Part shown: positions 1 through 64,000 of the stretch, one piece after another | Numbering within the stretch: position 1 is the stretch's first letter | How the letters are laid out: every line of letters begins with the position of its first letter | DNA from: Thiemannella venezuelensis | GTDB taxonomy: Bacteria; Actinomycetota; Actinomycetes; Streptosporangiales; Streptosporangiaceae | Assembly (NCBI RefSeq): GCF_014203605.1 | Contig: NZ_JACHJJ010000001.1 | Span: 620,001 to 684,000 of the forward strand | DNA: 64,000 bases | Reading direction: 5' to 3' | Program-made: the position numbers and the translations under genes | The notes under the pieces: model-generated | What the model saw: only the letters and a program-made list of their open reading frames with translations | Told to the model about the DNA's origin: nothing | Database searches by the model: none

Positions 1-267
1 GTCCGTGCGCTCCGGCGGCTCCAGGATCCACCAGCCGACGAACCGCCCGTCGACGAGACCGGCCCAGAAGCCGAGTCCCGGAACACGGCCCGCGACCGCG
101 AGCCGCCGGTGATGGAGGATCTCGACCTCCTCGCGGGTACGGGCACGGCCGTTGCCGAGGTAGCGCATGACCTCGGGATCGGCGTCGAGCTCGACCTCGT
201 GTTCGAGGTGCTCGTCGGAGAGCGGGACGAGCCGGATGCGGCCGGTTCGCAGAGTCGCCTGGGACAT
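1..267 (-). CDS. GNAT-family N-acetyltransferase, N-terminal part (runs off the window)
   Basis: The first 89 residues of a minus-strand protein are visible and the gene continues beyond base 1. The opening (MSQATLRTGRIRLVPLSDEH, then DPEVMRYLGNGRARTREEVE and GFWAGL) matches the RimJ/RimL-like branch of GNAT acetyltransferases, which move an acetyl group from acetyl-CoA to an amine. The acetyl-CoA binding segment is outside the window, so substrate and activity cannot be judged. The ATG at 265-267 is the only reasonable start in this frame. The gene is divergent from the oxygenase gene at 469. Confidence 0.75.
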   Translation of the reverse strand, partial: MSQATLRTGRIRLVPLSDEHLEHEVELDADPEVMRYLGNGRARTREEVEILHHRRLAVAGRVPGLGFWAGLVDGRFVGWWILEPPERTD

Positions 268-468
268 GGGACATATTCTCGCGTGTGGATCCGCAGGACG
301 CGGTCCCCGGCCGCCGTGCCGCGCCGCCGTACGATTCACCGAGAAGCTCGCCCGGATGGGACGTCGCCTGGGCTGCCCGACCCATCCGGTCCGGCGTCCC
401 CGTCTTCTCCGCCCGGCTCGGCCCACGCGTTCCCGAAAACGGGTGGACGCGGTCGTTAGCGTTCAGAC

Positions 469-1200
469 ATGAACATTGTTGATGTCGACAGGTTCGTCAC
501 CGACGGGTTCGTCAAGCTGGAGGCGGCCGCCCCCCGTGAGGCCGGCGACGCCGCCAGGGCACTGCTGTGGCAGCAGATCGGCCTGTCGCCGCAGGATCCC
601 GCCGGCTGGAGAGAGCCGGTGGTGTGGGCCTCGGATCTCACCGGGGAAGGGCCCTTCGGGGAGATCATGCGGAGCGCGCGGCTCGCGGGGGCGCTGGACG
701 AGCTCTGCGGGGCGGGCGGCTGGGGGCCTCGCGGTGCGCTCGGCACGGTGCCGGTCCGGTTCCCGCGCCTTCCCGCCGCCGACGACCGGGGATGGCACAT
801 CGACGCCAACGCCGCGCAGCCGGACGGCGGTTACCTGTGCAGCGGGAAGCCGGAGACGATGCTGCTGCTGACCCTGCTGTCGGACGTCGGTCCGGACGAC
901 GCGCCGACCCGCATCCGGGTCGGTTCCCACCGGGACGCGGCCGCGGTGATGGCGGGCCGCGTCCTGGACCCGTTCGAGGCCGGACCGCTGGTGGACGCGG
1001 CCAGCGCGCACCGCCCGCTCGCCTACGCGACGGGCCGGCCGGGCGACATGTACCTGCTGCACCCCTTCACCGTCCACGCCGCCGACGAGCACCGGGGCGG
1101 CGAGCCGAGGTTCATGTCCCAGACGCCCGTCTTCCTGACCGAGCCGGTGACCCCGGAAGGGGGCAACGCACTGGCCCGGGCCGTCGCGGACGGTGTCTGA
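469..1200 (+). CDS. Phytanoyl-CoA dioxygenase (PhyH)-like Fe(II)/2-oxoglutarate oxygenase
   Basis: This 243-aa soluble protein has the metal triad of the PhyH family: H110-x-D112 in GWHIDAN and a distal histidine H203 in TVHAADEH, followed by R214, which is in the right place to hold 2-oxoglutarate. Family members hydroxylate or otherwise oxidise small molecules using O2 and 2-oxoglutarate. The substrate cannot be read from the sequence, and no biosynthetic cluster surrounds it. The gene ends at a strong hairpin (1208-1254) that separates it from the ABC exporter. The ATG at 469 is used because the fold begins directly after it. Confidence 0.8.
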   Translation: MNIVDVDRFVTDGFVKLEAAAPREAGDAARALLWQQIGLSPQDPAGWREPVVWASDLTGEGPFGEIMRSARLAGALDELCGAGGWGPRGALGTVPVRFPRLPAADDRGWHIDANAAQPDGGYLCSGKPETMLLLTLLSDVGPDDAPTRIRVGSHRDAAAVMAGRVLDPFEAGPLVDAASAHRPLAYATGRPGDMYLLHPFTVHAADEHRGGEPRFMSQTPVFLTEPVTPEGGNALARAVADGV

Positions 1201-1207
1201 GCCGGAG

Positions 1208-1254
1208 GCGCCGGTTTCGCCCCGGCCTCCGGGCGGCCGGGGCGAAACCGGCGC
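1208..1254 (+). terminator. 20-bp perfect hairpin after the oxygenase gene
   Basis: Arms 1208-1227 and 1235-1254 are perfect reverse complements around a 7-nt loop, 8 nt after the stop codon. There is no T tract, which is usual for actinomycete terminators. It isolates the oxygenase gene from the exporter operon. Confidence 0.7.
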
Positions 1255-1331
1255 GAAGCCGCGGCGAAGCCGATGGCGCGGAAGCTCTCCTCAGCCGCCG
1301 GGAGGTACCCGGCGGAGAGAGGAGACGCGTC

Positions 1332-2303
1332 ATGGCGGACCTCAGCGCCGTCCGGGCCGACGGCCTCGTCAAGGACTTCGGGGACTTCCGGGCCGTGGAC
1401 GGAATCGACCTCCACGTACGGCAAGGCGAGATCTTCGGCGTCCTGGGCCCCAACGGAGCGGGCAAGACCACCACGCTCCGCATGCTCGCCACCCTGCTCC
1501 CGATCGACGGCGGCCACGCGGAGATCTTCGGCGTCGACGTCCGGCGGGAACCCCACCGCATCCGGCAGCTGGTAGGCGTCACCGGCCAGTACGCCTCGGT
1601 GGACGAGGACCTGACCGCCCGGGAGAACCTCTGGCTCTTCGCCCGTCTGCAGGGCCTGACCAGTACCCGGGCCAAGAGCATCGCCGGTGACCTGCTCGAG
1701 CGCTTCGGTCTCCAGGAGGCGGCCGACCGCCCCCTGTCCCAGTTCAGCGGCGGCATGCGCCGCCGCCTGGACCTGGCGTCCAGCCTGATCACCCACCCTC
1801 CGCTGATCTTCCTGGACGAGCCCACGACCGGCCTCGACCCGAGAACCCGGGGCCAGATGTGGGACACCATCCGCGAGCTGGTCACCGACGGCTCCACGAT
1901 CCTGCTCACCACCCAGTACCTGGACGAAGCCGACCAGCTGGCCGACCGCGTGGCCGTGATCGACCGGGGCCGGAAGGTCGCAGAGGACACCCCCGACGCC
2001 CTGAAGACCCAGGTCGGCGAATCGACCCTGCAGCTCAGCCTCGTAGACGGCTCCGACACCGCCCTGGCCGCAGGCGTCGTCCGCCGGCTGCTGGGCGAGG
2101 ACCCGGTCCTGACCCCGGAGTCAGGACGGATGAACGTCCCCCTCCCCGACCCGAACCGGGCCGCGGACGTCCTGATCGGCCTGCGGGAGGCGGGCCTCGG
2201 CATCTCCTCGGTGAGCGTCGCCAAACCGACGCTGGACGAGGTCTTCCTGGCGCTGACCGGCCACGGCGCCGACGACGAACCCCAGATGGAGGCGGCCCGA
2301 TGA
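1332..2303 (+). CDS. ABC exporter ATP-binding protein, DrrA family
   Basis: The product (323 aa) has every ABC ATPase signature in order: Walker A GPNGAGKT near residue 40, the signature QFSGGMRRR, and Walker B LIFLDEPTTGLD followed by the H-loop region. The C-terminal extension after the ATPase core resembles DrrA-type (daunorubicin resistance) subunits, which power export of hydrophobic compounds. The ATG at 1332 follows a GGAGAGAGGAG-like ribosome site; longer in-frame starts lie in the hairpin and are not credible. The stop overlaps the next start (ATGA), so it is translationally coupled to the permease. The cargo is unknown. Confidence 0.92.
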   Translation: MADLSAVRADGLVKDFGDFRAVDGIDLHVRQGEIFGVLGPNGAGKTTTLRMLATLLPIDGGHAEIFGVDVRREPHRIRQLVGVTGQYASVDEDLTARENLWLFARLQGLTSTRAKSIAGDLLERFGLQEAADRPLSQFSGGMRRRLDLASSLITHPPLIFLDEPTTGLDPRTRGQMWDTIRELVTDGSTILLTTQYLDEADQLADRVAVIDRGRKVAEDTPDALKTQVGESTLQLSLVDGSDTALAAGVVRRLLGEDPVLTPESGRMNVPLPDPNRAADVLIGLREAGLGISSVSVAKPTLDEVFLALTGHGADDEPQMEAAR

Positions 2304-3151
2304 CCACCACGATCACCACGACCCCGACCGTCCCCACCCCCCGGCGCATCGACCCGGCCGCCGCGGTCGCCCGCACCACGTCCCACAGCTCGCTCCGGGA
2401 GACCTGGACCGAGACCATGGCGATGGCGTGGCGGGCCCTGAAGAAGATGCGCCGCAAGCCCGAGCAGTTCTTCGACGTCCTCATCCAGCCCCTGCTGTTC
2501 ACCGCGATGTTCGCGTTCATCTTCGGCGGCGCGATCTCCGGCAGCGTGGCGGACTACCTCCCGGTGCTGATCCCCGGCATCCTCGCCCAGACGGCCCTGA
2601 CCGTCTGCATGGCGACCGGCGTGCAGCTGCGCGAGGACATGGACAAGGGGGTCTTCGACCGCTTCAAGTCCCTGCCGATCGCCAGGATCGCGCCCCTCGC
2701 CGGCCCGATGATCGCGGACCTGATCCGGTACGGCATCGCGTCGGTGCTGACGCTCGTCACCGGCCTGGCCATCGGCTACCGCCCCGGCGGCGGCGTGCTC
2801 GGCTGCATCGGCGGCGTCCTGCTCACCGTGTTCGCGGGCTGGTCGCTGGCGTGGATCTTCACCTGGCTGGGCACGATGGCGCGTTCGGCGCAGAGCGTCC
2901 AGGGCATCTCGATGATGATCATGTTCCCGCTCACCTTCCTGTCCAACGCCTTCGTCCCCGCCGAGACGCTGCCCGGCTGGCTGGAGGCGTTCGTGAAGGT
3001 CAACCCGGTCTCGCACGTCGTCTCCGCGGTGCGCGACCTGTTCAACCACGGGGCCGTGACGGCCGAGGTCGGCTGGGCGGTCGTCGGCTGCGCGGTCGTC
3101 GTCGCGGTCTTCGCCCCGCTGGCGGTCCGCTCGTACTCCCGCAAGATGTAG
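2300..3151 (+). CDS. ABC-2 type exporter permease, DrrB family
   Basis: This 283-aa membrane protein has a cytoplasmic N-terminus of about 50 residues rich in Thr and Pro, then about six membrane segments. The sequence around FDVLIQPLLFTAMFAFIFGGA, the central LREDMDKGVFDRFKSLPI loop and the late FLSNAFVPAETLPGWL motif are typical of ABC-2 permeases of the DrrB type. It overlaps the ATPase gene by 4 nt (ATGA) and must form the export channel with it. The gene is convergent with the large regulator at 3158, with only 6 bp between stops. A role in self-resistance or lipid export is possible, but there is no evidence for a particular substrate. Confidence 0.9.
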   Translation: MTTTITTTPTVPTPRRIDPAAAVARTTSHSSLRETWTETMAMAWRALKKMRRKPEQFFDVLIQPLLFTAMFAFIFGGAISGSVADYLPVLIPGILAQTALTVCMATGVQLREDMDKGVFDRFKSLPIARIAPLAGPMIADLIRYGIASVLTLVTGLAIGYRPGGGVLGCIGGVLLTVFAGWSLAWIFTWLGTMARSAQSVQGISMMIMFPLTFLSNAFVPAETLPGWLEAFVKVNPVSHVVSAVRDLFNHGAVTAEVGWAVVGCAVVVAVFAPLAVRSYSRKM

Positions 3152-3157
3152 CCGGTG

Positions 3158-6100
3158 TCAGAGCACCCGCTCCAGGACGGCACGGGCCTCGGCCAGCAGG
3201 TCGGGGCCGCGCCGTTCGCCGTACTCGGCCTCGATCCGGGACAGGGCGCCGGGGGCGACCCGTTCGGCGTGTGCGGACAGCACCGGCCACCGCATCGTCG
3301 GAGTGAACTGGTTGTAGGCGAACCGGCCGGCGAGCACGAGCAGCCGGACCGCCTCCTCGACCGGCAGGGCCCCCTTCAGCAGGCCCCAGATACCCATCCC
3401 GGCGAGCACCATCCCTGCCACCGGGTAGTCCCTGAACGTGTGCTCCGGGTCGAGCACCATCAGAACCTCGGCCCGCAGCGACTCGAAGAGGTCCGTGCCG
3501 TCGTCGCCCTCGCCGTACTGCGCGAACACCGAGAGCGCGACGGCCTCGCCCACGACGGGCCACGGTGTGAAAGCGTCCGGCGCGCCCGGGACGCGCAGGT
3601 TCCGGAGCTTCTCGGCGGTCTCGCGGTGCTGTCGCAGTCCCTCGGCGATGTCGCCGTCGGCGAGGGCCAGTTGGGCCCTGCCGGCGGCGACCGACAGGAC
3701 CTCGCCGTAGGTGCCCTGGGAGGCGAGCGCCTCCAGGTCGCCGATCATCCGCGTGGCGTCGTCGCGGCGGCCCTCGGCGAGCGCCGCCATGGCGAGGGCG
3801 GCACGGATCTGGACGGCGTCGTCCACCGCTCCGAGGCGTTCGAGCACCGGGAGCGCCGCGGCGGCGTGCCCGGAGGCCGAGGCGGAGTCGCCGAAGTGCA
3901 TGTACAGGTTGGCCAGCTGGGTGTGCAGCACCGCCCGGTGCCAGGGACCGGTGTCGTCACCCACGAGTTCGAGGGCGGCCCGGGCCGCTTCGAGCGCGCC
4001 GGCCGGGTCGCCGGCGTTCTCCCTGCCGTGGCTCAGGCAGTGCAGCGCGATCCGGCGGATCAGCGGGTCGGGATCGGCGGTCAGTTCGTCGAAGCCGTTC
4101 TCGGGGTCCGACACCGTGGTGAGCTGTACGGTCACCAGCGCCCGGACGGCCGGGTTCGCCGAGTCGGCGCCCAGCCCGGACAGCAGCCGCGCCAGCGTCC
4201 CGGTCTCTTCGGAGGAGACGACGATGGTGTTGAACAGCGCGATGCTCAGGGCCACCCGGGCCCGGTCGAGAAGCCGGGGCGGCGGCGTCCAGCCGGTCAG
4301 GACGGTGGCGAGGGCCGTGGTGAGGACGATGCTGCGCGGATGGTCTCCGCGGATCGTCCAGTAGCCGCCCAGGGCGGAGAACAGCACCACCACCGCCTCC
4401 GGGTCGGGGTCGGCGAGGGCCTCGCGGAGGATGTCGGAGAGGTTCGTCTCCTCCGGACGCAGCCGGTCCATCGCGTCGACCTGCTCAGGCGAGTACAGCC
4501 GGGCGCCGTACCTGTCGGCGTAACCGACGGCCCACGCGCGCACGGCGGCCCGCGCCCCGGCGGTCTCGCCGGCCTCCTCCAGCCTCACCCGGCCGAACTC
4601 GCGCACCGTCTCGAGCATGCGGTACCGGATGCCGTCGGCCGTCTCCACGACGGTGAGCAGGGACTGCTCCACGAGCTCCTCGATGTCGCCGAGAGCGTCA
4701 CCGCCGAGCACCTCCTCCACCGCGTCGAGGGCGAAGCCGTCCGGGAAGGCGGAGAGGCGGCGCAGGGCCCGGCGTTCCCGCTCGCCGAGGAGGTTCCAGG
4801 ACCAGTCGATCACCGCCAGCAGCGTCTGGTGCCGGGAGGGGGCGCTCCGGTCGCCGCCGCGCAGCAGCGCGAACCTGTCCTCCAGCCGGCGGGCGATCTC
4901 ACCCGGTGACATCACCCTCACCTTCGCGGCGGCCAGCTCGATCGCGAGCGGCAGGCCGTCCAGGCGGGCCACGACGGCGCGCACGCCGTCCTCGTCGAGG
5001 CGGACACCGGGCCGGGCCGCGGTCGCGCGGTCGCGGAACAGCTCGACGGCGTCACCGGTCCCCAGCTGGGGCAGCGGGTAGACGCGTTCGGCGGCGATGG
5101 CCAGCGGCGAGCGGGTCGTGGTGAGGACGCGCAGCTCCCGCGTGGTCGCGGCCAGATAGGCGACCAGGTCGGCGACGGCCTCCACCAGGTGCTCGCAGTT
5201 GTCGAGCACCAGCAGCGTCGGGGCGAGGTCGAGCTGCTGGGCGATCCGGGCGCGGACGTCGGCGCGCTGCCGCGGGGTGAGCGTGCGGAGCCCGGTCACC
5301 GAGTCGCGGACGCCGAGCGCCGACCCGACCTCGCCGACCAGGTCCTCGGGCGCGGTAACGCCGACCAGTTCGACGAAGTGCACCACCGGCTGCGGGGCCT
5401 CGCGGGCGACGGCATGGGCGAGCCGGGTCTTGCCGAGCCCGCCCGGACCGAGGACCGAGACCACCCGGGACGTGGCGAGCAGCGCGCGCACCCGCCGGAG
5501 GTCGTCGTCGCGGCCGAGCAGCGGGGTCGCGTCGAACCGCACGCCGGCGCGCACGGGGCTGTCGAGCGCCAGCAGCTCACGGTGGACCCGCCGCAGCTCC
5601 GGTCCGACGTCGGCGCCGAGCCGCTCACGCAGGTCCGACCGGTAGTGCTCGAAGCGCTCCAGCGCGGCGCCCGTCCCGCGCACCGCCGCCTCGCTGCGCA
5701 GGAGGTCGGCGAGCAGCCCTTCGTCCTCGGAGTGGACGCGCACGGCCTCCTCCAGCCCGGGCAGGGCGGGGCCGTGGTCGCCGCTCCGGCTCCGGGCCCG
5801 GGCGAGCACGACCCGTGCGGACGCCAGGTCGCGCTCCGCGCGCCGGCGCACCTCGGCCAGCGGGCCGCCTCCTTCGGACGGCAGCGCCCCGGTGCCCAGC
5901 GCGAGCGCCTCCTGCGCCGCCGCGCCCGCCGCGCCCGGATCCTCGGCGAGCAGCGCCCGCGCCCGGCCCGCCAGAGCGTGCAGCCGGCCGGCGTCGACCC
6001 GGTCGGGCGGCACCTCCAGCCGGTAGCCGCCCCCTTCCGTGGCCAGCGCCTCCAGTCCCACGACCGACCTGGTCCGGGACACCAGGACCTGCAGCGCCTT

Positions 6101-6268
6101 CGCCGGATTGGCGGGCTCGTCGTCTCCCCACACCTCCGCGACGAGCCGGTCCGCGTTCACGGTCCGGCGGGAGAGCGCGAGGGCGGCGAGCAGCGCCTGA
6201 GCCCTCTCGCCGGGCAGCGGCCGCCCCCGCCACCGCACACCGTCGAGCAGGTTCAGGTCGATCGGCAT
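3158..6268 (-). CDS. SARP/AfsR-like transcriptional regulator with NB-ARC ATPase and TPR region
   Basis: This 1036-aa protein begins with an OmpR-like winged helix of the SARP type (about residues 1-90, with DRLVAEVWGDDEPANPAKALQVLVSRTR) and a bacterial transcriptional activation (BTAD) domain to about residue 245. A STAND/NB-ARC ATPase follows, with Walker A GPGGLGKT and Walker B TLLVLDNCEHLVEAV. The last 450 residues are helical and TPR-like. AfsR-type proteins activate secondary-metabolite and developmental genes after nucleotide-dependent oligomerisation. The target is unknown; the adjacent exporter is one candidate. The ATG lies 6 nt after a TAGACT -10 box, so the mRNA is probably leaderless. 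Confidence 0.9.
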   Translation of the reverse strand: MPIDLNLLDGVRWRGRPLPGERAQALLAALALSRRTVNADRLVAEVWGDDEPANPAKALQVLVSRTRSVVGLEALATEGGGYRLEVPPDRVDAGRLHALAGRARALLAEDPGAAGAAAQEALALGTGALPSEGGGPLAEVRRRAERDLASARVVLARARSRSGDHGPALPGLEEAVRVHSEDEGLLADLLRSEAAVRGTGAALERFEHYRSDLRERLGADVGPELRRVHRELLALDSPVRAGVRFDATPLLGRDDDLRRVRALLATSRVVSVLGPGGLGKTRLAHAVAREAPQPVVHFVELVGVTAPEDLVGEVGSALGVRDSVTGLRTLTPRQRADVRARIAQQLDLAPTLLVLDNCEHLVEAVADLVAYLAATTRELRVLTTTRSPLAIAAERVYPLPQLGTGDAVELFRDRATAARPGVRLDEDGVRAVVARLDGLPLAIELAAAKVRVMSPGEIARRLEDRFALLRGGDRSAPSRHQTLLAVIDWSWNLLGERERRALRRLSAFPDGFALDAVEEVLGGDALGDIEELVEQSLLTVVETADGIRYRMLETVREFGRVRLEEAGETAGARAAVRAWAVGYADRYGARLYSPEQVDAMDRLRPEETNLSDILREALADPDPEAVVVLFSALGGYWTIRGDHPRSIVLTTALATVLTGWTPPPRLLDRARVALSIALFNTIVVSSEETGTLARLLSGLGADSANPAVRALVTVQLTTVSDPENGFDELTADPDPLIRRIALHCLSHGRENAGDPAGALEAARAALELVGDDTGPWHRAVLHTQLANLYMHFGDSASASGHAAAALPVLERLGAVDDAVQIRAALAMAALAEGRRDDATRMIGDLEALASQGTYGEVLSVAAGRAQLALADGDIAEGLRQHRETAEKLRNLRVPGAPDAFTPWPVVGEAVALSVFAQYGEGDDGTDLFESLRAEVLMVLDPEHTFRDYPVAGMVLAGMGIWGLLKGALPVEEAVRLLVLAGRFAYNQFTPTMRWPVLSAHAERVAPGALSRIEAEYGERRGPDLLAEARAVLERVL

Positions 6269-6274
6269 GGCCCA

Positions 6275-6280
6275 AGTCTA
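6275..6280 (-). promoter_or_regulatory. -10 box TAGACT of a leaderless promoter
   Basis: On the minus strand TAGACT is followed by 6 nt and then the ATG of the SARP-like gene. This places the transcription start on or next to the start codon and supports that start choice. Confidence 0.6.
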
Positions 6281-6491
6281 GGCTCCGCCGAGCCGTCCGC
6301 CCCGTTCGAGGACGACCTTGGCGACCCGCCGTCCGCGTCCGAGGTTTTCCACAGCCCCGGAACCGGCACGTGCCTCATTCCGGACCCGGCTTGATCGCTC
6401 ATAGTCTGCTCGGTGCCGGCTCGACGCGAATCACCGCGCACGGCGGCGGTCGGACGGCTCCGCCCAACGGCACAGGCACGAGGAGAAGCCC

Positions 6492-7007
6492 ATGGAAGAC
6501 CCTGAGGACAGTACGGCAGGCGGGCCGCCGCTCGTCGGCGCCCGCCGGCTCCCGGACGGCTCCTGGATCCGCGGCCGGGGCCTGCGCCGTCCGCCGCCGG
6601 AGGGGCCGACGCCCGACTTCGGCCTCTACCTCGGCTCCGACCGGCTCCGCCGCCGCCACGAGGGCGAGCTGAGCTGGCCGCACGAGTGGATCCAGTGGCC
6701 CGACTTCCTCCTGCCCCGCGACCACGACCTGGCCGTACGGCGGATCCGCGCGCTGCACGAGCGGGCGCGGGCCGGTGCCGCGGTGGAGGTCGCCTGCGGG
6801 GGCGGCGTCGGCCGTACCGGCACGGTCGTCGCCTGCCTCGCCGTCCTGGCCGGTCTCGACCCGGCCGACGCCGTCGCCTGGACGCGCGAGCACTACCACC
6901 CTCGGGCCGTCGAGACCCCCTGGCAGCGCCGCTGGGTCCTGCGCTTCCCGCCGTCCCCCCGTCCGGATCCGCATGGCCGGGGCGGTGGCCCTGAGACGTC
7001 ACGCTGA
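6492..7007 (+). CDS. Small protein-tyrosine/dual-specificity-type phosphatase
   Basis: The 171-aa protein contains the cysteine phosphatase loop C102-GGGVG-R108-TG and, upstream, a WPD loop (W69-P70-D71) that would supply the general acid. Spacing of these elements and the total length fit a minimal tyrosine or dual-specificity phosphatase domain. No signal peptide or membrane segment is seen, so it is cytoplasmic. The ATG at 6492 has a good GAGGAGA ribosome site. Its partner is unknown; a link to the kinase at the other end of the window is possible but unsupported. The C-terminal tail is a short Pro/Gly/Arg-rich stretch. Confidence 0.85.
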   Translation: MEDPEDSTAGGPPLVGARRLPDGSWIRGRGLRRPPPEGPTPDFGLYLGSDRLRRRHEGELSWPHEWIQWPDFLLPRDHDLAVRRIRALHERARAGAAVEVACGGGVGRTGTVVACLAVLAGLDPADAVAWTREHYHPRAVETPWQRRWVLRFPPSPRPDPHGRGGGPETSR

Positions 7008-7020
7008 ATGCGCACGCCTC

Positions 7021-7047
7021 CCGAGGCGGTCTCCGGGGCCGCCTCGG
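7021..7047 (+). terminator. Hairpin after the phosphatase gene
   Basis: Arms CCGAGGCGG (7021-7029) and CCGCCTCGG (7039-7047) form a 9-bp stem 13 nt after the stop codon. No T tract follows. Confidence 0.5.
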
Positions 7048-7333
7048 CCGCGGACCCCGGCGTGCGGCGGCCGGTTCAGGCGCGGATGAGCGCCCGGGCG
7101 GAGGCTTCGAGGATGTCGCCCGGAGCCGTGCGGTTCACGGGGAGCGGCCGGGTGGGAGGCGGGGCCGGCGTTCCGGTACCCGCGGCGGCGGGCAGGACGG
7201 GTACCCGCGGTTTCCCCTGAGTGGCCGCGGTTCCCGCCTGTTCCGGCACGCGATCATGCTGCGGCCTCCTCCGCGCCCCGAACTGTCGGTGGGGCTCCGT
7301 AACGTTCGAGGTCCACGGCACGGAGGGATCGGC
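7048..7333 (+). other. Intergenic stretch without a supported gene
   Basis: Apart from the hairpin just before it and a repeated TACCCGCGG word, I see nothing I can support here. A minus-strand open frame of 81 codons (7076-7321) lacks a recognisable product and a good ribosome site. Confidence 0.5.
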
Positions 7334-8113
7334 ATGGCGACGACGACATCACGCGACGGCACGCGGATCGGATTCGAACGGACGGGTGCGGGACCGACGC
7401 TCGTGCTGGTCGACGCGGCGGGCGGGTTCCGCGAGTTCGGCCCCATGGGGTCGCTCGCCGAACGCCTCGCCGGGGGATTCACGGTTGTGACCTACGACAG
7501 GCGCGGACGCGGCGAGAGCGGAGACACGCAGCCGTACGCGGTGGAGAGGGAGGTGGAGGACCTCGCGGCTGTGATCGAGGAGGGCGGAGGGACGGCGTTC
7601 GTCCACGGGTTCTCCTCCGGCGCGGCCCTTGCCCTGCTCGGAGTGGCGGCCGGGCTGCCGATTCCGATGATCTCGCTCCTTGAGCCGCCGATCGCCCCCG
7701 ATGAGCCGCCGGACGAAGGCGAGCTCGCGGCCGAGATCGACGCACTGGTCGCCGCCGGTCGCCGGGGCGATGCGGTCGAGCACTTCCACACGAGCATCGG
7801 CGTTCCCCCCGAGATGACCGCGGGTATGCGGCAGGCTCCTTTCTTCCCGGTGCTGGAGGGCATCGCGCACACCCTCGCCTACGACAGCCGCGTGACCGAA
7901 GCCGTCTCTCCCGCCACGCTTCGGTCCGTCGCCGTGCCGGCCCTGGTGGTCAGCAGCCAATCCAGTGACGAACGTCTGCGCGGCTGGGCGCAGGGGACGG
8001 CGGCGGCCCTTCCCCAAGGCCGTCATCTGACCCTGAGAGGCGAGTGGCACGGTGTCTCCGATGATGCGCTCGCTCCCGCGCTGGCGGACTTCTTCCTCCG
8101 CGGAGCCGCCTGA
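7334..8113 (+). CDS. Alpha/beta-fold hydrolase
   Basis: From ATG 7334 the product is 259 aa. It has the fold's hallmark nucleophile elbow G92-F-S94-S-G96 after the strand TAFVH, the oxyanion-side strand LVLVDAAGG, and the RRGRGES turn. The catalytic histidine is probably the one in GEWHGVSDDAL near residue 238. This is the family of esterases, lipases and epoxide hydrolase-like enzymes, and the substrate is not predictable. The open frame extends 26 codons further upstream, but that part is low-complexity and ATG 7334 follows GGAGGGATC at good spacing. It appears to be a single-gene unit. Confidence 0.85.
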   Translation: MATTTSRDGTRIGFERTGAGPTLVLVDAAGGFREFGPMGSLAERLAGGFTVVTYDRRGRGESGDTQPYAVEREVEDLAAVIEEGGGTAFVHGFSSGAALALLGVAAGLPIPMISLLEPPIAPDEPPDEGELAAEIDALVAAGRRGDAVEHFHTSIGVPPEMTAGMRQAPFFPVLEGIAHTLAYDSRVTEAVSPATLRSVAVPALVVSSQSSDERLRGWAQGTAAALPQGRHLTLRGEWHGVSDDALAPALADFFLRGAA

Positions 8114-8160
8114 GAGGCGTGCGGTCGTGCGCCGCTGCCGTACGCGTCCGCCAAGAGTCC

Positions 8161-8520
8161 TCACTGCCCGAAGGAGAACCGGAGCCGGGCATTGACCAGG
8201 AAGTTGAGCCGGTGGCGCAGGCGGCCGATCACAGCCTGTTCCGGCGCTTCCGCAGGTGTCAGCAGCGTCCAGCGCAGCGAGCACCCGCCGTCCTCGGCCG
8301 GCCGGAGGTCGAACCGGATCTCGTCATCGGGCCTTTCCGGCCACAACGACGACCAGACCACGAGCTCCGGCTTCACCACGCGGAGGACGCGCGGCTCGAC
8401 CTCACCGGGGTTCAGGTCCAGCCACTGCCGTCCACCAGGCCGCCGGGGGTCGGTCAGGCTCTCCCACACGATGTGAGGGGGCGGCGGCTGCTTACGCTCC
8501 CGCGAACCCAGTTCGATCAT
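8161..8520 (-). CDS. SRPBCC (START-like) domain protein
   Basis: The 119-aa protein matches the SRPBCC/polyketide-cyclase-like ligand-binding fold in outline: an early helix and WESLTDPRRPG, then strands with RVLRVVKPELVVWSSLWP, the motif CSLRWTLLTP, and a final amphipathic helix IGRLRHRLNFLVNARLR. Such proteins bind small hydrophobic ligands. No ligand can be inferred. It is transcribed towards the hydrolase at 7334 (convergent, about 47 bp apart) and away from the gene at 8658. Confidence 0.75.
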   Translation of the reverse strand: MIELGSRERKQPPPPHIVWESLTDPRRPGGRQWLDLNPGEVEPRVLRVVKPELVVWSSLWPERPDDEIRFDLRPAEDGGCSLRWTLLTPAEAPEQAVIGRLRHRLNFLVNARLRFSFGQ

Positions 8521-8657
8521 TTCCGCAGTCTAGAAGGCGGTCCCCACCCGGTCGTCGTCCGCCGGTTCGGAAGACCGCGGTACGCCGCCCGCCGGTCTGG
8601 TGAGCACCGGAACGCAGAGCATGCTGCCCCGGACAGCCCGAGACACGGAGGACACCG

Positions 8658-9659
8658 TTGGCCCGCCTGCTCCGCCACCTCGATGAAGAGCTCTACGTGC
8701 AGTACGGCGCGCTCTGCATCTACGGCACCCCCGACATTCCGGAATTCCGTGACGACGAGTCGGAGGCCCTCCACTACACCGCCACCCTCCACCTGGAGGC
8801 ATGGGACGCCGAACCGCCGGACCCGGGGACCTCCTGGAGACTGATCGAGCAGCGGAGCTTCACGGCCGAGACCGGAGTGGTCCAGATGGGCGTGATGGAC
8901 GACAGCGGCCGCGAGTTCCTGATCGGGCCTCCTCTCTTCGAGTACGGCCTGACCGTGCACGTGGACGTCCCGGACGATGGCCGGTGGTTGTTCCGGTTCT
9001 GGTCGGTCCGCGATGTCTTCGACCCGCTCGGCCACATGAAGCCGAGGGAGCCGATCGGATCCGCTTCACCGCCGGAACCCCGTCCGGTGCCCGTCCCCGT
9101 CACGACGGCCGGACACGTTCCGACGCTCGGAAGGGAGCGTGCGATGGGCGGCCATGCCGCCGGGATTTCCTGGCGCGGATCCGGTCGCCGCCGCGTTGAA
9201 CCCCGATCACGCGCCCACCTTCTTGATCCCCCACCAGGAGCAGCATGTGCTCGACCTCCGGACCAAGGAACCGGGGGGCGTCTACCGGATGTGGCGCTGG
9301 GAGAGGGAGACCGCCGACGGCAACCCGGAGGACGGCAACCTTCTCACGGGCAGGATCGTCCACGTCCGCGACCCCCACGGCCGCCGTGTCTTCGCCTCGG
9401 GCATCGTGACGATGCTCGGGATGGAAGACGGGCGTCACCTCGTCCGCGACGCGGAGCCTCACGAGGCCGCCCGGGTACTCTGCTCCGAGGAGACATGGCC
9501 GGACTGACCTCCACGGCCGCGCGCGTCCGCGGATGCCGCCCGCTGTGCTCCGCACATCAACCGGGTGAAGGAGCGGGTGATTCCTGCTCAGACTGCGGTG
9601 CGGGCTCCTCTGCGGACACGAAGAACAGCAGCCATTCGACGCCGGGCACGGTGAAATGA
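8658..9659 (+). CDS. Uncharacterised protein; credible part is the first ~135 codons
   Basis: The start is TTG 8658 after a GGAGGA ribosome site. Roughly the first 135 residues look like a real, mixed alpha/beta protein (ELYVQYGALCIYGTPDIPEF, then HVDVPDDGRWLFRFWSV). I do not recognise the family. After about residue 140 the composition becomes Arg/Pro/Gly-rich and the frame runs for another 190 codons as an out-of-frame reading of the gene at 9139. Either the true stop has been lost by an indel near 9070-9140, or the two genes overlap. The real end is therefore probably near 9070, not 9659. Confidence 0.55.
   Translation: MARLLRHLDEELYVQYGALCIYGTPDIPEFRDDESEALHYTATLHLEAWDAEPPDPGTSWRLIEQRSFTAETGVVQMGVMDDSGREFLIGPPLFEYGLTVHVDVPDDGRWLFRFWSVRDVFDPLGHMKPREPIGSASPPEPRPVPVPVTTAGHVPTLGRERAMGGHAAGISWRGSGRRRVEPRSRAHLLDPPPGAACARPPDQGTGGRLPDVALGEGDRRRQPGGRQPSHGQDRPRPRPPRPPCLRLGHRDDARDGRRASPRPRRGASRGRPGTLLRGDMAGLTSTAARVRGCRPLCSAHQPGEGAGDSCSDCGAGSSADTKNSSHSTPGTVK
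9139..9507 (+). CDS. Uncharacterised small protein
   Basis: The product is about 122 aa (GTG 9139, or 117 aa from ATG 9154). It has a balanced composition with PTFLIPHQEQHVLDLRTKE, GGVYRMWRWERET and FASGIVTMLGMEDG, so the frame looks genuinely coded, unlike the frame of the upstream gene over the same bases. I do not recognise the family. AAGGGAG just ahead of the GTG could be its ribosome site. It sits on the edge of the accessory region before the integrase remnant. Confidence 0.6.
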   Translation: MRWAAMPPGFPGADPVAAALNPDHAPTFLIPHQEQHVLDLRTKEPGGVYRMWRWERETADGNPEDGNLLTGRIVHVRDPHGRRVFASGIVTMLGMEDGRHLVRDAEPHEAARVLCSEETWPD

Positions 9660-9967
9660 GTTTGGACTGTCTTGGCGGCGATGCCTTCGAAGTCCAGACG
9701 ATCGTTGAACATGTGGCACCTGACGGACCAAGGACCGCCGATCCGCTGAGCGGCGAGCAGGGCGCGGAACACGGCTTCCTGCGGCTCTTGCGCGTCGAGT
9801 GGAGAGGTCATCCGCACCTCGGCCAGATCGGGCATCTTCCGGTAGCGCTCGTAGGACAGCAGGGTGAAGGGTTCTCCCAGGAGCTTGCCCATCCTGGTGA
9901 TCACCCGTTCGGCTCCGGCCTGCTTGTTCACACGCAGGTGACCTCTCCAGTTGATCACCTTGAACAT
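9557..9967 (-). CDS. Uncharacterised 136-aa protein
   Basis: From ATG at 9967 (MFKVINWRGHLRVNKQ) the protein is 136 aa with charged helices and strands (YERYRKMPDLAEVRM, PWSVRCHMFNDRLDF, VEWLLFFV). The frame stays open for 82 more codons upstream, but that part is Arg/Pro-rich and not convincing. I do not recognise the family, and neighbours give no functional hint. It is convergent with the gene at 9139. Confidence 0.6.
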   Translation of the reverse strand: MFKVINWRGHLRVNKQAGAERVITRMGKLLGEPFTLLSYERYRKMPDLAEVRMTSPLDAQEPQEAVFRALLAAQRIGGPWSVRCHMFNDRLDFEGIAAKTVQTHFTVPGVEWLLFFVSAEEPAPQSEQESPAPSPG

Positions 9968-10215
9968 GGCGTCATCCTGGCACGGCAGGAGCAGGCGGCG
10001 CATCTGGGCATACCTCGCCCGCCTGCTCATCCATCGACGGGCCGGCGGCGACGGCACGTCCTTGTGGTCATTCCGGAGCCGGAGTGCCCTCGCCGGAGGC
10101 AGATGCCTGCCCGGAGTCGTAGGGCATCCGGAGTCGTAGGGCATGGAGGAGCGGCGTGGCTGTCGGATCTGATCGTTACCGTGGCGGCGCATCCGGAACA
10201 GTAGGGAGCGCACCC

Positions 10216-10824
10216 ATGGAGATCAGTTATGCCGATGTCGTCTGGCTCACCGGGGACTACGGGTTAGGCGACCTGTGGTGCCTCACTTTTGTCCGTGGGC
10301 TCGATGAGGCTGAGGCACTTCGGCGTGCGGGCGCTGAGGAAAGGAGCATCAGGCCGCTCACCTACGAGGAGCTGATCGACGAGGGGTTGTTCCCCGACAC
10401 GCTCCTGGCGGGCCGTTTGGGAGATTGGGCCGTGCTGATCGAGGAGTCCGGCTGGGAGGCACTCGACGCTTTGGAAGTGCTGTCGGTCGGGACGGAGGCC
10501 GTGTCGGTTCTCCGGCATGATTACGCGGCCGACCGCTTCGAGTATGCCGTTGACGGGGGACAGGTGACCTCGTTCAACCTGATGATCCCCGCATGTCGGC
10601 ATGGGAGCGATCCTGATCGGCTGGTGAGCCTGATGAGGGAGGCGGGCGTTGATCCTGCGTACGCGCCGGGGAGCGAGAGCAACAAGGGGAGGGCCGTCGA
10701 ACGTCCGACAGTGGGCGGGACTCTGATGCTCGTGGCGCGGTTGACCGGTGTCATGTTGACTCAGGAGGTCTTGAACGGGCCGCTGCTGGGAGGCGATGTC
10801 GGGGCTCGTCGGGTTCAGGACTGA
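10216..10824 (+). CDS. Uncharacterised protein, DUF6461-like
   Basis: From ATG 10216 the product is 202 aa. It contains LCLTFVRGLD-like and GDWAVLIEESGWEAL motifs and a DYAADRFEYAVDGGQVTSFN segment, which I associate with the actinobacterial DUF6461 family, a group of unknown function that occurs in many copies per genome. The start follows GGGAGCGCACCC. The last 25 residues (after LMLVARLTGVML) look as expected for the family, so the gene seems intact. It directly precedes the integrase remnant and may belong to the island. Confidence 0.65.
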   Translation: MEISYADVVWLTGDYGLGDLWCLTFVRGLDEAEALRRAGAEERSIRPLTYEELIDEGLFPDTLLAGRLGDWAVLIEESGWEALDALEVLSVGTEAVSVLRHDYAADRFEYAVDGGQVTSFNLMIPACRHGSDPDRLVSLMREAGVDPAYAPGSESNKGRAVERPTVGGTLMLVARLTGVMLTQEVLNGPLLGGDVGARRVQD

Positions 10825-10875
10825 TGCGGTGGCGTCCCGGTGGTCGGCGAGTTCGTTGAGTACGGCGGGGCCGGC

Positions 10876-11280
10876 GGGTGGTCGGCATTCCCAAGAGCAT
10901 CGTCGCTGCCTTGCGGGAGCGCATCGCCACCTGCGTCCGCGACGAGCCGGGGCGCTGCTGTTCCTGGAGCCAAAGGCGGACCGCTGCGGCGCAGCGGCTT
11001 CAACACCTGCACGCGCTGGGTGGACGTGGTCCGGGAGATGGGCCTGCCCGGCCTTGATCTCCATGATCTGCGTCACACGGGCAGCATGCTCGCCGCCGAG
11101 TCGGGCGTGGGGCTCAAGGACCTGATGGCCCGGATGGTCACGACAACGTGCGCGCCGCGATGATCTACCAGCACGCCGTGCGGGGTGCCGACAGGGCGAT
11201 CACGGGCGCGATCGACCGGCAGATCATCCGGCGCAACGACGAGGACGGTGGTGCAATCGGAACACCGGTACCGGCGGGGT
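10876..11280 (+). pseudogene. Tyrosine recombinase (integrase) C-terminal remnant, several frameshifts
   Basis: Fragments of one integrase can be read in different frames. VGIPKSIVAALRE and VRDEPG come first (about 10878-10950), then ALLFLEPK (about 10955), then GGPLRRSGFN through LDLHDLRHTGSMLAAESG (to about 11135), and then, after a lost base near 11137, HDNVRAAMIYQHAVRGADRAI (to about 11225). HDLRHT carries the catalytic Arg and His and MIYQHA the catalytic Tyr. The N-terminal half is missing. The pieces need at least three single-base shifts, so no active enzyme is made. The remnant points toward the partial tRNA copy at 11806, as expected for an integrase next to its att site. Confidence 0.8.
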
Positions 11281-11304
11281 GGTCGGAGTGGCGAGAGTTG
11301 ATCC

Positions 11305-11607
11305 TCATGCGCGCAACCAGTGCCCGTCGTTGCACGCGGCGGGGATCTCGTCCGACCACGGGTCGATCCCGCGTTGCTCCAACTCCTCGAACCAGCGATC
11401 CCGCCGGGAAGCGGGTAAGCGGCTTCCGCACCAGGGACAGAAGGTGATGCCGACGGCCGAGGTTCCGCCGTCGTGGATGATCAGGCCGTACTCCTGGAAC
11501 CTGGCGTCGAATGTCACCAGGGCGTCCGGGCACTCGAACGGATCGTCATGACGGTCACAGCGCCCCGCCACCTGATGGGCCATCGCATCACAGCAGTGCT
11601 CGCTCAT
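11305..11607 (-). CDS. DUF6980-like small cysteine-rich protein
   Basis: The 100-aa protein starts MSEHCCDAMAHQV and contains CDRHDDPFECPD, YGLIIHDGGTSA, the zinc-ribbon-like FCPWCGSRLP, and the ending RDRWFEELEQRGIDPW. This matches my recollection of the DUF6980 family, whose function is unknown; the CC, C..H and CPWC cysteines suggest metal binding. It lies antisense between the integrase remnant and its att site, where the end of the integrase gene would be expected, so it may have arrived by insertion. Confidence 0.75.
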   Translation of the reverse strand: MSEHCCDAMAHQVAGRCDRHDDPFECPDALVTFDARFQEYGLIIHDGGTSAVGITFCPWCGSRLPASRRDRWFEELEQRGIDPWSDEIPAACNDGHWLRA

Positions 11608-11805
11608 GCGGGCAAGACTTTCGTGGGCGGAGATCAGTACGGTACTCGACCGATCCCTGAGACGGTCCGCCGACAGGAGGCATGGCTCCGAGGCTGCCTC
11701 GGGCGGGGCCTAATGGCACGCTAATGGCACGGGAAGATCGAAAAGCCTCAGAAGTGATCAAGACCCGGGCGGGATTTCCTCCCTGACCTGGGCCTTCATG
11801 CTGAG

Positions 11806-11848
11806 AGCGGGTGACGGGAATCGAACCCGCGCTGTCAGCTTGGGAAGT
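11806..11848. repeat. Partial tRNA-Gly copy: att-type direct repeat, distal copy
   Basis: These 43 bp are identical to 15414-15456, the 3' part of the intact tRNA-Gly gene from the discriminator base to the anticodon loop. The tRNA 5' half is absent. Weaker similarity continues for about 90 bp to the left of both copies, including CCCTGACCTGGGCCT. This is the structure left when an element integrates into a tRNA 3' end. Confidence 0.85.
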
Positions 11849-12290
11849 CTTCCAAGATCAAGCGTCCTAGACTGGGGAAACTCTGACCTGGACCTACGCC
11901 GGTGGAGTCACCGTGAGTCCCCGCGGCTTCCCGCTGCTCGCCGACCGAACGGGCACGCAACGGGCACGCGGGCGCCTGATCTCTTGTCGTCTCGGGCTTC
12001 CTGCCGCGTATGTCAGTTCTGGTCGGCTGATTGCGGCTCTCCAGGGAGTTGATGTTCCTCCGGGTATGGATCACGTACGCGGGGAACACGAGGCATGGGT
12101 GTGGGAGTGGCCGCGAGTGGCCCCTCTTTACTTCGGTTCATGAACAACTTTCGGCCCTGAACACGCTATGTCCGTGCGGCGTGGGGTCGCGTAGGGAGCG
12201 GATCGGTAGGGCGACACGAACCAGCTGCAGATGCCCCGCTGGCTCGATCGGAGGCACCTACCGCGACCGTGTGCGTGCCTCTGGCCTCCA
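11849..12290. other. Gene-poor start of the island segment
   Basis: I find no supportable gene in these ~440 bp. Several short open frames exist on both strands, but none has a ribosome site or a recognisable product. The last 20 bases lead into the operator and start codon of the HTH/peptidase gene. Confidence 0.5.
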
Positions 12291-12311
12291 TGTGTGCGAA
12301 AATCGTACACA
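12291..12311 (+). promoter_or_regulatory. Inverted repeat touching the start codon of the HTH/peptidase gene
   Basis: TGTGTGCGA (12291-12299) and TCGTACACA (12303-12311) are inverted repeats with 8 of 9 bases paired and a 3-nt spacer. The right arm ends on the A of the ATG. The position suggests autorepression by the HTH protein encoded directly downstream. Confidence 0.65.
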
Positions 12312-13432
12312 TGGCTGAGATCGACGAGAAGACGCTTGGTGTCAGAGTCCGGGAGGCGCGTGAGCGGGCTGGTTTGAAGCAGGGCGAACTTGCTCAGCTC
12401 GTGGGCCTTGAGCGAACAGCGGTGAACAAGATCGAAGGTGGTATCCGCAAGGTCAGCGCCCTTGAGCTGTCGGATATTGCGGCGTCTCTGGGCGTGACTA
12501 TGTCCTCGTTCTTCTCAGAGCCGATTCCAGCGCTGGTCTCTCATCGCTCTAGCCAGGGCCTAGACACGGCTGACTCGAAGATCGACAGAATTTTGGCGAG
12601 TATTGCTGCTGACGTTGAGTTCGTTGCTGAACTGGCACCTGAGGAACTCGCGCTGCCTGGAGATAACTTTGCGCCGTCTCCTCCCCCCAAAACTTCATCG
12701 GACGCCGACGCTCTTGCCGTCGCCACGCGGGCCATGCTCAGCCTCACTGACACAGAGCCTGTACACGACCTGGTCGGGAAGGCTGCCGCGATCGGTCTCT
12801 TGATCTTCTCCGTTGATCTAGGAGTGGATACCGCCGATGCCGGGACGATCTTGCTCCGCCGCGGTGGGGTGAGTCTGGTGAACAGCCATAACAAGGTGGG
12901 ACGCCGCCGCCTTGCGGCGGCTCATGAGTTGGGTCACTACCTTATTGCTGACGAGTACACCGTCGACTGGAGAGTCGCTGACCGACAGGGCAACGACATT
13001 GAAACATGCCTGGACCGGTTTGCGCGGGCACTGCTGCTGCCCGAGTGTGGCCTGCGGACTGCATGGGCTGAGTATGGGTCGCGTGAACTCCGCGAAGTAG
13101 CTGTGCTGCTTGCCAGCAAGTTTCGGGTCGACATGGCAACGCTCGCCAGAAGGCTGGAAGAGCTGGATCTCGTTGATGGAGAAGGTGCTGCACTCGTCCG
13201 CAGTGTCACCACCACTCGTGCTGATATTGTGGAATTCGGGTTAATTGTTTCAGTCGACCTTGAAGGAACGAGCCTACCCGTTTCATATCAGAAGGCGATC
13301 CTGCGCGCCTTTCGTGACGAGCGGATCAGCCAGGAGCGCGCGCTAGAACTACTCCATAGCACCTTCACTGAATACGACCTACCCCCGCGCCGGGAGCGCA
13401 GGGAAGACGAGATCTGGAAGTTTGTGTCGTGA
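12311..13432 (+). CDS. XRE-type HTH protein with ImmA/IrrE-like metallopeptidase domain
   Basis: The 373-aa protein joins an XRE helix-turn-helix (about residues 8-65, LGVRVREARERAGLKQGELA, then RTAVNKIEGG) to a zinc peptidase domain with the HELGH motif at about 205-209 and a downstream glutamate-rich helix (CLDRFARALLLPE). Proteins of this COG2856 type cleave or release repressors in mobile elements (ImmA, IrrE/DdrO) and also act in toxin-antitoxin-like pairs. ATG 12311 is used because the HTH starts right after it and an operator abuts it; no ribosome site is present, so the mRNA may be leaderless. GTGA overlap couples it to the PIN-like gene. GC content is lower than in the flanking genes. 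Confidence 0.88.
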   Translation: MAEIDEKTLGVRVREARERAGLKQGELAQLVGLERTAVNKIEGGIRKVSALELSDIAASLGVTMSSFFSEPIPALVSHRSSQGLDTADSKIDRILASIAADVEFVAELAPEELALPGDNFAPSPPPKTSSDADALAVATRAMLSLTDTEPVHDLVGKAAAIGLLIFSVDLGVDTADAGTILLRRGGVSLVNSHNKVGRRRLAAAHELGHYLIADEYTVDWRVADRQGNDIETCLDRFARALLLPECGLRTAWAEYGSRELREVAVLLASKFRVDMATLARRLEELDLVDGEGAALVRSVTTTRADIVEFGLIVSVDLEGTSLPVSYQKAILRAFRDERISQERALELLHSTFTEYDLPPRRERREDEIWKFVS

Positions 13433-13977
13433 CACCGTCGTCGGACGCATTAGTTTTCGACACCGGTCCGCTGCGGCACTTCGCTGTGAATGGGTGGTTG
13501 GGCGTTCTGAAGTTCCTTGCCGGCGACCGCCCCGTCATCGTCCCGGAGAGTGTCGAACACGAGCTCAAAAACCAGGTCCACGATCACCCTGCCTTGCACC
13601 AGGTCCTCGACGCAGGCTGGATCAGCGTTGACCGCAGCAACGACATGAGCTTCCTGATCGCCTTTGCGGCCTATGAGCAGCGACTGGTTGCCAATGGACG
13701 GAACCGCGGCGAATGCGGCGTGCTCGCTCTCGGAAAGACCCGAGGTTTCGAGATAGTAGTTGATGACAGTGTTCCTCGTACCATCGCCGAAGAGGAAAGC
13801 ATCCGGGTCACAGCCACTCTCCCACTGCTCTGCAGTGCGATCAGAGAAGGGCAACTGACTTTGCCTATGGTGGAGGCGCTTGCCGATGATCTAATTTCGG
13901 GCGAGTATTTCCTCCCCTTCGGTCCCGGTGGTTTCAGGCGGTGGGCGCAGGAGGAAGGGCTTATCGAATATGAATGA
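13429..13977 (+). CDS. PIN-like nuclease domain protein
   Basis: This 182-aa protein has the acidic residues of a PIN fold in order: D11 in ALVFDTGPLRHFA, a glutamate in PESVEHELK, the glutamate of RNRGECGVLAL near residue 98, and the aspartates of IVVDD near 113. The arrangement is close to DUF3368-like PIN proteins. PIN domains are Mg2+-dependent RNases and often toxins. Start GTG 13429 overlaps the stop of the HTH/peptidase gene, so the two are cotranslated. I infer a toxin with a regulator or antidote; a DNA-element maintenance role is an alternative. Confidence 0.8.
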   Translation: MTPSSDALVFDTGPLRHFAVNGWLGVLKFLAGDRPVIVPESVEHELKNQVHDHPALHQVLDAGWISVDRSNDMSFLIAFAAYEQRLVANGRNRGECGVLALGKTRGFEIVVDDSVPRTIAEEESIRVTATLPLLCSAIREGQLTLPMVEALADDLISGEYFLPFGPGGFRRWAQEEGLIEYE

Positions 13978-14313
13978 GGTGGCCATCTTGGAGTCGCAGG
14001 CGACGACTCGGGCATGAGCGACCGTAGTCGCCCCCTCGTCTCCTTGCCTAATGGCACGGCGGTCAGCCAGTGATCTGGCCTCACCCGTGCGGCGCGTAGG
14101 CCTCCGCCTCCTGATCACCCCGTCTGCCGTCGACCCGCCCGAAGGGGAAGCGGGCCGAGGCCGCCGGGTACAGGTGGAGCGCCCCGCCGGACGAACGACC
14201 TTGACCGCCTGGCCCTGGTCCGCTCGGCTTGTCCCGGGCCGACGGCGGACGGGATGAGCAGGCCCCTACCTCAGCCACTGGCAGGCCAGCAGTGATGGGC
14301 ACGCCCTGAGCGA
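13978..14313. other. Intergenic stretch inside the island
   Basis: No gene is supported here. A 13-bp word at 14046-14058 (CCTAATGGCACGG nearby) resembles the sequence that follows the integrase end at 11710, which may be a further scrap of integrase-flanking DNA. The match is too short to be sure. Confidence 0.4.
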
Positions 14314-14922
14314 TCATCCCGGAGCAGGAGTACCCCCGCCGGAGGCGTCGGGGTTCATCGGTGCTTTCCGGCTCACAGGCTGGATGACTCCCAGCCTGCG
14401 AGCGCTCCGCGGCGACAGGGTCATCGGGGTGAGCCATCCCTGCCGGGTCAACACGACTTGGGCCGGCAGCGGGGTGAGCGGGTAGACCTCGATTCCCCGC
14501 GCCCAGTTCATGAGCAAACCTTCGGTCCCGTCGGAGTCGGCCAGGACGATCGAGAGGCTCCGGCCGTCTTCGGCCCAGATGTTCCAGATCGCCCAGCCTT
14601 CGGGTCGGGTCTCGACTCGCAGACGGGCGCAGATCTCGGCGTAGCTCTCCTCCATGCCGAGGGGAACGGCGTCAGGCCGCAGGAGGACGACGCCGGCGAG
14701 GCGCAGGAACGGACGTTCCTCGTCGAGGCATCCGTCTCCGTCGAAGTGGTAGTGGCGGAGCTGGCGGGCTGTCTCGTTCACCGTTCGCTGAAGCGGGGTG
14801 GCCTCGGAGGGGTCGTCGGCGTAGGTGAGCCATCCTTCGGCGCTCGCCGCGTTGACGATCTCGCGGGCCAGGTGCTCGATGTGGCGGAGGTATTCGGGCT
14901 CGCTGAGGTCGGGTCGGGGCAT
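14314..14922 (-). CDS. Uncharacterised island protein
   Basis: From ATG at 14922 (MPRPDLSEPEYLRHIEHLAR) the product is 202 aa. It shows a helical N-terminus, then AIWNIWAEDGRSLSIVLADS and a conserved-looking LPAQVVLTRQGWLTP stretch, with a Pro/Gly-rich tail. No membrane segment or catalytic motif is visible and I do not recognise the family. It lies within the segment bounded by the two tRNA-Gly copies, on the strand opposite to the HTH/PIN pair. Confidence 0.6.
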   Translation of the reverse strand: MPRPDLSEPEYLRHIEHLAREIVNAASAEGWLTYADDPSEATPLQRTVNETARQLRHYHFDGDGCLDEERPFLRLAGVVLLRPDAVPLGMEESYAEICARLRVETRPEGWAIWNIWAEDGRSLSIVLADSDGTEGLLMNWARGIEVYPLTPLPAQVVLTRQGWLTPMTLSPRSARRLGVIQPVSRKAPMNPDASGGGTPAPG

Positions 14923-15194
14923 CGTGTCAGTGTGACATCGCGGTCTAGGCCGGAGCATGTGGGTTATCTGAGCGATGGCAGGCAGCCGACAGCGATCAGG
15001 TCCTATGTCGCGGAGACAGGTGGGTTACCGGCGAGGGGGTGGGGTGGTCTCGTGGCGGCGGCGTGGCCTATGGGCGGTGCGTTGGTAGGTGTGGCGAGGC
15101 CGGCGGTCGGTGGGCGGCCCGAGTGCGGCCCCGGCCGTGACCGGCCCCCAGGCCGCATGCGCGGCCGGGGTCCGCGACGCTGGGTCGTGCGGCG

Positions 15195-15321
15195 GCGCCT
15201 TGATCAGCATGCCGTACGGGGCGCCGACAGAGCGATCACCGACGCGATCGACCGGCAGCTTGAGAAGCGGGACGGCGACGATGAGGACGGCTCGGCCGGG
15301 GTGCTCGCTCCCGTGGGCTAA
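15195..15321 (+). pseudogene. Second integrase C-terminal remnant next to tRNA-Gly
   Basis: The frame reads QHAVRGADRAITDAIDRQ and then an acidic tail ending in a TAA at 15319-15321. It is nearly the same as the C-terminal end of the remnant at 11170-11225. The catalytic tyrosine codon and all upstream motifs are missing, so only about 40 residues remain. It is followed after about 90 bp by the tRNA-Gly gene, the usual order int-att-tRNA for actinomycete integrative elements. Confidence 0.75.
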
Positions 15322-15413
15322 TTGCACGTCAATTGCACGGAAGATCGAGAAGGCTCCAGAAACGATCAAGGCCCGGGTCGGGATGTTCTCCCTGACCTGG
15401 GCCTCGGTGTGTG

Positions 15414-15456
15414 GAGCGGGTGACGGGAATCGAACCCGCGCTGTCAGCTTGGGAAG
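15414..15456. repeat. att-type direct repeat, tRNA-proximal copy
   Basis: This copy lies inside the intact tRNA-Gly gene and is identical over 43 bp to 11806-11848. Together they bound a 3.6-kb segment carrying the HTH/peptidase, PIN-like and one unknown gene. Confidence 0.85.
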
Positions 15457-15485
15457 CTGATGTTCTGCCATTGAACTACACCCGC
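15415..15485 (-). tRNA. tRNA-Gly, anticodon CCC
   Basis: On the minus strand the acceptor arms GCGGGTG and CACCCGC pair over 7 bp, the T arm holds GGTTCGATTCC, and the anticodon stem TCAGC/GCTGA encloses the loop TTCCCAA with anticodon CCC (reads GGG). The gene does not encode CCA; the discriminator is T. It is the insertion target of the island to its left and remains intact. Confidence 0.95.
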
Positions 15486-15580
15486 AGCGGTGAACCGCGC
15501 CCCCACTCTAGCGGAAAATCGCGCGACTCTGGACCCTCCGGAACACCGAGTTCACGGCTGATCCCCGTCCGGCCGGTTGG

Positions 15581-15586
15581 TAGGTT
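15581..15586 (+). promoter_or_regulatory. -10 box TAGGTT of a leaderless promoter (dcd)
   Basis: TAGGTT is separated by 6 nt from the GTG start of dcd, which has no ribosome site. This supports GTG 15593 as both transcription and translation start. Confidence 0.55.
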
Positions 15587-15592
15587 GCCCAG

Positions 15593-16168
15593 GTGCTGCT
15601 TTCCGACCGTGACATCCGTGCCGAGATCGAGTCCGGGAGGGTCGGGATCAATCCCTTCTCTCCGGAGATGATCCAACCCTCCAGCGTCGACGTGCGGCTC
15701 GACCGCTACTTCCGGGTCTTCGAGAACCACCGGTACCCGCACATCGACCCGGAGACCGAGCAGCCCGACCTCACCCGCCTGGTCGAACCCGAGGGCGACG
15801 AGCCGTTCATCCTGCACCCCGGGGAGTTCGTCCTCGCCTCCACCTACGAGGTCATCACCCTCCCCGACGACCTCGCCTCCCGCCTCGAAGGCAAGAGCTC
15901 TCTCGGCAGGCTCGGCCTGCTCACGCACTCCACCGCGGGGTTCATCGACCCGGGCTTCAGCGGTCACGTGACGCTGGAGCTCTCCAATGTCGCGACGTTG
16001 CCGATCAAGCTCTGGCCCGGGATGAAGATCGGCCAGCTGTGCCTGTTCCGGCTCAGTTCGCCGGCCGAGCATCCTTACGGTTCGGAGCGGTACGGCTCCC
16101 GCTACCAGGGTCAGCGGGGCCCGACGCCGAGCCGTTCCTATCTGAACTTCCATCGCACCCGGATCTGA
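15593..16168 (+). CDS. dcd: dCTP deaminase
   Basis: The 191-aa protein matches Dcd throughout. It has [17 protein letters not shown], the [10 protein letters not shown] motif, and the active-site block [18 protein letters not shown] followed by [12 protein letters not shown], whose glutamate is the catalytic residue. It converts dCTP to dUTP; actinobacterial members can also hydrolyse the dUTP to dUMP in one protein, feeding thymidylate synthesis. Length is normal for the family. Start GTG is placed by the leaderless promoter. Its last ~116 bp overlap the 3' end of the convergent MFS gene. Confidence 0.95.
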
Positions 16169-17351
16169 AGGAGGCCAGACCGGGCACCAGCAGGGCCAGG
16201 AGGGGCAGCAGGGCGCAGGCGGCGCTGGCGGCCAGGAGGAAGGTGCGGCCCAGGAGGTCGGCGAGCGGGACGGTCAGGGCCAGGGCGAAGGGGCTCATGC
16301 TGAGTGCGGCCATCCATTCGAGGGAGGCCACCCGGGCCTGGCGGTCGGGCCGGACGGTGCCGAGCATGCCGACGATCCACTCGATGGCGGAGATCTCCAG
16401 CCCGATCCCGGCCAGCAGGTAGCAGGTGAAGACCCAGCCGGGGACGATCGGTTCCATCAGGGCCAGGGGCACGAGTCCGTACGGCAGAAGCGCGATCATG
16501 GCGACCAGGCCGGGCCGGCGCGGGGACAGGCGGGTGGCGACGAGCGCGCCGACCAGGCCGCCGAGGGAGAGCGCGGCGAGGGTGAGGCCGTACATGCCTT
16601 CCAGGGGTGATCTGTACGGCGACACGGTGGTGACCGGGAGCAGCACCTGGGCGGGGGCCACGATGAGGGTCTGGTGGAGTGCCGTGACGGAGATCATGGT
16701 GGCCATCCAGGGGCGGCGGGACACCTCGGCCACGCCCTGGCGGATCTCGGCGGAGACCGGCAGCCGGTCCTCGTGGGAGGCCGCGGGCTCCTGGACGTGG
16801 CGGAGCAGCAGGGCCCCGGCGGCGAAGCCGGCGGCGGCGAGCCAGAGCGCCGTCCGGGGGCTCTGGAGCATGACGGCGAGGGCGCCCGCGATGGAGCCGG
16901 TGACCGCGCCGATCCGCCAGGAGGCGCTGGTCAGGCCGATGCCCGCACGGTGCAGGCGCATCGGGAGGACCGAGGCCAGGCAGGCCTGGAAGGCGGGCCG
17001 GAAGAAGGCCTCGGTGCCGCCGGCGAGGAAGACGGCCAGGCCGAGGACCACCGGTTCGGAGGAGGGCCAGAGCGCGGCCACGGTGACGATCAGCAGCAGG
17101 GTGCACTGGGAGGCCGTCATCACGGCCCGGCGGGGTAATCGGTCGGCCCAGACGCCGCCGAAGACGGCGAAGGCGACGAGGGCCACCAGGCGTCCGGCGA
17201 GTACCACGCCGACCGCGGATCCGCCGTGGCCGTCCCGGAGGAGGGAGACGACCACCGCGATGGGGAAGATGTGGTCGGCGGCCACCGACGCCGTCAGGCC
17301 GCACCAGAGAAGGCGGAACGGGCGCTCTTGCCATACTCCCCGGAGACCCAT
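16053..17351 (-). CDS. MFS transporter
   Basis: The 432-aa integral membrane protein has about 12 predicted spans. The loop [14 protein letters not shown] between spans 2 and 3 fits the MFS motif A, and [20 protein letters not shown] is typical of the MFS_3/enterobactin-exporter-like branch. Substrates are probably drugs or metabolites but cannot be specified. The C-terminal ~40 residues ([16 protein letters not shown]) are hydrophilic and are encoded opposite the end of dcd, giving a 116-bp convergent overlap, so the tail may have grown by stop-codon loss. Confidence 0.85.
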
Positions 17352-17558
17352 ACGCGACCAGTATTCGGCATAACATGGTCGAAAGCCAGCAAATCGGTCA
17401 GGGGAAAGATGTCGTCAAGCCCTGACCCGTCGGGTGTCGCCGGGCATACGTAGGGTAGCCAGAGAGCGAAGAACGGGCGTCTAGCGGGTGAAGTTCGCAT
17501 TTCCGCTGGTAACCCTTACTCTTCTCTGCGGACCATCCCCGCACATCTGGAGATCGAC

Positions 17559-18176
17559 GTGCGCCTGCGTCTCACACCTAGTGAGGACAGCTACTACGGC
17601 TTGTTCGCCGACTCGGCGAACAACCTCGTCACAGCGTCCCGTCTGCTGGTCGAGATCATCAGCGAAGGATCGGACAGGGAAGCCCTGGCCGAGAAGATGC
17701 GTGCCTGCGAGCACGCCGGCGACGAGCGCACCCATGCGATCATGAACCGGCTGAACGAGAGCTTCATCACGCCCTTCGACCGCGAGGACATCTACCGCCT
17801 CGCGGCCAACCTCGACGACGTGATGGACTTCATGGAGGCCGCCGCCGACCTCATCGTCCTCTACCAGATCGAGCACCTCCCCAAGGAGGTCGTCCGGCAG
17901 GTCGAGGTCCTGGAACGCGCGGCCGAGCTGACCGCCGAGGCCATGCCCCGGCTGCGCTCGATGAAGAACCTGAACGAGTACTGGATCGAGGTCAACCGCC
18001 TGGAGAACCAGGCCGACCAGGTCTACCGGCGGCTGCTGGCCCGTCTCTTCAGCGGCGAGTACGACGCGCTCACCGTGCTGAAGATGAAAGAGGTCATCGA
18101 CCAGCTCGAGGAGGCCGCGGACGCGTTCGAGCACGTGGCCAACACGATCGAGTCGATCGCGGTCAAGGAAAGCTAA
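17559..18176 (+). CDS. DUF47 / PhoU-like Pit accessory protein
   Basis: This 205-aa all-helical protein starts MRLRLTPSEDSYYGLFADSA and has the DUF47 motifs ACEHAGDERTHAIMNRLNESFITPFDREDIYRLA and LENQADQVYRRLLARLFSG. In many bacteria this family is encoded directly before a Pit phosphate permease and modulates it. Here the stop and the permease start are adjacent (TAAGTG), so they form an operon. The start is GTG 17559, with a weak GGAG site 8 nt before. It is cytoplasmic. Confidence 0.92.
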   Translation: MRLRLTPSEDSYYGLFADSANNLVTASRLLVEIISEGSDREALAEKMRACEHAGDERTHAIMNRLNESFITPFDREDIYRLAANLDDVMDFMEAAADLIVLYQIEHLPKEVVRQVEVLERAAELTAEAMPRLRSMKNLNEYWIEVNRLENQADQVYRRLLARLFSGEYDALTVLKMKEVIDQLEEAADAFEHVANTIESIAVKES

Positions 18177-19181
18177 GTGGATCTCACGCTCGCCCTGGTC
18201 ATCGGCGTGGTGGTCGTGGCGCTGGTGTTCGACTACACCAACGGCTTCCACGACGCCGCGAACGCGATCGCGACCTCGGTCTCGACCCGTGCGCTGACCC
18301 CGAGGGCCGCCCTGTTCATGGCCGCGGCGATGAACTTCCTGGGCGCCCACCTGGGCACCCAGGTGGCCCAGACCGTCGGCAAGGGCATCATCGACGCCCC
18401 CCAAGGATCGCACGGCCTGGTGATCGTGTGCGCCGGACTGATCGGTGCGATCACCTGGAACCTCATCACCTGGTACTTCGGGCTGCCCTCCTCCAGCAGC
18501 CACGCGCTGATCGGCGGCCTGATCGGCTCGGCGCTCGCCTCGGCCAGCGTCATCCACTGGGACGGCGTGGTGGCGAAGGTCGTCATCCCCATGATCCTCT
18601 CTCCGCTGATCGGCTTCACGCTGGCCGCGATCATCATGATCGCGATCCTGTGGGCCTTCCGGCGGTCCAACCCGGCAAAGGCCAACCGGGGCTTCCGCCA
18701 CGCGCAGACGCTCTCGGCCGCTGCCATGGCCCTCGGCCACGGCCTGCAGGACGCGCAGAAGACCATGGGCGTCATCTTCCTGGCGCTCGTGGTCGGCGGC
18801 TACGCCCAGGAGGGCGACCCGATCCCGCAGTGGGTCATCCTGGCCGCCGCGACGGCGATCTCGCTGGGCACCTACGCGGGCGGCTGGCGGATCATGCGCA
18901 CGCTCGGCCGGCGCATCATCGCGCTGGACCCCCCGCAGGGGTTCGCGGCGGAGGCCGCGGCCTCGACCGTCCTGTACGGCGCGGCCATCGGCTTCGGCGC
19001 GCCGATCTCCACCACCCACACCATCACCAGCGCGATCATGGGCGTGGGCGCCACCAAGCGCCTGTCGGCCGTGCGCTGGGGGGTCGCGGGCAACATCGTG
19101 ACCGCCTGGATCCTCACGATCCCGGCCGCCGCGCTCGTCGCCGCGCTCTCCTACTACGCGCTGCACTGGATGGTCGAGTAA
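18177..19181 (+). CDS. pit: Inorganic phosphate transporter, PiT family
   Basis: The 334-aa protein has about 8-10 membrane spans and the two diagnostic Pit repeats: DYTNGFHDAANAIATSVSTR near the N-terminus and the second-half block GFGAPISTTHTITSAIMGVG. PiT carriers import phosphate, often as a metal-phosphate complex, with protons. The GTG start is joined to the stop of the DUF47 gene. A 22-bp perfect hairpin just after the stop ends the operon. Confidence 0.95.
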   Translation: MDLTLALVIGVVVVALVFDYTNGFHDAANAIATSVSTRALTPRAALFMAAAMNFLGAHLGTQVAQTVGKGIIDAPQGSHGLVIVCAGLIGAITWNLITWYFGLPSSSSHALIGGLIGSALASASVIHWDGVVAKVVIPMILSPLIGFTLAAIIMIAILWAFRRSNPAKANRGFRHAQTLSAAAMALGHGLQDAQKTMGVIFLALVVGGYAQEGDPIPQWVILAAATAISLGTYAGGWRIMRTLGRRIIALDPPQGFAAEAAASTVLYGAAIGFGAPISTTHTITSAIMGVGATKRLSAVRWGVAGNIVTAWILTIPAAALVAALSYYALHWMVE

Positions 19182-19188
19182 CCGTCCG

Positions 19189-19237
19189 CGCGGAAGGCCG
19201 GGACCGGAGCACGACGCTCCGGTCCCGGCCTTCCGCG
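19189..19237 (+). terminator. 22-bp perfect hairpin after pit
   Basis: Arms 19189-19210 and 19216-19237 pair perfectly around ACGAC, starting 8 nt after the pit stop. There is no T tract. It is one of the strongest hairpins in the window. Confidence 0.8.
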
Positions 19238-19282
19238 TGCCGGGCGCTCCCGGGTGATCCCGAAGCCGATGGGCGCGGGGGC

Positions 19283-19314
19283 TTGCATCCTGTACCCGGG
19301 TACAGGTTTATGGT
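19283..19314 (+). promoter_or_regulatory. MerR-type promoter with long spacer and central dyad
   Basis: The -35 element TTGCAT (19283-19288) and -10 element TATGGT (19309-19314) are 20 bp apart, longer than the 17-bp optimum. The spacer contains the perfect 18-bp palindrome CCTGTACCCGGGTACAGG at 19289-19306. This geometry is characteristic of promoters untwisted by MerR-family activators. It precedes the merR-like gene and suggests autoregulation. Confidence 0.8.
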
Positions 19315-19368
19315 CGAGCCAGGGGCCGTCCGCGCCGGAGGGGGCGGTCGTGGCACCGGGAGGGCTTC

Positions 19369-19896
19369 ATGGAACGGGCACCGGCGGAGCGCACCCCGCC
19401 GACCGGCGATCGGGGCGGCTCCGCGGGCGGCGTCGTGACCGGCGGATGGCTGCGGACCGGAGAGGTCGCCGAGGCGGCGGGCGTCAACGCCCAGACGCTG
19501 CGCTACTACCACCGGCGGGGCCTGCTGCGGGAGCCGCTGCGCAGCAACGGCGGGCACCGGTTGTACCCGCCGGAGACCGTGGTCGCCCTGCGCGTGATCA
19601 AAACCGCGCAGCGGCTGGGCTTCACCCTGGACGAGGTGGCCGACCTGGTGGAGGCGGGCGGCCACGGCCGCGGCCGCGGCAGGACCGACGGCGGATTGCA
19701 GGCGCGGGCCGCCGCCAAGCTGGCCGAGGTGGAACAGAAGATCGCCGATCTTCGGACGATCCGGAGGACCCTGCTGCAGGCGGTGGAGGCCGGATGCGAC
19801 GACCTGGAGGCCTGCGCGGCCAGCCCCTGCTGCCCGCTGCCGTTCGCCGACCTGGCCGCGGCACGTGCCGCCCGGCCCGGACGTACGGACCGCTAG
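19369..19896 (+). CDS. MerR-family regulator, probably metal- or thiol-responsive
   Basis: The 175-aa protein has an N-terminal MerR winged helix after a ~27-residue lead (WLRTGEVAEAAGVNAQTLRYY, HRRGLL, GGHRLY), a dimerisation coiled coil (about 110-145) and a cysteine-rich end: GCDDLEACAASPCCPLPF. A cysteine before the coil is not seen, so it differs from classical Hg-type MerR. The CxxxxxC...CC tail suggests metal or redox sensing. It is preceded by a textbook MerR promoter, yet no metal pump or reductase is adjacent. Its stop overlaps that of the convergent mshD gene by 2 bp. The GTG at 19435 or ATG 19447 would give shorter forms that still keep the HTH. Confidence 0.85.
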   Translation: MERAPAERTPPTGDRGGSAGGVVTGGWLRTGEVAEAAGVNAQTLRYYHRRGLLREPLRSNGGHRLYPPETVVALRVIKTAQRLGFTLDEVADLVEAGGHGRGRGRTDGGLQARAAAKLAEVEQKIADLRTIRRTLLQAVEAGCDDLEACAASPCCPLPFADLAAARAARPGRTDR

Positions 19897-20795
19897 AGCT
19901 TCTGGAACATCACGTCGGTGTCCCACCGGGTGAACCCCAGCCGCTCGTAGAGGCGGACCGCCGCGGTGTTGTCCTCGTCCACGTACAGCATCACCTGCGC
20001 CAGGCCGCGCGAGCGCAGGTGCTCCAGGCCCGCCAGGGTCAGCGACCTGCCCAGCCCGCCGCCCTGCTCGGCCGGGTCCACGCCGACCACGTAGACCTCC
20101 CCGATCGGCTCGTGCCCGCCGCCGGCGCCGTGCACCTTCGTCCAGTGGAAGCCCGCGAGGCGCTCCCCGCGCACCGCGAGGAAGAAGCCCGCCGGGTCGA
20201 ACCACGGCTCCTGCTCGCGCCGTCTCAGGTCCTCCATCGTCCAGGCCCCCTGCTCGGGGTGGTGGGCGAACGCGCGGGCGTTCAGCGCCACCCAGGCCTC
20301 CCGGTCGGTCTCCGGGTCGAAGGCGCGCAGCCGTACGCCCTCGGGGAGCGTGAAGCCCGGCAGCGGGGCGGAGAGCGGGCGCCGCATCTGCCACAGCGAC
20401 CTGACCTTCACCAGCCCCAGGGACCCCGCGAGCGCCTCGGCTCCCGGGTGCCCGCCGTGCGCCCAGATCCGGAGCCTGCCCCCCGTCCCGTCCAGCACCG
20501 ACCGCAGCAGGACGCTCCCGTATCCCCTCCTGCGGAAGGCGGGATGGACCACCAGTTCGCCGCTCGGTCCCCCGGCGGGGTCGGCCGCCTCCACGTGCGC
20601 GTAGCCGGCGAGCTCCCCGCCGGCGCGGAGGAGTACGGCTTCCGCGTGCTCGCCGCCCCCGTGGCGCAGGTGCAGCATCACGTGCTCGTTGAGGGGGCGG
20701 ACCCCGTCGGCCTCCGTGGCGGCCTCGACCATCGCGAGGACGGCGGCCACCTCTTGTTCGCCGAGCCGTTCCCGGCGTTCCACATGCACGTTCAT
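19893..20795 (-). CDS. mshD: Mycothiol synthase (MshD)
   Basis: The 300-aa protein is a tandem GNAT. The N-terminal half has GELVVHPAFRRRGYGSVLLR, and the C-terminal half has GEVYVVGVDPAEQGGGLGRSL and LYVDEDNTAAVRLYERLGF with the ending TDVMFQK. MshD acetylates Cys-GlcN-Ins with acetyl-CoA in the last step of mycothiol synthesis, the main low-molecular thiol of actinobacteria. The start ATG at 20795 lies 7 nt from a TAGAGT -10 box, which favours a leaderless message over the longer frame. Confidence 0.95.
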   Translation of the reverse strand: MNVHVERRERLGEQEVAAVLAMVEAATEADGVRPLNEHVMLHLRHGGGEHAEAVLLRAGGELAGYAHVEAADPAGGPSGELVVHPAFRRRGYGSVLLRSVLDGTGGRLRIWAHGGHPGAEALAGSLGLVKVRSLWQMRRPLSAPLPGFTLPEGVRLRAFDPETDREAWVALNARAFAHHPEQGAWTMEDLRRREQEPWFDPAGFFLAVRGERLAGFHWTKVHGAGGGHEPIGEVYVVGVDPAEQGGGLGRSLTLAGLEHLRSRGLAQVMLYVDEDNTAAVRLYERLGFTRWDTDVMFQKL

Positions 20796-20802
20796 GGTCT
20801 GG

Positions 20803-20808
20803 ACTCTA
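20803..20808 (-). promoter_or_regulatory. -10 box TAGAGT of a leaderless promoter (mshD)
   Basis: TAGAGT on the minus strand is 7 nt from the mshD ATG, and no ribosome site is present. This decides the start. Confidence 0.55.
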
Positions 20809-20914
20809 GGCGGGCCCCGGGCTGCGCGGATCATCGGGTACTGGCAAAAGACGCCAGCTCAGGACAGGATGAATCGTTACCTTGCGGACATTCGCTGCAT
20901 AGATAGCGCCTCTA

Positions 20915-22720
20915 ATGTCGTTTTCTATGATGTCCCGTTCCTTCCAGCGGTTGGCCCTGGCCGGCGTCCTCGCCTCGGCCGGGCTCGTGATCGCGGTCGG
21001 ACCGGCCGAGGCGGGCCACAAGCCCGCCAAGACGGTGCCGGTCCGCCTGCTCTCTCTCAACGACTTCCACGGCCACCTGGAGCCCCCGACCGGCTCCTCC
21101 GGCCGCATGGTCGACGAGACCGGCGCCACGGTCGAGGCCGGCGGCGCGGCCTACGCCGCCACCCACCTCAAGCAGCTCTCCGACAAGAACACGCTGAAGG
21201 TCGCCCAGGGCGACCTGATCGGCGCCACCCCGCTGATCTCGGCGGCCTTCCACGACGAGCCCGCGGTCGAGTTCCTCGGCAAGGCCGGCGTCACCGTCTC
21301 CGCCGTGGGCAACCACGAGTTCGACGAGGGCTACGCCGAGCTCAAGCGCATCATGAACGGCGGCTGCCACCCGGTGGACGGCTGCTCGCCCGCCGGGCGG
21401 TGGAAGGGCGCCCAGTTCGACTACATCGGCGCCAACGTCCTGCTCAAGCGGGCCGACACCGCCGCCGAGAAGAACGCCCTCGCCTCCCTGGGCAAGAACG
21501 GCGACTCGCTGCGCGCGCTGCTGAAGGACTACGGCATCCCGGCGCTGCCCCCGGTCTCCATCCGCTGGATGAACGGCGTGCCGATCGGCTTCATCGGCCT
21601 GGTCACCCAGACCACCCCGAACATTGTCACCGCCGAGGGCATCAAGAACCTGGAGTTCATCGACGAGGTCAAGGCCGCCAACGTCGCCTCCAAGCTGCTC
21701 AAGCTGGTCGGCGTCAGGGCCCAGGTCGTCCTGGTGCACGAGGGTGACCAGGTCACCCCGAACCAGTCGCCCGACGCCTGCAGCGCCCAGCCGGGCGCGG
21801 GCAACCGCATCGCCACCCAGGTGGACGCCGAGATCGACATGATCCTCAGCGGGCACTCCCACCAGGCCTACCTGTGCACCGTGACCGACCCCAAGGGCGC
21901 CGAGCGCCTCTACAGCCAGGGCGGCTCGTTCGGCCGGGTGATCACCAAGATCGACTTCCAGGTGGACACCCGGACCCGTGACGTGGTGCGCTCCTCCGTG
22001 GTCGCCGACAACCAGGTCGTGACCCGGACCGTCACCCCGGACCCGGAGATCACCGCGTTCGTGCAGACCTGGAAGGACCGCGTCGCCACGGTCGCCAACA
22101 AGCCGATCGGTAAGATCACCGCGGACATCGTCAACACGGCCGCCCCCTCCGGCGAGTCGCCGCTGGGCAACCTGATCGCCGACGGCCAGCTCGCCGCGAC
22201 CAGGACCGGCGGCAATGCCCAGATCGCCCTGATGAACCCGGGCGGCGTGCGGGCCAGTCTCACCTACGCGGGCTCGCCCGCGGGCGAGGGCGACGGCGTG
22301 GTGACGTACGGCGAGGCCTTCTCGGTCCAGCCGTTCAACAACCTGATGCAGGTGGTCACGCTGACCGGTGCGCAGCTCAAGACCGTCCTGGAGGAGCAGT
22401 TCACCGGCGGTCCCAACAAGCAGGCCTTCACCAAGATCCTGCAGCCGTCGTCGAACTTCACCTACACCTACAGCGCCGGTGCGCCGTGGGGCTCGAAGGT
22501 CTCCGACATGAAGATCGACGGCGTCGCCGTGACGGACACCCAGACGATCCGGGTCGCCGCGAACAACTTCCTCGTCGGCGGCGGTGACGCCTTCGACACC
22601 TTCGAGCTGGGCACCGACGTGTGGAGCGGCCCGCTCGACATCGACGCGTTCGCGGCCTACTTCGCCGCCAACCCGGTGCTCGCACCGCCGACTCCCGACC
22701 ACATCACCGTCGTCCCGTAA
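20915..22720 (+). CDS. Secreted 5'-nucleotidase / UDP-sugar hydrolase family protein
   Basis: The 601-aa protein begins with a signal peptide (RLALAGVLASAGLVIAVGPAEA) and then the calcineurin-like phosphatase metal motifs: LLSLNDFHGH, AQGDLIGATPLIS, GNHEFDEGY, and SGHSHQAY. The 5'-nucleotidase C-terminal domain follows (GNLIADGQLAATR, NPGGVRASL, VGGGDAFDTF). It would dephosphorylate extracellular nucleotides, releasing phosphate and nucleoside. Three start codons are possible in the first 15 nt (20915, 20927, 20930); none has a clear ribosome site. A T-tailed hairpin follows the stop. Confidence 0.93.
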   Translation: MSFSMMSRSFQRLALAGVLASAGLVIAVGPAEAGHKPAKTVPVRLLSLNDFHGHLEPPTGSSGRMVDETGATVEAGGAAYAATHLKQLSDKNTLKVAQGDLIGATPLISAAFHDEPAVEFLGKAGVTVSAVGNHEFDEGYAELKRIMNGGCHPVDGCSPAGRWKGAQFDYIGANVLLKRADTAAEKNALASLGKNGDSLRALLKDYGIPALPPVSIRWMNGVPIGFIGLVTQTTPNIVTAEGIKNLEFIDEVKAANVASKLLKLVGVRAQVVLVHEGDQVTPNQSPDACSAQPGAGNRIATQVDAEIDMILSGHSHQAYLCTVTDPKGAERLYSQGGSFGRVITKIDFQVDTRTRDVVRSSVVADNQVVTRTVTPDPEITAFVQTWKDRVATVANKPIGKITADIVNTAAPSGESPLGNLIADGQLAATRTGGNAQIALMNPGGVRASLTYAGSPAGEGDGVVTYGEAFSVQPFNNLMQVVTLTGAQLKTVLEEQFTGGPNKQAFTKILQPSSNFTYTYSAGAPWGSKVSDMKIDGVAVTDTQTIRVAANNFLVGGGDAFDTFELGTDVWSGPLDIDAFAAYFAANPVLAPPTPDHITVVP

Positions 22721-22738
22721 GCACCCCCGGAACGACCA

Positions 22739-22768
22739 GGGCCCGCCGGATCCCCGGCGGGCCCTTTT
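22739..22768 (+). terminator. Intrinsic terminator after the 5'-nucleotidase gene
   Basis: GGGCCCGCCGG (22739-22749) and CCGGCGGGCCC (22754-22764) pair over 11 bp and are followed by TTTT. It is one of the few T-tailed terminators here. Confidence 0.85.
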
Positions 22769-23001
22769 CCGTGCGCGCCGCGCCCGCCGTACCTGTCGGC
22801 GCCTACGGGCGTGCAACGCCCCATGACATCGCACTGCAAAAAACTTGCGTAGCAAGGCATCTAAAAAGCAGAAAAACGAAATTAGCTGACAAAGCCTTGT
22901 GGAGGGGTGTGCGGGGGTCCTACTGTCACCTCACCCTCGTGGCTCTGCTCCGCCCCGAGCGGCGTGAAGGCTTCCACCCCCCCGAGAGAAACGAGCATGC
23001 G

Positions 23002-25092
23002 ATGGCACGGAGCATCACAGGCGCCACGGCGGGACGGCCCGGCGGGCCGCCGCGGACGGGCGCCGCCGCGGCGGCGGTGACGGCGATCGCCGCCGTCCTC
23101 GGCCTCGCGTCCGGCGGCCCGGCCCTCGCGGGCACGGGTACGGCCGGTCCGGCCCGCACCGGCACGACCGGAGCCCCCGCTCCCGTCGTGACGCGCGCCG
23201 CCCTCGACCCGGCGCTCGTCGCCGGCCGGGGCGCCGACGTCGGCTTCGCCGAGCAGGAGGCGGAGAACGCCGCGACGGACGGCACGGTCATCGGCCCGGA
23301 CCGCACCGCGTACACGCTCCCGGCGGAGGCGTCCGGCCGCAGGGCGGTCCGGCTGACGCCGGGGCAGCACGTCGAGTTCACGCTGCCGGAGGCGGCCAAC
23401 GCGATCACCGTGCGCTACAGCATCCCGGACGCGCCCGGCGGCGGCGGCATCACCGCGCCGCTCGACGTCACGGTGAACGGCAGGGCGCGGAAGACCATGA
23501 CCCTCACCTCGCAGTACGCGTGGCTGTACAACCAGTACCCGTTCACCAACGACCCCGGCGCCGACCTGCTGCACCCCGACTGGTGGATCACCGAGTGCTC
23601 CTGCGTGCCCGGTGCCACGACGCCGGCACCCGAGATCGCCAAGCCGTTCCGCCCGATGCACTTCTACGACGAGCAGCGCCTCCTGCTCGGTCGCACCCAC
23701 CGCGCGGGCGACAGGGTGCGGCTCACCGTCCCCGCCGGGAGCAACGCCGAGTGGACGGTCATCGACCTGCTCGACTCCGAGCTCGTCGGCCGGCCGCACA
23801 TCGACCTCCGCGCGGCGAACGTGCTGGCGTTCGGAGCCGACCCGTCCGGCAGGCGCGACTCCGCCGGCGCGTTCGAGCGGGCCATCGCCTTCGCCAAGCG
23901 CAAGCACCTCAAGGTCTACATCCCGCCGGGCACCTTCCAGGTGAACCGCCACATCATCGTCGACGACGTGACGATCGAGGGCGCCGGCAACTGGTACACG
24001 ATCATCAAGGGCCGCGAGGTCGCCCTGGAGACCCCGGCCCCCGACGGCTCGGTGCACACCGGTGTCGGCTTCTACGGCAGGGACGCGAAGGACGGCGGGA
24101 GCAGGAACGTCCACCTGTCCGGCTTCGCGATCGAGGGCGACGTCCGCGAGCGCATCGACACCGACCAGGTGAACGGCGTCGGCGGGGCGATGAGCGACTC
24201 GACCATCACGGGCCTGCACATCCGCCACACCAAGGTGGGCATGTGGTTCGACGGGCCGATGACGAACGTGAGGATCACGGACAACGTCGTCGTCGACCAG
24301 ATCGCCGACGCCCTCAACTTCCACACCGGCGTCACGAACTCGGTCGTGTCGAACAACTTCATCCGCAACACCGGCGACGACGGCCTCGCCATGTGGTCGG
24401 AGAAGACCGCGAACGCCGGCAACACGTTCGACCGCAACACCGTGCAGTCGCCCACGCTCGCCAACGGCATCGCCGTCTACGGCGGCCGGGACAACACGGT
24501 CTCGAACAACCTGGTCGCCGATCCGGTCCGCGAGGGCAGCGCCATCCACGTCGGCGCCCGCTTCGGCGCCGAGCCGTTCACCGGGCGGCTGCGGATCGGG
24601 GACAACACCACGGTCCGCGCCGGCACGTTCGAGCTGAACTGGAAGATCGGCCTGGGGGCCGTCTGGTTCTACGCGCTCGACAAGGACATCGACGCGGACA
24701 TCGAGGTGACCGGGGACCACTACCTCGACAGCACCTACAACGCGATCATGCTGGTGAGCGAGTGGTCGGTGAAGGACCTGTACGCCATCCCGGACGTCCG
24801 CTTCAAGGACATCAGGGTCGACGGCACCGGCACCTCGGTGGTCAGCGCCCGGGTGAAGGGGTCGGCGTCCTTCGAGAACGTGGACGCCCGCAACGTCGGC
24901 GCGGTCGGCGTCAACAACTGCGGGTCGTTCGGCTTCCCGCCCACCGGCTCGGAGTTCTCGCTGACGGACCTCGGCGGCAACGACGGAGGCGGCGCAGGCG
25001 GGCCCTGGCTCGCCCCGTGGATGTTGCCGAACACCATCACCTGCGACGACCGGCCGCCGGTCGTCGTTCCGCCGCCGCCCTCCCCGTGGTGA
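23002..25092 (+). CDS. Secreted glycoside hydrolase, GH87 (alpha-1,3-glucanase/mycodextranase)-like
   Basis: This 696-aa protein has a signal peptide, a carbohydrate-binding-like beta-sandwich (about 70-250; the segment DWWITECSCVPG and MHFYDEQRLLLGR is what I recall from GH87 enzymes) and a right-handed beta-helix with repeats such as NVRITDNVVVDQIADALNF and NTGDDGLAMWSEKT. Aspartates in the ALNFHTG/GDDG turns are probable catalytic residues. GH87 enzymes cleave alpha-1,3-glucan of fungal walls and biofilms; other beta-helix families (GH28, GH55, pectate lyase-like) are alternatives. ATG 23002 is chosen as it precedes the signal peptide. The C-terminus ends in a Pro-rich tail. Confidence 0.75.
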   Translation: MARSITGATAGRPGGPPRTGAAAAAVTAIAAVLGLASGGPALAGTGTAGPARTGTTGAPAPVVTRAALDPALVAGRGADVGFAEQEAENAATDGTVIGPDRTAYTLPAEASGRRAVRLTPGQHVEFTLPEAANAITVRYSIPDAPGGGGITAPLDVTVNGRARKTMTLTSQYAWLYNQYPFTNDPGADLLHPDWWITECSCVPGATTPAPEIAKPFRPMHFYDEQRLLLGRTHRAGDRVRLTVPAGSNAEWTVIDLLDSELVGRPHIDLRAANVLAFGADPSGRRDSAGAFERAIAFAKRKHLKVYIPPGTFQVNRHIIVDDVTIEGAGNWYTIIKGREVALETPAPDGSVHTGVGFYGRDAKDGGSRNVHLSGFAIEGDVRERIDTDQVNGVGGAMSDSTITGLHIRHTKVGMWFDGPMTNVRITDNVVVDQIADALNFHTGVTNSVVSNNFIRNTGDDGLAMWSEKTANAGNTFDRNTVQSPTLANGIAVYGGRDNTVSNNLVADPVREGSAIHVGARFGAEPFTGRLRIGDNTTVRAGTFELNWKIGLGAVWFYALDKDIDADIEVTGDHYLDSTYNAIMLVSEWSVKDLYAIPDVRFKDIRVDGTGTSVVSARVKGSASFENVDARNVGAVGVNNCGSFGFPPTGSEFSLTDLGGNDGGGAGGPWLAPWMLPNTITCDDRPPVVVPPPPSPW

Positions 25093-25124
25093 CCCACCGC
25101 CGGGGAGCGCGCTGACCCGGCCGT

Positions 25125-25152
25125 CGGCCGCCCGGGACGCCCCGGGCGGCCG
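25125..25152. terminator. Hairpin between the convergent GH87-like and glnR genes
   Basis: Arms CGGCCGCCCGGG (25125-25136) and CCCGGGCGGCCG (25141-25152) form a 12-bp stem with a 4-nt loop and can serve both converging genes. No T tract. Confidence 0.6.
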
Positions 25153-25211
25153 CCGCGCGTCCGCGGCCCGCCCGGGCGGTCCGGATCCGGACAGGCCGGA
25201 TCCGGGGCGGA

Positions 25212-25928
25212 TCAGCTCCGGGCGGGCTCGCGGTCCTCGGCGGGCTGCTCGCCGCCGCGCTCGGGCACGAAGCGGTAGCCGACGTTGCGGACCGTCCCGA
25301 TCAGCGACTCGTACTCGGCGCCGAGCTTGGCGCGCAACCGCCGGACGTGCACGTCCACGGTCCGGGTGCCGCCGAAGTAGTCGTAGCCCCAGACCTCCTG
25401 GAGGAGCTGCGCGCGGGTGAAGACCCGGCCGGGGTGCTGCGCGAGGTACTTCAGGAGCTCGAACTCCTTGAACGTCAGGTCCAGTGCCCGGCCGCGGAGC
25501 CGGGCGGTGTAGGTGGCCTCGTCGATGGCCAGGTCGCCGTTGCGGATCTCGTCGGGGACCTCCTCGGCGGCCGACAGGTTCAGCCGGCCCACGGCCATCC
25601 GCAGGCGGGCCTCGACCTCGGCGGGGCCGGCGCTGTCCAGGATGACGTCGTCCGCGCCCCACTCGGCGGTCATCGCGGCCAGGCCGCCCTCGGTGACGAT
25701 CACCAGGAGGGGGCAGTCGAGACCGGTGGTCCGCAGCAGCCGGCACAGGCCCTTGGCCTGGACGAGCTCGCGGCGGGCGTCGACGAGGATCGCGTCGGCG
25801 GGCGGGGCGTCGATCAGCGCGGACGCCTCGGCGGGTGCGACGCGCACCGAGTGCAGCAGCAGCCCCAGCGCCGGTAGGACCTCCGTGGAGGGCTCCAGGA
25901 CGTTGGTGAGAAGCAGGAGGTTGCTCAC
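25212..25928 (-). CDS. glnR: GlnR, orphan OmpR-type nitrogen regulator
   Basis: The 238-aa protein closely follows actinobacterial GlnR from its start ([20 protein letters not shown]) through the receiver-like domain, with D50 in [10 protein letters not shown] at the usual phosphorylation-site position, to the C-terminal winged helix. That domain contains [38 protein letters not shown] and [14 protein letters not shown]. GlnR controls ammonium assimilation genes and is an orphan; no kinase gene is adjacent. The C-terminal tail is short and charged. It is a single-gene unit convergent with the GH87-like gene. Confidence 0.93.
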
Positions 25929-26153
25929 GGGCGCTCCTTCGTCGGGCTCGCTCGCAGGTCCCTGCGCGTGACGGCACGTTCGCTTCGCTCGCTCACGGTG
26001 CCTCCCCCCACGCGATGCCGGCGACGGCCGTACAAAAACACGTAAGGACCCGGGGGCTACGTCGCCCAGGTCCTGTAGGCGAGGATATCCGAAGGGGGTG
26101 GGGCGTCCAGCGCGCGTCCACCTGGTGAACAGCCGATATCGGGTTAATTCCTC

Positions 26154-26169
26154 GTGAGCATATGCTCAC
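26154..26169. promoter_or_regulatory. 16-bp perfect palindrome upstream of the MoaD-like gene
   Basis: GTGAGCATATGCTCAC is a perfect palindrome 30 bp before the start at 26200. Size and centre resemble operators of ArsR/SmtB-type repressors, but the binding protein is unknown. Confidence 0.5.
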
Positions 26170-26199
26170 AGCAGGCGTTCTTCGAGGAGTTGGGCAGAG

Positions 26200-26451
26200 A
26201 TGGCGACGGGCACGATCCGCTACTGGGCGGCGGCGAAGGACGCGGCCGGGACCGCGGAGGAGCCGTTCGAGGCGGCGACCCTGGAGGAGCTGCTGGCCGG
26301 TGCCACCGCCGGCCGGGAGCGGCTGGCCCGGGTGGTGGGGATGTCGTCGTTCCTGGTGGACGGCGACCCGGTGGGCAAGCGGGCGCACGGGCAGGTCGCG
26401 CTCTCCGACGGCGCGACGGTGGAGGTGCTCCCGCCCTTCGCCGGAGGCTGA
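26200..26451 (+). CDS. MoaD/ThiS-family sulfur carrier protein
   Basis: The 83-aa protein has the ubiquitin-like beta-grasp pattern (TIRYWAAAKDAAG, then VALSDGATVEVLPPFAGG) and ends in Gly-Gly, which is thiocarboxylated in this family. MoaD donates sulfur for molybdopterin, and relatives donate to other pathways. No moaA/moaE or thi genes are close, so the pathway is open. The start ATG has a GCAGAG site. A perfect palindrome sits in the upstream region. Confidence 0.85.
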   Translation: MATGTIRYWAAAKDAAGTAEEPFEAATLEELLAGATAGRERLARVVGMSSFLVDGDPVGKRAHGQVALSDGATVEVLPPFAGG

Positions 26452-26550
26452 CCGGCGGCGTTTCGGGCAAGATTGCCGGGGGATGTGCCGCGGTGGCACT
26501 CTGGCATGATCCGGAACGCGACACGACCGGAACGAACGACGGGGAGTCGG

Positions 26551-27231
26551 ATGCGCAAGCTGCTCGTTTTTCTGATCCTGCTGCTCGTTCTGGTCGGGAT
26601 CCTGGACCGGGTCGCGGTCGCCGGGGTGCAGCGGGAGATCGCCACGCGGGCCACCGCCCGGTACGACCTGGCCGCCCCGCCCGAGGTGACCATCCTCGGC
26701 ATCCCGTTCCTGACCCAGGCGATCGCCGGGCGCTACGACGAGGTGAAGGTCGACGTCGGCACGATCAACCTCGGCGGCGCCCAGGTGTCCGGGGTGGACG
26801 CCACCCTGTACGGGGTCACCGCACCCCTGTCCGACCTGGTGCTCCACCCCGAGCGGGTGGACATCCGCGCCGAGCGGGTGGTGGGCGCGGTCGTCATCCC
26901 CGAGGCGACGCTGAACCAGCGGGCTCCCCAGGGGATCAAGGTCCAGGCGGACGAGAGCGGTCTCGGGGTCAGCGGGGAGATCACCTTCCTCGGCCAGAAG
27001 GTCCCGGCCAAGGCCAGGCTGCGGGTCGAGGTGGTCGAGGGCGGCGTGCAGTTCGTCCCCGAGAAGGTCACGCTGGGCGGCGGCATCACGGTGCCCGACC
27101 CCGAGCGGTTCATCACCTACAAGCTCCCGATCGGGAAGCTGCCGTTCAACCTCAAGATCACCGATGTGCGGGCGGTCGCCGACGGGCTGCGGATCAGCGC
27201 CGAGGCGGCGGACGTCCCGCTGCGCGGCTGA
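26551..27231 (+). CDS. DUF2993/LmeA-like phospholipid-binding protein
   Basis: From ATG 26551 the product is 226 aa with an N-terminal membrane anchor or signal (LLVFLILLLVLVGILDRVAV). It then has the DUF2993 body: VTILGIPFLTQAIAGRYDEV, LGGAQVSGVDATLYGV, and the closing GLRISAEAADVPLRG. Mycobacterial LmeA of this family is periplasmic, binds phospholipid and supports lipoglycan synthesis. A similar envelope role is inferred here. Longer frames upstream run into the MoaD-like gene's downstream region without a signal peptide, so ATG 26551 is preferred. Confidence 0.88.
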   Translation: MRKLLVFLILLLVLVGILDRVAVAGVQREIATRATARYDLAAPPEVTILGIPFLTQAIAGRYDEVKVDVGTINLGGAQVSGVDATLYGVTAPLSDLVLHPERVDIRAERVVGAVVIPEATLNQRAPQGIKVQADESGLGVSGEITFLGQKVPAKARLRVEVVEGGVQFVPEKVTLGGGITVPDPERFITYKLPIGKLPFNLKITDVRAVADGLRISAEAADVPLRG

Positions 27232-27240
27232 GGTGCCGGG

Positions 27241-27294
27241 GTTCACCGCGCGGCTGTGCGCGCAGTCGTTCACCGCGCGGCTGTGCGCGCAGTC
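27241..27294. repeat. 27-bp tandem repeat, two perfect copies
   Basis: The unit starts GTTCACCGCGCGGCTGTGCG and occurs at 27241-27267 and 27268-27294, followed by a partial third copy (GTTCACttCGCGG). Each unit can fold as GCGCG/CGCGC. It lies between the LmeA-like gene and the sigma factor gene. Confidence 0.85.
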
Positions 27295-27410
27295 GTTCAC
27301 TTCGCGGCCGGGCTCTCATCGGATCGGGCGATCGGGCGGTGTGATCGGGCTCACCGTGGTTGAGTCGTGCCGTGCCTGAACCGGACCGCCCCGCCGTACG
27401 TCGTGAGGGT

Positions 27411-27923
27411 GTGAGCCACGCCGGAACCGCCGACGAGCAGCTCGTCAGAGCCCTCTTCGACGAACACGGCGGGCCACTGTACGGCTACGCCCTGCGGCTG
27501 ACGGGCGATTCGGGGAGAGCGGAGGACGTCGTGCAGGAGACGCTGCTGCGGGCCTGGCGGCATCCTGACGCGCTTCACGGGCGTTCGATCCGCGCATGGC
27601 TGTTCACGGTGGCCCGCAACCTCGTCTTCGACCAGCACCGGGCCCGTAAGTCGCGTCCCCAGGAGACGGGCGACGAGGCGCTCGCCGTGGTGCCCGCCGA
27701 CGACGAGCTGGAGCGGGCCGTGGAGTCCTGGGCGGTCGCCGAGGCGCTGGCCGCGCTCAGACCCGAGCACCGCGAGGTGCTCACTGAGGTCTACTACCAG
27801 GGCAAGTCGGTCAAGGAGGCGGCCGAGGCTCTCGGCATCCCTCCCGGAACGGTGAAATCGCGCACGTATTACGCGCTTCGGGCGCTCAAGCTGGCGCTGG
27901 AGGAGCGGGGGCTCGCGCCATGA
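27411..27923 (+). CDS. ECF RNA polymerase sigma factor, SigL-like
   Basis: The 170-aa protein (from GTG 27411) has sigma region 2 (LFDEHGGPLYGYALRLTG, AEDVVQETLLRAWRHP, RAWLFTVARNLVFD) and region 4 (LRPEHREVLTEVYYQGKSVK, EAAEALGIPPGTVKSR). It most resembles actinobacterial SigL. TTG 27360 would add 17 poorly conserved residues; neither start has a strong ribosome site. The stop overlaps the anti-sigma start (ATGA), so both are made together. SigL-type factors respond to envelope or redox stress; the regulon is unknown. Confidence 0.92.
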   Translation: MSHAGTADEQLVRALFDEHGGPLYGYALRLTGDSGRAEDVVQETLLRAWRHPDALHGRSIRAWLFTVARNLVFDQHRARKSRPQETGDEALAVVPADDELERAVESWAVAEALAALRPEHREVLTEVYYQGKSVKEAAEALGIPPGTVKSRTYYALRALKLALEERGLAP

Positions 27924-28732
27924 CGATGAACTGTGAGGACACCCGGATCTCGCTCGGGGTGTACGTGCTCGGGGCGCTGGAGCCCGAGGAGCGCACGCTG
28001 GTGGAGGCGCACCTGGAGGGGTGCGCGGAGTGCCGGGCGGAGCTGGCGGAGCTGACCGGGGTGGCCGGGTTCCTCGGCCGAGTCTCCGAGGACGACGTGG
28101 TCCAGGTGGCCAGCCCGCCCCGGGCGGTGCTCGACCGGTTGCTCAGGGCCAAGGCGCGGCGGCGCAGGATGACCAGGGCGATGCTCTCGCTGGCCGCCTC
28201 GGTCGTGCTGGTCGGGCTCGGCGGGACCGTCTGGGTGACGGCGGACCGGTCCGAGGACCGGCCGACGGCGGCGTCCGCGCCGCAGTACGCCGCGGACTCC
28301 GGCGCGGAGGCCGGGCCCCTGAACGCCCCGGAGGGCGGCTCGGCGCTGACCGGCGAGGCCCCCGGCGCGAGCCGCAAGTCCGCGGCCAGCCCGGGGCCCG
28401 AGAGCTTCGCGCAGGGGGTCCCGGGCGAGCTGGTGATGAAGGGGCGGGACGGGGCGGTGCGGGCCACGGTGACCGCGCTGCCGGGGGAGAAGGCGACCGA
28501 GGTCAGGGTCGTGCTCTCCGGGGTCGCCGAGGGCACCCGCTTCCGGCTGGTGGTGGTCGGGGCGGACGGGAGCCGGGAGACGGCGGGGAACTGGATCGTC
28601 GACGATCCGGCCTACGACGAGTCGGGCGCCTTCCCCGGTACGACCACGATCCCTCCGGGCGGCATCGAGAGGTTCGAGATCGTCACCGCCGGGGGGCGGG
28701 TCCTGCTCGACGTGCGCAGTCCCGGCCGCTGA
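27920..28732 (+). CDS. Membrane anti-sigma factor with zinc-binding N-terminus
   Basis: The 270-aa protein has a zf-HC2-type anti-sigma domain with H31-x3-C35-x2-C38 (HLEGCAEC), one membrane span at about 88-108 (AMLSLAASVVLVGLGGTVWV), a Ser/Ala/Gly-rich linker, and an outside RskA-like domain (about 170-270). It should hold the upstream ECF sigma factor at the membrane and release it on a redox or envelope signal. It is translationally coupled to the sigma gene by ATGA. Confidence 0.9.
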   Translation: MTMNCEDTRISLGVYVLGALEPEERTLVEAHLEGCAECRAELAELTGVAGFLGRVSEDDVVQVASPPRAVLDRLLRAKARRRRMTRAMLSLAASVVLVGLGGTVWVTADRSEDRPTAASAPQYAADSGAEAGPLNAPEGGSALTGEAPGASRKSAASPGPESFAQGVPGELVMKGRDGAVRATVTALPGEKATEVRVVLSGVAEGTRFRLVVVGADGSRETAGNWIVDDPAYDESGAFPGTTTIPPGGIERFEIVTAGGRVLLDVRSPGR

Positions 28733-28891
28733 CCGGCGGACGCGCGGGGCTCCCGGCCGGAGGCCGCGTCCCCGTCGCCGCGGTGGAGCGGGATGCGGCC
28801 CCGGGGCGGGGAGCGGTCCGGGGACTGGCATGGCCCGGGGAACGGCGCGGCCCAGGGAATGGCGCGGCGGCGCCGGGTGTTGTGGTGCCCG

Positions 28892-29317
28892 ATGGCTGGA
28901 GTGACCGGGCCGGCGGTGGTGGCCGTGACGCTCGCCGCGGCCGCGCTCGCGGGCGTGGTGATGCGGCGGCGCAGCGGCGTGCTCAGGGAGGCAGGGGGCG
29001 GCGTGCAGCGGCTGACCGCGGGCGAGCTCGGCGCGGAGCTGGGCGAGCGCGCCACCCTCGTGCAGTTCTCCACTGCGTTCTGCCAGCCCTGCCGGGCGAC
29101 CCGCAGGATCCTCGCCGAGGTGGCGGAGCTGGTGCCCGGCGTCGCGCACGTGGAGGTCGACGCGGAGTCCCGGCTCGACCTGGTCCGCTCGCTGGACGTC
29201 ATGCGAACCCCGACCGTGTTCGTCCTCGACTCCGCGGGACGGGTCGTGAAGCGCGCCTCGGGCCAGCCGCGGAAGGCCGACGTCATCGGCGCGCTGGGCC
29301 TGGCCGTCGGCGACTGA
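28892..29317 (+). CDS. Membrane-anchored thioredoxin-like protein
   Basis: From ATG 28892 the 141-aa product has one N-terminal membrane span (VVAVTLAAAALAGVV) and a thioredoxin fold with the active-site motif C64-QPC67 in FSTAFCQPCR, then VDAESRLDLVRSLDVMRTPTVFV with the cis-proline. It may act as a thiol reductase or sulfur-transfer partner for the sulfur genes just downstream. An upstream in-frame ATG exists at 28859, but the span starts after 28892. It is likely in the same transcriptional neighbourhood as the sigma/anti-sigma pair. Confidence 0.85.
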   Translation: MAGVTGPAVVAVTLAAAALAGVVMRRRSGVLREAGGGVQRLTAGELGAELGERATLVQFSTAFCQPCRATRRILAEVAELVPGVAHVEVDAESRLDLVRSLDVMRTPTVFVLDSAGRVVKRASGQPRKADVIGALGLAVGD

Positions 29318-29492
29318 CGCCCGGCGGCGCGGCCTCCGGACGGGGTCCCCGGCGGCGCCGGGCACGGCCCGGAGGCGCGCGGGGCGCGGTGCCGCAGGCG
29401 GTCCGGGCAGGGCGACACGCCGTCCGGGTCGAGGCCGGGCGGGGCACCTTACCGCCTACCGGGTGATTTCGTCTCACGAACTGGACGGGGAT

Positions 29493-29522
29493 GTGACAGA
29501 TACCGGAATGCCGGGGTAATGT
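29493..29522 (+). promoter_or_regulatory. Promoter of the leader peptide and sulfur operon
   Basis: A GTGACA -35 (29493-29498) and TAATGT -10 (29517-29522) are 18 bp apart. The ATG of the leader peptide lies 7 nt after the -10, which suggests a leaderless message starting at the leader ORF. Confidence 0.55.
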
Positions 29523-29529
29523 CATCGGC

Positions 29530-29613
29530 ATGCATCCCACGACAGAGCTGCTGACGAAGCGGCGCGCGGTTGACTTCTGCCGCGTGGCCACCGCGCTCTG
29601 TCGCGCTTCCTAA
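29530..29613 (+). CDS. 27-aa cysteine-containing leader peptide
   Basis: The tiny ORF reads MHPTTELLTKRRAVDF and ends CRVATALCRAS. This RRAVDxCRVAxxLCRxS pattern is the 'putative leader peptide' found ahead of sulfur assimilation genes in actinobacteria. Its two late cysteine codons could couple translation speed to expression of the downstream genes. It lies 59 nt before the DUF4395 gene and right after a promoter. Confidence 0.85.
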   Translation: MHPTTELLTKRRAVDFCRVATALCRAS

Positions 29614-29671
29614 GGGCGATCTCAGGCGGCCCCGTGCCGCACCGATCTGCACGACCCTTCAGGAGCATCGC

Positions 29672-30073
29672 GTGATGCAGGCTGATCCCCGGGCTCTCCG
29701 CTTCGCCGCGGCCCTCACCACCGTCGTCCTCGCGCTCGTCCTCGTCACGGGCAGCGCGTGGCTGCTGGCGGTCCAGGCCGCGGTGTTCGCACTGAGCGCC
29801 TCCGGTGCCTCGCCGTACGGGATGGTCTTCAGGGTGATGGTGAAGAGCCCTCCCGGGGAGCCGGAAGACTCCCGGCCGCCGCGCTTCGCGCAGCTGGTCG
29901 GACTGGTCTTCGCCCTGGCGGGCCTGGCCGGTTACGCAACGCAGATCACGCCGCTGGCCCTCGGCGCCACCGCTGCGGCCCTCTTCGCCGCCTTCCTCAA
30001 CGCCGCGTTCGGCTTCTGCCTCGGCTGCGAGATGTATCCGATCATTCGCCGTCTACTGCCCGCCGCAAGATAA
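29672..30073 (+). CDS. DUF4395 membrane protein of the sulfur operon
   Basis: The 133-aa protein has about three membrane spans and the DUF4395 ending FGFCLGCEMYPIIRRLLP, with a conserved C-x-x-C near the membrane. DUF4395 proteins are regularly encoded beside thiosulfate sulfurtransferases and may move or process sulfur species. An AGGAG site precedes GTG 29672 (6 nt) and ATG 29675 (9 nt), and both starts are plausible. It is followed after 15 bp by the sulfurtransferase gene. Confidence 0.85.
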   Translation: MMQADPRALRFAAALTTVVLALVLVTGSAWLLAVQAAVFALSASGASPYGMVFRVMVKSPPGEPEDSRPPRFAQLVGLVFALAGLAGYATQITPLALGATAAALFAAFLNAAFGFCLGCEMYPIIRRLLPAAR

Positions 30074-30088
30074 CCCCGGAGGAATCCC

Positions 30089-30928
30089 ATGAGCCGCTCC
30101 GCCGTCCTGGTGGACGCCGACTGGGTCGAGGCCAACCTCGACACCCCTGGTGTCGTGCTCGTCGAGGTCGACGAGGACACCAGCGCCTACAGCAAGGGCC
30201 ACATCCGTGGCGCCGTGAAGATCGACTGGAGGGACGACCTCCAGGACCCGGTCCGCCGCGACTTCGTGGACCGCGAGGGCTTCGCCGCCCTGCTGTCCGC
30301 CCGGGGCATCGCAGGCGACGACACCGTGGTGCTCTACGGCGGCAACAACAACTGGTTCGCCGCCTACGCCTACTGGTACTTCAAGCTCTACGGCCACGAG
30401 AACGTCAAGCTCCTCGACGGCGGCCGCAAGAAGTGGGAGCTCGACTCCCGCGAGCTGGTCACCGAGGTCCCCGAGCGCCCGGCCACCACCTACACGGCCA
30501 AGGAGCAGGACTCCTCCATCCGCGCCTTCCGCGACGACGTCGTCGCCGCGATCGGCAAGCTCAACCTGGTCGACGTGCGCTCGCCCGACGAGTTCACCGG
30601 CAAGCTGCTCGCCCCGGCGCACCTCCCGCAGGAGCAGGCGCAGCGCGCCGGCCACGTGCCGACCGCCCGCAACATCCCCTGGTCCAAGGCGGCCAACGAC
30701 GACGGCACCTTCAAGTCCGACGAGGACCTGAAGGCGCTCTACGCCGGTGAGGGCGTGGACTTCGGCAAGGACACCATCGCCTACTGCCGCATCGGCGAGC
30801 GCTCCGCGCACACCTGGTTCGTGCTGCACGAGATCCTCGGCCAGGCCAACGTCAAGAACTACGACGGCTCCTGGACCGAGTACGGCTCGCTCGTGGGCGT
30901 CCCGATCGAGCTGGGCGAGGCCCGCTGA
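30089..30928 (+). CDS. Thiosulfate sulfurtransferase (rhodanese), CysA2/SseA-like
   Basis: The 279-aa protein has two rhodanese domains (about 1-145 and 155-279). The catalytic cysteine is C233 in AYCRIGERSAHTWF, the loop typical of actinobacterial CysA2-type enzymes. It moves the outer sulfur of thiosulfate to cyanide or another thiol acceptor. It is in an operon with the DUF4395 and DUF1416 genes behind the cysteine leader, as in other actinomycetes. The start has GGAGG 9 nt ahead. Confidence 0.95.
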   Translation: MSRSAVLVDADWVEANLDTPGVVLVEVDEDTSAYSKGHIRGAVKIDWRDDLQDPVRRDFVDREGFAALLSARGIAGDDTVVLYGGNNNWFAAYAYWYFKLYGHENVKLLDGGRKKWELDSRELVTEVPERPATTYTAKEQDSSIRAFRDDVVAAIGKLNLVDVRSPDEFTGKLLAPAHLPQEQAQRAGHVPTARNIPWSKAANDDGTFKSDEDLKALYAGEGVDFGKDTIAYCRIGERSAHTWFVLHEILGQANVKNYDGSWTEYGSLVGVPIELGEAR

Positions 30929-30990
30929 TGAGCACCCCGACCGGCAACCACACCAGCTCGGTCGTCGGACCGACGAAGGAGGCACGATGA
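30928..30990 (+). CDS. Candidate 20-codon ORF linking the sulfurtransferase and DUF1416 genes
   Basis: ATG 30928 overlaps the stop of the sulfurtransferase (TGATG), and its TGA overlaps the start of the next gene (ATGA at 30987-30990). The peptide would be MSTPTGNHTSSVVGP and then TKEAR. The ribosome site of the DUF1416 gene (AAGGAGG) lies inside it. It may be a real peptide, or only a device or accident that couples translation. Confidence 0.4.
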   Translation: MSTPTGNHTSSVVGPTKEAR

Positions 30991-31292
30991 CCACCACCGC
31001 TCAGGGCTGCGCCGCACCGGAGCAGACCGTCGCCCTGCCCGCCGGGGTCGACCTGTCGAACCAGGCCGTCATCCAGGGCATCGTCTCGGGTTCGGGCAGG
31101 GCCTACGCCCGCCTGCTGGACCACTCCGGTGAGTTCACCGGGGAGGTCGTGGTCTCCGAGGAGGGCGTCTTCCGCTTCTTCGCCGCCCCCGGCGACTGGA
31201 CCGTCCGCATCATCGCGGGCGGCGGCGTCACCAAGGACATCCCCGCCCAGGCCCGCCTGGGCGAGGTCACCCAGCTCACCGTGGCGGTCTGA
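30987..31292 (+). CDS. DUF1416 protein of the sulfur operon
   Basis: This 101-aa protein has the DUF1416 pattern: IQGIVSGSGRAYARLLDHSG, TGEVVVSEEGVFRFFA, GDWTVRI, which looks like a transthyretin/CnaB-type beta-sandwich. Its function is unknown, but it is constantly found after thiosulfate sulfurtransferase genes. The ATG 30987 has an AAGGAGG site with good spacing. A strong hairpin terminator follows. Confidence 0.9.
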   Translation: MTTTAQGCAAPEQTVALPAGVDLSNQAVIQGIVSGSGRAYARLLDHSGEFTGEVVVSEEGVFRFFAAPGDWTVRIIAGGGVTKDIPAQARLGEVTQLTVAV

Positions 31293-31303
31293 CCCGCCTT
31301 CCA

Positions 31304-31345
31304 CCGAAGGGCCGGCGCCCCCCGCGGGGGACGCCGGCCCTTCGG
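31304..31345 (+). terminator. Hairpin terminator of the sulfur operon
   Basis: Arms CCGAAGGGCCGGCG (31304-31317) and CGCCGGCCCTTCGG (31332-31345) pair perfectly over 14 bp, 11 nt after the DUF1416 stop, with further pairing in the loop. Confidence 0.75.
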
Positions 31346-31435
31346 CGTCCCGGGTCCCGCGGTGCTCCGGCCGGACCCGCCGCGGTGACGCGGGCGGGCC
31401 GTCATGCCCGGATGTGGGCGGGGACGCCGGATCGC

Positions 31436-31441
31436 TACGAT
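31436..31441 (+). promoter_or_regulatory. -10 box TACGAT deciding the start at GTG 31448
   Basis: TACGAT ends 6 nt before GTG 31448, the leaderless arrangement seen repeatedly in this window. It argues against the longer frame from 31385. Confidence 0.55.
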
Positions 31442-31447
31442 TCGTCG

Positions 31448-32749
31448 GTGCCCGGAACGTCTGTCGCGCCCCCGCCGCCCGCCGCGCCCCCGCCGCCCGC
31501 CGCTCTCCGGGCGTTTCCGGTGTACGGGCTCCCGGTGCACGCACTGAGGATCCTCGGCGCCTGCGCCCTCCCGCTGGTGATCTGGTTCTCGGCCGGCCAG
31601 GCGGTCCGCGCGGCGCTGATGTGGGCGGCGACCGAGGTGGCCCACGGCGACCACCGGCAGGTGCGGCTCGTGGTCACGATGCTGGTCTTCGTCCTGATCG
31701 TGCTGACCGAGCTCGTCGTCCTGGTCGGCATGGTGCGCTCCGTGCGCGGCGCGCTCCGGGAGGTCCGGGTGCGCCGGGCGGGCGACGAGGCGGACGAGGG
31801 TATGCTCGGCGCGCTCGGACGGGTCACGCTGGTCTTCGCCACGGTCTACCTCGCCTGGGGCTTCCACGAGGAGGCCGCCAGGGAGCTGATCGCTCTCGAC
31901 ACCATGAAGTGGCTCGACCACGACGTCAAGGGGGCCTTCGCCGGGATCGGGGGAGAGGCCGGCACCCTGCTCGCGGGGCTGGACGTGTGGGTCTCCGCGG
32001 TGATCGCCGGAGTGGCCTACGCGCTCAGGACGCTGTTCGGACTCCGGCACGCGGGCACCGGGGGAACGCGCAGCGGCATGCTCGCGGCCGTCTCCGAGCT
32101 GGCCTTCTCCTTCTACGGCCTCAACATGGCGTTCGCTCTCACCTCCGGATTCGCGGAGTGGCTGGGGGACCGGGTCGTCGCGGCCAGGGCCGGGGACTGG
32201 CTGGAGCAGGCGGACCGGGTGATCCCGGGCTGGAAGGCGCTGCGGGAGGGCACGGCGCAGGTCTGGCCGCTCGTGGTGGACGCGCTGGTCGCGCCGCTGG
32301 CCTGGCTGGCGATCACCGCGCTCGTCTACGGCGCGTTCGCCGAGGACACCCGGGCGGTCCTCAAGGGAACGCGCCTGGAGGCCGTGACCGGCCGGATGGA
32401 CAACGCGCACAAGCTGACCCGCACCACCGCGGCCGGCACGATGATCGGGTTCAGGGAGCGCTGGCTCTCGATCCTGAACGCCTTCCGGCTCGTCGCGCGC
32501 GGCGGCGCGGTGCTGACCGGGATGTTCTGCCTGTGCCACGTCGCGATCCGGGTCGGCGCCGACTACGCGGACCGGGGGGTCAGGACGCTGGTCGGCAGCG
32601 ACTTCCCGCACTTCTGGCTGCTGTTCGGCAGCCCCCTGGACTTCGCCCGGGAGCTGGTCGTGGGGGTCCTGACGGTCTGCCTGCTGGCCGCCGCGTTCGA
32701 CATCGCCGCCACCCGCGCCCGGGAGGCGGGAAAGGCGATCACCGCCTGA
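31448..32749 (+). CDS. Uncharacterised multi-pass membrane protein
   Basis: The ~433-aa product has a Pro/Ala-rich head and then about six to eight membrane segments (IRLLGACALPLVIWF-like, MLVFVLIVLTELVVLVGMV, ALVAPLAWLAITALVYG, and a final helix near 415). Large cytoplasmic or outside loops are acidic-basic mixed. I do not recognise the family. The gene is convergent with the minus-strand operon at 32739-35021, overlapping its last gene by 11 bp, so the two may be functionally linked or merely adjacent. Confidence 0.7.
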   Translation: MPGTSVAPPPPAAPPPPAALRAFPVYGLPVHALRILGACALPLVIWFSAGQAVRAALMWAATEVAHGDHRQVRLVVTMLVFVLIVLTELVVLVGMVRSVRGALREVRVRRAGDEADEGMLGALGRVTLVFATVYLAWGFHEEAARELIALDTMKWLDHDVKGAFAGIGGEAGTLLAGLDVWVSAVIAGVAYALRTLFGLRHAGTGGTRSGMLAAVSELAFSFYGLNMAFALTSGFAEWLGDRVVAARAGDWLEQADRVIPGWKALREGTAQVWPLVVDALVAPLAWLAITALVYGAFAEDTRAVLKGTRLEAVTGRMDNAHKLTRTTAAGTMIGFRERWLSILNAFRLVARGGAVLTGMFCLCHVAIRVGADYADRGVRTLVGSDFPHFWLLFGSPLDFARELVVGVLTVCLLAAAFDIAATRAREAGKAITA

Positions 32750-33665
32750 ACAGCAGCACCCGGTCCTGGGGCTCGACCTCCTCCGTGCCGGCCCGCTTGA
32801 GCAGCTCCGCCGTGGACTCCTCCAGCGGCATCCGGATCGTGCTGGGGATGACGCGCACCTCGACCTGACCGGCGACGTCGCCGGGGACCACGCTGACCAC
32901 GTCGTAGCGGTAGGCGGTGCCGACCTCGTGCTCGGCGGCCTCCGGCGGGAGGTCGTTCCCGGTGACCTCGGCCCGCCACGCGCGGCCGTCGGGGTGCCGG
33001 ACCTCGATGACCGGCGCCCCGCGCCGGAGCACGCCCTCGGTGTCCAGCGAGGTCCTGGTGACTGTTATCTTCAGCCATTTCCGGCCGGGCTTGGCCGGGC
33101 CGAGCCCCGGCAGGCTGTCGGCCTGTTCGACCTCGGCCCGCCAGGCGACATGCATGAGCGTGCCGGTGCCGCCCGGGGCCACGGGGTGGATCCGGTAGGC
33201 CGGGTTGCCGCTCCGGTAGAAGCGGTAGTCCTCCCAGGCGGGGATCGCGACGGCCAGGGCCGTGGTCAGGAGCGCCGCGCAGGCGAGCAGGGCCGTACGG
33301 CGCCACCGCGGGGCGGCGCCCGCGGGGACCGGCGCCCGCGGTGCGCCGGCCGCGGAGGGCGTGCCCGGGAGGGGCGCCGCGGGGGCAGGAGGGACGGCGG
33401 GAACAGCGGGGGCAGGAGGGACGGCGGGAACAGCGGGGACCGCGGGGAAGGGCTGGGTCGAGGCCCCCGGCTCCTCCCGGGAAGGCCTGGGCGGGGGCGG
33501 CCAGACCTGCTCGTCGGGGAAGACCCGCCGGGGGCCGGGAGCCCACGGGGCGTCCGGGGACGGCGCCGGCCGGCCGGGGTGCGGGGCCGGGGGCGCGGGG
33601 CGGTTCCTGCGGGGGGCGAACCAGTCGCGCGGACCCTCGTGCTCCGGGGGCGGTGCGCCGGTCAT
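32739..33665 (-). CDS. Proline-rich membrane-anchored secreted protein (third gene of operon)
   Basis: The 308-aa product starts at ATG 33665 (MTGAPPPEHEG) with a ~110-residue cytoplasmic Pro/Ala-rich region containing AVPAVPAVPPAPAVPAVPPA repeats. A single span follows near 125-145, then an outside domain (about 160-308) of beta-strand type (KWLKITVTRTSLD, VIEVRHPDGRAWRAEV, VEVRVIPSTIRMPL). It starts in ATGA overlap with the preceding gene. I do not recognise the domain; similar layout is seen in the two genes upstream. Confidence 0.7.
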   Translation of the reverse strand: MTGAPPPEHEGPRDWFAPRRNRPAPPAPHPGRPAPSPDAPWAPGPRRVFPDEQVWPPPPRPSREEPGASTQPFPAVPAVPAVPPAPAVPAVPPAPAAPLPGTPSAAGAPRAPVPAGAAPRWRRTALLACAALLTTALAVAIPAWEDYRFYRSGNPAYRIHPVAPGGTGTLMHVAWRAEVEQADSLPGLGPAKPGRKWLKITVTRTSLDTEGVLRRGAPVIEVRHPDGRAWRAEVTGNDLPPEAAEHEVGTAYRYDVVSVVPGDVAGQVEVRVIPSTIRMPLEESTAELLKRAGTEEVEPQDRVLLFRR

Positions 33666-34321
33666 CTCCTGGCCTCCAGCCGGTGGACGTCCTTCGCGGC
33701 GGCGATCAGGCGCTGCGTGCCCGCGTCGTCCAGGCCCAGGTCGATCTCCGCCTCCGGCGGGTACGCCTCCCCGATGAACCCGCCGCCGCCGGGGGCGAGC
33801 ACGATCCGGGAGCCGGTCAGCGCCGTGACCGGGACGTCGAAGACCGCCACGCCCTCGGTCCACCAGCCCGGCTGGACGTACGGATAGGCGATGTCCAGGG
33901 TGGAGTCCACCTTGTCGGTGGCGGTGTAGCGCTTTCCGTCCCCGGACAGCAGCACGGGACGGCCGAACTTCTGCGGTTCCCGGTGGGCGGTCGCCGCGGC
34001 CTCGACGACGACGAAGATCCCGGAGGTGGTGGCGGTCTCCACGGCGCCCGCCGCGTCGGCGATCTCGACGCTCCTGGCGGCGTGCACCGCCTCGACCCGC
34101 GCGGTGAACCGGGAGGCGGCGACCTCGTCCCCCACCCGCCCGGTCGAGGTGAGCGGCGCGCCGCGCTCTCCCGGCTCCGGGGCGGCGGACTGGAGGGCCA
34201 CCGCCGCGGCGGCCAGGGCGAGTCCGGCGAGCAGGGCGCCGGCCCGGCGCAGCCTGCCCGGGGGCCTCGGGGGGCGGGGCGGGGCCGCCGCCGGGGCCCG
34301 TTCGGGGGTCACGGTGCTCAT
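33662..34321 (-). CDS. Anchored secreted protein (second gene of operon), DUF4352-like
   Basis: The 219-aa product (ATG 34321) has a Pro-rich cytoplasmic head, one span (GALLAGLALAAAAVALQ) and an outside beta-sandwich. The domain contains FTARVEAVHAARSVEIADAA, GIFVVVEAAATAHREPQ, and the later block AVFDVPVTALTGSRIVL, a pattern like DUF4352/telomeric-repeat-type immunoglobulin-like lipoproteins. Its stop overlaps the next start (ATGA). The role is unknown; binding at the cell surface is an inference. Confidence 0.7.
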   Translation of the reverse strand: MSTVTPERAPAAAPPRPPRPPGRLRRAGALLAGLALAAAAVALQSAAPEPGERGAPLTSTGRVGDEVAASRFTARVEAVHAARSVEIADAAGAVETATTSGIFVVVEAAATAHREPQKFGRPVLLSGDGKRYTATDKVDSTLDIAYPYVQPGWWTEGVAVFDVPVTALTGSRIVLAPGGGGFIGEAYPPEAEIDLGLDDAGTQRLIAAAKDVHRLEARR

Positions 34322-34355
34322 CGGCCGTTCCTCTCCCGTGCGGGGGCCGCGGGGT

Positions 34356-35021
34356 TCACCGGCCGCTCCCCTCACGCCGGACGGGCAGGGTGACCCGGGC
34401 CACGACCTTCGGCGGGGCGCCGGCCGCCTTGCCGTCCCTCTCCAGGACCAGGCCCAGGTCGGCGCCGGTGAAGCTCTCGGGTGAGGGGTCGAACGCCCCG
34501 ACGTCGAGCCGGACCTCCTGCGGCGCGCGCTGCCCCCGCGGCAGCTCGTACCTGAACACGACCGTGGAGGTCGTCCCCGGATGCAGCTGCGTGCTCGGCA
34601 CGCCCTCGTCGGGGATCACGGAGACATCGGGGATCACGGAGACGGGGACGGAGCCGTCTCCCGCCACCGGGGTCACCTTCAGCAGGGATTTTCCGTAGAG
34701 CAGGCCCTTCTCGCCGGGAGAGCCCACCTCCTCGGTTCTGCGGCCCTTGCTGGTGACCTCGGCCTCGATCTCCAGGAAGCGCTTGCCCGTGCCGCCGTAC
34801 GGGTCGGGCACGACCACCGTCCGGGAGGCCAGGAACCTGGTGAGGAAGAGCTTCTGGTCGACGACGCCGCCGGGACCGAGGCGCCTGGAGGGCTCCTCCG
34901 GGGCCTCGGCGAAGCCGCCGAGCGCGGCGGTGGTCCCCAGTCCTGCGGCGATCAGCAGGGCGGCGAGGGGCACCGCGACCGCACGGCGTCTTCTGGCGCC
35001 GCCGCCGGAGGGAGACGTCAT
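34356..35021 (-). CDS. Anchored secreted protein (first gene of operon)
   Basis: The 221-aa product has a short basic start, a span (VAVPLAALLIAAGLGTTAAL) and an outside beta-rich domain (ASRTVVVPDPYGGTGKRFLE, then DVSVIPDEG, STVVFRYELPRGQ). Two 18-bp direct repeats encode the doubled SVIPD motif near 34610-34640. It leads the three-gene minus-strand operon and is divergent from the pseudo-ATPase gene at 35188, with 166 bp between them. Confidence 0.7.
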   Translation of the reverse strand: MTSPSGGGARRRRAVAVPLAALLIAAGLGTTAALGGFAEAPEEPSRRLGPGGVVDQKLFLTRFLASRTVVVPDPYGGTGKRFLEIEAEVTSKGRRTEEVGSPGEKGLLYGKSLLKVTPVAGDGSVPVSVIPDVSVIPDEGVPSTQLHPGTTSTVVFRYELPRGQRAPQEVRLDVGAFDPSPESFTGADLGLVLERDGKAAGAPPKVVARVTLPVRREGSGR

Positions 35022-35187
35022 GACAACGCATGGTAATAGCTGATCTCAATATCATCCGACTCATACGCCCCATAAGTCGTGGTGAACGCGCGGAAAATAC
35101 AGTGGATTGCCAGGAACGCCGCCCCAAGGGCGGAGACAGCTTTTACGCTGTCACGGAGGCGGACGAGAGCCCGACGGCGGAGGTTCC
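35022..35187. other. Divergent intergenic region
   Basis: This is an AT-richer stretch between the secreted-protein operon (minus) and the ATPase pair (plus). It must hold both promoters; I see candidate TA-rich words (TAATAGCTG, AAAATACAG) but no clear operator. The plus gene has GGCGGAGG before its GTG. Confidence 0.45.
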
Positions 35188-37176
35188 GTGACGGACGTGC
35201 ATCCCGAGCATGCGCAGCTCCAGGCGGACCGGATCTACCTGGGCTGGCAGTATGCCCTGCTGTACCCCGACCCGGGTCCGGCGCCCAGACGGCCGTCCCC
35301 CGCCGAGGAGCCCCTGCCGGAGGTCGACCCCGAGTGGGTGCGCCGCGAGCGGCTCAACGAGGACCTGCTGAACCGCCCAGTGAAGATCATCCGAGGGTTC
35401 ATGATCGGGATGGCCCTGGTCATCCTCGCCGTCGCCGCCGTCGGGCCGATGGGCTGGCCGTTCGCCGTGGCGGGCATGGCCGTGGCGCTGGGGATCGCCG
35501 GGTTCTGCACCTACGCGCTGCACCAGGGGGACCGGGCGGTCCGCCACCGCATCCGGGAGCGGCAGGCGGCGGCGGAACGGCTGCGCAGGGAGCGCGAGAG
35601 GGAGCTCCACCGGGCCCAGGAGGAGCACGCCGCCCGCTATCGGGAGTGGGCCGAGCGCAAGGAGCGGCACGACCGCCAGCTCACCTGGTACGCCGTGGCC
35701 GTGCCCGACGAGCTCGACCGCATCGACGTCGCCGGGGGCACGCTGCCCGGGTGGTCGGCGCTGATCACCCTGCTCGGCGCGACCCGCCTCTACAGCGGCG
35801 GCCACCTGACCGTGCTCGACCTGTCCGAGGGCGCGGTCGCCAAGGACCTCATCGAGCTGGCCCGCCGGGGCGGCGACGAGCCGCTGGTCTGGGTGCTCCC
35901 GGTGGACCTGCCCAAGCTCGACCTGGGGGCCACCCTCGCGCCGGAGGCCTTCGCCGACGTGCTCGCCCACGTGGTGAGCGTCAGCGAGGAGCACCGCACC
36001 ACCCGGGACCTCTCCTTCGACAACGCGATCCTGGAGCGGGTCCTGGAGGTCCTCGGCGAGAACGCCACGATCAACCAGGTGACCGCCGCGCTGCGCGCCC
36101 TCGCCCAGGTGGGCGACCCCCGCGACGACCTGCGCTACGGACTGATCACCGCGACCCAGCTGGAGCGGATCGGCACGCTGTTCGGCCGCGGGGTCAGCGA
36201 CCGGGTGGTGATCGAGCGGGCCTGGGCGCTGGAGTCGCAGCTGCGCAAGCTGGAGACCCTCGGCTCGCAGGCCGTACGGCTCCCGCCCGCGCGCCTGCGG
36301 GTGGTCTCCATGGACCGCCAGGCCGGTGTGCTCGGCAACCGCGTCCTCGGCACCTACGTGGCCACCGCGCTCACCCACATCCTGCGCCAGTCGCCCGCCG
36401 CCGACCGGCCCTGGTACCACACGATCATTGTCGCGGGGGCGGACAAGCTCCGCGGCGACGTGCTCGACCGGCTGATGGACGCCTGCGAGACCTCCCGGAC
36501 CGGGCTGGTGCTGACCTACCGGGCGCTCACCCCGACCGTGCGGGAGCGGCTGGGCCGCGGGCACGCCGCGGTGGCGTTCATGCGGCTGGGCAACGCCGAG
36601 GACGCCCGGGTGGCCAGCGAGCACGTCGGCACCGAGCACCGGCTGGAGCTGGCCCAGCTCACCGAGACGATCAGCGCCGCCGGGGCCGGGCTCGACGGCG
36701 GCTACACCTCCACGATCGGGCGGGCCGAGGAGGACGAGGACGGGCGCGACGTGGGCCACGCCGACCTGAAGGAGGACATCACCTCCTCGACCGAGTGGGG
36801 CCGGCGGGCGAGCAAGGCCCTGGGGGAGACCGAGCGGGTCCTGCACCGCTCCCGGGAGTTCCTCGTCGAGCCGCACCAGCTCCAGCAGCTCCCCACCACC
36901 TCGGTGATCATCTCTGACGCCACCGCCCAGGGCCGCCGGATACGGCTGGCCGACGCCAACCCGGCGATCCTGACCTTCCCCAGGACCACGCTGGGGGAGT
37001 TCGACGAGATCCGCCAGGCGGCGCAGGGCTCCCCGGACGTGCCCGCCGAGGAGCGGGAGCCGGAGCCGCACGACCCGGGCTCGTTCACGAGCCCCTTCAC
37101 CGAGGCGGCCCCGCCCAACCTCGGGCCGCCGCAGCCCCGCCTCGACTGGCGGAGGCACCGCGAGACGCCTGGATAG
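35188..37176 (+). CDS. Membrane-anchored partner with degenerate P-loop ATPase domain
   Basis: The 662-aa protein (GTG 35188, good GGCGGAGG site) has a cytoplasmic head, two adjacent spans (about 71-89 and 92-110), a charged coiled coil (about 115-165) and then a P-loop-like domain. The Walker A position reads GGTLPGWS (183-190), so the lysine is replaced by tryptophan, and the Walker B-like strand HTIIVAGADKL (near 411-421) lacks the acidic pair. The following segment DACETSRTGLVLTYR and NAEDARVASEHVGTEH resembles VirD4/TraD/HerA-type proteins. I infer a non-hydrolysing membrane subunit for the ATPase encoded next. Function is unknown. Confidence 0.72.
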   Translation: MTDVHPEHAQLQADRIYLGWQYALLYPDPGPAPRRPSPAEEPLPEVDPEWVRRERLNEDLLNRPVKIIRGFMIGMALVILAVAAVGPMGWPFAVAGMAVALGIAGFCTYALHQGDRAVRHRIRERQAAAERLRRERERELHRAQEEHAARYREWAERKERHDRQLTWYAVAVPDELDRIDVAGGTLPGWSALITLLGATRLYSGGHLTVLDLSEGAVAKDLIELARRGGDEPLVWVLPVDLPKLDLGATLAPEAFADVLAHVVSVSEEHRTTRDLSFDNAILERVLEVLGENATINQVTAALRALAQVGDPRDDLRYGLITATQLERIGTLFGRGVSDRVVIERAWALESQLRKLETLGSQAVRLPPARLRVVSMDRQAGVLGNRVLGTYVATALTHILRQSPAADRPWYHTIIVAGADKLRGDVLDRLMDACETSRTGLVLTYRALTPTVRERLGRGHAAVAFMRLGNAEDARVASEHVGTEHRLELAQLTETISAAGAGLDGGYTSTIGRAEEDEDGRDVGHADLKEDITSSTEWGRRASKALGETERVLHRSREFLVEPHQLQQLPTTSVIISDATAQGRRIRLADANPAILTFPRTTLGEFDEIRQAAQGSPDVPAEEREPEPHDPGSFTSPFTEAAPPNLGPPQPRLDWRRHRETPG

Positions 37177-37328
37177 CGCATGGATCTGGTAATGGCCTCG
37201 TCAATGCGGGGGTGCCGCCCCGAGTGAGGTTCGACCGTAGTCGTGCCGCCCCGCCCCACCGGCCCCGGTGGGACGTCCGGTGAAGCGTCAACTCCCCGGC
37301 CTGGAGCCGGCCCCCTGGTGGAGGCCAG

Positions 37329-40319
37329 ATGCAGCAGAGCGTGTCCCGTCTTCCGTACAGCCTGACCGGTCCCTGGTACCGGATCCAGGCGATCACGGCG
37401 CCCTCGCGCAGCTCGTCGGCCGAGTGGGACTTCGTCACGGTCCTGCCGGCCGCCCTGTCCGCTGCCCAGCACGGCCGGCCCTTCGTGATCGGCTGGCTCT
37501 CCCGGGGCTCCGGTGCGCCGCTGGAACTGATCACGAACGCCGGTCCGCTGACCCCGCCGCGCCCGGCCCGCCGCGCCGCGGCGGCCGCCGAGAGCGAGCC
37601 GCCGCCGGCCGGTCCCGAGCCGCTGCTGTTCCCCGGCGGGGCGCGGGGCGTGCGGGTCGGCGACGAGTGGCTCCGGGACCTGTCCGACCTGGCCTGGACG
37701 ACCTGTCCGGGACGGCAGGCGCCGCCGCTGGGCGGCCGGCGCGAGCCGGATCCCGAGGAGGTCAGGCGGCCGACCCTGTTCGAGTCCACGCTGGTCACGC
37801 TCATGTCCCGGCCGTTCGCCTGGCTGGTGGTTGCCGAGCCGACCGACCTGCTGGACGCCGAGGTCGCGCACCTGCGGACCCAGCTCAACGTGCTGCGGCA
37901 GTACGGCGACGCCTCCGAGCGCTCCCGCTACGACGCCGAGCGGGCCGAGCGGCGCATGCAGGAGCTCGACGCCTTCCGCGAGGCCGGGCTCTGGAACGTG
38001 CGGGTGCTGGCCGGGGCCGCGGGGCCGGAGGAGCTGCGGCAGATCGCCCCGGTGCTGGTCGGATCGGTCGAGATGAGCCACCACCCCTACCGCCTGCGCA
38101 GCGCCCTGTACGGCCCGGCGCTCTCCTTCGGGGACGCGCTCGCCACCGCCTTCCAGGACCCGGCCGACGCCACCGCCACGCCCTTCGCGGCCACCGCCGG
38201 GACGCTCGCCGCCCTGGCCGGGCTGCCGCGCAGGGAGGTGCCCGGAGTCCGGGTGCTCGACGCGGGCTTCTTCGACGTGACCAGCGAGGCCGAAACGGCC
38301 CCCGGCGAGCCCGCGCTCGACCTCGGCGCGATCCTGGACGGCCAGGACCGCGCGGTCGGGTCGTTCAAGGTCCCCCTCGCGACCCTGAACCGGCACGCGT
38401 TCGTCACCGGCGCGACCGGCTCCGGCAAGTCGCAGACGGTCCGCCACCTGCTGGAGCAGCTCACCGGGGCGGGCATCCCCTGGCTGGCCATCGAGCCGGC
38501 CAAGTCCGAGTACGCCGCGATGGGCGGCCGGATCGAGCACCTGGCCCCGGTCACCGTGATCAACCCCTCGGCCCCGGGCGACGTGCCGTTCAGCGTCAAC
38601 CCGCTCGCCCCCGAGCCCGGCTACCCGGTCCAGGCCCACATCGACATGGTCCGGGCGCTGTTCATGGCCGCCTTCGACGCCGAGGAGCCGTTCCCGCAGA
38701 TCATGTCGCTGGCCCTGCAGCGGGTGTACGAGGCCAACGGCTGGGACGTGGTCACCGGCGGCGCGGCCCCGGGGGCGGCGGTGCCGCCCGCCGTACCGAC
38801 CCTGGAGCAGCTCCAGCAGCACGCCATGGACGTGATCAAGGAGATCGGCTACGGCCGGGAGGTCCAGGCGGACGTCGAGGGCTTCATCTCGCTCCGGCTG
38901 CGCTCGCTCCGGGTCGGCTCGGCCGGGCGGTTCTTCGAGGGCGGCCACCCCGCCGACATCGGCGACCTGCTCCAGCGCAACGTGGTCCTGGCCATCGAGG
39001 ACGTCGCCAACGACGAGGACAAGGCGTTCCTGATGGGCACGCTGATCATCCGGATCGTGGAGCACCTGCGGATGCGGGCCAGGACGGCGAAGACCTCCGG
39101 GCTCCGGCACGTCATCGTCATCGAGGAGGCGCACCGGCTCCTGCGCGACCGGGGCGCGGGCCGGGCCAGCACGCACGCGGTCGAGCTGCTCGCCGGGATG
39201 CTCGCCGAGATCCGCGCGTACGGGGAGGGCCTCGTGGTGGCCGAGCAGATCCCCACCAAGCTCGTCTCGGACGTGGTGAAGAACACCGCGCTGAAGGTCG
39301 TGCACCGGCTCCCCGCCGAGGACGACCGCCAGCTCGTCGGCGCCGCGATGAACCTGAGCGAGGAGCAGTCCCGGCAGGTCGTCTCGCTCCAGCCCGGCAC
39401 GGCCGCCGTCTTCGCCGACGGCATGGACAGGCCGCTGCGCGTGCTGGTGCCGCTGGGCGAGACCCGCGAGCGCACGGTCCCCGGCCAGACGCCGCCGATC
39501 TGCGGGCGCCGCTCGGCGGCGTGCGGCCAGGAGTGCCGCGACGGCCGGGCGTGCACGCTGGTCGAGCTCCGCGAGGCCGACCTGCTCGCCGAGGCCCCGG
39601 AGTGGGCCTGGCTGCGCATCTGGGCCGACACGCTGGTGCTGGCGTTCTGCGTCGACCGCCCGCTCCCCGGCGCGCCCCGGGCGCTGGCCGACCGGTGGGC
39701 GGAGCAGCCCGCACGGCTGCGCGAGTGCCTGCTGGCCACGGCCGTGGAGCGCGCCGTCGCCCGCCGGGCCTGGGCGCTGCGGACCGTCGCGGACCCCGCC
39801 GCCCTCACCGGGCAGGTCGCCGCGGCCGCCGCCCGGCTGCTGGGCCCCGAGCGCACGCCCGGCGAGCGGCCCGGGCCCGCCTGGGTGATCCCCCAGGTCC
39901 GCTGGCTGCACGAGGTGGACAGGCTCTTCCCGTACGGCCGGCCGGCCCCCGACCCGCACGCCCCCGCGCCGGCCGTGGAGTACCCGCTGCTGGACCAGCC
40001 GGCGGGCGCCGAACTGCTCGGTCACCGGGCCAGGGCGCTCCGGCACCACCCGCTCTCCATGGAGGTGGACCGGAACCGCACGCTGGCCTGGCGGGTCCTG
40101 CTCGGCGACGACGAGCACGCGAGCGTGGAGCGGGACGTCTTCACGGTCACGATCGGGGCCGACCCCGGCGAGCGGATCCGGTACGTCGCCCAGGCGATGG
40201 GCGCGGGCTGGCTGGAGGGCGTGCTGTCCTGGCCGCACCGGTTCGTCCTGCCGTTCGACACGGAGTCCACCGGGTCCGCCGGGTCCCCGGGGTCCGCGGA
40301 GCTGGCCTTCGCCGAGTGA
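37329..40319 (+). CDS. HerA/VirB4-like (DUF87) hexameric ATPase
   Basis: The 996-aa protein has an N-terminal ~330-residue domain and a HerA/VirB4-type ATPase: Walker A GATGSGKS at 361-368, Walker B HVIVIEEAHRLL near 593-604, and the arginine-finger-like block STHAVELLAGMLAEIRAYGE, then VVAEQIPTKL. A short four- or five-cysteine cluster (CGRRSAACGQECRDGRAC, about 725-742) may bind metal. Such ATPases pump DNA or protein in conjugation, archaeal DNA repair and some phage-defence systems. The nearest gene encodes the membrane partner with a dead P-loop. No relaxase, nuclease or T4SS channel is adjacent, so the substrate is open. Confidence 0.85.
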   Translation: MQQSVSRLPYSLTGPWYRIQAITAPSRSSSAEWDFVTVLPAALSAAQHGRPFVIGWLSRGSGAPLELITNAGPLTPPRPARRAAAAAESEPPPAGPEPLLFPGGARGVRVGDEWLRDLSDLAWTTCPGRQAPPLGGRREPDPEEVRRPTLFESTLVTLMSRPFAWLVVAEPTDLLDAEVAHLRTQLNVLRQYGDASERSRYDAERAERRMQELDAFREAGLWNVRVLAGAAGPEELRQIAPVLVGSVEMSHHPYRLRSALYGPALSFGDALATAFQDPADATATPFAATAGTLAALAGLPRREVPGVRVLDAGFFDVTSEAETAPGEPALDLGAILDGQDRAVGSFKVPLATLNRHAFVTGATGSGKSQTVRHLLEQLTGAGIPWLAIEPAKSEYAAMGGRIEHLAPVTVINPSAPGDVPFSVNPLAPEPGYPVQAHIDMVRALFMAAFDAEEPFPQIMSLALQRVYEANGWDVVTGGAAPGAAVPPAVPTLEQLQQHAMDVIKEIGYGREVQADVEGFISLRLRSLRVGSAGRFFEGGHPADIGDLLQRNVVLAIEDVANDEDKAFLMGTLIIRIVEHLRMRARTAKTSGLRHVIVIEEAHRLLRDRGAGRASTHAVELLAGMLAEIRAYGEGLVVAEQIPTKLVSDVVKNTALKVVHRLPAEDDRQLVGAAMNLSEEQSRQVVSLQPGTAAVFADGMDRPLRVLVPLGETRERTVPGQTPPICGRRSAACGQECRDGRACTLVELREADLLAEAPEWAWLRIWADTLVLAFCVDRPLPGAPRALADRWAEQPARLRECLLATAVERAVARRAWALRTVADPAALTGQVAAAAARLLGPERTPGERPGPAWVIPQVRWLHEVDRLFPYGRPAPDPHAPAPAVEYPLLDQPAGAELLGHRARALRHHPLSMEVDRNRTLAWRVLLGDDEHASVERDVFTVTIGADPGERIRYVAQAMGAGWLEGVLSWPHRFVLPFDTESTGSAGSPGSAELAFAE

Positions 40320-40333
40320 CCGGGGTCTCGCCG

Positions 40334-40380
40334 CCCCGTACCGTGACGCCGGAGAGTGGTGGATATGTCACGGTACGGGG
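40334..40380 (+). terminator. Hairpin after the HerA-like gene
   Basis: CCCCGTACCGTGAC (40334-40347) and GTCACGGTACGGGG (40367-40380) pair over 14 bp with a 19-nt loop, just after the stop at 40319 and before murT. Confidence 0.65.
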
Positions 40381-40419
40381 TGGTCGTGCTCGCGGGGGCG
40401 GTCGCCGTACCGGCACGGC

Positions 40420-40425
40420 TAGGAT
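40420..40425 (+). promoter_or_regulatory. -10 box TAGGAT of a leaderless promoter (murT)
   Basis: TAGGAT lies 6 nt before the murT ATG; no ribosome site is present. Confidence 0.55.
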
Positions 40426-40431
40426 CGGCGC

Positions 40432-41724
40432 ATGAGTCAGCTACCGCTGCGGGCGCAGCTCGCGAGTGCTCTCGGCCGGACGGCCGCGACGCTGTCCCGG
40501 GCGACCGGACGCGGCGACGGATCGGTGATCGGCGGCCGGGTCGGCCTGGCGCTCGAGCCCGACCTCCTGCGCCAGCTCGCGCAGGACCGCAAGCTCGCGC
40601 TGGTGAGCGCGACCAACGGCAAGACCACCACGACCCGGCTGATCACCTCCGCCCTGCAGGACCTGGGTGACGTCGCCACCAACGCCTTCGGCGCCAACAT
40701 GCCCGCCGGCCACGTCTCGGCGCTCTCCTCGGCCAAGGACGCCCCGTACGGCGTGCTGGAGGTCGACGAGAAGTACCTCCCCGAGGTCGTCGACACCACC
40801 GGCGCGGGCGTGATCGTCCTGATGAACCTCAGCCGCGACCAGATGGACCGGGCCGCCGAGATCTGGCTGCTGGCCCAGAAGTGGCGGCGCGCGCTGGCCG
40901 GGCGGAACGTCCACGTGATCGCCAACGCCGACGACCCGCTGGTGACCTGGGGAGCCTCCACGGCCGCCCGGGTGACCTGGGTCTCCGCCGGGCAGCCGTG
41001 GAAGGAGGACTCCTGGTGCTGCCCCGAGTGCGGCGGCCCGCTCGACCGCAAGGGGCTCGACTACGTCCCGCCCGGCGGTCACGTCTCCGGAGTCCCCGGC
41101 CAGAGCACCCAGGCCGAGAACGACTGGGCCTGCCGCGAGTGCTCCTTCCGGCGGCCCGCGCCGTCCTGGATCCTCGACGGCGAGGCGGCGATCGACCCGC
41201 AGGGGCGGCGCTGGACGCTGGACATCCAGCTCCCCGGCCGGGCCAACCGCGCCAACGCGGTGATCGCGCTGGCCACCGCCGAGGCGTTCGGCCTGCCGGT
41301 CGAGCGGGCGCTGCCCCGGCTGCGCGAGGTCAGGTCGGTCGCCGGCCGCTACACCACGGTGGAGCGCGACGGCCGCCAGGCCCGCCTGCTGCTGGCCAAG
41401 AACCCGGCGGGCTGGCTGGAGGCCTTCGACGTGCTCGACCCCGCGCTGCCGGTGATCCTCTCGGTGAACGCGCAGGGGCCCGACGGGCGCGACACCTCCT
41501 GGCTCTGGGACGTCGACTACCGGGTGCTGCGCGGCAGGCCGGTCTACGTCACCGGGGAGCGCCGGCTCGACCTCGCGCTCCGGCTCGACGTGGCGGACGT
41601 GCCGTTCCAGCTCATGGGCTCCTTCGGGCAGGCGCTCGCCGCCCAGCCGCCGGGCAAGGTCGACGTGATCGCCAACTACACCGCCTTCCAGCAGATCCGA
41701 TCGGAGTTCGGTCGTGCCGTCTGA
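40432..41724 (+). CDS. murT: MurT, lipid II isoglutaminyl synthase Mur-ligase subunit
   Basis: The 430-aa protein is a Mur-ligase-like enzyme: P-loop SATNGKTTTTRLI near residue 60, NADDPLVTW, and a Zn-ribbon insertion with CCPECG and CRECS cysteine pairs (about 189-245), plus the C-terminal DUF1727 domain. With GatD it amidates the alpha-carboxyl of D-Glu in lipid II using ATP and glutamine-derived ammonia, a step needed for efficient cross-linking. murT and gatD overlap by 11 bp. The ATG is set by a leaderless promoter. Confidence 0.95.
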   Translation: MSQLPLRAQLASALGRTAATLSRATGRGDGSVIGGRVGLALEPDLLRQLAQDRKLALVSATNGKTTTTRLITSALQDLGDVATNAFGANMPAGHVSALSSAKDAPYGVLEVDEKYLPEVVDTTGAGVIVLMNLSRDQMDRAAEIWLLAQKWRRALAGRNVHVIANADDPLVTWGASTAARVTWVSAGQPWKEDSWCCPECGGPLDRKGLDYVPPGGHVSGVPGQSTQAENDWACRECSFRRPAPSWILDGEAAIDPQGRRWTLDIQLPGRANRANAVIALATAEAFGLPVERALPRLREVRSVAGRYTTVERDGRQARLLLAKNPAGWLEAFDVLDPALPVILSVNAQGPDGRDTSWLWDVDYRVLRGRPVYVTGERRLDLALRLDVADVPFQLMGSFGQALAAQPPGKVDVIANYTAFQQIRSEFGRAV

Positions 41725-42433
41725 CAGCGTCCTGCGCCTCGTCTGGATCTACCCGGACCTGCTGAGCACCTACGGCGACCAGGGCAACGTCCTGGTCCTG
41801 GAGCAGCGCGCCCGGCGCCGCGGCATCCCGGTCGAGACCGTGCACGTGCGCTCGGCCGACCCGGTCCCGGAGAGCGGTGACATCTACCTGATCGGCGGCG
41901 GCGAGGACCGGCCGCAGATCCTCGCGGCCGAGCGGCTCCGCCGCGACGGCGGGCTGCACCGGGCCGTCGCGCGGGGCGCGGCGATGCTGGCGGTCTGCGC
42001 GGGCTACCAGATCATGGGCAGCACGTTCGGCGGCGAGGAGGGCCAGCCGGTGGACGGCATCGGGCTGCTCGACATCGCCAGCGGACGCGGCGGCGCCCGC
42101 GCCGTCGGCGAGCTGGTGGCCGAGACCGACCCGGCGCTCGGCGTGCCGACCCTGACCGGCTTCGAGAACCACATGGGCGTCACCCGGCTCGGACCGGGCG
42201 TGCGCCCGCTCTCGCGCACGGTGGTCGGCACCGGCAACGGCGACGGCACCGAGGGCTGCTACGCGGGCAAGGTCGTCGGCACCTACCTGCACGGCCCGGC
42301 CCTGGCCCGCAACCCCGGCCTGGCCGACCTGCTGCTGACCTGGGCGACGGGCGCGCAGCTCCCGCCGGCCGACGACACCTGGTTCACGCGCCTGCGCGAG
42401 GAGCGGCTGGCCGCGGTCCTGCCCCGCCAGTAG
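41714..42433 (+). CDS. gatD: GatD, glutamine amidotransferase subunit of lipid II amidase
   Basis: The 239-aa class I-like amidotransferase has the nucleophile C95 in LAVCAGYQIMG and a catalytic histidine near residue 193 in GTYLHGPAL. It releases ammonia from glutamine and channels it to MurT. It starts inside the end of murT (11-bp overlap), so the pair is translationally coupled. The length is normal for the family, with a conserved central FENHMGVT motif. Confidence 0.95.
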   Translation: MPSDSVLRLVWIYPDLLSTYGDQGNVLVLEQRARRRGIPVETVHVRSADPVPESGDIYLIGGGEDRPQILAAERLRRDGGLHRAVARGAAMLAVCAGYQIMGSTFGGEEGQPVDGIGLLDIASGRGGARAVGELVAETDPALGVPTLTGFENHMGVTRLGPGVRPLSRTVVGTGNGDGTEGCYAGKVVGTYLHGPALARNPGLADLLLTWATGAQLPPADDTWFTRLREERLAAVLPRQ

Positions 42434-42505
42434 GCGGGCTCCCGCCGGTGAAGGCGGCCCGCTCCGCCGCGGGGCGGGCGGCCTTCCGGCGGCCGGGGGC
42501 GCGCC

Positions 42506-42868
42506 CTAGTAGACGAGCGCCTGGACGCCGTCGCCGAGGACCTCCTCGACGAACGTGGGGGCCCCCGCGATGCGGACGCCCTCGATCACGTCGTCGACCG
42601 TGATGTCCCGCCGGGCCGCGCACTGCGTGCACAGCGTCACCCGCCCGCCCGCGAGCACCGCGTCGAGCAGGTCGCCGAGCTGGGCGGCGTGCGGCAGGGC
42701 GAACTCCTTGGCCCGGCCGGGCAGGGCGAACCACGAGGACTCGCCGGTCAGCCAGAGCGAGACGTGGACCCCGCTCGCCAGCGCCGCCGCCGCGACCGTG
42801 AACGCCTGGTTGCAGCGCTCCGGGGCGTCCGCGCCGGCGGTCACCTTGATTACCAGTGATCGTGCCAT
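42506..42868 (-). CDS. DsrE/DsrF-like family protein
   Basis: The 120-aa protein has the DsrE fold (SLVIKVTAGADAPERCNQAFTV-type start, SGVHVSLWLTGES, RVTLCTQCAARRDITVDDV, VQALVY). The C-x-x-C pair in TLCTQCAA may carry sulfur or a redox role. Actinobacterial members of this group are unassigned. It is convergent with gatD and divergent from the nitrobindin-like gene. The ATG is 6 nt from a TAGTCT -10 box. Confidence 0.85.
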   Translation of the reverse strand: MARSLVIKVTAGADAPERCNQAFTVAAAALASGVHVSLWLTGESSWFALPGRAKEFALPHAAQLGDLLDAVLAGGRVTLCTQCAARRDITVDDVIEGVRIAGAPTFVEEVLGDGVQALVY

Positions 42869-42874
42869 GACTGA

Positions 42875-42880
42875 AGACTA
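42875..42880 (-). promoter_or_regulatory. -10 box TAGTCT of a leaderless promoter (DsrE-like gene)
   Basis: TAGTCT on the minus strand is 6 nt from the ATG at 42868. Confidence 0.5.
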
Positions 42881-42981
42881 TTCGTGTCCGCCGGGGCGGT
42901 GCGAGACGGGACGCGGTGGCGGTCCCCCCGGTGACGCGCCGGGCCCTGCACACCCCGTCCCCTTGGATACGCTGTGGTCCC

Positions 42982-43491
42982 ATGGACGTTCCTGAGCTGC
43001 ATCCCGATCTTGAGCCGATCTCCTTCCTCGTGGGCCGGTGGGAAGGGGCCGGGGTCGGCGGATATCCGACGATCGAGAGCTTCAACTTCGGCCAGGAGAT
43101 CGTCTTCGGGCACAACGGCAAGCCGTTCCTGACCTACACCAGCCGCACGTGGCTGCTGGACGAGGCGGGCAACCGGGTGCGCCCGCTGGGCACGGAGACC
43201 GGGTTCTGGCGGCAGTTGCCCGAGCGCCGGCTGGAGGTGTGCCTCTCGCACCCGACCGGTGTGGTGGAGATCTACGTCGGCGAGGTGGTCTTCCACAAGA
43301 TCGAGCTCCACACGGACGTGGTGGCCCGCACCGCCACCGCGAAGGAGTACACCGGCGGTCACCGCCTCTACGGCCTGGTCAACGGGAACCTGATGTGGGC
43401 CTACGACATGGCCGCCATGGGCCGGCCGATCCAGTCGCACATCTCCGCCGAGCTCAAGCGGGTGGGCGACTTCACGCCCGGGATCCTCTGA
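42982..43491 (+). CDS. Nitrobindin-like (DUF1794) heme-binding beta-barrel protein
   Basis: The 169-aa protein (ATG 42982) has the family's opening FLVGRWEGAGVGGYPTI, the strand set EVVFHKIELHTDVV, and the closing QSHISAELKRV with the histidine that ligates heme in nitrobindins. It is a FABP-like beta-barrel thought to bind heme/NO or fatty acid. A TACGCT -10 box lies 8 nt before the ATG, so the message is probably leaderless. The frame upstream of 42982 is not needed. Confidence 0.9.
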   Translation: MDVPELHPDLEPISFLVGRWEGAGVGGYPTIESFNFGQEIVFGHNGKPFLTYTSRTWLLDEAGNRVRPLGTETGFWRQLPERRLEVCLSHPTGVVEIYVGEVVFHKIELHTDVVARTATAKEYTGGHRLYGLVNGNLMWAYDMAAMGRPIQSHISAELKRVGDFTPGIL

Positions 43492-43542
43492 GGCCGCGCC
43501 GGCGGTCCGGCCGGATCGTCGGGACCGCCGGGCCGGCCGGGG

Positions 43543-44739
43543 TCACTGCGGGAGGGTGATGGCGTTCGCCGCCCTGCCGAGGGGCTCCATGATCTTGGCC
43601 AGCAGGCGGTCCCTGCCGGGAACGCGCGCCATCAGCCCCAGCATCGCCATCGAGAAGCGCACCTGGCCCCTGCTGCGCAGCACCATCCGCTTGATGTTCG
43701 CCGGCCCGAGCTTCTGGTTCTCGTGGACGAACGGCCGCATGCGCCGCTCGTAGGCGTCGAACGCGGCCGCGTGGTCGCCGCCGGCGGCGGCCAGCTCCGC
43801 CGCCAGCACGTAGGCGCCGACGAGGGCGAGGCTGGTGCCCTGCCCGGAGGCGGGTGAGGCGCAGTGCGCCGCGTCACCGATCAGCACCGCCCGCCCGGCG
43901 GACCAGCGGTTCATGTGGACCTGGCCGAGGGAGTCGAACAGGAAGTCGGGGGAGTCGCCGACGCCCCGCAGCAGCCGGGGGACCTCCCAGCCCTCTCCGG
44001 CGTACGCGGCGGCCAGGAGCCGCTCCTGCTCGGCGCGGTCGCGGTGGTCGTACGACAGCGGCTCGGAGGCGAACAGGAACATGGCCTTGGCCCCGGCCTC
44101 CCGCGCGGTGCTGTAGGTCAGCGCCGTACGGCCGGGGCCGACGTAGGTGAGCTCCTCGCGGTCCAGGCCGAGGTGGTTGGGCACGGTGAAGACCGAGACG
44201 TAGTAGCCCATGTCGCGGACGAACCGCTCGTCGGGTCCGAAGGCCAGGGCCCGGGTGGCGGAACGCATGCCGTCCGCCCCCACCACCAGGTCGAAGACCT
44301 CGGTCCTGCCGCTGCCGAAGGTCGCCCTCACCCCCTCGGAGGTGTCGTCGAGGGAGGTGACGGAGTCGCCGAAGCGGTACTCGACGCCGTCCTGGGTCCT
44401 GCCGTACAGGAGCCGGTGCAGGTCGCCGCGGAGGACCTCGGCGTCGCCGTGCTCGCGCCCGCCGAAGGTGTCGCCGTCCATACTGGCCACCCGCCTGCCC
44501 GCGGCGTTCACGACCGAGCCGGACCGCACCTCGGTGCGCATCGCGCGCACCTCCTCCAGCACGCCCATCCGCTCGATCACCTGCAGTGCCGCGCCCCGAA
44601 TGTCGATCTTGTAGCCGCCTGCCCGGATCTCCGGGGCGCGCTCCACCACGGTGACGGTGAAACCGCTGCGCCGCAGCCAGAAGGCCAGGGAGACGCCCGC
44701 GATGCCGGCGCCGGAGACGAGGACGTTGGTGTTCTTCAT
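43543..44739 (-). CDS. FAD-dependent monooxygenase (class A flavoprotein)
   Basis: The 398-aa protein (ATG 44739) has the FAD-binding GAGIAG motif (residues near 10-15, VLVSGAGIAGVSLAFWLRR), the middle DG motif in VVGADGMRSATR, and GDAAHCASPASGQGTSLAL with the second FAD-contact GD. This is the family of TetX/aromatic ring hydroxylases and many tailoring enzymes. A GGAG ribosome site precedes the start. It is divergent from a TetR-type regulator with two dyads between, so a drug-inactivation or detoxifying role is plausible; the substrate is unknown. Confidence 0.9.
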   Translation of the reverse strand: MKNTNVLVSGAGIAGVSLAFWLRRSGFTVTVVERAPEIRAGGYKIDIRGAALQVIERMGVLEEVRAMRTEVRSGSVVNAAGRRVASMDGDTFGGREHGDAEVLRGDLHRLLYGRTQDGVEYRFGDSVTSLDDTSEGVRATFGSGRTEVFDLVVGADGMRSATRALAFGPDERFVRDMGYYVSVFTVPNHLGLDREELTYVGPGRTALTYSTAREAGAKAMFLFASEPLSYDHRDRAEQERLLAAAYAGEGWEVPRLLRGVGDSPDFLFDSLGQVHMNRWSAGRAVLIGDAAHCASPASGQGTSLALVGAYVLAAELAAAGGDHAAAFDAYERRMRPFVHENQKLGPANIKRMVLRSRGQVRFSMAMLGLMARVPGRDRLLAKIMEPLGRAANAITLPQ

Positions 44740-44778
44740 GGAGGGCTCCCTGGGTTCTTGTGGGGACACCCTGAACGT

Positions 44779-44830
44779 ACATCCGTCTTAGACAGATGTG
44801 CAAGATGTTCGTGTAAGACAATCGTCTCAC
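44779..44830. promoter_or_regulatory. Two inverted repeats between the monooxygenase and TetR genes
   Basis: The first dyad (44779-44799) has 9 of 10 base pairs between arms ACATCCGTCT and AGACAGATGT around a central T. The second (44813-44830) shares AGAC/GTCT. They sit 40-90 bp from both starts and are likely operators of the TetR-type protein. Confidence 0.6.
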
Positions 44831-44851
44831 CCATGCGGTAGCCTCACCGTC

Positions 44852-45415
44852 ATGAGCAACCGCGACGACCTGCTGGCCGGAGCCAGGCGCTGTCTGCTGG
44901 AGAAGGGCTACGCCCGTACGACCGCCCGGGACATCGCCCTCGCCGCGGGGGTCAGCCTGGCGGCGATCGGCTACCACTTCGGGACGAAGGAGGCGCTGCT
45001 GAACGAGGCGCTCACGCAGGCGCTGGAAGAGTGGGGCGACAGCGTGGAGCAGGCCCCGGCCGCCGGTTCCGACGCCGATCCGGCGGAACGGTTCGAGGCG
45101 ACATGGGACGGGGTGGTCAGGTCGTTCGCCGACGACAGGTCGTTGTGGGCCGTGCAGTTCGAGCTCCTGGCCCACATCCACGGAAATCCCGGACTCCGCC
45201 ACACGTTCGCCGAAGCCAACCGGGCCGCCCGGCTCGGGCTGGTCGAGCTGTTCGGCCTCTCCGTCCCGCGGGATCAGGAAGAGAGGCTGGGCGCGCACCT
45301 CCAGATGCTGGTCGCCGGTGCGGCGGCGCAGTGGCTGATGGATCCGGAATCCGTGCCCTCCGGTTCCGACCTGCGCCGGTCCGCCCTGGCGCTCGTCGCC
45401 GCGCTCGGCCGCTAG
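44852..45415 (+). CDS. TetR-family transcriptional repressor
   Basis: From ATG 44852 the 187-aa product has a TetR N-terminal HTH (LLAGARRCLLEKGYARTTAR, DIALAAGVSLAAIGYHFGTK) and a helical ligand-binding C-terminus. It lies divergent from the flavin monooxygenase and should repress it and itself through the dyads between them. A TAGCCT -10 box lies 7 nt before the ATG (leaderless). Ligand unknown. Confidence 0.92.
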   Translation: MSNRDDLLAGARRCLLEKGYARTTARDIALAAGVSLAAIGYHFGTKEALLNEALTQALEEWGDSVEQAPAAGSDADPAERFEATWDGVVRSFADDRSLWAVQFELLAHIHGNPGLRHTFAEANRAARLGLVELFGLSVPRDQEERLGAHLQMLVAGAAAQWLMDPESVPSGSDLRRSALALVAALGR

Positions 45416-45480
45416 GCCTGTTCCGAGTCCGGATCGGGGGGCGACCGGTTCGGACGGGGAAGCGTGTCAAGATGTCGGGC

Positions 45481-45786
45481 ATGAGCACCCCTTTCACGCC
45501 TGACGTGGTCGAGGCGATCAAGCGCCACATGAACGACGACCACGGAGACGACTCGCTGCTGATCGTCAAGGGCCTCGGCGGGCAGCCGGAGGCCACCGCC
45601 GCGACGACGTCGGGCGTGGACGCCGAGGCGATCGAGTTCACCGCGACGGTCGGCGGGAAGGACGTCACGGTCCGCGTCCCGTGGAGCACGACCCTCACCG
45701 AGCGCGCCCAGGTCCGCTGGGAGGTGGTGCGCCTCTACCGGGAGGCCTGCGCCGCGCTCGGGGTGCCCGCCCGCGGCGAGCACTGA
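45481..45786 (+). CDS. DUF2470 protein
   Basis: The 101-aa protein matches DUF2470: DVVEAIKRHMNDDHGDDSLL, with the conserved HMNxDH motif, then VPWSTTLTERAQVRWEVVRLY. The domain usually forms the C-terminus of heme-degrading or pyridoxamine-oxidase-like proteins; here it stands alone. An ATG at 45472 would add three residues. No ligand is known. Confidence 0.88.
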   Translation: MSTPFTPDVVEAIKRHMNDDHGDDSLLIVKGLGGQPEATAATTSGVDAEAIEFTATVGGKDVTVRVPWSTTLTERAQVRWEVVRLYREACAALGVPARGEH

Positions 45787-45859
45787 GGACGGCCGGGCGG
45801 GATCGTGGGACGGGGGCCGGAACGACCCGGAGCGCGGGGAGATCCGGAAAGGGGGGATC

Positions 45860-46093
45860 CGGAGAAAAGAAAAGAACCCCGGGCCGGTTCCTCCCGCGTG
45901 AGCGGAAGGGCCGGATGGACCAGAGGCGGGGGATTCCCGCCCTCCGGCAGCCCGGGGTTCCGGTGATTGTCGTGGATTCGCCGAACGTCGCAGGACGTCC
46001 GGACAGAGTCCGGAGCTGCGGCGTCCTAGCGGACAGCCACCTCGCTAGCCCAACTATGATCAACCATTGTTCGGACCACCTCCTTTCGGCGTG
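45860..46093 (-). ncRNA. Candidate structured small RNA with an internal short ORF
   Basis: On the minus strand a sigma70-like promoter (46100-46128) is followed by a ~230-nt region with strong pairing. It contains a hairpin with 7-bp perfect arms TCCGGAC/GTCCGGA (45998-46014) and an 11-bp closing stem (45874-45884 with 45950-45960) that encloses two more hairpins (about 45891-45908 and 45925-45941). It ends in a T-rich tract on that strand (45860-45873). The 13-codon ORF at 46026-46067 lies near its 5' end. No downstream minus-strand gene exists: the next gene to the left is on the plus strand. Confidence 0.55.
46026..46067 (-). CDS. 13-aa ORF with a strong ribosome site
   Basis: MVDHSWASEVAVR is preceded by AAAGGAGGTGG (46076-46086) with 8-nt spacing, the strongest Shine-Dalgarno sequence I see here. 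It lies 5' of the structured RNA region and looks like a leader or stand-alone micropeptide. No relative is known to me. Confidence 0.6.
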   Translation of the reverse strand: MVDHSWASEVAVR

Positions 46094-46099
46094 ATCCGT

Positions 46100-46128
46100 A
46101 CGTTATGCGACCGGATCCGCGCGGGCAA
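46100..46128 (-). promoter_or_regulatory. Promoter for the small RNA / 13-aa ORF
   Basis: TTGCCC (-35, 46123-46128) and TAACGT (-10, 46100-46105) on the minus strand are separated by 17 bp. The predicted RNA start is near 46093. Confidence 0.55.
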
Positions 46129-46232
46129 GTAAATATTCGGCAAGCGGATCTCCGCAGGTGGGCCGGGTTTCCCCCGCGCCGGGCCGCGGTGTCCAGCCAC
46201 CGCCGGGGCGTGCTCCTCATAGACTTCCGGAC

Positions 46233-46646
46233 ATGACCGAGACGTCGTGGCATGAGGAACTGCGGGCTCGCGGTTACCGGGTCACCCCCCAGCGCCAGCT
46301 GGTGCTCGAGGCGGTCAAGGCGCTGGAGCACGCCACCCCCGAGGAGATCTGCAACCGGGTCCGCGAGACCGCCCGCGGAGTGAACATCTCGACCGTCTAC
46401 CGGACCCTCGAACTGCTCGAGGAGCTCGGCATGGTCGCCCACAACCACCTCGGGCACGGCGCGCCCACCTACCACCTGGCCGCCGACGCCGACCACGTGC
46501 ACCTGGTCTGCCGGGGCTGCGGGGAGATCAGCGAGGTCCGGCCGGAGCTGGTGCAGGCCCTGGTGAGCGGGCTCGACTCCGAGCTCGGGTTCGCCACCGA
46601 CGTGCACCACCTGACGGTCTTCGGCCGCTGCCGCAACTGCCGCTGA
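46233..46646 (+). CDS. Fur-family metal-responsive regulator (Zur/FurB-like)
   Basis: The 137-aa protein (ATG 46233) has the Fur winged helix (YRVTPQRQLVLEAVKALEHA, NISTVYRTLELLEELGMV) and a dimerisation domain with HVHLVCRGCGEISEV and the closing CRNC, i.e. two CxxC pairs that hold structural zinc. The second metal site is like Zur or FurB. It is divergent from the small RNA gene. ATG 46233 is 7 nt after a TAGACT -10 (leaderless); the frame upstream is Pro-rich and not needed. Targets are not visible. Confidence 0.93.
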   Translation: MTETSWHEELRARGYRVTPQRQLVLEAVKALEHATPEEICNRVRETARGVNISTVYRTLELLEELGMVAHNHLGHGAPTYHLAADADHVHLVCRGCGEISEVRPELVQALVSGLDSELGFATDVHHLTVFGRCRNCR

Positions 46647-46766
46647 GGCGGCGCCCCGCCCGCGCCCGCACCGGCGCTCCCGGGCCCGCCCGGGGACGGC
46701 CGTCCGCCCGGCCGGACGGCCGCCTCCGGGCAGGAGGCGACGCCGGGAACCGCATAGGCTTGGGGC

Positions 46767-47759
46767 ATGCGAAGCCCTCTGCTGGACACCCCCGGCGCGG
46801 TCGCCGCCGACGCCCCCGACTCCGGCGTCGCCGGGCACTACGGCGACCCGTTCGCCGAGCAGCGCGCGCTGCTCGCCGGTGAGGCCGTGGTCGACCGGAG
46901 CAACCGGGAGGTCGTGAAGATCTCCGGACCCGACCGCCTGAGCTGGCTCAACAGCCTGAGCTCGCAGAAACTCGACGACCTGCGGCCCGGCGAGGCGACC
47001 GAGACGCTGCTGCTGGACGCCCAGGGCAGGGTGGAGCACCACCTCGCCCTGGTCGACGACGGCGAGGCCGTCTGGGCGCACGTGGAGCCGGGCACCTCGG
47101 CCGGACTGGTCGCGTTCCTGGACACAATGCGGTTCATGCTCCGGGTCGAGGTCGCCGACGTGACGGACGCCTACGCGGTGGTCACCGCGCTGCCCGCGGC
47201 CGGCGGGACGCGCCCGGACCTGCCGTCCGGGGCGGTCGCCGTGGGCGACGACGTGCTGCTCCCCCGCGAGCTGCTCCCCGCCCGCCTCGGCCTGGGGCTC
47301 GCCGGCCTCTGGGCCTACGAGGCGCTGCGGATCGAGAACCACCGCCCGCGCCTGGGCTTCGAGACCGACCACAAGACGATCCCGCACGAGGTGGGCTGGA
47401 TCGGTACGGCCCTGCACCTGAACAAGGGCTGCTACAAGGGCCAGGAGACCGTGGCGCGGGTGCACAACCTCGGCCACCCGCCGCGCCGCCTGGTCTTCCT
47501 GCACCTGGACGGCAGCGCGGACCGGCTGCCCAAGCACGGCGCGGCCGTGACCGACGGCGAGGCCGAGGTCGGCTTCGTCGGCAGCGCCGCCCGCCACCAC
47601 GAGCTCGGGCCGATCGCGCTGGCACTGGTCAAGCGGACCGTGCCGGTGGACGCCCCGCTCCAGGCCGACGGGGTGGCGGCCGGCCAGGAGGTCGTCGTGC
47701 CCCCGGACGCCGGCCGCAACGTCCAGATCGACCCCGCCCTGCGCCGCCGCATCCGCTGA
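46767..47759 (+). CDS. YgfZ/GcvT-like folate-binding protein (Fe-S cluster assembly)
   Basis: The 330-aa protein has the GcvT/YgfZ fold (NREVVKISGPDRLSWLNSLS, and the late signature KGCYKGQETVARVHNLG). The signature K-G-C-Y-x-G-Q-E holds the conserved cysteine of YgfZ/IBA57 proteins, which use folate to assist assembly of certain Fe-S enzymes. A TAGGCT -10 lies 6 nt before the ATG, so the message is leaderless. Neighbour: Fur-type regulator. Confidence 0.92.
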   Translation: MRSPLLDTPGAVAADAPDSGVAGHYGDPFAEQRALLAGEAVVDRSNREVVKISGPDRLSWLNSLSSQKLDDLRPGEATETLLLDAQGRVEHHLALVDDGEAVWAHVEPGTSAGLVAFLDTMRFMLRVEVADVTDAYAVVTALPAAGGTRPDLPSGAVAVGDDVLLPRELLPARLGLGLAGLWAYEALRIENHRPRLGFETDHKTIPHEVGWIGTALHLNKGCYKGQETVARVHNLGHPPRRLVFLHLDGSADRLPKHGAAVTDGEAEVGFVGSAARHHELGPIALALVKRTVPVDAPLQADGVAAGQEVVVPPDAGRNVQIDPALRRRIR

Positions 47760-47769
47760 CCTCCGCGGA

Positions 47770-48594
47770 TCAGGCGGTCCAGTCCTGCCGCGCCGCCCAC
47801 CGCTCCACGGTGGTGGGGGCCGGCCGCAGGATCCCGGCGGGCGGCGGAGGCGGGGGAGGGGCCGCGGCGGCCTGCCGGTAGACCTCCGCGACCCCGGCCG
47901 CGGCGTCGCCGCCGAGGACCGGTTCCAGCAGCCGCCGGTACTCCTCGGGGGTCACCTCATTCCAGCGCGTCTGGCGGCCTGCCGCCGCGCCGACCGCCGC
48001 CGCGACCCGCTCACCGGTGATCGGCGGCCCGGCCAGCACGCTGACGGCCGCCGGGTGGTCTTCGCCGAGGGCGGCGGCCACGGCGTCGCCGACGTCGTCG
48101 AGGGTGACCCAGGGCATGGGCGCCCCCGCGGGCAGCGGGTAGGCCACTTCGCCCTCCTCCCGGACCCTCCGCACCGACCAGGGCATCAGGAGGTTCTCCA
48201 GGTAGGTGCCCGCCGGGCCGATCACCGACGCCTTCCCGACCGCGTCCGGCAGCCGCCGCGCGAGCATGATCCGCGCGTCGACGTACGGCACCCCGACCGG
48301 TTCCGGCGGCAGGGCCATGCCGGGGTTGAACACCGCGCGCGCGATGCCGGCCTTGGCCAGGGCCGTCAGCAGCGTCTCGGCGTAGGCGACGGCGACCGGG
48401 GCGAACACCAGTGGCAGGTGGACCACCACGGCGCCGGCGGAGCCGTACGCGCGCACCAGCGAGTGGGGGTCGGTCAGGTCGGCCGAGCGGGTGTCCAGCG
48501 GCCGGACCTCGTATCCGGCGGCGCGCAGACGGCGGGCGATGTGCGAGCCCTGGACGCCCGTGGCGCCGTGGACCGCGACGGTTTTCGATGTCAT
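47770..48594 (-). CDS. NmrA-like NAD(P)-binding epimerase/reductase
   Basis: The 274-aa protein begins with a Rossmann fold (TVAVHGATGVQGSHIARRL, G-A-T-G-V-Q-G) and shows ILEN-like ENLLMPWSVRRV and WVTLDDVGDAVAAAL, typical of atypical short-chain dehydrogenases (NmrA family). Members act as NADP(H) sensors or reductases. It is divergent from an HxlR regulator whose operator lies between them, so it is a probable target. A TAACGT -10 lies 7 nt from the ATG. Confidence 0.88.
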   Translation of the reverse strand: MTSKTVAVHGATGVQGSHIARRLRAAGYEVRPLDTRSADLTDPHSLVRAYGSAGAVVVHLPLVFAPVAVAYAETLLTALAKAGIARAVFNPGMALPPEPVGVPYVDARIMLARRLPDAVGKASVIGPAGTYLENLLMPWSVRRVREEGEVAYPLPAGAPMPWVTLDDVGDAVAAALGEDHPAAVSVLAGPPITGERVAAAVGAAAGRQTRWNEVTPEEYRRLLEPVLGGDAAAGVAEVYRQAAAAPPPPPPPAGILRPAPTTVERWAARQDWTA

Positions 48595-48616
48595 GCCGGT
48601 GACGTTAGGGAAGGTG

Positions 48617-48631
48617 CTTCATATTGTGAAG
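48617..48631. promoter_or_regulatory. Inverted repeat between the NmrA-like and HxlR genes
   Basis: CTTCA (48617-48621) and TGAAG (48627-48631) flank TATTG. It lies between the two divergent starts, the usual place for an HxlR operator. Confidence 0.55.
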
Positions 48632-48660
48632 TAGGCACTTCTGCTGTAGTAGCTTCAGGT

Positions 48661-49011
48661 ATGGAAAGTTTCCAGGAAGCCCACCTTCTCGCCGGTGAAA
48701 CCTGCTCGGGGAGGCTTACCCCCGAGACCTGCTCGGTGACGCGGACGCTCGCCTTCGTCGGCAGCAAGTGGACCCCGCTGGTGATCTTCCGTCTGAGGTC
48801 CGGCCCGCGACGGTACGGCGAGCTGCTGCAGCTGCTGCCGGGCATCAGCCCCAAGACGCTCGCCGACCGGCTCCAGACCCTCGAAGCCGAGGGGCTGCTC
48901 ACCCGCACCGTGCACCCCGACAAGCCGCCGCGGGTGGAGTACGCGCTGACCGGGCGCGGCCGGGGACTGAGCGACATCCTCGACGCGATCGCCGACTGGG
49001 CCGTCGCCTGA
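48661..49011 (+). CDS. HxlR-family transcriptional regulator
   Basis: From ATG 48661 the product is 116 aa, a typical HxlR winged helix (TRTLAFVGSKWTPLVIFRLR, RRYGELLQLLPGISPKTLA, LTRTVHPDKPPRVEYALTGRG). Cysteines at the N-terminus (ETCSGRL, PETCSVT) may sense redox or electrophiles, as in HxlR/HypR proteins. It is divergent from the NmrA-like gene. A TAGCTT or TAGTAG -10 lies 5-8 nt from the ATG. Confidence 0.92.
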   Translation: MESFQEAHLLAGETCSGRLTPETCSVTRTLAFVGSKWTPLVIFRLRSGPRRYGELLQLLPGISPKTLADRLQTLEAEGLLTRTVHPDKPPRVEYALTGRGRGLSDILDAIADWAVA

Positions 49012-49065
49012 CGCCTCCCGGAGGGAGGTCCGCGCCGACGCGGCGGGCCGTTCCCGCGGACCCCG

Positions 49066-49491
49066 TCAGATCTCCAGGATCAGGGTGATGGGGCCGTCGT
49101 TGGTCAGGGAGACCTTCATGTCGGCGCCGAAGACGCCCGTCTCCACGTGCGCGCCGAGCGCGCGCAGCTCCGCGCAGACGGCCTCGACCAGCGGCTCGGC
49201 GACCGGCCCGGGGGCCGCGGCCTGCCAGGTGGGACGGCGGCCCTTGCGGGCGTCGCCGTACAGGGTGAACTGGCTGACCACGAGCAGCGGCGCGCCGACG
49301 TCGGAGCAGGACTTCTCGCCGGAGAGGATCCGCAGGCCCCAGAGCTTGGCGGCCAGCTTCGCCGCCTCGGCCGGCGTGTCGGTGTGCGTCACCCCGACGA
49401 GCACGAGCAGCCCGGGTTCGTCGATCGCCCCGACCGTCGCACCGTCCACTACCACCGACGCGGAACCCACCCGCTGAACGACCGCACGCAT
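49066..49491 (-). CDS. dtd: D-aminoacyl-tRNA deacylase
   Basis: The 141-aa protein starts [17 protein letters not shown] and has the DTD signatures [15 protein letters not shown] and the Gly-cisPro end [11 protein letters not shown]. It hydrolyses D-aminoacyl-tRNA (and Gly-tRNA-Ala) to keep D-amino acids out of proteins. The normal GPVT motif reads GPIT here, a conservative change. It is divergent from the asparaginase gene. Confidence 0.95.
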
Positions 49492-49548
49492 GCCTCCATC
49501 ATCCCGTCTTCCGCCGCCTCCATAGACTCTGGGCGAAAGGAGACAAAG

Positions 49549-50490
49549 GTGTCTAACGGGTCATTGCTTGTCGAGGTCGTGCGGTCGGGGTTCGTGGAGT
49601 CCACGCACCGGGCGCGGATGCTGGCGGTGGGGGCGGACGGCTCCCTGGTGCGGGTGCACGGCGCGGTGGACGCGCTGGTCTCGCCGCGCTCGTCGATGAA
49701 GCCGCTGCAGGCGCTGGGCATGGTGCGCGCCGGGCTCGCGCTGGAGGGGGAGCTGCTCGCGCTGGCCTGCGCGAGCCACGCGGGGGAGTCCTTCCACGTG
49801 GACGGCGCCCGCAAGATCCTCTCCGGGGCGGGGGTGGAGGAGGACGCGCTTCGTTGCCCGGAGGACCTGCCCGAGGACACGGCCTCCCGCGACGAGGTGC
49901 TGCGCTCGGGCGGCGGCAGGGCCCGGATCTACATGAACTGCTCGGGCAAGCACGCCGCGATGCTCGCGACCTGCGCGGCCAACGACTGGCCGCTGGAGAC
50001 CTACCTCGACCCGGCGCACCCGCTGCAGCGGGCCATCCGCGACACGGTCGAGGAGCTGACCTGCGAGCGGGTCGCCGCCGCCGGCGTGGACGGCTGCGGC
50101 GCTCCGCTGTTCTTCGTCTCGATGCGCGGGGTGGCCCGGGCCTTCCGCGCCCTGGTCCTGGCCGAGCCGGGCACCCCCGAGCGCCGCGTCGCCGACGCCT
50201 TCCGCGCCCACCCCGAGTGGACCTCCGGCACGAGCCGTCCCGAGGCCCTGCTGATGCGCGCGATCCCGGGACTCATGGTCAAGGCCGGAGCGGAGGCGTT
50301 CGACGCTTTCGCGTTCGAGGACGGCCGGGCGGGCACGGTCAAGATCGAGGACGGCGGCCAGCGCGCCCGGGTCCCGGTCACCGTCGCCGCCCTGCGGGCG
50401 CTCGGCCTCGACGCCCCCGGGCTGGACGGGCTCGCCACCGGCGTCCTGTACGGCGGCGGCCGCCCGGTGGGGGAGATCCGCCTGGGCTAG
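49549..50490 (+). CDS. L-asparaginase, thermolabile (Rhizobium etli type)-like
   Basis: The 313-aa protein (GTG 49549, GAAAGGAGA site) matches the COG4448 asparaginase family: [17 protein letters not shown], the SSMKPLQAL motif, [18 protein letters not shown], and [15 protein letters not shown]. It deaminates L-asparagine to aspartate and ammonia and differs from the E. coli AnsA/AnsB fold. The serine of SSMKP and the NCSGKH block are the likely active residues. A TAGACT -10 lies ~20 bp ahead of the start. Confidence 0.92.
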
Positions 50491-50612
50491 GCGTTCTGTT
50501 CCGTGAGGACGTGTCCGGCCGGGCTCCGCGGGTCACCGGGAAGGCGGGTCCCGGTCGTGGGAAGCGGGCCCGGGGCGCCGGGAGACGGGTCCGGGGACGT
50601 CCGTGCGGCGGT

Positions 50613-51026
50613 CTACACCCCCGTGCCGACCCGCACCCCGGCGCCGCCGGTGCGTTCGGGACCCGCGTCCGGTCCGCCGGCCAGGGTGCCGAGGGCGGTG
50701 AGGAGGACGATCGCGGCCCAGATCACGGCGGCTCCGACGGCCAGCTCCGCGACGAGCCCCGGCCAGCCGCGGCCCCGGGCCCCGGCGCGTCTGGGGCGGT
50801 GCTCCGCTCTGCCGAGGGCGGCGAAGCCGAGGGCGACGGAGGCGAGCGTGACGAGGGCCGAGGCCCAGGACGCGAGGGAGGTGAAGGCGGTGGCGAGGAC
50901 GGCGACGCCGCCCGCGGTGAGGGAGGCCAGGCCGAGCCCGTTCCTCAGCCGTGGACGCCGGGCCGCGTAGCGGTGGCGGGCGGTGTAGGGCTGAGGGTCT
51001 GACGGCAGGCCGTACGCGTAGGTCAT
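50613..51026 (-). CDS. Small membrane protein, DUF4190-like
   Basis: The 137-aa protein has a polar Tyr/Arg/Pro-rich head and two membrane segments (LGLASLTAGGVAVLATAFTS with LASWASALVTLASVALGFAA, and VAELAVGAAVIWAAIVLLTA). The layout NGLGLAS...GFAALGR is that of DUF4190 proteins. The function is unknown. It is convergent with asparaginase, 122 bp apart. Confidence 0.7.
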   Translation of the reverse strand: MTYAYGLPSDPQPYTARHRYAARRPRLRNGLGLASLTAGGVAVLATAFTSLASWASALVTLASVALGFAALGRAEHRPRRAGARGRGWPGLVAELAVGAAVIWAAIVLLTALGTLAGGPDAGPERTGGAGVRVGTGV

Positions 51027-51370
51027 GGCCGCTCCCGGTCGAGGGGTGAAGTACAGAGTGTTGACGGCTTGATACCCGCATTGGTTGCCGTTCCCCTACA
51101 AAGAAATTGGCGTTCACGGAGCAAGCGTGATGATTCTGCGTTGATATAGGGTGATATTGGCGGATCATCGCCGGAGAAGTTTTTCCATTCTGTGATTTCT
51201 CCGACCACTCGCCCCCGCCCGGATAGAATCGCAACTGCTCAAGACGGTCTCTCCGGTCCCTCCGGGCGCGGGTGAGGGGGCTCCGCCCCGGGGGCCGTGC
51301 GGGTCCGCGTCGTCACGCGGGTCCGGGAGCCCGCCGTTCATGCCGACGACTCAGAGCTCTCCGGGGTGTC
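51027..51370. other. AT-richer intergenic stretch upstream of the lipoprotein gene
   Basis: These ~340 bp are clearly less GC-rich than the neighbours (for example GATTCTGCGTTGATATAGGG). A weak hairpin GGAGAA...TTCTCC (51173-51199) is present and TTGATATAG resembles a promoter. I see no gene. It must hold the promoters for both flanking genes. Confidence 0.5.
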
Positions 51371-52096
51371 ATGCGCGAGCCTTTGGGAAAACGGGGCAGA
51401 AAGCCCGTTGTCGCCGCTTTGATGGTGATTTCCTGGCTTATTTCAGGATGCGGCCAGGCGGTGGACGGGACCGTGCCGCGAAGCGAGCCCATGGCCCATC
51501 CGGCTCCGGTGAGCCCGGTCCCCGTGGCCGGACCGCAGACGGTCATGGTCATCGGCGACAGTTTCACCGTCGGGTCGGGCCCGGTCGCGCGCTGGGAGAG
51601 CTACGCCGCGCTGACCGCCCGCGAGCTGGACTGGCAGCTGATCACCGCGGGGGCGGCCGGCACCGGGTTCGTCAACCCCGGCCGGGTGGGCCGGACCTTC
51701 CAGGACTCCTTCGACCGGGAGCTCGCCTGGCGCCCCGCCCCCGACCTGCTGGTCGTCTCCGGCGGCCACAACGACCGCCGCACCCCGCCGAGCCAGGTCT
51801 ACGGGGCCGCGGCACGGCTGCTGGAGTCGGTCCGGGAGCGCTGGCCCGGCACCGGGATCGTGGTGGTCGGCCCCCTGTGGATGGGGACCGCCCCCGGCTG
51901 GGCCTTCCAGGTCAGGGACGCCGTCGCGCTCGCCGCCGGGGAGGCGGGCGCGGTCTTCCTCGACCCGCTCGGCCGGCGCTGGGACGGCGCGATGATCCTC
52001 CCCGACGGCGTCCACCCCACCCTGGAGGGGCATGTGGGCATCGCCCGCTGGCTGGTCGCCGCGCTGCGCGAGAACGGGTTCGAGCGGGCCTCCTGA
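51371..52096 (+). CDS. SGNH/GDSL-hydrolase lipoprotein
   Basis: The 241-aa product (ATG 51371) has a lipoprotein signal with lipobox LISGC (C near residue 30) and the SGNH blocks: block I GDSFTVGSG, block III GGHND, and block V DGVHPT with catalytic Asp/His. It is an extracytoplasmic esterase, perhaps deacetylating carbohydrate or cell-wall material; the adjacent cellulase cluster makes polysaccharide deacetylation an attractive guess. It ends at a convergent terminator with the xylanase gene. Confidence 0.88.
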   Translation: MREPLGKRGRKPVVAALMVISWLISGCGQAVDGTVPRSEPMAHPAPVSPVPVAGPQTVMVIGDSFTVGSGPVARWESYAALTARELDWQLITAGAAGTGFVNPGRVGRTFQDSFDRELAWRPAPDLLVVSGGHNDRRTPPSQVYGAAARLLESVRERWPGTGIVVVGPLWMGTAPGWAFQVRDAVALAAGEAGAVFLDPLGRRWDGAMILPDGVHPTLEGHVGIARWLVAALRENGFERAS

Positions 52097-52119
52097 CCGT
52101 CGCGCACCCCGGTCCCCGC

Positions 52120-52159
52120 CGTACGGCGGGCGGCGGGCCGGGCCGCCGCCCGCCGTACG
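52120..52159. terminator. 17-bp perfect hairpin between the lipoprotein and xylanase genes
   Basis: Arms 52120-52136 and 52143-52159 pair perfectly with a 6-nt loop between convergent stops (52096 and 52162). It can serve both. Confidence 0.8.
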
Positions 52160-52161
52160 CG

Positions 52162-52740
52162 TCAGGAGATGACGGGCGCGGGCGGGGCGCCGGTGCCGGT
52201 CCAGGAGCCGATGAAGCCGAAGGTGGTCGAGCCGCCGGCCGGGAGGTTGCCGTTCCAGGGGGCGTTGGTGAAGGTGGAGGCGGTGCCGGAGGTGCTCAGA
52301 GCGGAGCTCCAGTTCTGGGTGACCTTCACGCCGGCCGGGTAGGTGAGGGTGGTCTTCCAGGAGGTGACGGCGGCGGTGCACGTGACGGTGACCTCGCCCT
52401 GGAAGCCGCCCTGCCAGGAGTTGACCAGCCTGTAGGCCGCCGAGCAGCCGTCCGCCGGACCGGATCCCGTGGTGAAGGCGGTGGTCGCGGAGGGGTCGGA
52501 GACGTTGCCGGCGGCGTCGCGGGCCACGACGTGCACGGTGTAGGCGGTCTCCGGGGTCAGGCCGGTCAGGGTGAGGGAGGTGGCGGCCGAGGAGCCGAGC
52601 CTGGTGGTGCCGCGGTAGACGTCGTAGCCGGTGACCCGGACGTTGTCGGTGGAGGCGGCCCAGGTCAGTGTCGCCCCCGAGGCGGTGACGTTCGAGGCGG
52701 CGGGTGTGCCCGGCCTGGACGGCGCGGTGGTGTCGTCGGG
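52162..52740 (-). repeat. FN3-CBM2 module, copy in the xylanase gene
   Basis: This 3' stretch encodes FN3 and CBM2 domains that are very similar at DNA and protein level to 53893-54470 in the mannanase gene. The final PPAPVIS and the sequences around the FN3 GYDVYRGTT motif are identical. Confidence 0.75.
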
Positions 52741-53787
52741 CGTCTCGTCGCCCGCCAGGGCGTCGTGCACCGCCGTGTAGGCCGGCTTCTTCCCGTAGTT
52801 CTCGTCGTAGATCAGCGCCGCGCCCTGGCCGGGGAAGGTGTCCGGCACCCAGGAGTACTTGTCGGTGAAGCCCCAGACGGTGACGCCGGAGCAGCGGCTC
52901 ACCGCCACGCAGGCCTTGACCACGTCGGAGTAGTAGGTGGCCTGGGTGGCGTCCTTGGCCGCGTCCCGGGGGGTTTGCATCCGGACGTCGATCTCGGTGA
53001 CCCGCACCTCGACGCCCAGGTCGGCGAAGCGCTGCATGTTCTCCCGGATGTTCGGGAAGCCGTACTGGATCGCCAGGTGGCTCTGCAGGCCGACGCAGTC
53101 GACCGGCACGTTCTGCGCCCGCAGCGACTTGACCAGGTTGTACATGGCCGTGCTCTTGGCGTTGACGCCCTCGACGTTGTAGTCGTTGATGCAGAGCGTG
53201 GCGTCGGGGTCGGCCGCGCGGGCGTACCGGAAGGCGTCGGCGATGTAGCTCTCGCCCAGCTTCTGGTACCAGAACGAGGTACGCAGGTTGCCGTTGTCGT
53301 CGAAGACCTCGTTCACCACGTCCCAGGACGTCAGGACGGGGTTGCCCGCGTAGCGGCCGGCGACCCTGCTGATGTGGTTCTGCATCGCCTCGCGCATCTC
53401 GGTGGCGCCGAGGTTCTGCACCCAGCTCGGCGTCTGGCTGTGCCAGACGAGCGTGTGGCCGTGCACCTGCTGGTCGTTCTGCTCGGCGAAGGCCATGATC
53501 TGGTCCGCGCCGGTGAAGTTGAACTGGTTCCGGCTGGGCTCGGTGGCGTCCCACTTCATCGCGTTCTCGGCGGTGACCTGGTTGAACTCCGAGGCCGCGA
53601 TGCTCCGGTAGGCGGTCTCGTTCGCCAGGGGGGAGGTGGCGAGCGCGGCGCCGACGAACTTGCCGCGCGCCTCGGCGTGCGCGCGCAGCGGGGCCGAGGC
53701 GTGGGCCGGTACGGCGGGCAGCACGGCCGCGGCGACGGGGAGGGCGGCGAGCACTCCGCTCAGGAGCGCCCTGCGCAGTCGGGACAT
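52162..53787 (-). CDS. Secreted endo-1,4-beta-xylanase, GH10-FN3-CBM2-like
   Basis: The 541-aa protein has a signal peptide (1-30), a GH10 catalytic domain (about 31-345) with acid/base E160 in TSWDVVNEVF and nucleophile E265 in VTEIDVRM, an FN3 domain (about 355-440) and a C-terminal CBM2-like domain (447-541, NSWQGGFQGEVTV). It cleaves xylan chains, with cellulose targeting by the CBM. The FN3-CBM2 part is nearly the same as in the mannanase upstream (about 82% at the protein level by eye). A GAAACTTTC palindrome lies in the promoter region. Confidence 0.95.
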   Translation of the reverse strand: MSRLRRALLSGVLAALPVAAAVLPAVPAHASAPLRAHAEARGKFVGAALATSPLANETAYRSIAASEFNQVTAENAMKWDATEPSRNQFNFTGADQIMAFAEQNDQQVHGHTLVWHSQTPSWVQNLGATEMREAMQNHISRVAGRYAGNPVLTSWDVVNEVFDDNGNLRTSFWYQKLGESYIADAFRYARAADPDATLCINDYNVEGVNAKSTAMYNLVKSLRAQNVPVDCVGLQSHLAIQYGFPNIRENMQRFADLGVEVRVTEIDVRMQTPRDAAKDATQATYYSDVVKACVAVSRCSGVTVWGFTDKYSWVPDTFPGQGAALIYDENYGKKPAYTAVHDALAGDETPDDTTAPSRPGTPAASNVTASGATLTWAASTDNVRVTGYDVYRGTTRLGSSAATSLTLTGLTPETAYTVHVVARDAAGNVSDPSATTAFTTGSGPADGCSAAYRLVNSWQGGFQGEVTVTCTAAVTSWKTTLTYPAGVKVTQNWSSALSTSGTASTFTNAPWNGNLPAGGSTTFGFIGSWTGTGAPPAPVIS

Positions 53788-53826
53788 GGGGGGTTCCTCT
53801 CTGGATTGGAAATTTCCGGCCGCTTG

Positions 53827-53839
53827 CCGAAACTTTCGG
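53827..53839. promoter_or_regulatory. 13-bp palindrome in the xylanase promoter
   Basis: CCGAAACTTTCGG is palindromic around the central C, 40 bp before the xylanase start. The CGAAA-x-TTTCG core is of the type described for xylanase and xylosidase gene control in streptomycetes (LacI-like regulators). A related TGAAACTTTCA lies at 61460. Confidence 0.6.
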
Positions 53840-53855
53840 AGACAGGGCTGAGGGA

Positions 53856-53882
53856 GGGGGTACGGCGGGGTGCCGTACCCCC
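53856..53882 (-). terminator. Hairpin after the mannanase gene
   Basis: GGGGGTACGGC (53856-53866) and GCCGTACCCCC (53872-53882) form an 11-bp stem, 11 bp beyond the mannanase stop. Confidence 0.7.
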
Positions 53883-53892
53883 TCGGGGCGGG

Positions 53893-54470
53893 TCAGGAGA
53901 TGACGGGCGCGGGCGGGGTGCCCGTGCCGGTCCAGGAGGCGATGAAGCCGAAGGTGGTCGAGCCGCCGGCCGGGATGGAGCCGTTCCAGGCGGCGTTGGA
54001 GAAGGTGAAGGCGGTACCGGAGGCCGACAGGGTCGAGCTCCAGTTCTGGGTGACCTTCACTCCGGCCGGGTAGGTCAGTGTGGTCTTCCACGAGTTCACG
54101 GCGGCGGCGCACGTGACCGTGACCTCGCCCTGGAAGCCGCCCGGCCAGGAGTTGACCGGCTTGTAGGTGGCCGCGCAGTCGCTCGGCGGGGTCGAGGTGG
54201 TCGTGAACGACGTGGTCTCGGAGGCCTCGGAGACGTTCCCGGCGGCGTCGCGGGCGACGACGTGCACGGTGTAGGCGGTCTCCGGCGTCAGACCGGTCAG
54301 GGCGAGGGAGTTCGTGGCCGAGGAACCGAGCTTGGTGGTGCCCCGGTAGACGTCGTAGCCGGTGACCCGGACGTTGTCGGTGGAGGCGGCCCAGGTCAGT
54401 GCGGCACCGGTCGAGGTGACGCCCGAGGCGGCGGGCTTGCCGGGCCGGGTGGGCGCCTCGGTGTCGGGGC
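53893..54470 (-). repeat. FN3-CBM2 module, copy in the mannanase gene
   Basis: This is the second copy of the cassette found at 52162-52740. The two differ by scattered substitutions and one or two short indels, so they diverged recently or exchange by gene conversion. The GH9 gene's FN3-CBM2 is more distant. Confidence 0.75.
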
Positions 54471-55458
54471 CGCCGCCCCCGCCGTAGATCTTCGCCTCGA
54501 CGGCGGTCTGCGCGATGCCGTTCGCACCGTTGAACAGGCGCTGGCCCCAGGGGGTCAGCTTGTTCACGTCGAAGCCGGTGACCTGGTCGAGATACTCGAC
54601 GCCGCCGCCGTTGCCGCTCCAGGACCAGCCGAAGTAGCCCAGGCCGCGCGCCTGGGCCTGGGCCATGATCGTGTCCTCGTCGGGGTTGCCGTCGGAGTGG
54701 TCGTGGCCGAACTCGCCGACCACCAGCGGCAGCCCGGCCGTCCGGAAGGCGTCCATGTAGGCGATGACCTCGGCGGAGGTGTCGAACACGCCGTACATGT
54801 GGATCGAGAAGATCGTGTTCTTGTCGGGGTCCGCGGCGGCGACGGTCTTGGCGTTGTCGCGCATGGTGAAGGACCAGTCCTGGCCCCAGTTGGGGGCGTC
54901 GACCATGAGCGCGTGGTCGAACCCGGCCGTGCGCATGCGCTTGATCGCGTTCGAGGTGGCCTCGGTCCAGCCCGGGGTGACGGCGTTGTTGCCGATCGGC
55001 TCGTTGCCGATGTTGATGATGACGTAGTCCTCCTGGCCGTCCAGCGCGCTCTTCACGCTGGTCCAGTAGTCCACGGCCGCGTCCAGGGTGTAGGCGCCGC
55101 CCTGCTCGCCGTACCCGGTGGTGTCGTGGTTCTCCAGGACGCAGATGAGCTTGTTCTGCTTGCAGAGCGAGACGACGTTGGCCACGTCGGCGGTGGTGTT
55201 GGGCGTCCACCGGCCGCCGCTCAGCACCACGCGCACGGCGTTGGCGCCCAGCGACTTGATGCCGGCGAAGGAGGCCGTCTGGCTCGTGTACCAGGTGTGC
55301 GCGTGGGAGGTGCCGCGCAGGACGAGGTTGCTCCCGTCCGCCTCGACGATCTTCGTACCGCTCACGTGGATGCCGGTGTCGGCCTGCGCGGGCGGGGCCG
55401 CGACCAGGAACGAGGTGAGTGCCGCGGCGAGCGCCGCGATGGTGAGCCGTGCTCTCAT
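53893..55458 (-). CDS. manA: Secreted beta-mannanase, GH5 (subfamily 8-like)-FN3-CBM2
   Basis: The 521-aa protein has a signal peptide (1-26), a GH5 domain (27-330) with acid/base E153 in INIGNEPIG and nucleophile E249 in LVVGEFGHDHSDG, an FN3 domain and a CBM2-like domain ending PPAPVIS. The sequence around SHAHTWYTSQTASFAGIKSL and GYFGWSWSGNGGGVEYLD is that of the Streptomyces ManA group, so beta-1,4-mannanase is the best call. A hairpin leader lies upstream. Its FN3-CBM2 cassette is shared with the xylanase. Confidence 0.93.
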   Translation of the reverse strand: MRARLTIAALAAALTSFLVAAPPAQADTGIHVSGTKIVEADGSNLVLRGTSHAHTWYTSQTASFAGIKSLGANAVRVVLSGGRWTPNTTADVANVVSLCKQNKLICVLENHDTTGYGEQGGAYTLDAAVDYWTSVKSALDGQEDYVIINIGNEPIGNNAVTPGWTEATSNAIKRMRTAGFDHALMVDAPNWGQDWSFTMRDNAKTVAAADPDKNTIFSIHMYGVFDTSAEVIAYMDAFRTAGLPLVVGEFGHDHSDGNPDEDTIMAQAQARGLGYFGWSWSGNGGGVEYLDQVTGFDVNKLTPWGQRLFNGANGIAQTAVEAKIYGGGGGPDTEAPTRPGKPAASGVTSTGAALTWAASTDNVRVTGYDVYRGTTKLGSSATNSLALTGLTPETAYTVHVVARDAAGNVSEASETTSFTTTSTPPSDCAATYKPVNSWPGGFQGEVTVTCAAAVNSWKTTLTYPAGVKVTQNWSSTLSASGTAFTFSNAAWNGSIPAGGSTTFGFIASWTGTGTPPAPVIS

Positions 55459-55483
55459 GACCTGCCTCGGGGAGAAGGGTGGA

Positions 55484-55519
55484 CCGGCCGGGCGGGAGGG
55501 GTCCGTCGCGCCCGGCCGG
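55484..55519 (-). other. Hairpin in the mannanase leader
   Basis: CCGGCCGGGCG (55484-55494) and CGCCCGGCCGG (55509-55519) pair over 11 bp with a 14-nt loop, 26 bp upstream of the mannanase ATG. It may be a second terminator of the GH9 gene, or may stabilise or attenuate the mannanase mRNA. Confidence 0.5.
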
Positions 55520-55574
55520 GGCTTTCACGGGGAGGTGTCCGGGGCGGCGGGCCGGCTCCGGGCACCGGGGAGGG

Positions 55575-55606
55575 CCGGCTCGCGGTGCGGGGGCACCGCG
55601 AGCCGG
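55575..55606 (-). terminator. Hairpin after the GH9 gene
   Basis: CCGGCTCGCGGTGC (55575-55588) and GCACCGCGAGCCGG (55593-55606) form a 14-bp stem with a 4-nt loop, 7 bp beyond the GH9 stop. Confidence 0.8.
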
Positions 55607-55613
55607 GACGCGG

Positions 55614-58250
<2,637 letters not shown>

Positions 58251-58304
58251 TCAGAGAGGGGGAGAGGACCCGTCCGGGGTCCGTCCGGGGACCGGCCGGG
58301 CCGG

Positions 58305-61247
58305 TCAGGGGAAGAGCCGGCCGTACTCGGCCAGGGCCACGGCCACGTCGACCTGGGCCCAGAACCGGTGGAAGGTGAAGGTCGGCGCGGGGCCGGTGCC
58401 CTTCAGGTAGGCGTCCACCTTCGGCCAGTCCGGGTCGTTCTTGTAGAAGGACCGGATGGACAGGAAGGTGGAGTTGCTGTCGATCACGTCGCCGTTGGGC
58501 ATCTTGCCGGTCCAGCCGGCCGGGACGTAGACCGGGTCGTCGAGGCGGTTGTAGTCGGCCTTGGTCTCGGTGGTCGAGACGCCCTTGGCGTCCTGGTTGT
58601 TCTTCCACATGCCGTCGAGCAGGCCCTTGGCGACGTCCCGCGCCTTGGTGTCGCCGGACTTGGCCGCGTAGTACATCAGGACCTTGGCGTAGGAGCCCGC
58701 CACGCCGACATCGGTCGTGTAGTCGCGGATGCTGACGTGCAGGCCCGCGTTGGAGCCGGGGCTGGACGGGTTCCAGGTGTCGGGCTGGCCGGTCCACACC
58801 AGCGTCGAGGGGATCTGGTAGGTCCCGTCGGCGTTGATCGTGGTGTTGTCGGTGGCCCACTTGACCCACTTGTCCAGCACGACCTTGGCGTCGGCGTTGC
58901 CGGTGGCGTAGTACAGCTCCGCCACGCGCTCCATCGACCAGGCCTGGAAGCCGAACCACTGGTTCGACGGCGGGTCGTGGTAGACCGGCTGCCAGTCGTA
59001 GGCCATGCCGTAGAAGGTCGGCAGGTTCGACGGCGGCGCGGCGTAGTGGCCCTGCCAGCTGTTGGTCGCGCCGCCCGCGATCGCGCCCTCGCTCGACTGC
59101 AGCCAGCGGTAGAACTCCAGCTGCCGGTCCAGGCTCTTGTCCCAGTCCTGTACGGCGGTCGCGCCCTTGGGCTTGAGCGCGTCCACGCTGGACAGCACCC
59201 AGGCGGCCATCGGGTTCTGGTAGCCGGAGTGGTTGTGGCTGGAGCCGATCCGCCAGGCCCAGCCCGCGGAGGTGTCGATCGCGCCGCCCCAGGCGTAGTA
59301 CCAGCTCAGCAGGTAGGCCGAGCTGTCCTTGCCGGTGCCCGCGGGGCACGAGGTGCTGGTGCAGCCCTGCTTCTTGAAGTACTTGTCGTACATCGCGTAG
59401 CGCAGGTAGTCGCCCATCTTCGCGGCCTTGGCGACCGAGGAGGCGACCTGCGACTCCTTGCCCTGCTCCTTGGCCCAGGTGTGCGCCCAGTAGGCGACCT
59501 GGACGGCGCGGGCGTCGGCGTCGGGGGCGTTGGTGTACTTCCACTGCTTGGCGTAGGAGGAGTCACCGGTGAACAGGTCCAGGTACCCGTTCTTGCCGCC
59601 GTGCTTGAAGGTGTCGCAGGACGGCTGCGGGACGGTCTCGAAGACCGACTCCTCCGGGCCGCGCTGGTAGGTGTTGATGTAGGCGGGCCTGGTCGTGCCG
59701 TCGCCGCAGCGGCCGAAGCCGTAGGTGTTGTCGACGTCGAGCAGCCAGTGCATGCCGTACACGTCGCTGGTGCCGTAGGCGGTCTTCAGCTCGTTCGCGA
59801 TCGGGTCCACGCCGACGCTCACGCCGCCGTCCAGCTTGGACGGGTACTGCTTGATGTCGTCCCACTCACCGGCGTAGGTCGCGGGCTTGGAGGGGTTGTA
59901 GAACGAGTTCGTCGGCTGGTCGGCGGTGGCCGGGATGATGTACTTCTCCATCGACGCCCAGGCCGCGTTGAACTTGCTCCAGTCGCCGGTCACCTTGCCG
60001 TAGGCGGCCTCCAGCCACAGGTAGTAGCTGTAGGCCTCGGAGGTGGTCTCGTGCCCGTGGTCGGGCGCCTCGACGAGGAAGGTCTCGACCGAGTGGTACG
60101 GCACGCCCTCGGGCGAGAAGTAGCCGTTGGCCGGGTCCTTGAGCTTGTTGTACATCGTGGTGAAGCGCTTGATGTACTCGTTGTCGCCGCCGGGGGTGTC
60201 GTTGTCCACCTCGGTGGCGGAGGCCTTCCCGGCGGTGTGGCCGGTGGCGGTGGCGGTGAACTCGGCGCTGCCGGAGGTCGTGTCGGCGTCCTCGGCGGCC
60301 TTGATCTGCACCGTCTGGGCGGTGTCCCAGTTCGCCGGGGTGAACGTCAGCGAGGCCCCGGTGCCGACCGTGAGGTCGGCGTCCCCGCTGGTCCTGGCGG
60401 TCGCCACGGTGACGTTCGCCGCCGGGGCCTTGGATAGCTTGACCGACAGGGTCGCGGCGTCCCCCTCGGGCACGGCGAGCGTGGCGGGGGTGACGACCAC
60501 GGCGGGCGCGGCGTCGGCCTTCACGCTGATCCCGACCGGGTCGGAGGTCTTCGTCAGGCCCTTGTCGTCGGTGGCCTTGGCGGTGATGGAGTAGTCGCCG
60601 GCCGGCACGCCGGTCCAGTCGTGGGAGTACGGCGCGCTGGTGTCGGCGCCCAGCAGCGTGGTGCCGTTGTAGAACTCGACCTTGGCCACCGTGCCGTCGG
60701 AGTCGGAGGCGTCGGCGGCGATCTCCACCGTGGCGGGCGCGGTGAAGCTCGCCCCGGCGACCGGCTTGGTGAGTTTCACGGCGGGGGCCTGGTTGCCCGG
60801 CCCGCCCCCGCAGGTGACGCCGTTGATCGTGAAGGAGGTCGGCTTGGGGTTGCTCCCGGACCAGCTGCCGTTGAAGCCGATGCTCGTCGAGGCGCCGGTG
60901 GCGAGCTTGCCGTTCCAGTCCATGCTCTTGGCGGTGACCGCGGTGCCGCTCTGCGACCAGGTCGCACTCCAGCCCTGGACGAGCTTCTGCGTGGCGGTCG
61001 GGAAGTCGAAGCCCAGGGTCCAGCCGTCCAGCGGGTCGCCCAGGTTCTTGATCGTGACACTGGCGGTGAAACCGCCCTGCCAGTCGTTGGTCGAGTAGGC
61101 GACGTCACACGAGACGGCCGCGTGAGCGGGCGAGGCCGTCAGCGCGGTCGTCATCCCGGCCGTCAGGCTGAGCAGAGCCAGCGCCGCGACGCGTCTCCGC
61201 CTCCTGGGGTGTGGGAGCGCTCCCGCTCTCGTGGGGTTCAGATGCAT
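58305..61247 (-). CDS. Secreted GH48 cellobiohydrolase, CBM2-Ig-like-Calx-beta-like-GH48
   Basis: The 980-aa protein (ATG 61247) has a signal peptide (about 1-43), an N-terminal CBM2 (about 44-150), a Big-type Ig domain (about 155-245, [15 protein letters not shown]), a Calx-beta-like domain (about 246-340, [18 protein letters not shown]), and a full GH48 domain (about 345-980). The active-site glutamate lies in [21 protein letters not shown]48 enzymes are reducing-end processive cellobiohydrolases, the key exo-enzyme of bacterial cellulose systems. A CebR-type box lies 82 bp upstream and a second within the signal-peptide codons. Confidence 0.95.
61212..61225. promoter_or_regulatory. CebR-type box inside the GH48 signal-peptide codons
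   Basis: TGGGAGCGCTCCCG matches the CebR/CelR box at 13 of 14 bases. It lies 22-35 nt downstream of the ATG and encodes part of RAGALP. Its centre is 117 bp from the centre of the upstream box. Confidence 0.75.
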
Positions 61248-61328
61248 GGGAAAAGGTCCTCCAGGGGTGATTCGCCGCAATTTCGCTGGTAGAGGCATCG
61301 CGTCGGATCAGGCAGGGGTGAGAATCTG

Positions 61329-61342
61329 TGGGAGCGCTCCCA
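61329..61342. promoter_or_regulatory. CebR/CelR box upstream of the GH48 gene
   Basis: The perfect 14-bp palindrome TGGGAGCGCTCCCA is the operator of cellobiose-responsive LacI-type repressors (CebR in Streptomyces, CelR in Thermobifida). It is 82-95 bp upstream of the GH48 start. No cebR gene is in the window. Confidence 0.9.
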
Positions 61343-61459
61343 AAGAGGATTCTGGAGAGCGCCGGAGGGATGTCAATGGCGTGTGTTCCGGGTTGCGCCG
61401 GGGTTTCCCTCCGGTGCCGGTCAGGCCCCTGAGATCGGGCGGAACGGCTTTCCGGAACG

Positions 61460-61470
61460 TGAAACTTTCA
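61460..61470. promoter_or_regulatory. 11-bp palindrome TGAAACTTTCA upstream of GH48
   Basis: It shares the GAAACTTTC core with the xylanase palindrome at 53827. It lies about 213 bp upstream of the GH48 start. Its binding protein is unknown. Confidence 0.5.
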
Positions 61471-61568
61471 GATGGGATCCGCCCGCTCGGCCCCGGCGGT
61501 CCGCCGCGACCCGCCGGCCGTCCGTCATCCGCCCGCCGTACGGGACGGTGCGGCCCCGGCGGCGGGCA

Positions 61569-61634
61569 GTGCCGAACTGGTGCCGAACCCGTGCCGAACC
61601 TGTGGCGAACCGGTGCCGGGCCGGTGGCGGGTCG
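61569..61634. repeat. Six tandem 11-bp repeats in the kinase-GH48 intergenic region
   Basis: Six head-to-tail units with consensus GTGCCGAACCG run from 61569 to 61634: the first three differ only in the last two bases, the fourth has GTGG, and the last two are GGG variants. The period equals about one DNA turn, so all copies face the same side. It lies between the kinase stop (61728) and the GH48 promoter. Confidence 0.85.
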
Positions 61635-61727
61635 CGGACGGAGCCGACGGATTCCGTTGAAGATACCGTGGTCGGTCAGGGCAGGAGCCAGGCTCCACCG
61701 GGGAGGCGCTCACCCGCATCCTCACTG

Positions 61728-63911
61728 TCAGGGCAGGGGCGGGCTGGCCAGCCGGGCGCGCTCCAGGGCGAGTTCCGGCCAGAACGTCCCCGGGGGCGGG
61801 GTCTCCGCACGGTAGACGGGGTCCTCGGGACCGTCGGTGCCGCGCGTGCAGGGCCCGTTGGCGTGGCCGGGCACGGAGATCCACAGGTAGGCGTCGACCA
61901 GTTCGCCGCTCGTCGCCGTCGTCGGCCGGAAGCCGACGCCTCGGCCGGGAGGGTTGCACCAGGTCTGCGGCTTCGGATAGGCCGTCTCGGGAACCCACTC
62001 GCCCCGGCCGTTGCGGCTGGTGTCGATCACGAAGTGCGGCAGCGCGGCCGGGTCGTCCGGCGCCGCCGCGATCTCCGCGTCGAGGCAGTCGTCCGTTCCC
62101 GCCGTCACCTGGACGTACACGCATCTGGCGAGCCGGGCGCCGTAGGCGGCGAGTCCTTCCGTCCGCTGGTACCCGCTCGCGTTGAGGAAGAAGCCGTCGG
62201 CCTCGGTGATCTTCGCCTTGACGAGCCGCCGGCCCATTTCGCTCAGCGCGGGCCACTTCTCGAAGCTGCCGTCGAGGTAGACGGCGGTGCGGGGCAGCTC
62301 GCCGAGCCGTTCGACCGCGTAGGAGAGGTCGCCGAAGCGGCGCTCGGTGGCCGCGTCGTCACCCAGCCCGCACTCCTCCGTACCGGGGATCTTCACGAGG
62401 CTCTCCGGTTCCAGGATCACCACGGCCCGCGCGTCGCCGATCTCCTCGGCGACCTGGTCGATCCAGGACCGGTAGGCGGAGGCGTCCGCCGCGCCGCCGG
62501 CCGGACGGCAGTTCCTGAGCGGCACGTTGTAGCCGACGAAGACCGGGACGGAGCCGGCCTTCCCGGCCGCGCGCAGGGTCGCGGCGACGGTACGGCGGGC
62601 CTTGTCCGCAGGGCCCTTCAACCAGACGGCCTGGGGGACCGCGGCCAGCGCCTCCATCAGCTCCGCGTCCCGCGCCCGGCCGGCCGCGGCCCAGAGCCTC
62701 GCCTGCCCGGCGGCCTCGTTCTCCGGCGCGAACAGGCGGACGCCCTCTTCGTCGAGGGGGTTGGGGCCGGTGGCGCCGAGCGGAGGGGCGGAGGAGGACG
62801 GGGCGGCGGGCCCGCTCGCCGGCCCCCGCTCCACCGCGCCCGACGCGGCGGGGGAGGACACCGCGGAGGACGGCCCAGCGGGAGACGACGCGGACGGGAC
62901 GGCTTCCCCCGCGGAGCCCGCCTGCGGCACGACGAAGGCCGCGGCCACCGCGGCCGCGACGGCCGCCAGGGCTCCCGCACCCGTCCACGGGCGGCGGCCG
63001 AACGCCGTCAGGGCGCCCCTGAGGGCCGGTCCGCGGCCCTCCTCCCCGCCCGGAGCCCCTCGCGTGCCGCGGGCCCGGCCCGCGGTTGCGCCGGGGTCCA
63101 CGGGCAGCACCCCCGAACCCGTGCTGAGCGCGTCCAGCAGGTCCTGCGGGGTCGGGCGGGCGGCGGGATCCTTGGCGAGGGCGGCCGTGACGAGCGGGAG
63201 GAGGCGATCGGGCAGCCCGGACAGGTCGGGCTCGCCGTGCGCCACCCGGTACAGGAGGGCGGGGACGGCTCCGGTGCCGAAGGGCCCGTGCCCGGTGGCG
63301 GCGTAGACGAGCACCCCGCCCCAGGCGAAGACGTCCGATGCCGGGGTGGCCGGGTCTCCCTTCACCTGCTCCGGCGACATGAACGCGGGGGTGCCGACCA
63401 GCACGCTGCTGGTCTTGCCGGAGCCCTCGGCCAGCCGGGCGATGCCGAAGTCGATGACCCTGGGCCCGACCGGGGAGAGCAGCACGTTCGAGGGTTTGAG
63501 GTCACGGTGGACGACCTGGGCCCCGTGGATGGCCCGCAGGGCGACCGCGATGCTGGCGGCCAGGCCGTCGAGGCTGGAGCCGGTGAGCGGGCCGCCGGTC
63601 CGGACGGCCTGCTCCAGGCTGGGGCCGGGCACGAACTCCGTCGCCAGGTAGGCCAGGGCGCCGTCCACGTCGGCGGCGAGCACCGGGGCGGTGCAGAACC
63701 GGGCGACCCGCTGGGCGGCGGTCACCTCCTGCCGGAACCGGCCGCGGAAGCCGGGATCGTCGGCGAGGTGCGCGTGGATCACCTTGACCGCCACCTGGGC
63801 GCCCGCCTCGTCACGGGCGAGGTAGACCAGGCCCATCCCGCCCTGGCCGAGGCGGCCGAGCAGGGTGTAGGGGCCGATCCGGCGCGGATCGCCGTCCCTC
63901 AGCTCGTCCAT
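61728..63911 (-). CDS. Membrane Ser/Thr protein kinase fused to an extracellular GH6-like domain with lost catalytic residues
   Basis: The 727-aa protein has a Hanks-type kinase domain (about 12-265) with glycine loop LGQGGMGLVY, K43 in VAVKVI, HRDLKPSN (D137), D154-F-G and MSPEQ, so it should be active. A single span (about 312-329) and a Ser/Ala/Pro linker follow. Residues ~385-727 form a GH6 cellulase fold, recognised by YNVPLRNC, VILEPESL, FVIDTSRNG, TWCNPPGRG and DAYLWISVPG. Canonical catalytic aspartates are replaced: R-D-C reads R466-N467-C468, E-P-D reads E501-P502-E503, and the PGxxDG aspartate is N685 (PGHANG). I infer a non-hydrolytic carbohydrate receptor that signals through the kinase. 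It lies directly upstream of the cellulase genes, same strand. Confidence 0.9.
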   Translation of the reverse strand: MDELRDGDPRRIGPYTLLGRLGQGGMGLVYLARDEAGAQVAVKVIHAHLADDPGFRGRFRQEVTAAQRVARFCTAPVLAADVDGALAYLATEFVPGPSLEQAVRTGGPLTGSSLDGLAASIAVALRAIHGAQVVHRDLKPSNVLLSPVGPRVIDFGIARLAEGSGKTSSVLVGTPAFMSPEQVKGDPATPASDVFAWGGVLVYAATGHGPFGTGAVPALLYRVAHGEPDLSGLPDRLLPLVTAALAKDPAARPTPQDLLDALSTGSGVLPVDPGATAGRARGTRGAPGGEEGRGPALRGALTAFGRRPWTGAGALAAVAAAVAAAFVVPQAGSAGEAVPSASSPAGPSSAVSSPAASGAVERGPASGPAAPSSSAPPLGATGPNPLDEEGVRLFAPENEAAGQARLWAAAGRARDAELMEALAAVPQAVWLKGPADKARRTVAATLRAAGKAGSVPVFVGYNVPLRNCRPAGGAADASAYRSWIDQVAEEIGDARAVVILEPESLVKIPGTEECGLGDDAATERRFGDLSYAVERLGELPRTAVYLDGSFEKWPALSEMGRRLVKAKITEADGFFLNASGYQRTEGLAAYGARLARCVYVQVTAGTDDCLDAEIAAAPDDPAALPHFVIDTSRNGRGEWVPETAYPKPQTWCNPPGRGVGFRPTTATSGELVDAYLWISVPGHANGPCTRGTDGPEDPVYRAETPPPGTFWPELALERARLASPPLP

Positions 63912-64000
63912 CGGCCCCCCGTCGGAACTCGGCCCTAGGATGATAAAGGAACGGCCGGGCCGTCACGGGTCCGGGCTTTCTGATTTCAATGAATTTTGTG
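63912..64000. other. Upstream region of the kinase gene, window end
   Basis: This is the 5' region of the minus-strand kinase gene. TATCAT and TAGGGC (near 63935) are possible -10 words, and GGGGGG lies near the ribosome-site position. Nothing else can be supported. Confidence 0.4.

Follow-up and report, generated by a model that had tools for sequence, protein, structure and literature searches.

A gene in the window (the whole stretch of 64,000 nucleotides that was analysed) joins a Ser/Thr kinase to a cellulase-like domain and lies beside a group of cellulase genes. This raises the question of whether a glycoside hydrolase family 6 (GH6) enzyme has become the outside part of a receptor kinase and, if so, what such a receptor would report to the cell.

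Domain layout and GH6 fold of the kinase-linked protein

The gene lies on the minus strand (61728..63911; ORF and Pfam), starts with an ATG at 63911, and codes for 727 aa, arranged as a Ser/Thr kinase, a transmembrane segment, and a GH6-like, putatively pseudo-cellulase domain. The kinase domain, residues 15–260 (63132..63869, minus strand), matched Pfam PF00069 (Pkinase) with 123.8 bits and carries K43, HRD137, and D154FG as the preliminary description had given them, so its account of an intact kinase holds. Between the kinase and GH6 domains, the highest hydropathy (mean 2.1) was found at residues ~309–328 (62928..62987, minus strand). This single hydrophobic stretch is the predicted transmembrane helix, in agreement with the one span proposed earlier; arginines lie on its N-terminal side and a Pro/Ala/Ser-rich linker on its C-terminal side. 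The GH6-like domain occupies residues 381–727 (61731..62771, minus strand) by Pfam, model, and fold comparison. Within it, Glyco_hydro_6 (PF01341) covered residues 410–691 with 175.6 bits against a cut-off of 27, which bears out the GH6 assignment for which an HMM check had been proposed, and both Pfam matches score far beyond their cut-offs. Six cysteines (468, 514, 597, 609, 652, and 688) are present in the ectodomain. The N-terminal kinase should lie inside the cell, in the cytoplasm, and the C-terminal GH6 domain outside.

The protein shows the features of a Hanks-type kinase, that is, a Pkinase domain with catalytic Lys, HRD, and DFG, and one span predicted from hydropathy before an outside domain. 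Its best NCBIfam model was AfsK, but the score (262.8 bits) is far from the cut-off of 1300 and the match covers residues 1–418 only, so the protein is not an AfsK equivalog. No RsgI family was found among the Pfam matches of the protein; the place of the RsgI N-terminal anti-sigma domain is taken by Pkinase.

The AlphaFold model of the ectodomain, built from an alignment of 23 sequences, gave a pLDDT of 86.2 and a pTM of 0.88. The closest structures to this model were GH6 enzymes; M. tuberculosis Cel6 (1up0) aligned over 283 residues with a Z score of 34.1 and an rmsd of 2.5, and Foldseek gave an E value of 2.5e-23. Structure prediction, proposed earlier as a check, supports the GH6 fold.

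In alignments to solved GH6 chains, off which the T. fusca Cel6A residue numbers were counted, the three catalytic motifs are changed: R-D79-C reads R-N467-C, E-P-D117 reads E-P-E503, and PGEAD265G reads PGHAN685G. N467 (codon 62511..62513, minus strand) stands at the GH6 base Asp (D79 in T. fusca, D175 in T. reesei), E503 (62403..62405, minus strand) at the catalytic acid Asp (D117/D221), and N685 (61857..61859, minus strand) at D265/D401. All three aspartates of an active cellulase are therefore replaced, just as the first reading of the sequence had claimed. Equivalences between the two enzymes other than D175 = D79 are assumed from number offsets. The replacement of Asp by Glu at 503 is chemically conservative; in most relatives this position is N, G, or S.

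Residue roles were taken from T. reesei Cel6A. According to the parts of PMC6091422 used here, D221 gives the proton and D175, which corresponds to D79 in T. fusca, can take it via water; S181 and D401 position the water; K395, E399, and D401 contact the sugar at the −1 subsite; Y169 puckers the sugar; and W135, W269, and W367 hold the sugar rings. The window protein has S679 at the K395 position and H683 at the E399 position, and all four landmark aromatics (W430, Y461, W553, and W651) are present.

Active-site positions across the kinase-linked family

In the alignment of 110 domains, 73 rows (72 of them distinct) were kinase-linked, and the other 37 lacked a kinase match. It held all 72 fused-type matches from the search of the order described below, G094, and stand-alone relatives. 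L081 and L003, copies of L001 and L083, were omitted from the counts and the fragment L138_43 from the alignments; L216 was also omitted. L135 has a contig-cut frame with no kinase, but it was treated as a truncated member because its triad is broken and it groups with the fused clade.

The Asp-Asp-Asp triad was found in 0/73 kinase-linked rows compared with 36/36 stand-alone relatives, L135 being set aside. The base Asp was kept in 49 of the 73 rows, the D401-equivalent in 11, and the acid Asp in a single one. D-N-N was the commonest pattern (20 of 73), and the member L090 showed A-D-D, in which the acid Asp and D401 are kept and the base is Ala. Loss of the hydrolytic triad is thus supported, on alignment evidence, as a family-wide rule for kinase-linked GH6 domains, and the earlier claim of lost hydrolysis stands at the level of the triad.

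Losses at the −1 subsite were similarly broad in the 73 rows: the K395-equivalent was kept in none, E399 in five, and Y169 in six. The active-site loop (C468 to Y480) had 14 residues in 36/36 stand-alone rows but 11 in 62/73 fused rows. The sugar-holding aromatics fared differently. The W367-equivalent was present in all 73 rows. At the W269 position, 61 rows carry W and the other 12 carry Y (11 rows) or G; the W135-equivalent was kept in 33 and lost in 40. The D263-equivalent was also kept. It had been suggested that the sugar-binding tunnel remains, and this stood for the two aromatic platforms (W367- and W269-equivalents) but not for the rest of the site, where K395, E399, D401, and Y169 are mostly lost and the loop is usually shorter. 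With much of the −1 site gone, the domain would bind a glycan unlike a substrate, or bind something else.

Column conservation was compared between 35 fused rows (L135 included) and 29 stand-alone rows. Fifty-five columns were at least 95% conserved in the stand-alone rows, and 20 of these were lost in the fused rows. The losses concentrated at the named catalytic and substrate positions (6/8 compared with 14/47 other columns, p 0.02, the named positions excluding a Ser column that is one residue off S181 in T. fusca).

Distribution, origin, and gene neighbourhoods

With the ectodomain as query, GH6 matches were found in 53 of 100 genomes of the own family, Streptosporangiaceae. A wide gap in E value separated the fused type (at most 2.8e-97) from ordinary GH6 (at least 7.5e-36), and the fused type occurred in 19/100 genomes, the window genome counted in. 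A profile search (A1, E 1e-45) of 297 genomes of the order gave 90 rows in 75 genomes. The fused type accounted for 72 matches in 58 genomes, the window gene included; 15 genomes (genera g38 and g67) had one stand-alone match each, and the rest were two other genomes and one fragment. Statements on second matches per genome refer to the candidates scored (seven in the 297-genome search and 21 in the 100-genome search). All 72 fused-type matches were examined for a kinase, which was in frame for 71; the remaining one starts at a contig edge. The search for further proteins of this design that had been proposed was therefore productive, and with this architecture repeated across many genomes, the arrangement of the window gene is not due to chance.

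A class-wide search (394 genomes, E 1e-50) gave 16 matches outside the own family. No kinase was in frame for the 13 of these 16 that were examined; the other three have frames of 504, 535, and 612 aa. So far, kinase–GH6 receptors have been found in one bacterial family, Streptosporangiaceae. When the full-length protein was compared with genome contigs, 3/49 loci (Planobispora and Planomonospora) matched over the whole length and the other 46 matched one part.

A maximum-likelihood tree was computed from 64 domains (35 fused, 29 stand-alone), and all the fused ones fell on one side of a single branch (100/100). With the tree rooted at its midpoint, the sister of the fused clade (97/86) was the secreted, triad-intact GH6 of genera g38 and g67. 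A perfect CelR operator, TGGGAGCGCTCCCA, was found at 15/15 sister GH6 loci, and two of these (L125 and L126) have a second TGGGAGCGCTCCCA site before a sugar-binding-protein gene. The single branch and the CelR sites at all sister loci suggest that a cellobiose-regulon enzyme, or a close ancestor of one, was captured once by a kinase. Another candidate source was the GH6 (CslZ) of a tip-glucan operon; it was set aside, as the two stand-alone relatives from genus g87 that were examined (L154 and L155) adjoin xanthine-dehydrogenase-type genes and no csl operon.

The fused gene appears to have been kept in use. The GH6 part showed dN/dS of 0.13–0.51 in all 10 chosen pairs, lower than the linker in 10/10 and higher than the kinase in 9/10, by a simple Nei-Gojobori count that is crude at high G+C; maintenance of the fused GH6 domain by purifying selection is supported at this level. 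Among the 72 distinct kinase-linked members, the K, HRD, and DFG patterns were present in 71 (the exception being L182) and the span reached a hydropathy of 1.6 or more in 70. A handful of copies appear damaged: the kinase of L182 falls out of frame, L136 is without linker and span, and G156 holds a stop-bearing fragment. One clade, triad loss, and purifying selection together argue for one fusion, loss of catalysis, and upkeep as a receptor.

In the window genome, the minus strand carries, in this order, a LacI regulator, a second membrane Ser/Thr kinase (STPK2, L080:12729-14291), the GH6-kinase, GH48, GH9, GH5, and GH10, with a STAS gene on the opposite strand between STPK2 and the GH6-kinase. 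Pfam identified a GH48 family protein with CBM2 (58305..61298), a GH9 family protein with CBM3 and CBM2 (55614..58139), a GH5 family protein with CBM2 (53893..55458), and a GH10 family protein with CBM2 (52162..53787), all on the minus strand, which confirms the downstream glycoside hydrolase genes of the preliminary description at the level of families, the GH5 protein being a putative mannanase. A CelR site and regulon are reported for actinobacterial cellulose genes in the parts of PMC3377646 used here. CelR operators were found in the window genome at the start of the LacI gene, which precedes STPK2, and in front of GH48. The latter, a perfect TGGGAGCGCTCCCA at 61329..61342, lies between the kinase gene and GH48 and adjoins the GH48 start, and a second CelR-type site with one mismatch lies within the 5' end of the GH48 ORF (61212..61225). 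The kinase and GH48 genes are ~430 bp apart, and with a CelR-type operator inside this gap they are neighbours but probably not one operon. No CelR site (up to two mismatches) was found between the start of the GH6-kinase and the divergent STAS gene, which by this mark places the GH6-kinase itself outside the CelR regulon. By arrangement, the pair of STPK2 and LacI resembles the CelR-controlled kinases Sros_0943 and Tbis_0860, which stand beside LacI genes (Anderson et al. 2012, PMC3377646) and for which no GH6 domain is mentioned in the parts used here. This likeness belongs to STPK2, as the GH6-kinase lacks a CelR operator of its own.

Five Planomonospora and Planobispora genomes have LacI, STPK2, STAS, and GH48 together at this locus. 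Among the 19 carrier genomes, GH48 adjoins the fused gene in four (Planomonospora and Planobispora), as far as the contigs reach, and in nine others it lies on a separate contig or megabases off. At L087 the fused gene lies at a contig start. GH48 was present in 13/19 carriers compared with 33/81 other genomes (p 0.04, relatedness ignored). Where GH48 is absent (six carriers), the kinase-linked GH6 stands alone among the matches listed, and five of the 19 have no GH48, GH9, or second GH6 among these matches; one of the five, G094, is 78% complete. A CelR site, allowing up to two mismatches, was absent from 16/16 other neighbourhoods examined, 12–19 kb each. Twenty representative neighbour proteins of other carriers were mostly unrelated to glycans by Pfam (leuA, an Era-type GTPase, GNAT, an aminotransferase, and others). 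Possibly glycan-related were a sugar-type transporter (three loci) and a DUF4434 protein (four loci), DUF4434 being a glycosidase-like domain. The look at the neighbours of relatives that had been recommended thus placed cellulase linkage in Planomonospora and Planobispora only. Membership in a cellulase operon as a family trait was ruled out by the neighbourhood and GH48 data, within the limits of the contigs and of Pfam on 20 representative neighbours.

Possible function and comparison with known systems

The reading that we regard as probable overall is a GH6-derived receptor kinase which arose by one fusion, lost catalysis, and holds a glycan-binding ectodomain. A secreted GH6 endoglucanase would be the ancestor of the ectodomain, joined to the kinase domain by a single fusion in an ancestor within Streptosporangiaceae. 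After the fusion, catalysis would have been lost by different substitutions in each lineage and the fold retained. The non-catalytic domain of this transmembrane Ser/Thr receptor kinase may bind an extracellular glycan, most likely β-glucan or cello-oligosaccharide, through the kept aromatic platforms, and ligand binding would change kinase dimerisation and autophosphorylation. In Planomonospora and Planobispora, a plausible role of the receptor is to signal to the cellulose-utilisation programme that polymer is available; in other lineages its outputs probably differ. These parts differ in strength. A receptor kinase with a dead GH6 domain is very probable, as its architecture, fold, triad loss, one origin, and purifying selection are supported from sequence. 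A glycan as ligand is slightly favoured, from ancestry and the retained aromatics.

A tentative alternative is that the dead ectodomain has changed its ligand and now reads either a partner protein or a polymer from the envelope of the cell itself, so that the kinase steers growth or development and the cellulase neighbourhood in Planomonospora is later and incidental. The five carriers without GH48, GH9, or a second GH6 among the matches listed are consistent with this, as are the largely lost −1 subsite, the loop shortened to 11 residues, and the mostly glycan-unrelated neighbours with no CelR-like site nearby. However, the W367-, mostly the W269-, and the D263-equivalents are kept, GH48 co-occurrence is mildly raised, the sister gene adjoins CelR operators, and two of the neighbour groups (DUF4434 and the sugar-type transporter) are perhaps glycan-related.

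We consider it unlikely that the protein is a direct cellulose sensor which phosphorylates a regulator, such as the adjacent LacI, to induce the neighbouring cellulases. The gene does sit between LacI-STPK2 and GH48-GH9-GH5-GH10, these surroundings recur in the five Planomonospora and Planobispora genomes, and the window protein has all four landmark aromatics. Against this, the linkage was seen in a single clade, the CelR operator of GH48 already offers cellobiose control (as far as described in the parts of PMC3377646 used here), and the GH6-kinase is without such an operator; STPK2, with one at the LacI gene in front of it, is a competing candidate. Direct control of the adjacent cellulases by the GH6-kinase is accordingly doubtful; it is possible in one clade and unlikely as a general role of the family. 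In that clade, a cellulase locus beside LacI and a second Ser/Thr kinase sharing a CelR operator makes a polymer-reporting role plausible. The preliminary description had proposed a sensor for cellulose or cello-oligosaccharides; its receptor-kinase architecture stood, but the cellulase linkage holds for one clade only, the −1 subsite is largely gone, and 5/19 carriers are cellulase-poor.

A kinase plus a membrane-tethered enzyme with weak glucan hydrolysis is very improbable. E503 could in principle donate a proton, and D175A mutants of T. reesei Cel6A retain residual activity, for which simulations favour rescue by water (PMC6091422, in the parts used here). As E503 is still an acid and the base Asp is kept in 49/73 rows, trace activity in some members is possible, but the acid Asp in 1/73, the K395-equivalent in 0/73, the D401-equivalent in 11/73, and the full triad in 0/73 rows argue against an enzyme. 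A non-functional relic, or an assembly or annotation artefact joining two genes, would fit the few broken-looking copies but can be dismissed in view of the one-frame architecture in 71 members from dozens of assemblies and the purifying selection on both domains.

The preferred reading, a GH6-derived receptor kinase with a glycan-binding ectodomain, describes the turn of an enzyme into a receptor by one fusion, with a triad-intact sister to set beside it and dozens of descendants, all with a broken triad; part of the interest lies in this family-wide conversion. Many bacterial Ser/Thr kinases have unknown signals, and here the GH6 ancestry of the ectodomain points to a specific ligand class. 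It is conceivable, and we put it forward with reserve, that a secreted cellulase of the cellobiose regulon was converted across the family, by one fusion, into a polymer-sensing phosphorylation branch beside the CelR repressor, kept even where no cellulases are recognisable and detecting foreign or self β-glucan. If the protein is a polymer sensor, the cellobiose control already known for actinobacterial cellulases would gain an insoluble-substrate branch.

Secreted GH6 enzymes (M. tuberculosis Cel6, T. fusca Cel6A, and the g38/g67 sister) have in common with the ectodomain the fold, the cysteines, several aromatic and scaffold residues, and ancestry. In the stand-alone relatives the GH6 domain is a protein of its own and the Asp triad is intact, whereas in the window protein the domain is fused to a kinase and has lost the triad. 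As bacterial Hanks-type kinases, PASTA kinases (PknB type) and AfsK are like the window protein; their C-terminal domains differ. Plant receptor kinases with a GH18 ectodomain, including tobacco CHRK1, number 91 sequences, and this ectodomain is predicted to be enzymatic, according to the parts of PMC5485988 used here. CHRK1 likewise is a receptor kinase with a GH-family ectodomain, but the domain is GH18 and the kinase a plant receptor-like one. CHRK1 itself is not known to retain the essential Glu. In Clostridium thermocellum, RsgI6 has an extracellular GH10 domain of very low activity; this domain can bind polysaccharide and acts as the sensing module (PMC4711584, in the parts used here). 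It resembles the kinase–GH6 protein, whose ligand binding is predicted here, in using an outside GH domain as sensor, and differs in its anti-sigma output and in the GH10 family. No description of a bacterial kinase that bears a GH6-type ectodomain was found in the open-access literature searched. The earlier view that no such kinase had been described therefore stands in that literature for the bacterial kinase–GH6 receptor, but a GH ectodomain in a receptor or sensor is already precedented by the plant receptor kinase CHRK1 and by the GH10-type sensor RsgI6 of Clostridium.

Triad residues and paired receptor copies

Among the 73 aligned rows in which a GH6-like domain is linked to a kinase, the acid Asp was retained in one member only, L090 (G095:C33), whose triad (base Asp, acid Asp and D401-equivalent, in that order) read A-D-D. 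A search of this genome showed no second GH6 and no GH48 or GH9. Two GH6-kinase genes adjoined each other at five fetched loci; the triad positions were unlike between the paired copies in L085, L088, L137 and L138, and alike in L089. These differences between paired sequences suggest that paralogous GH6-kinase receptors may read different ligands.

Several copies were aberrant. In L182 (G182:C44) the GH6-like part looked intact and the kinase part was out of frame; either the copy is decaying or the sequence contains an error. L136 (G295:C158) had a 560-aa frame running from kinase to GH6-like domain without the linker and membrane span; either this stretch was deleted from the gene or the assembly is faulty there. 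A third GH6-like domain in L138 (G156:C36:461118-461498), beside two intact copies, was only a fragment with an internal stop.

CelR sites and stand-alone GH6 enzymes

The 5'-terminal part of the GH48 ORF contains a CelR site with one mismatch (61212-61225). The remaining Planomonospora and Planobispora loci have this site too, at a distance of 117-118 bp from the perfect one. Perfect operators were also present at all 15 sister GH6 loci (L125-L132 and L209-L215; genera g38 and g67), where the enzymes are stand-alone with an intact triad. These enzymes are good for comparison with the receptor domain.

LacI regulator and second kinase

Just outside the window, overlapping genes encode a LacI regulator and a second membrane Ser/Thr kinase (L080:12729-15339, or 64728-67338 in window numbering), and the start of the LacI gene carries a perfect CelR operator. 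At this locus, the true kinase of the cellobiose regulon may be this second one. In arrangement, the pair resembles Sros_0943/Tbis_0860.
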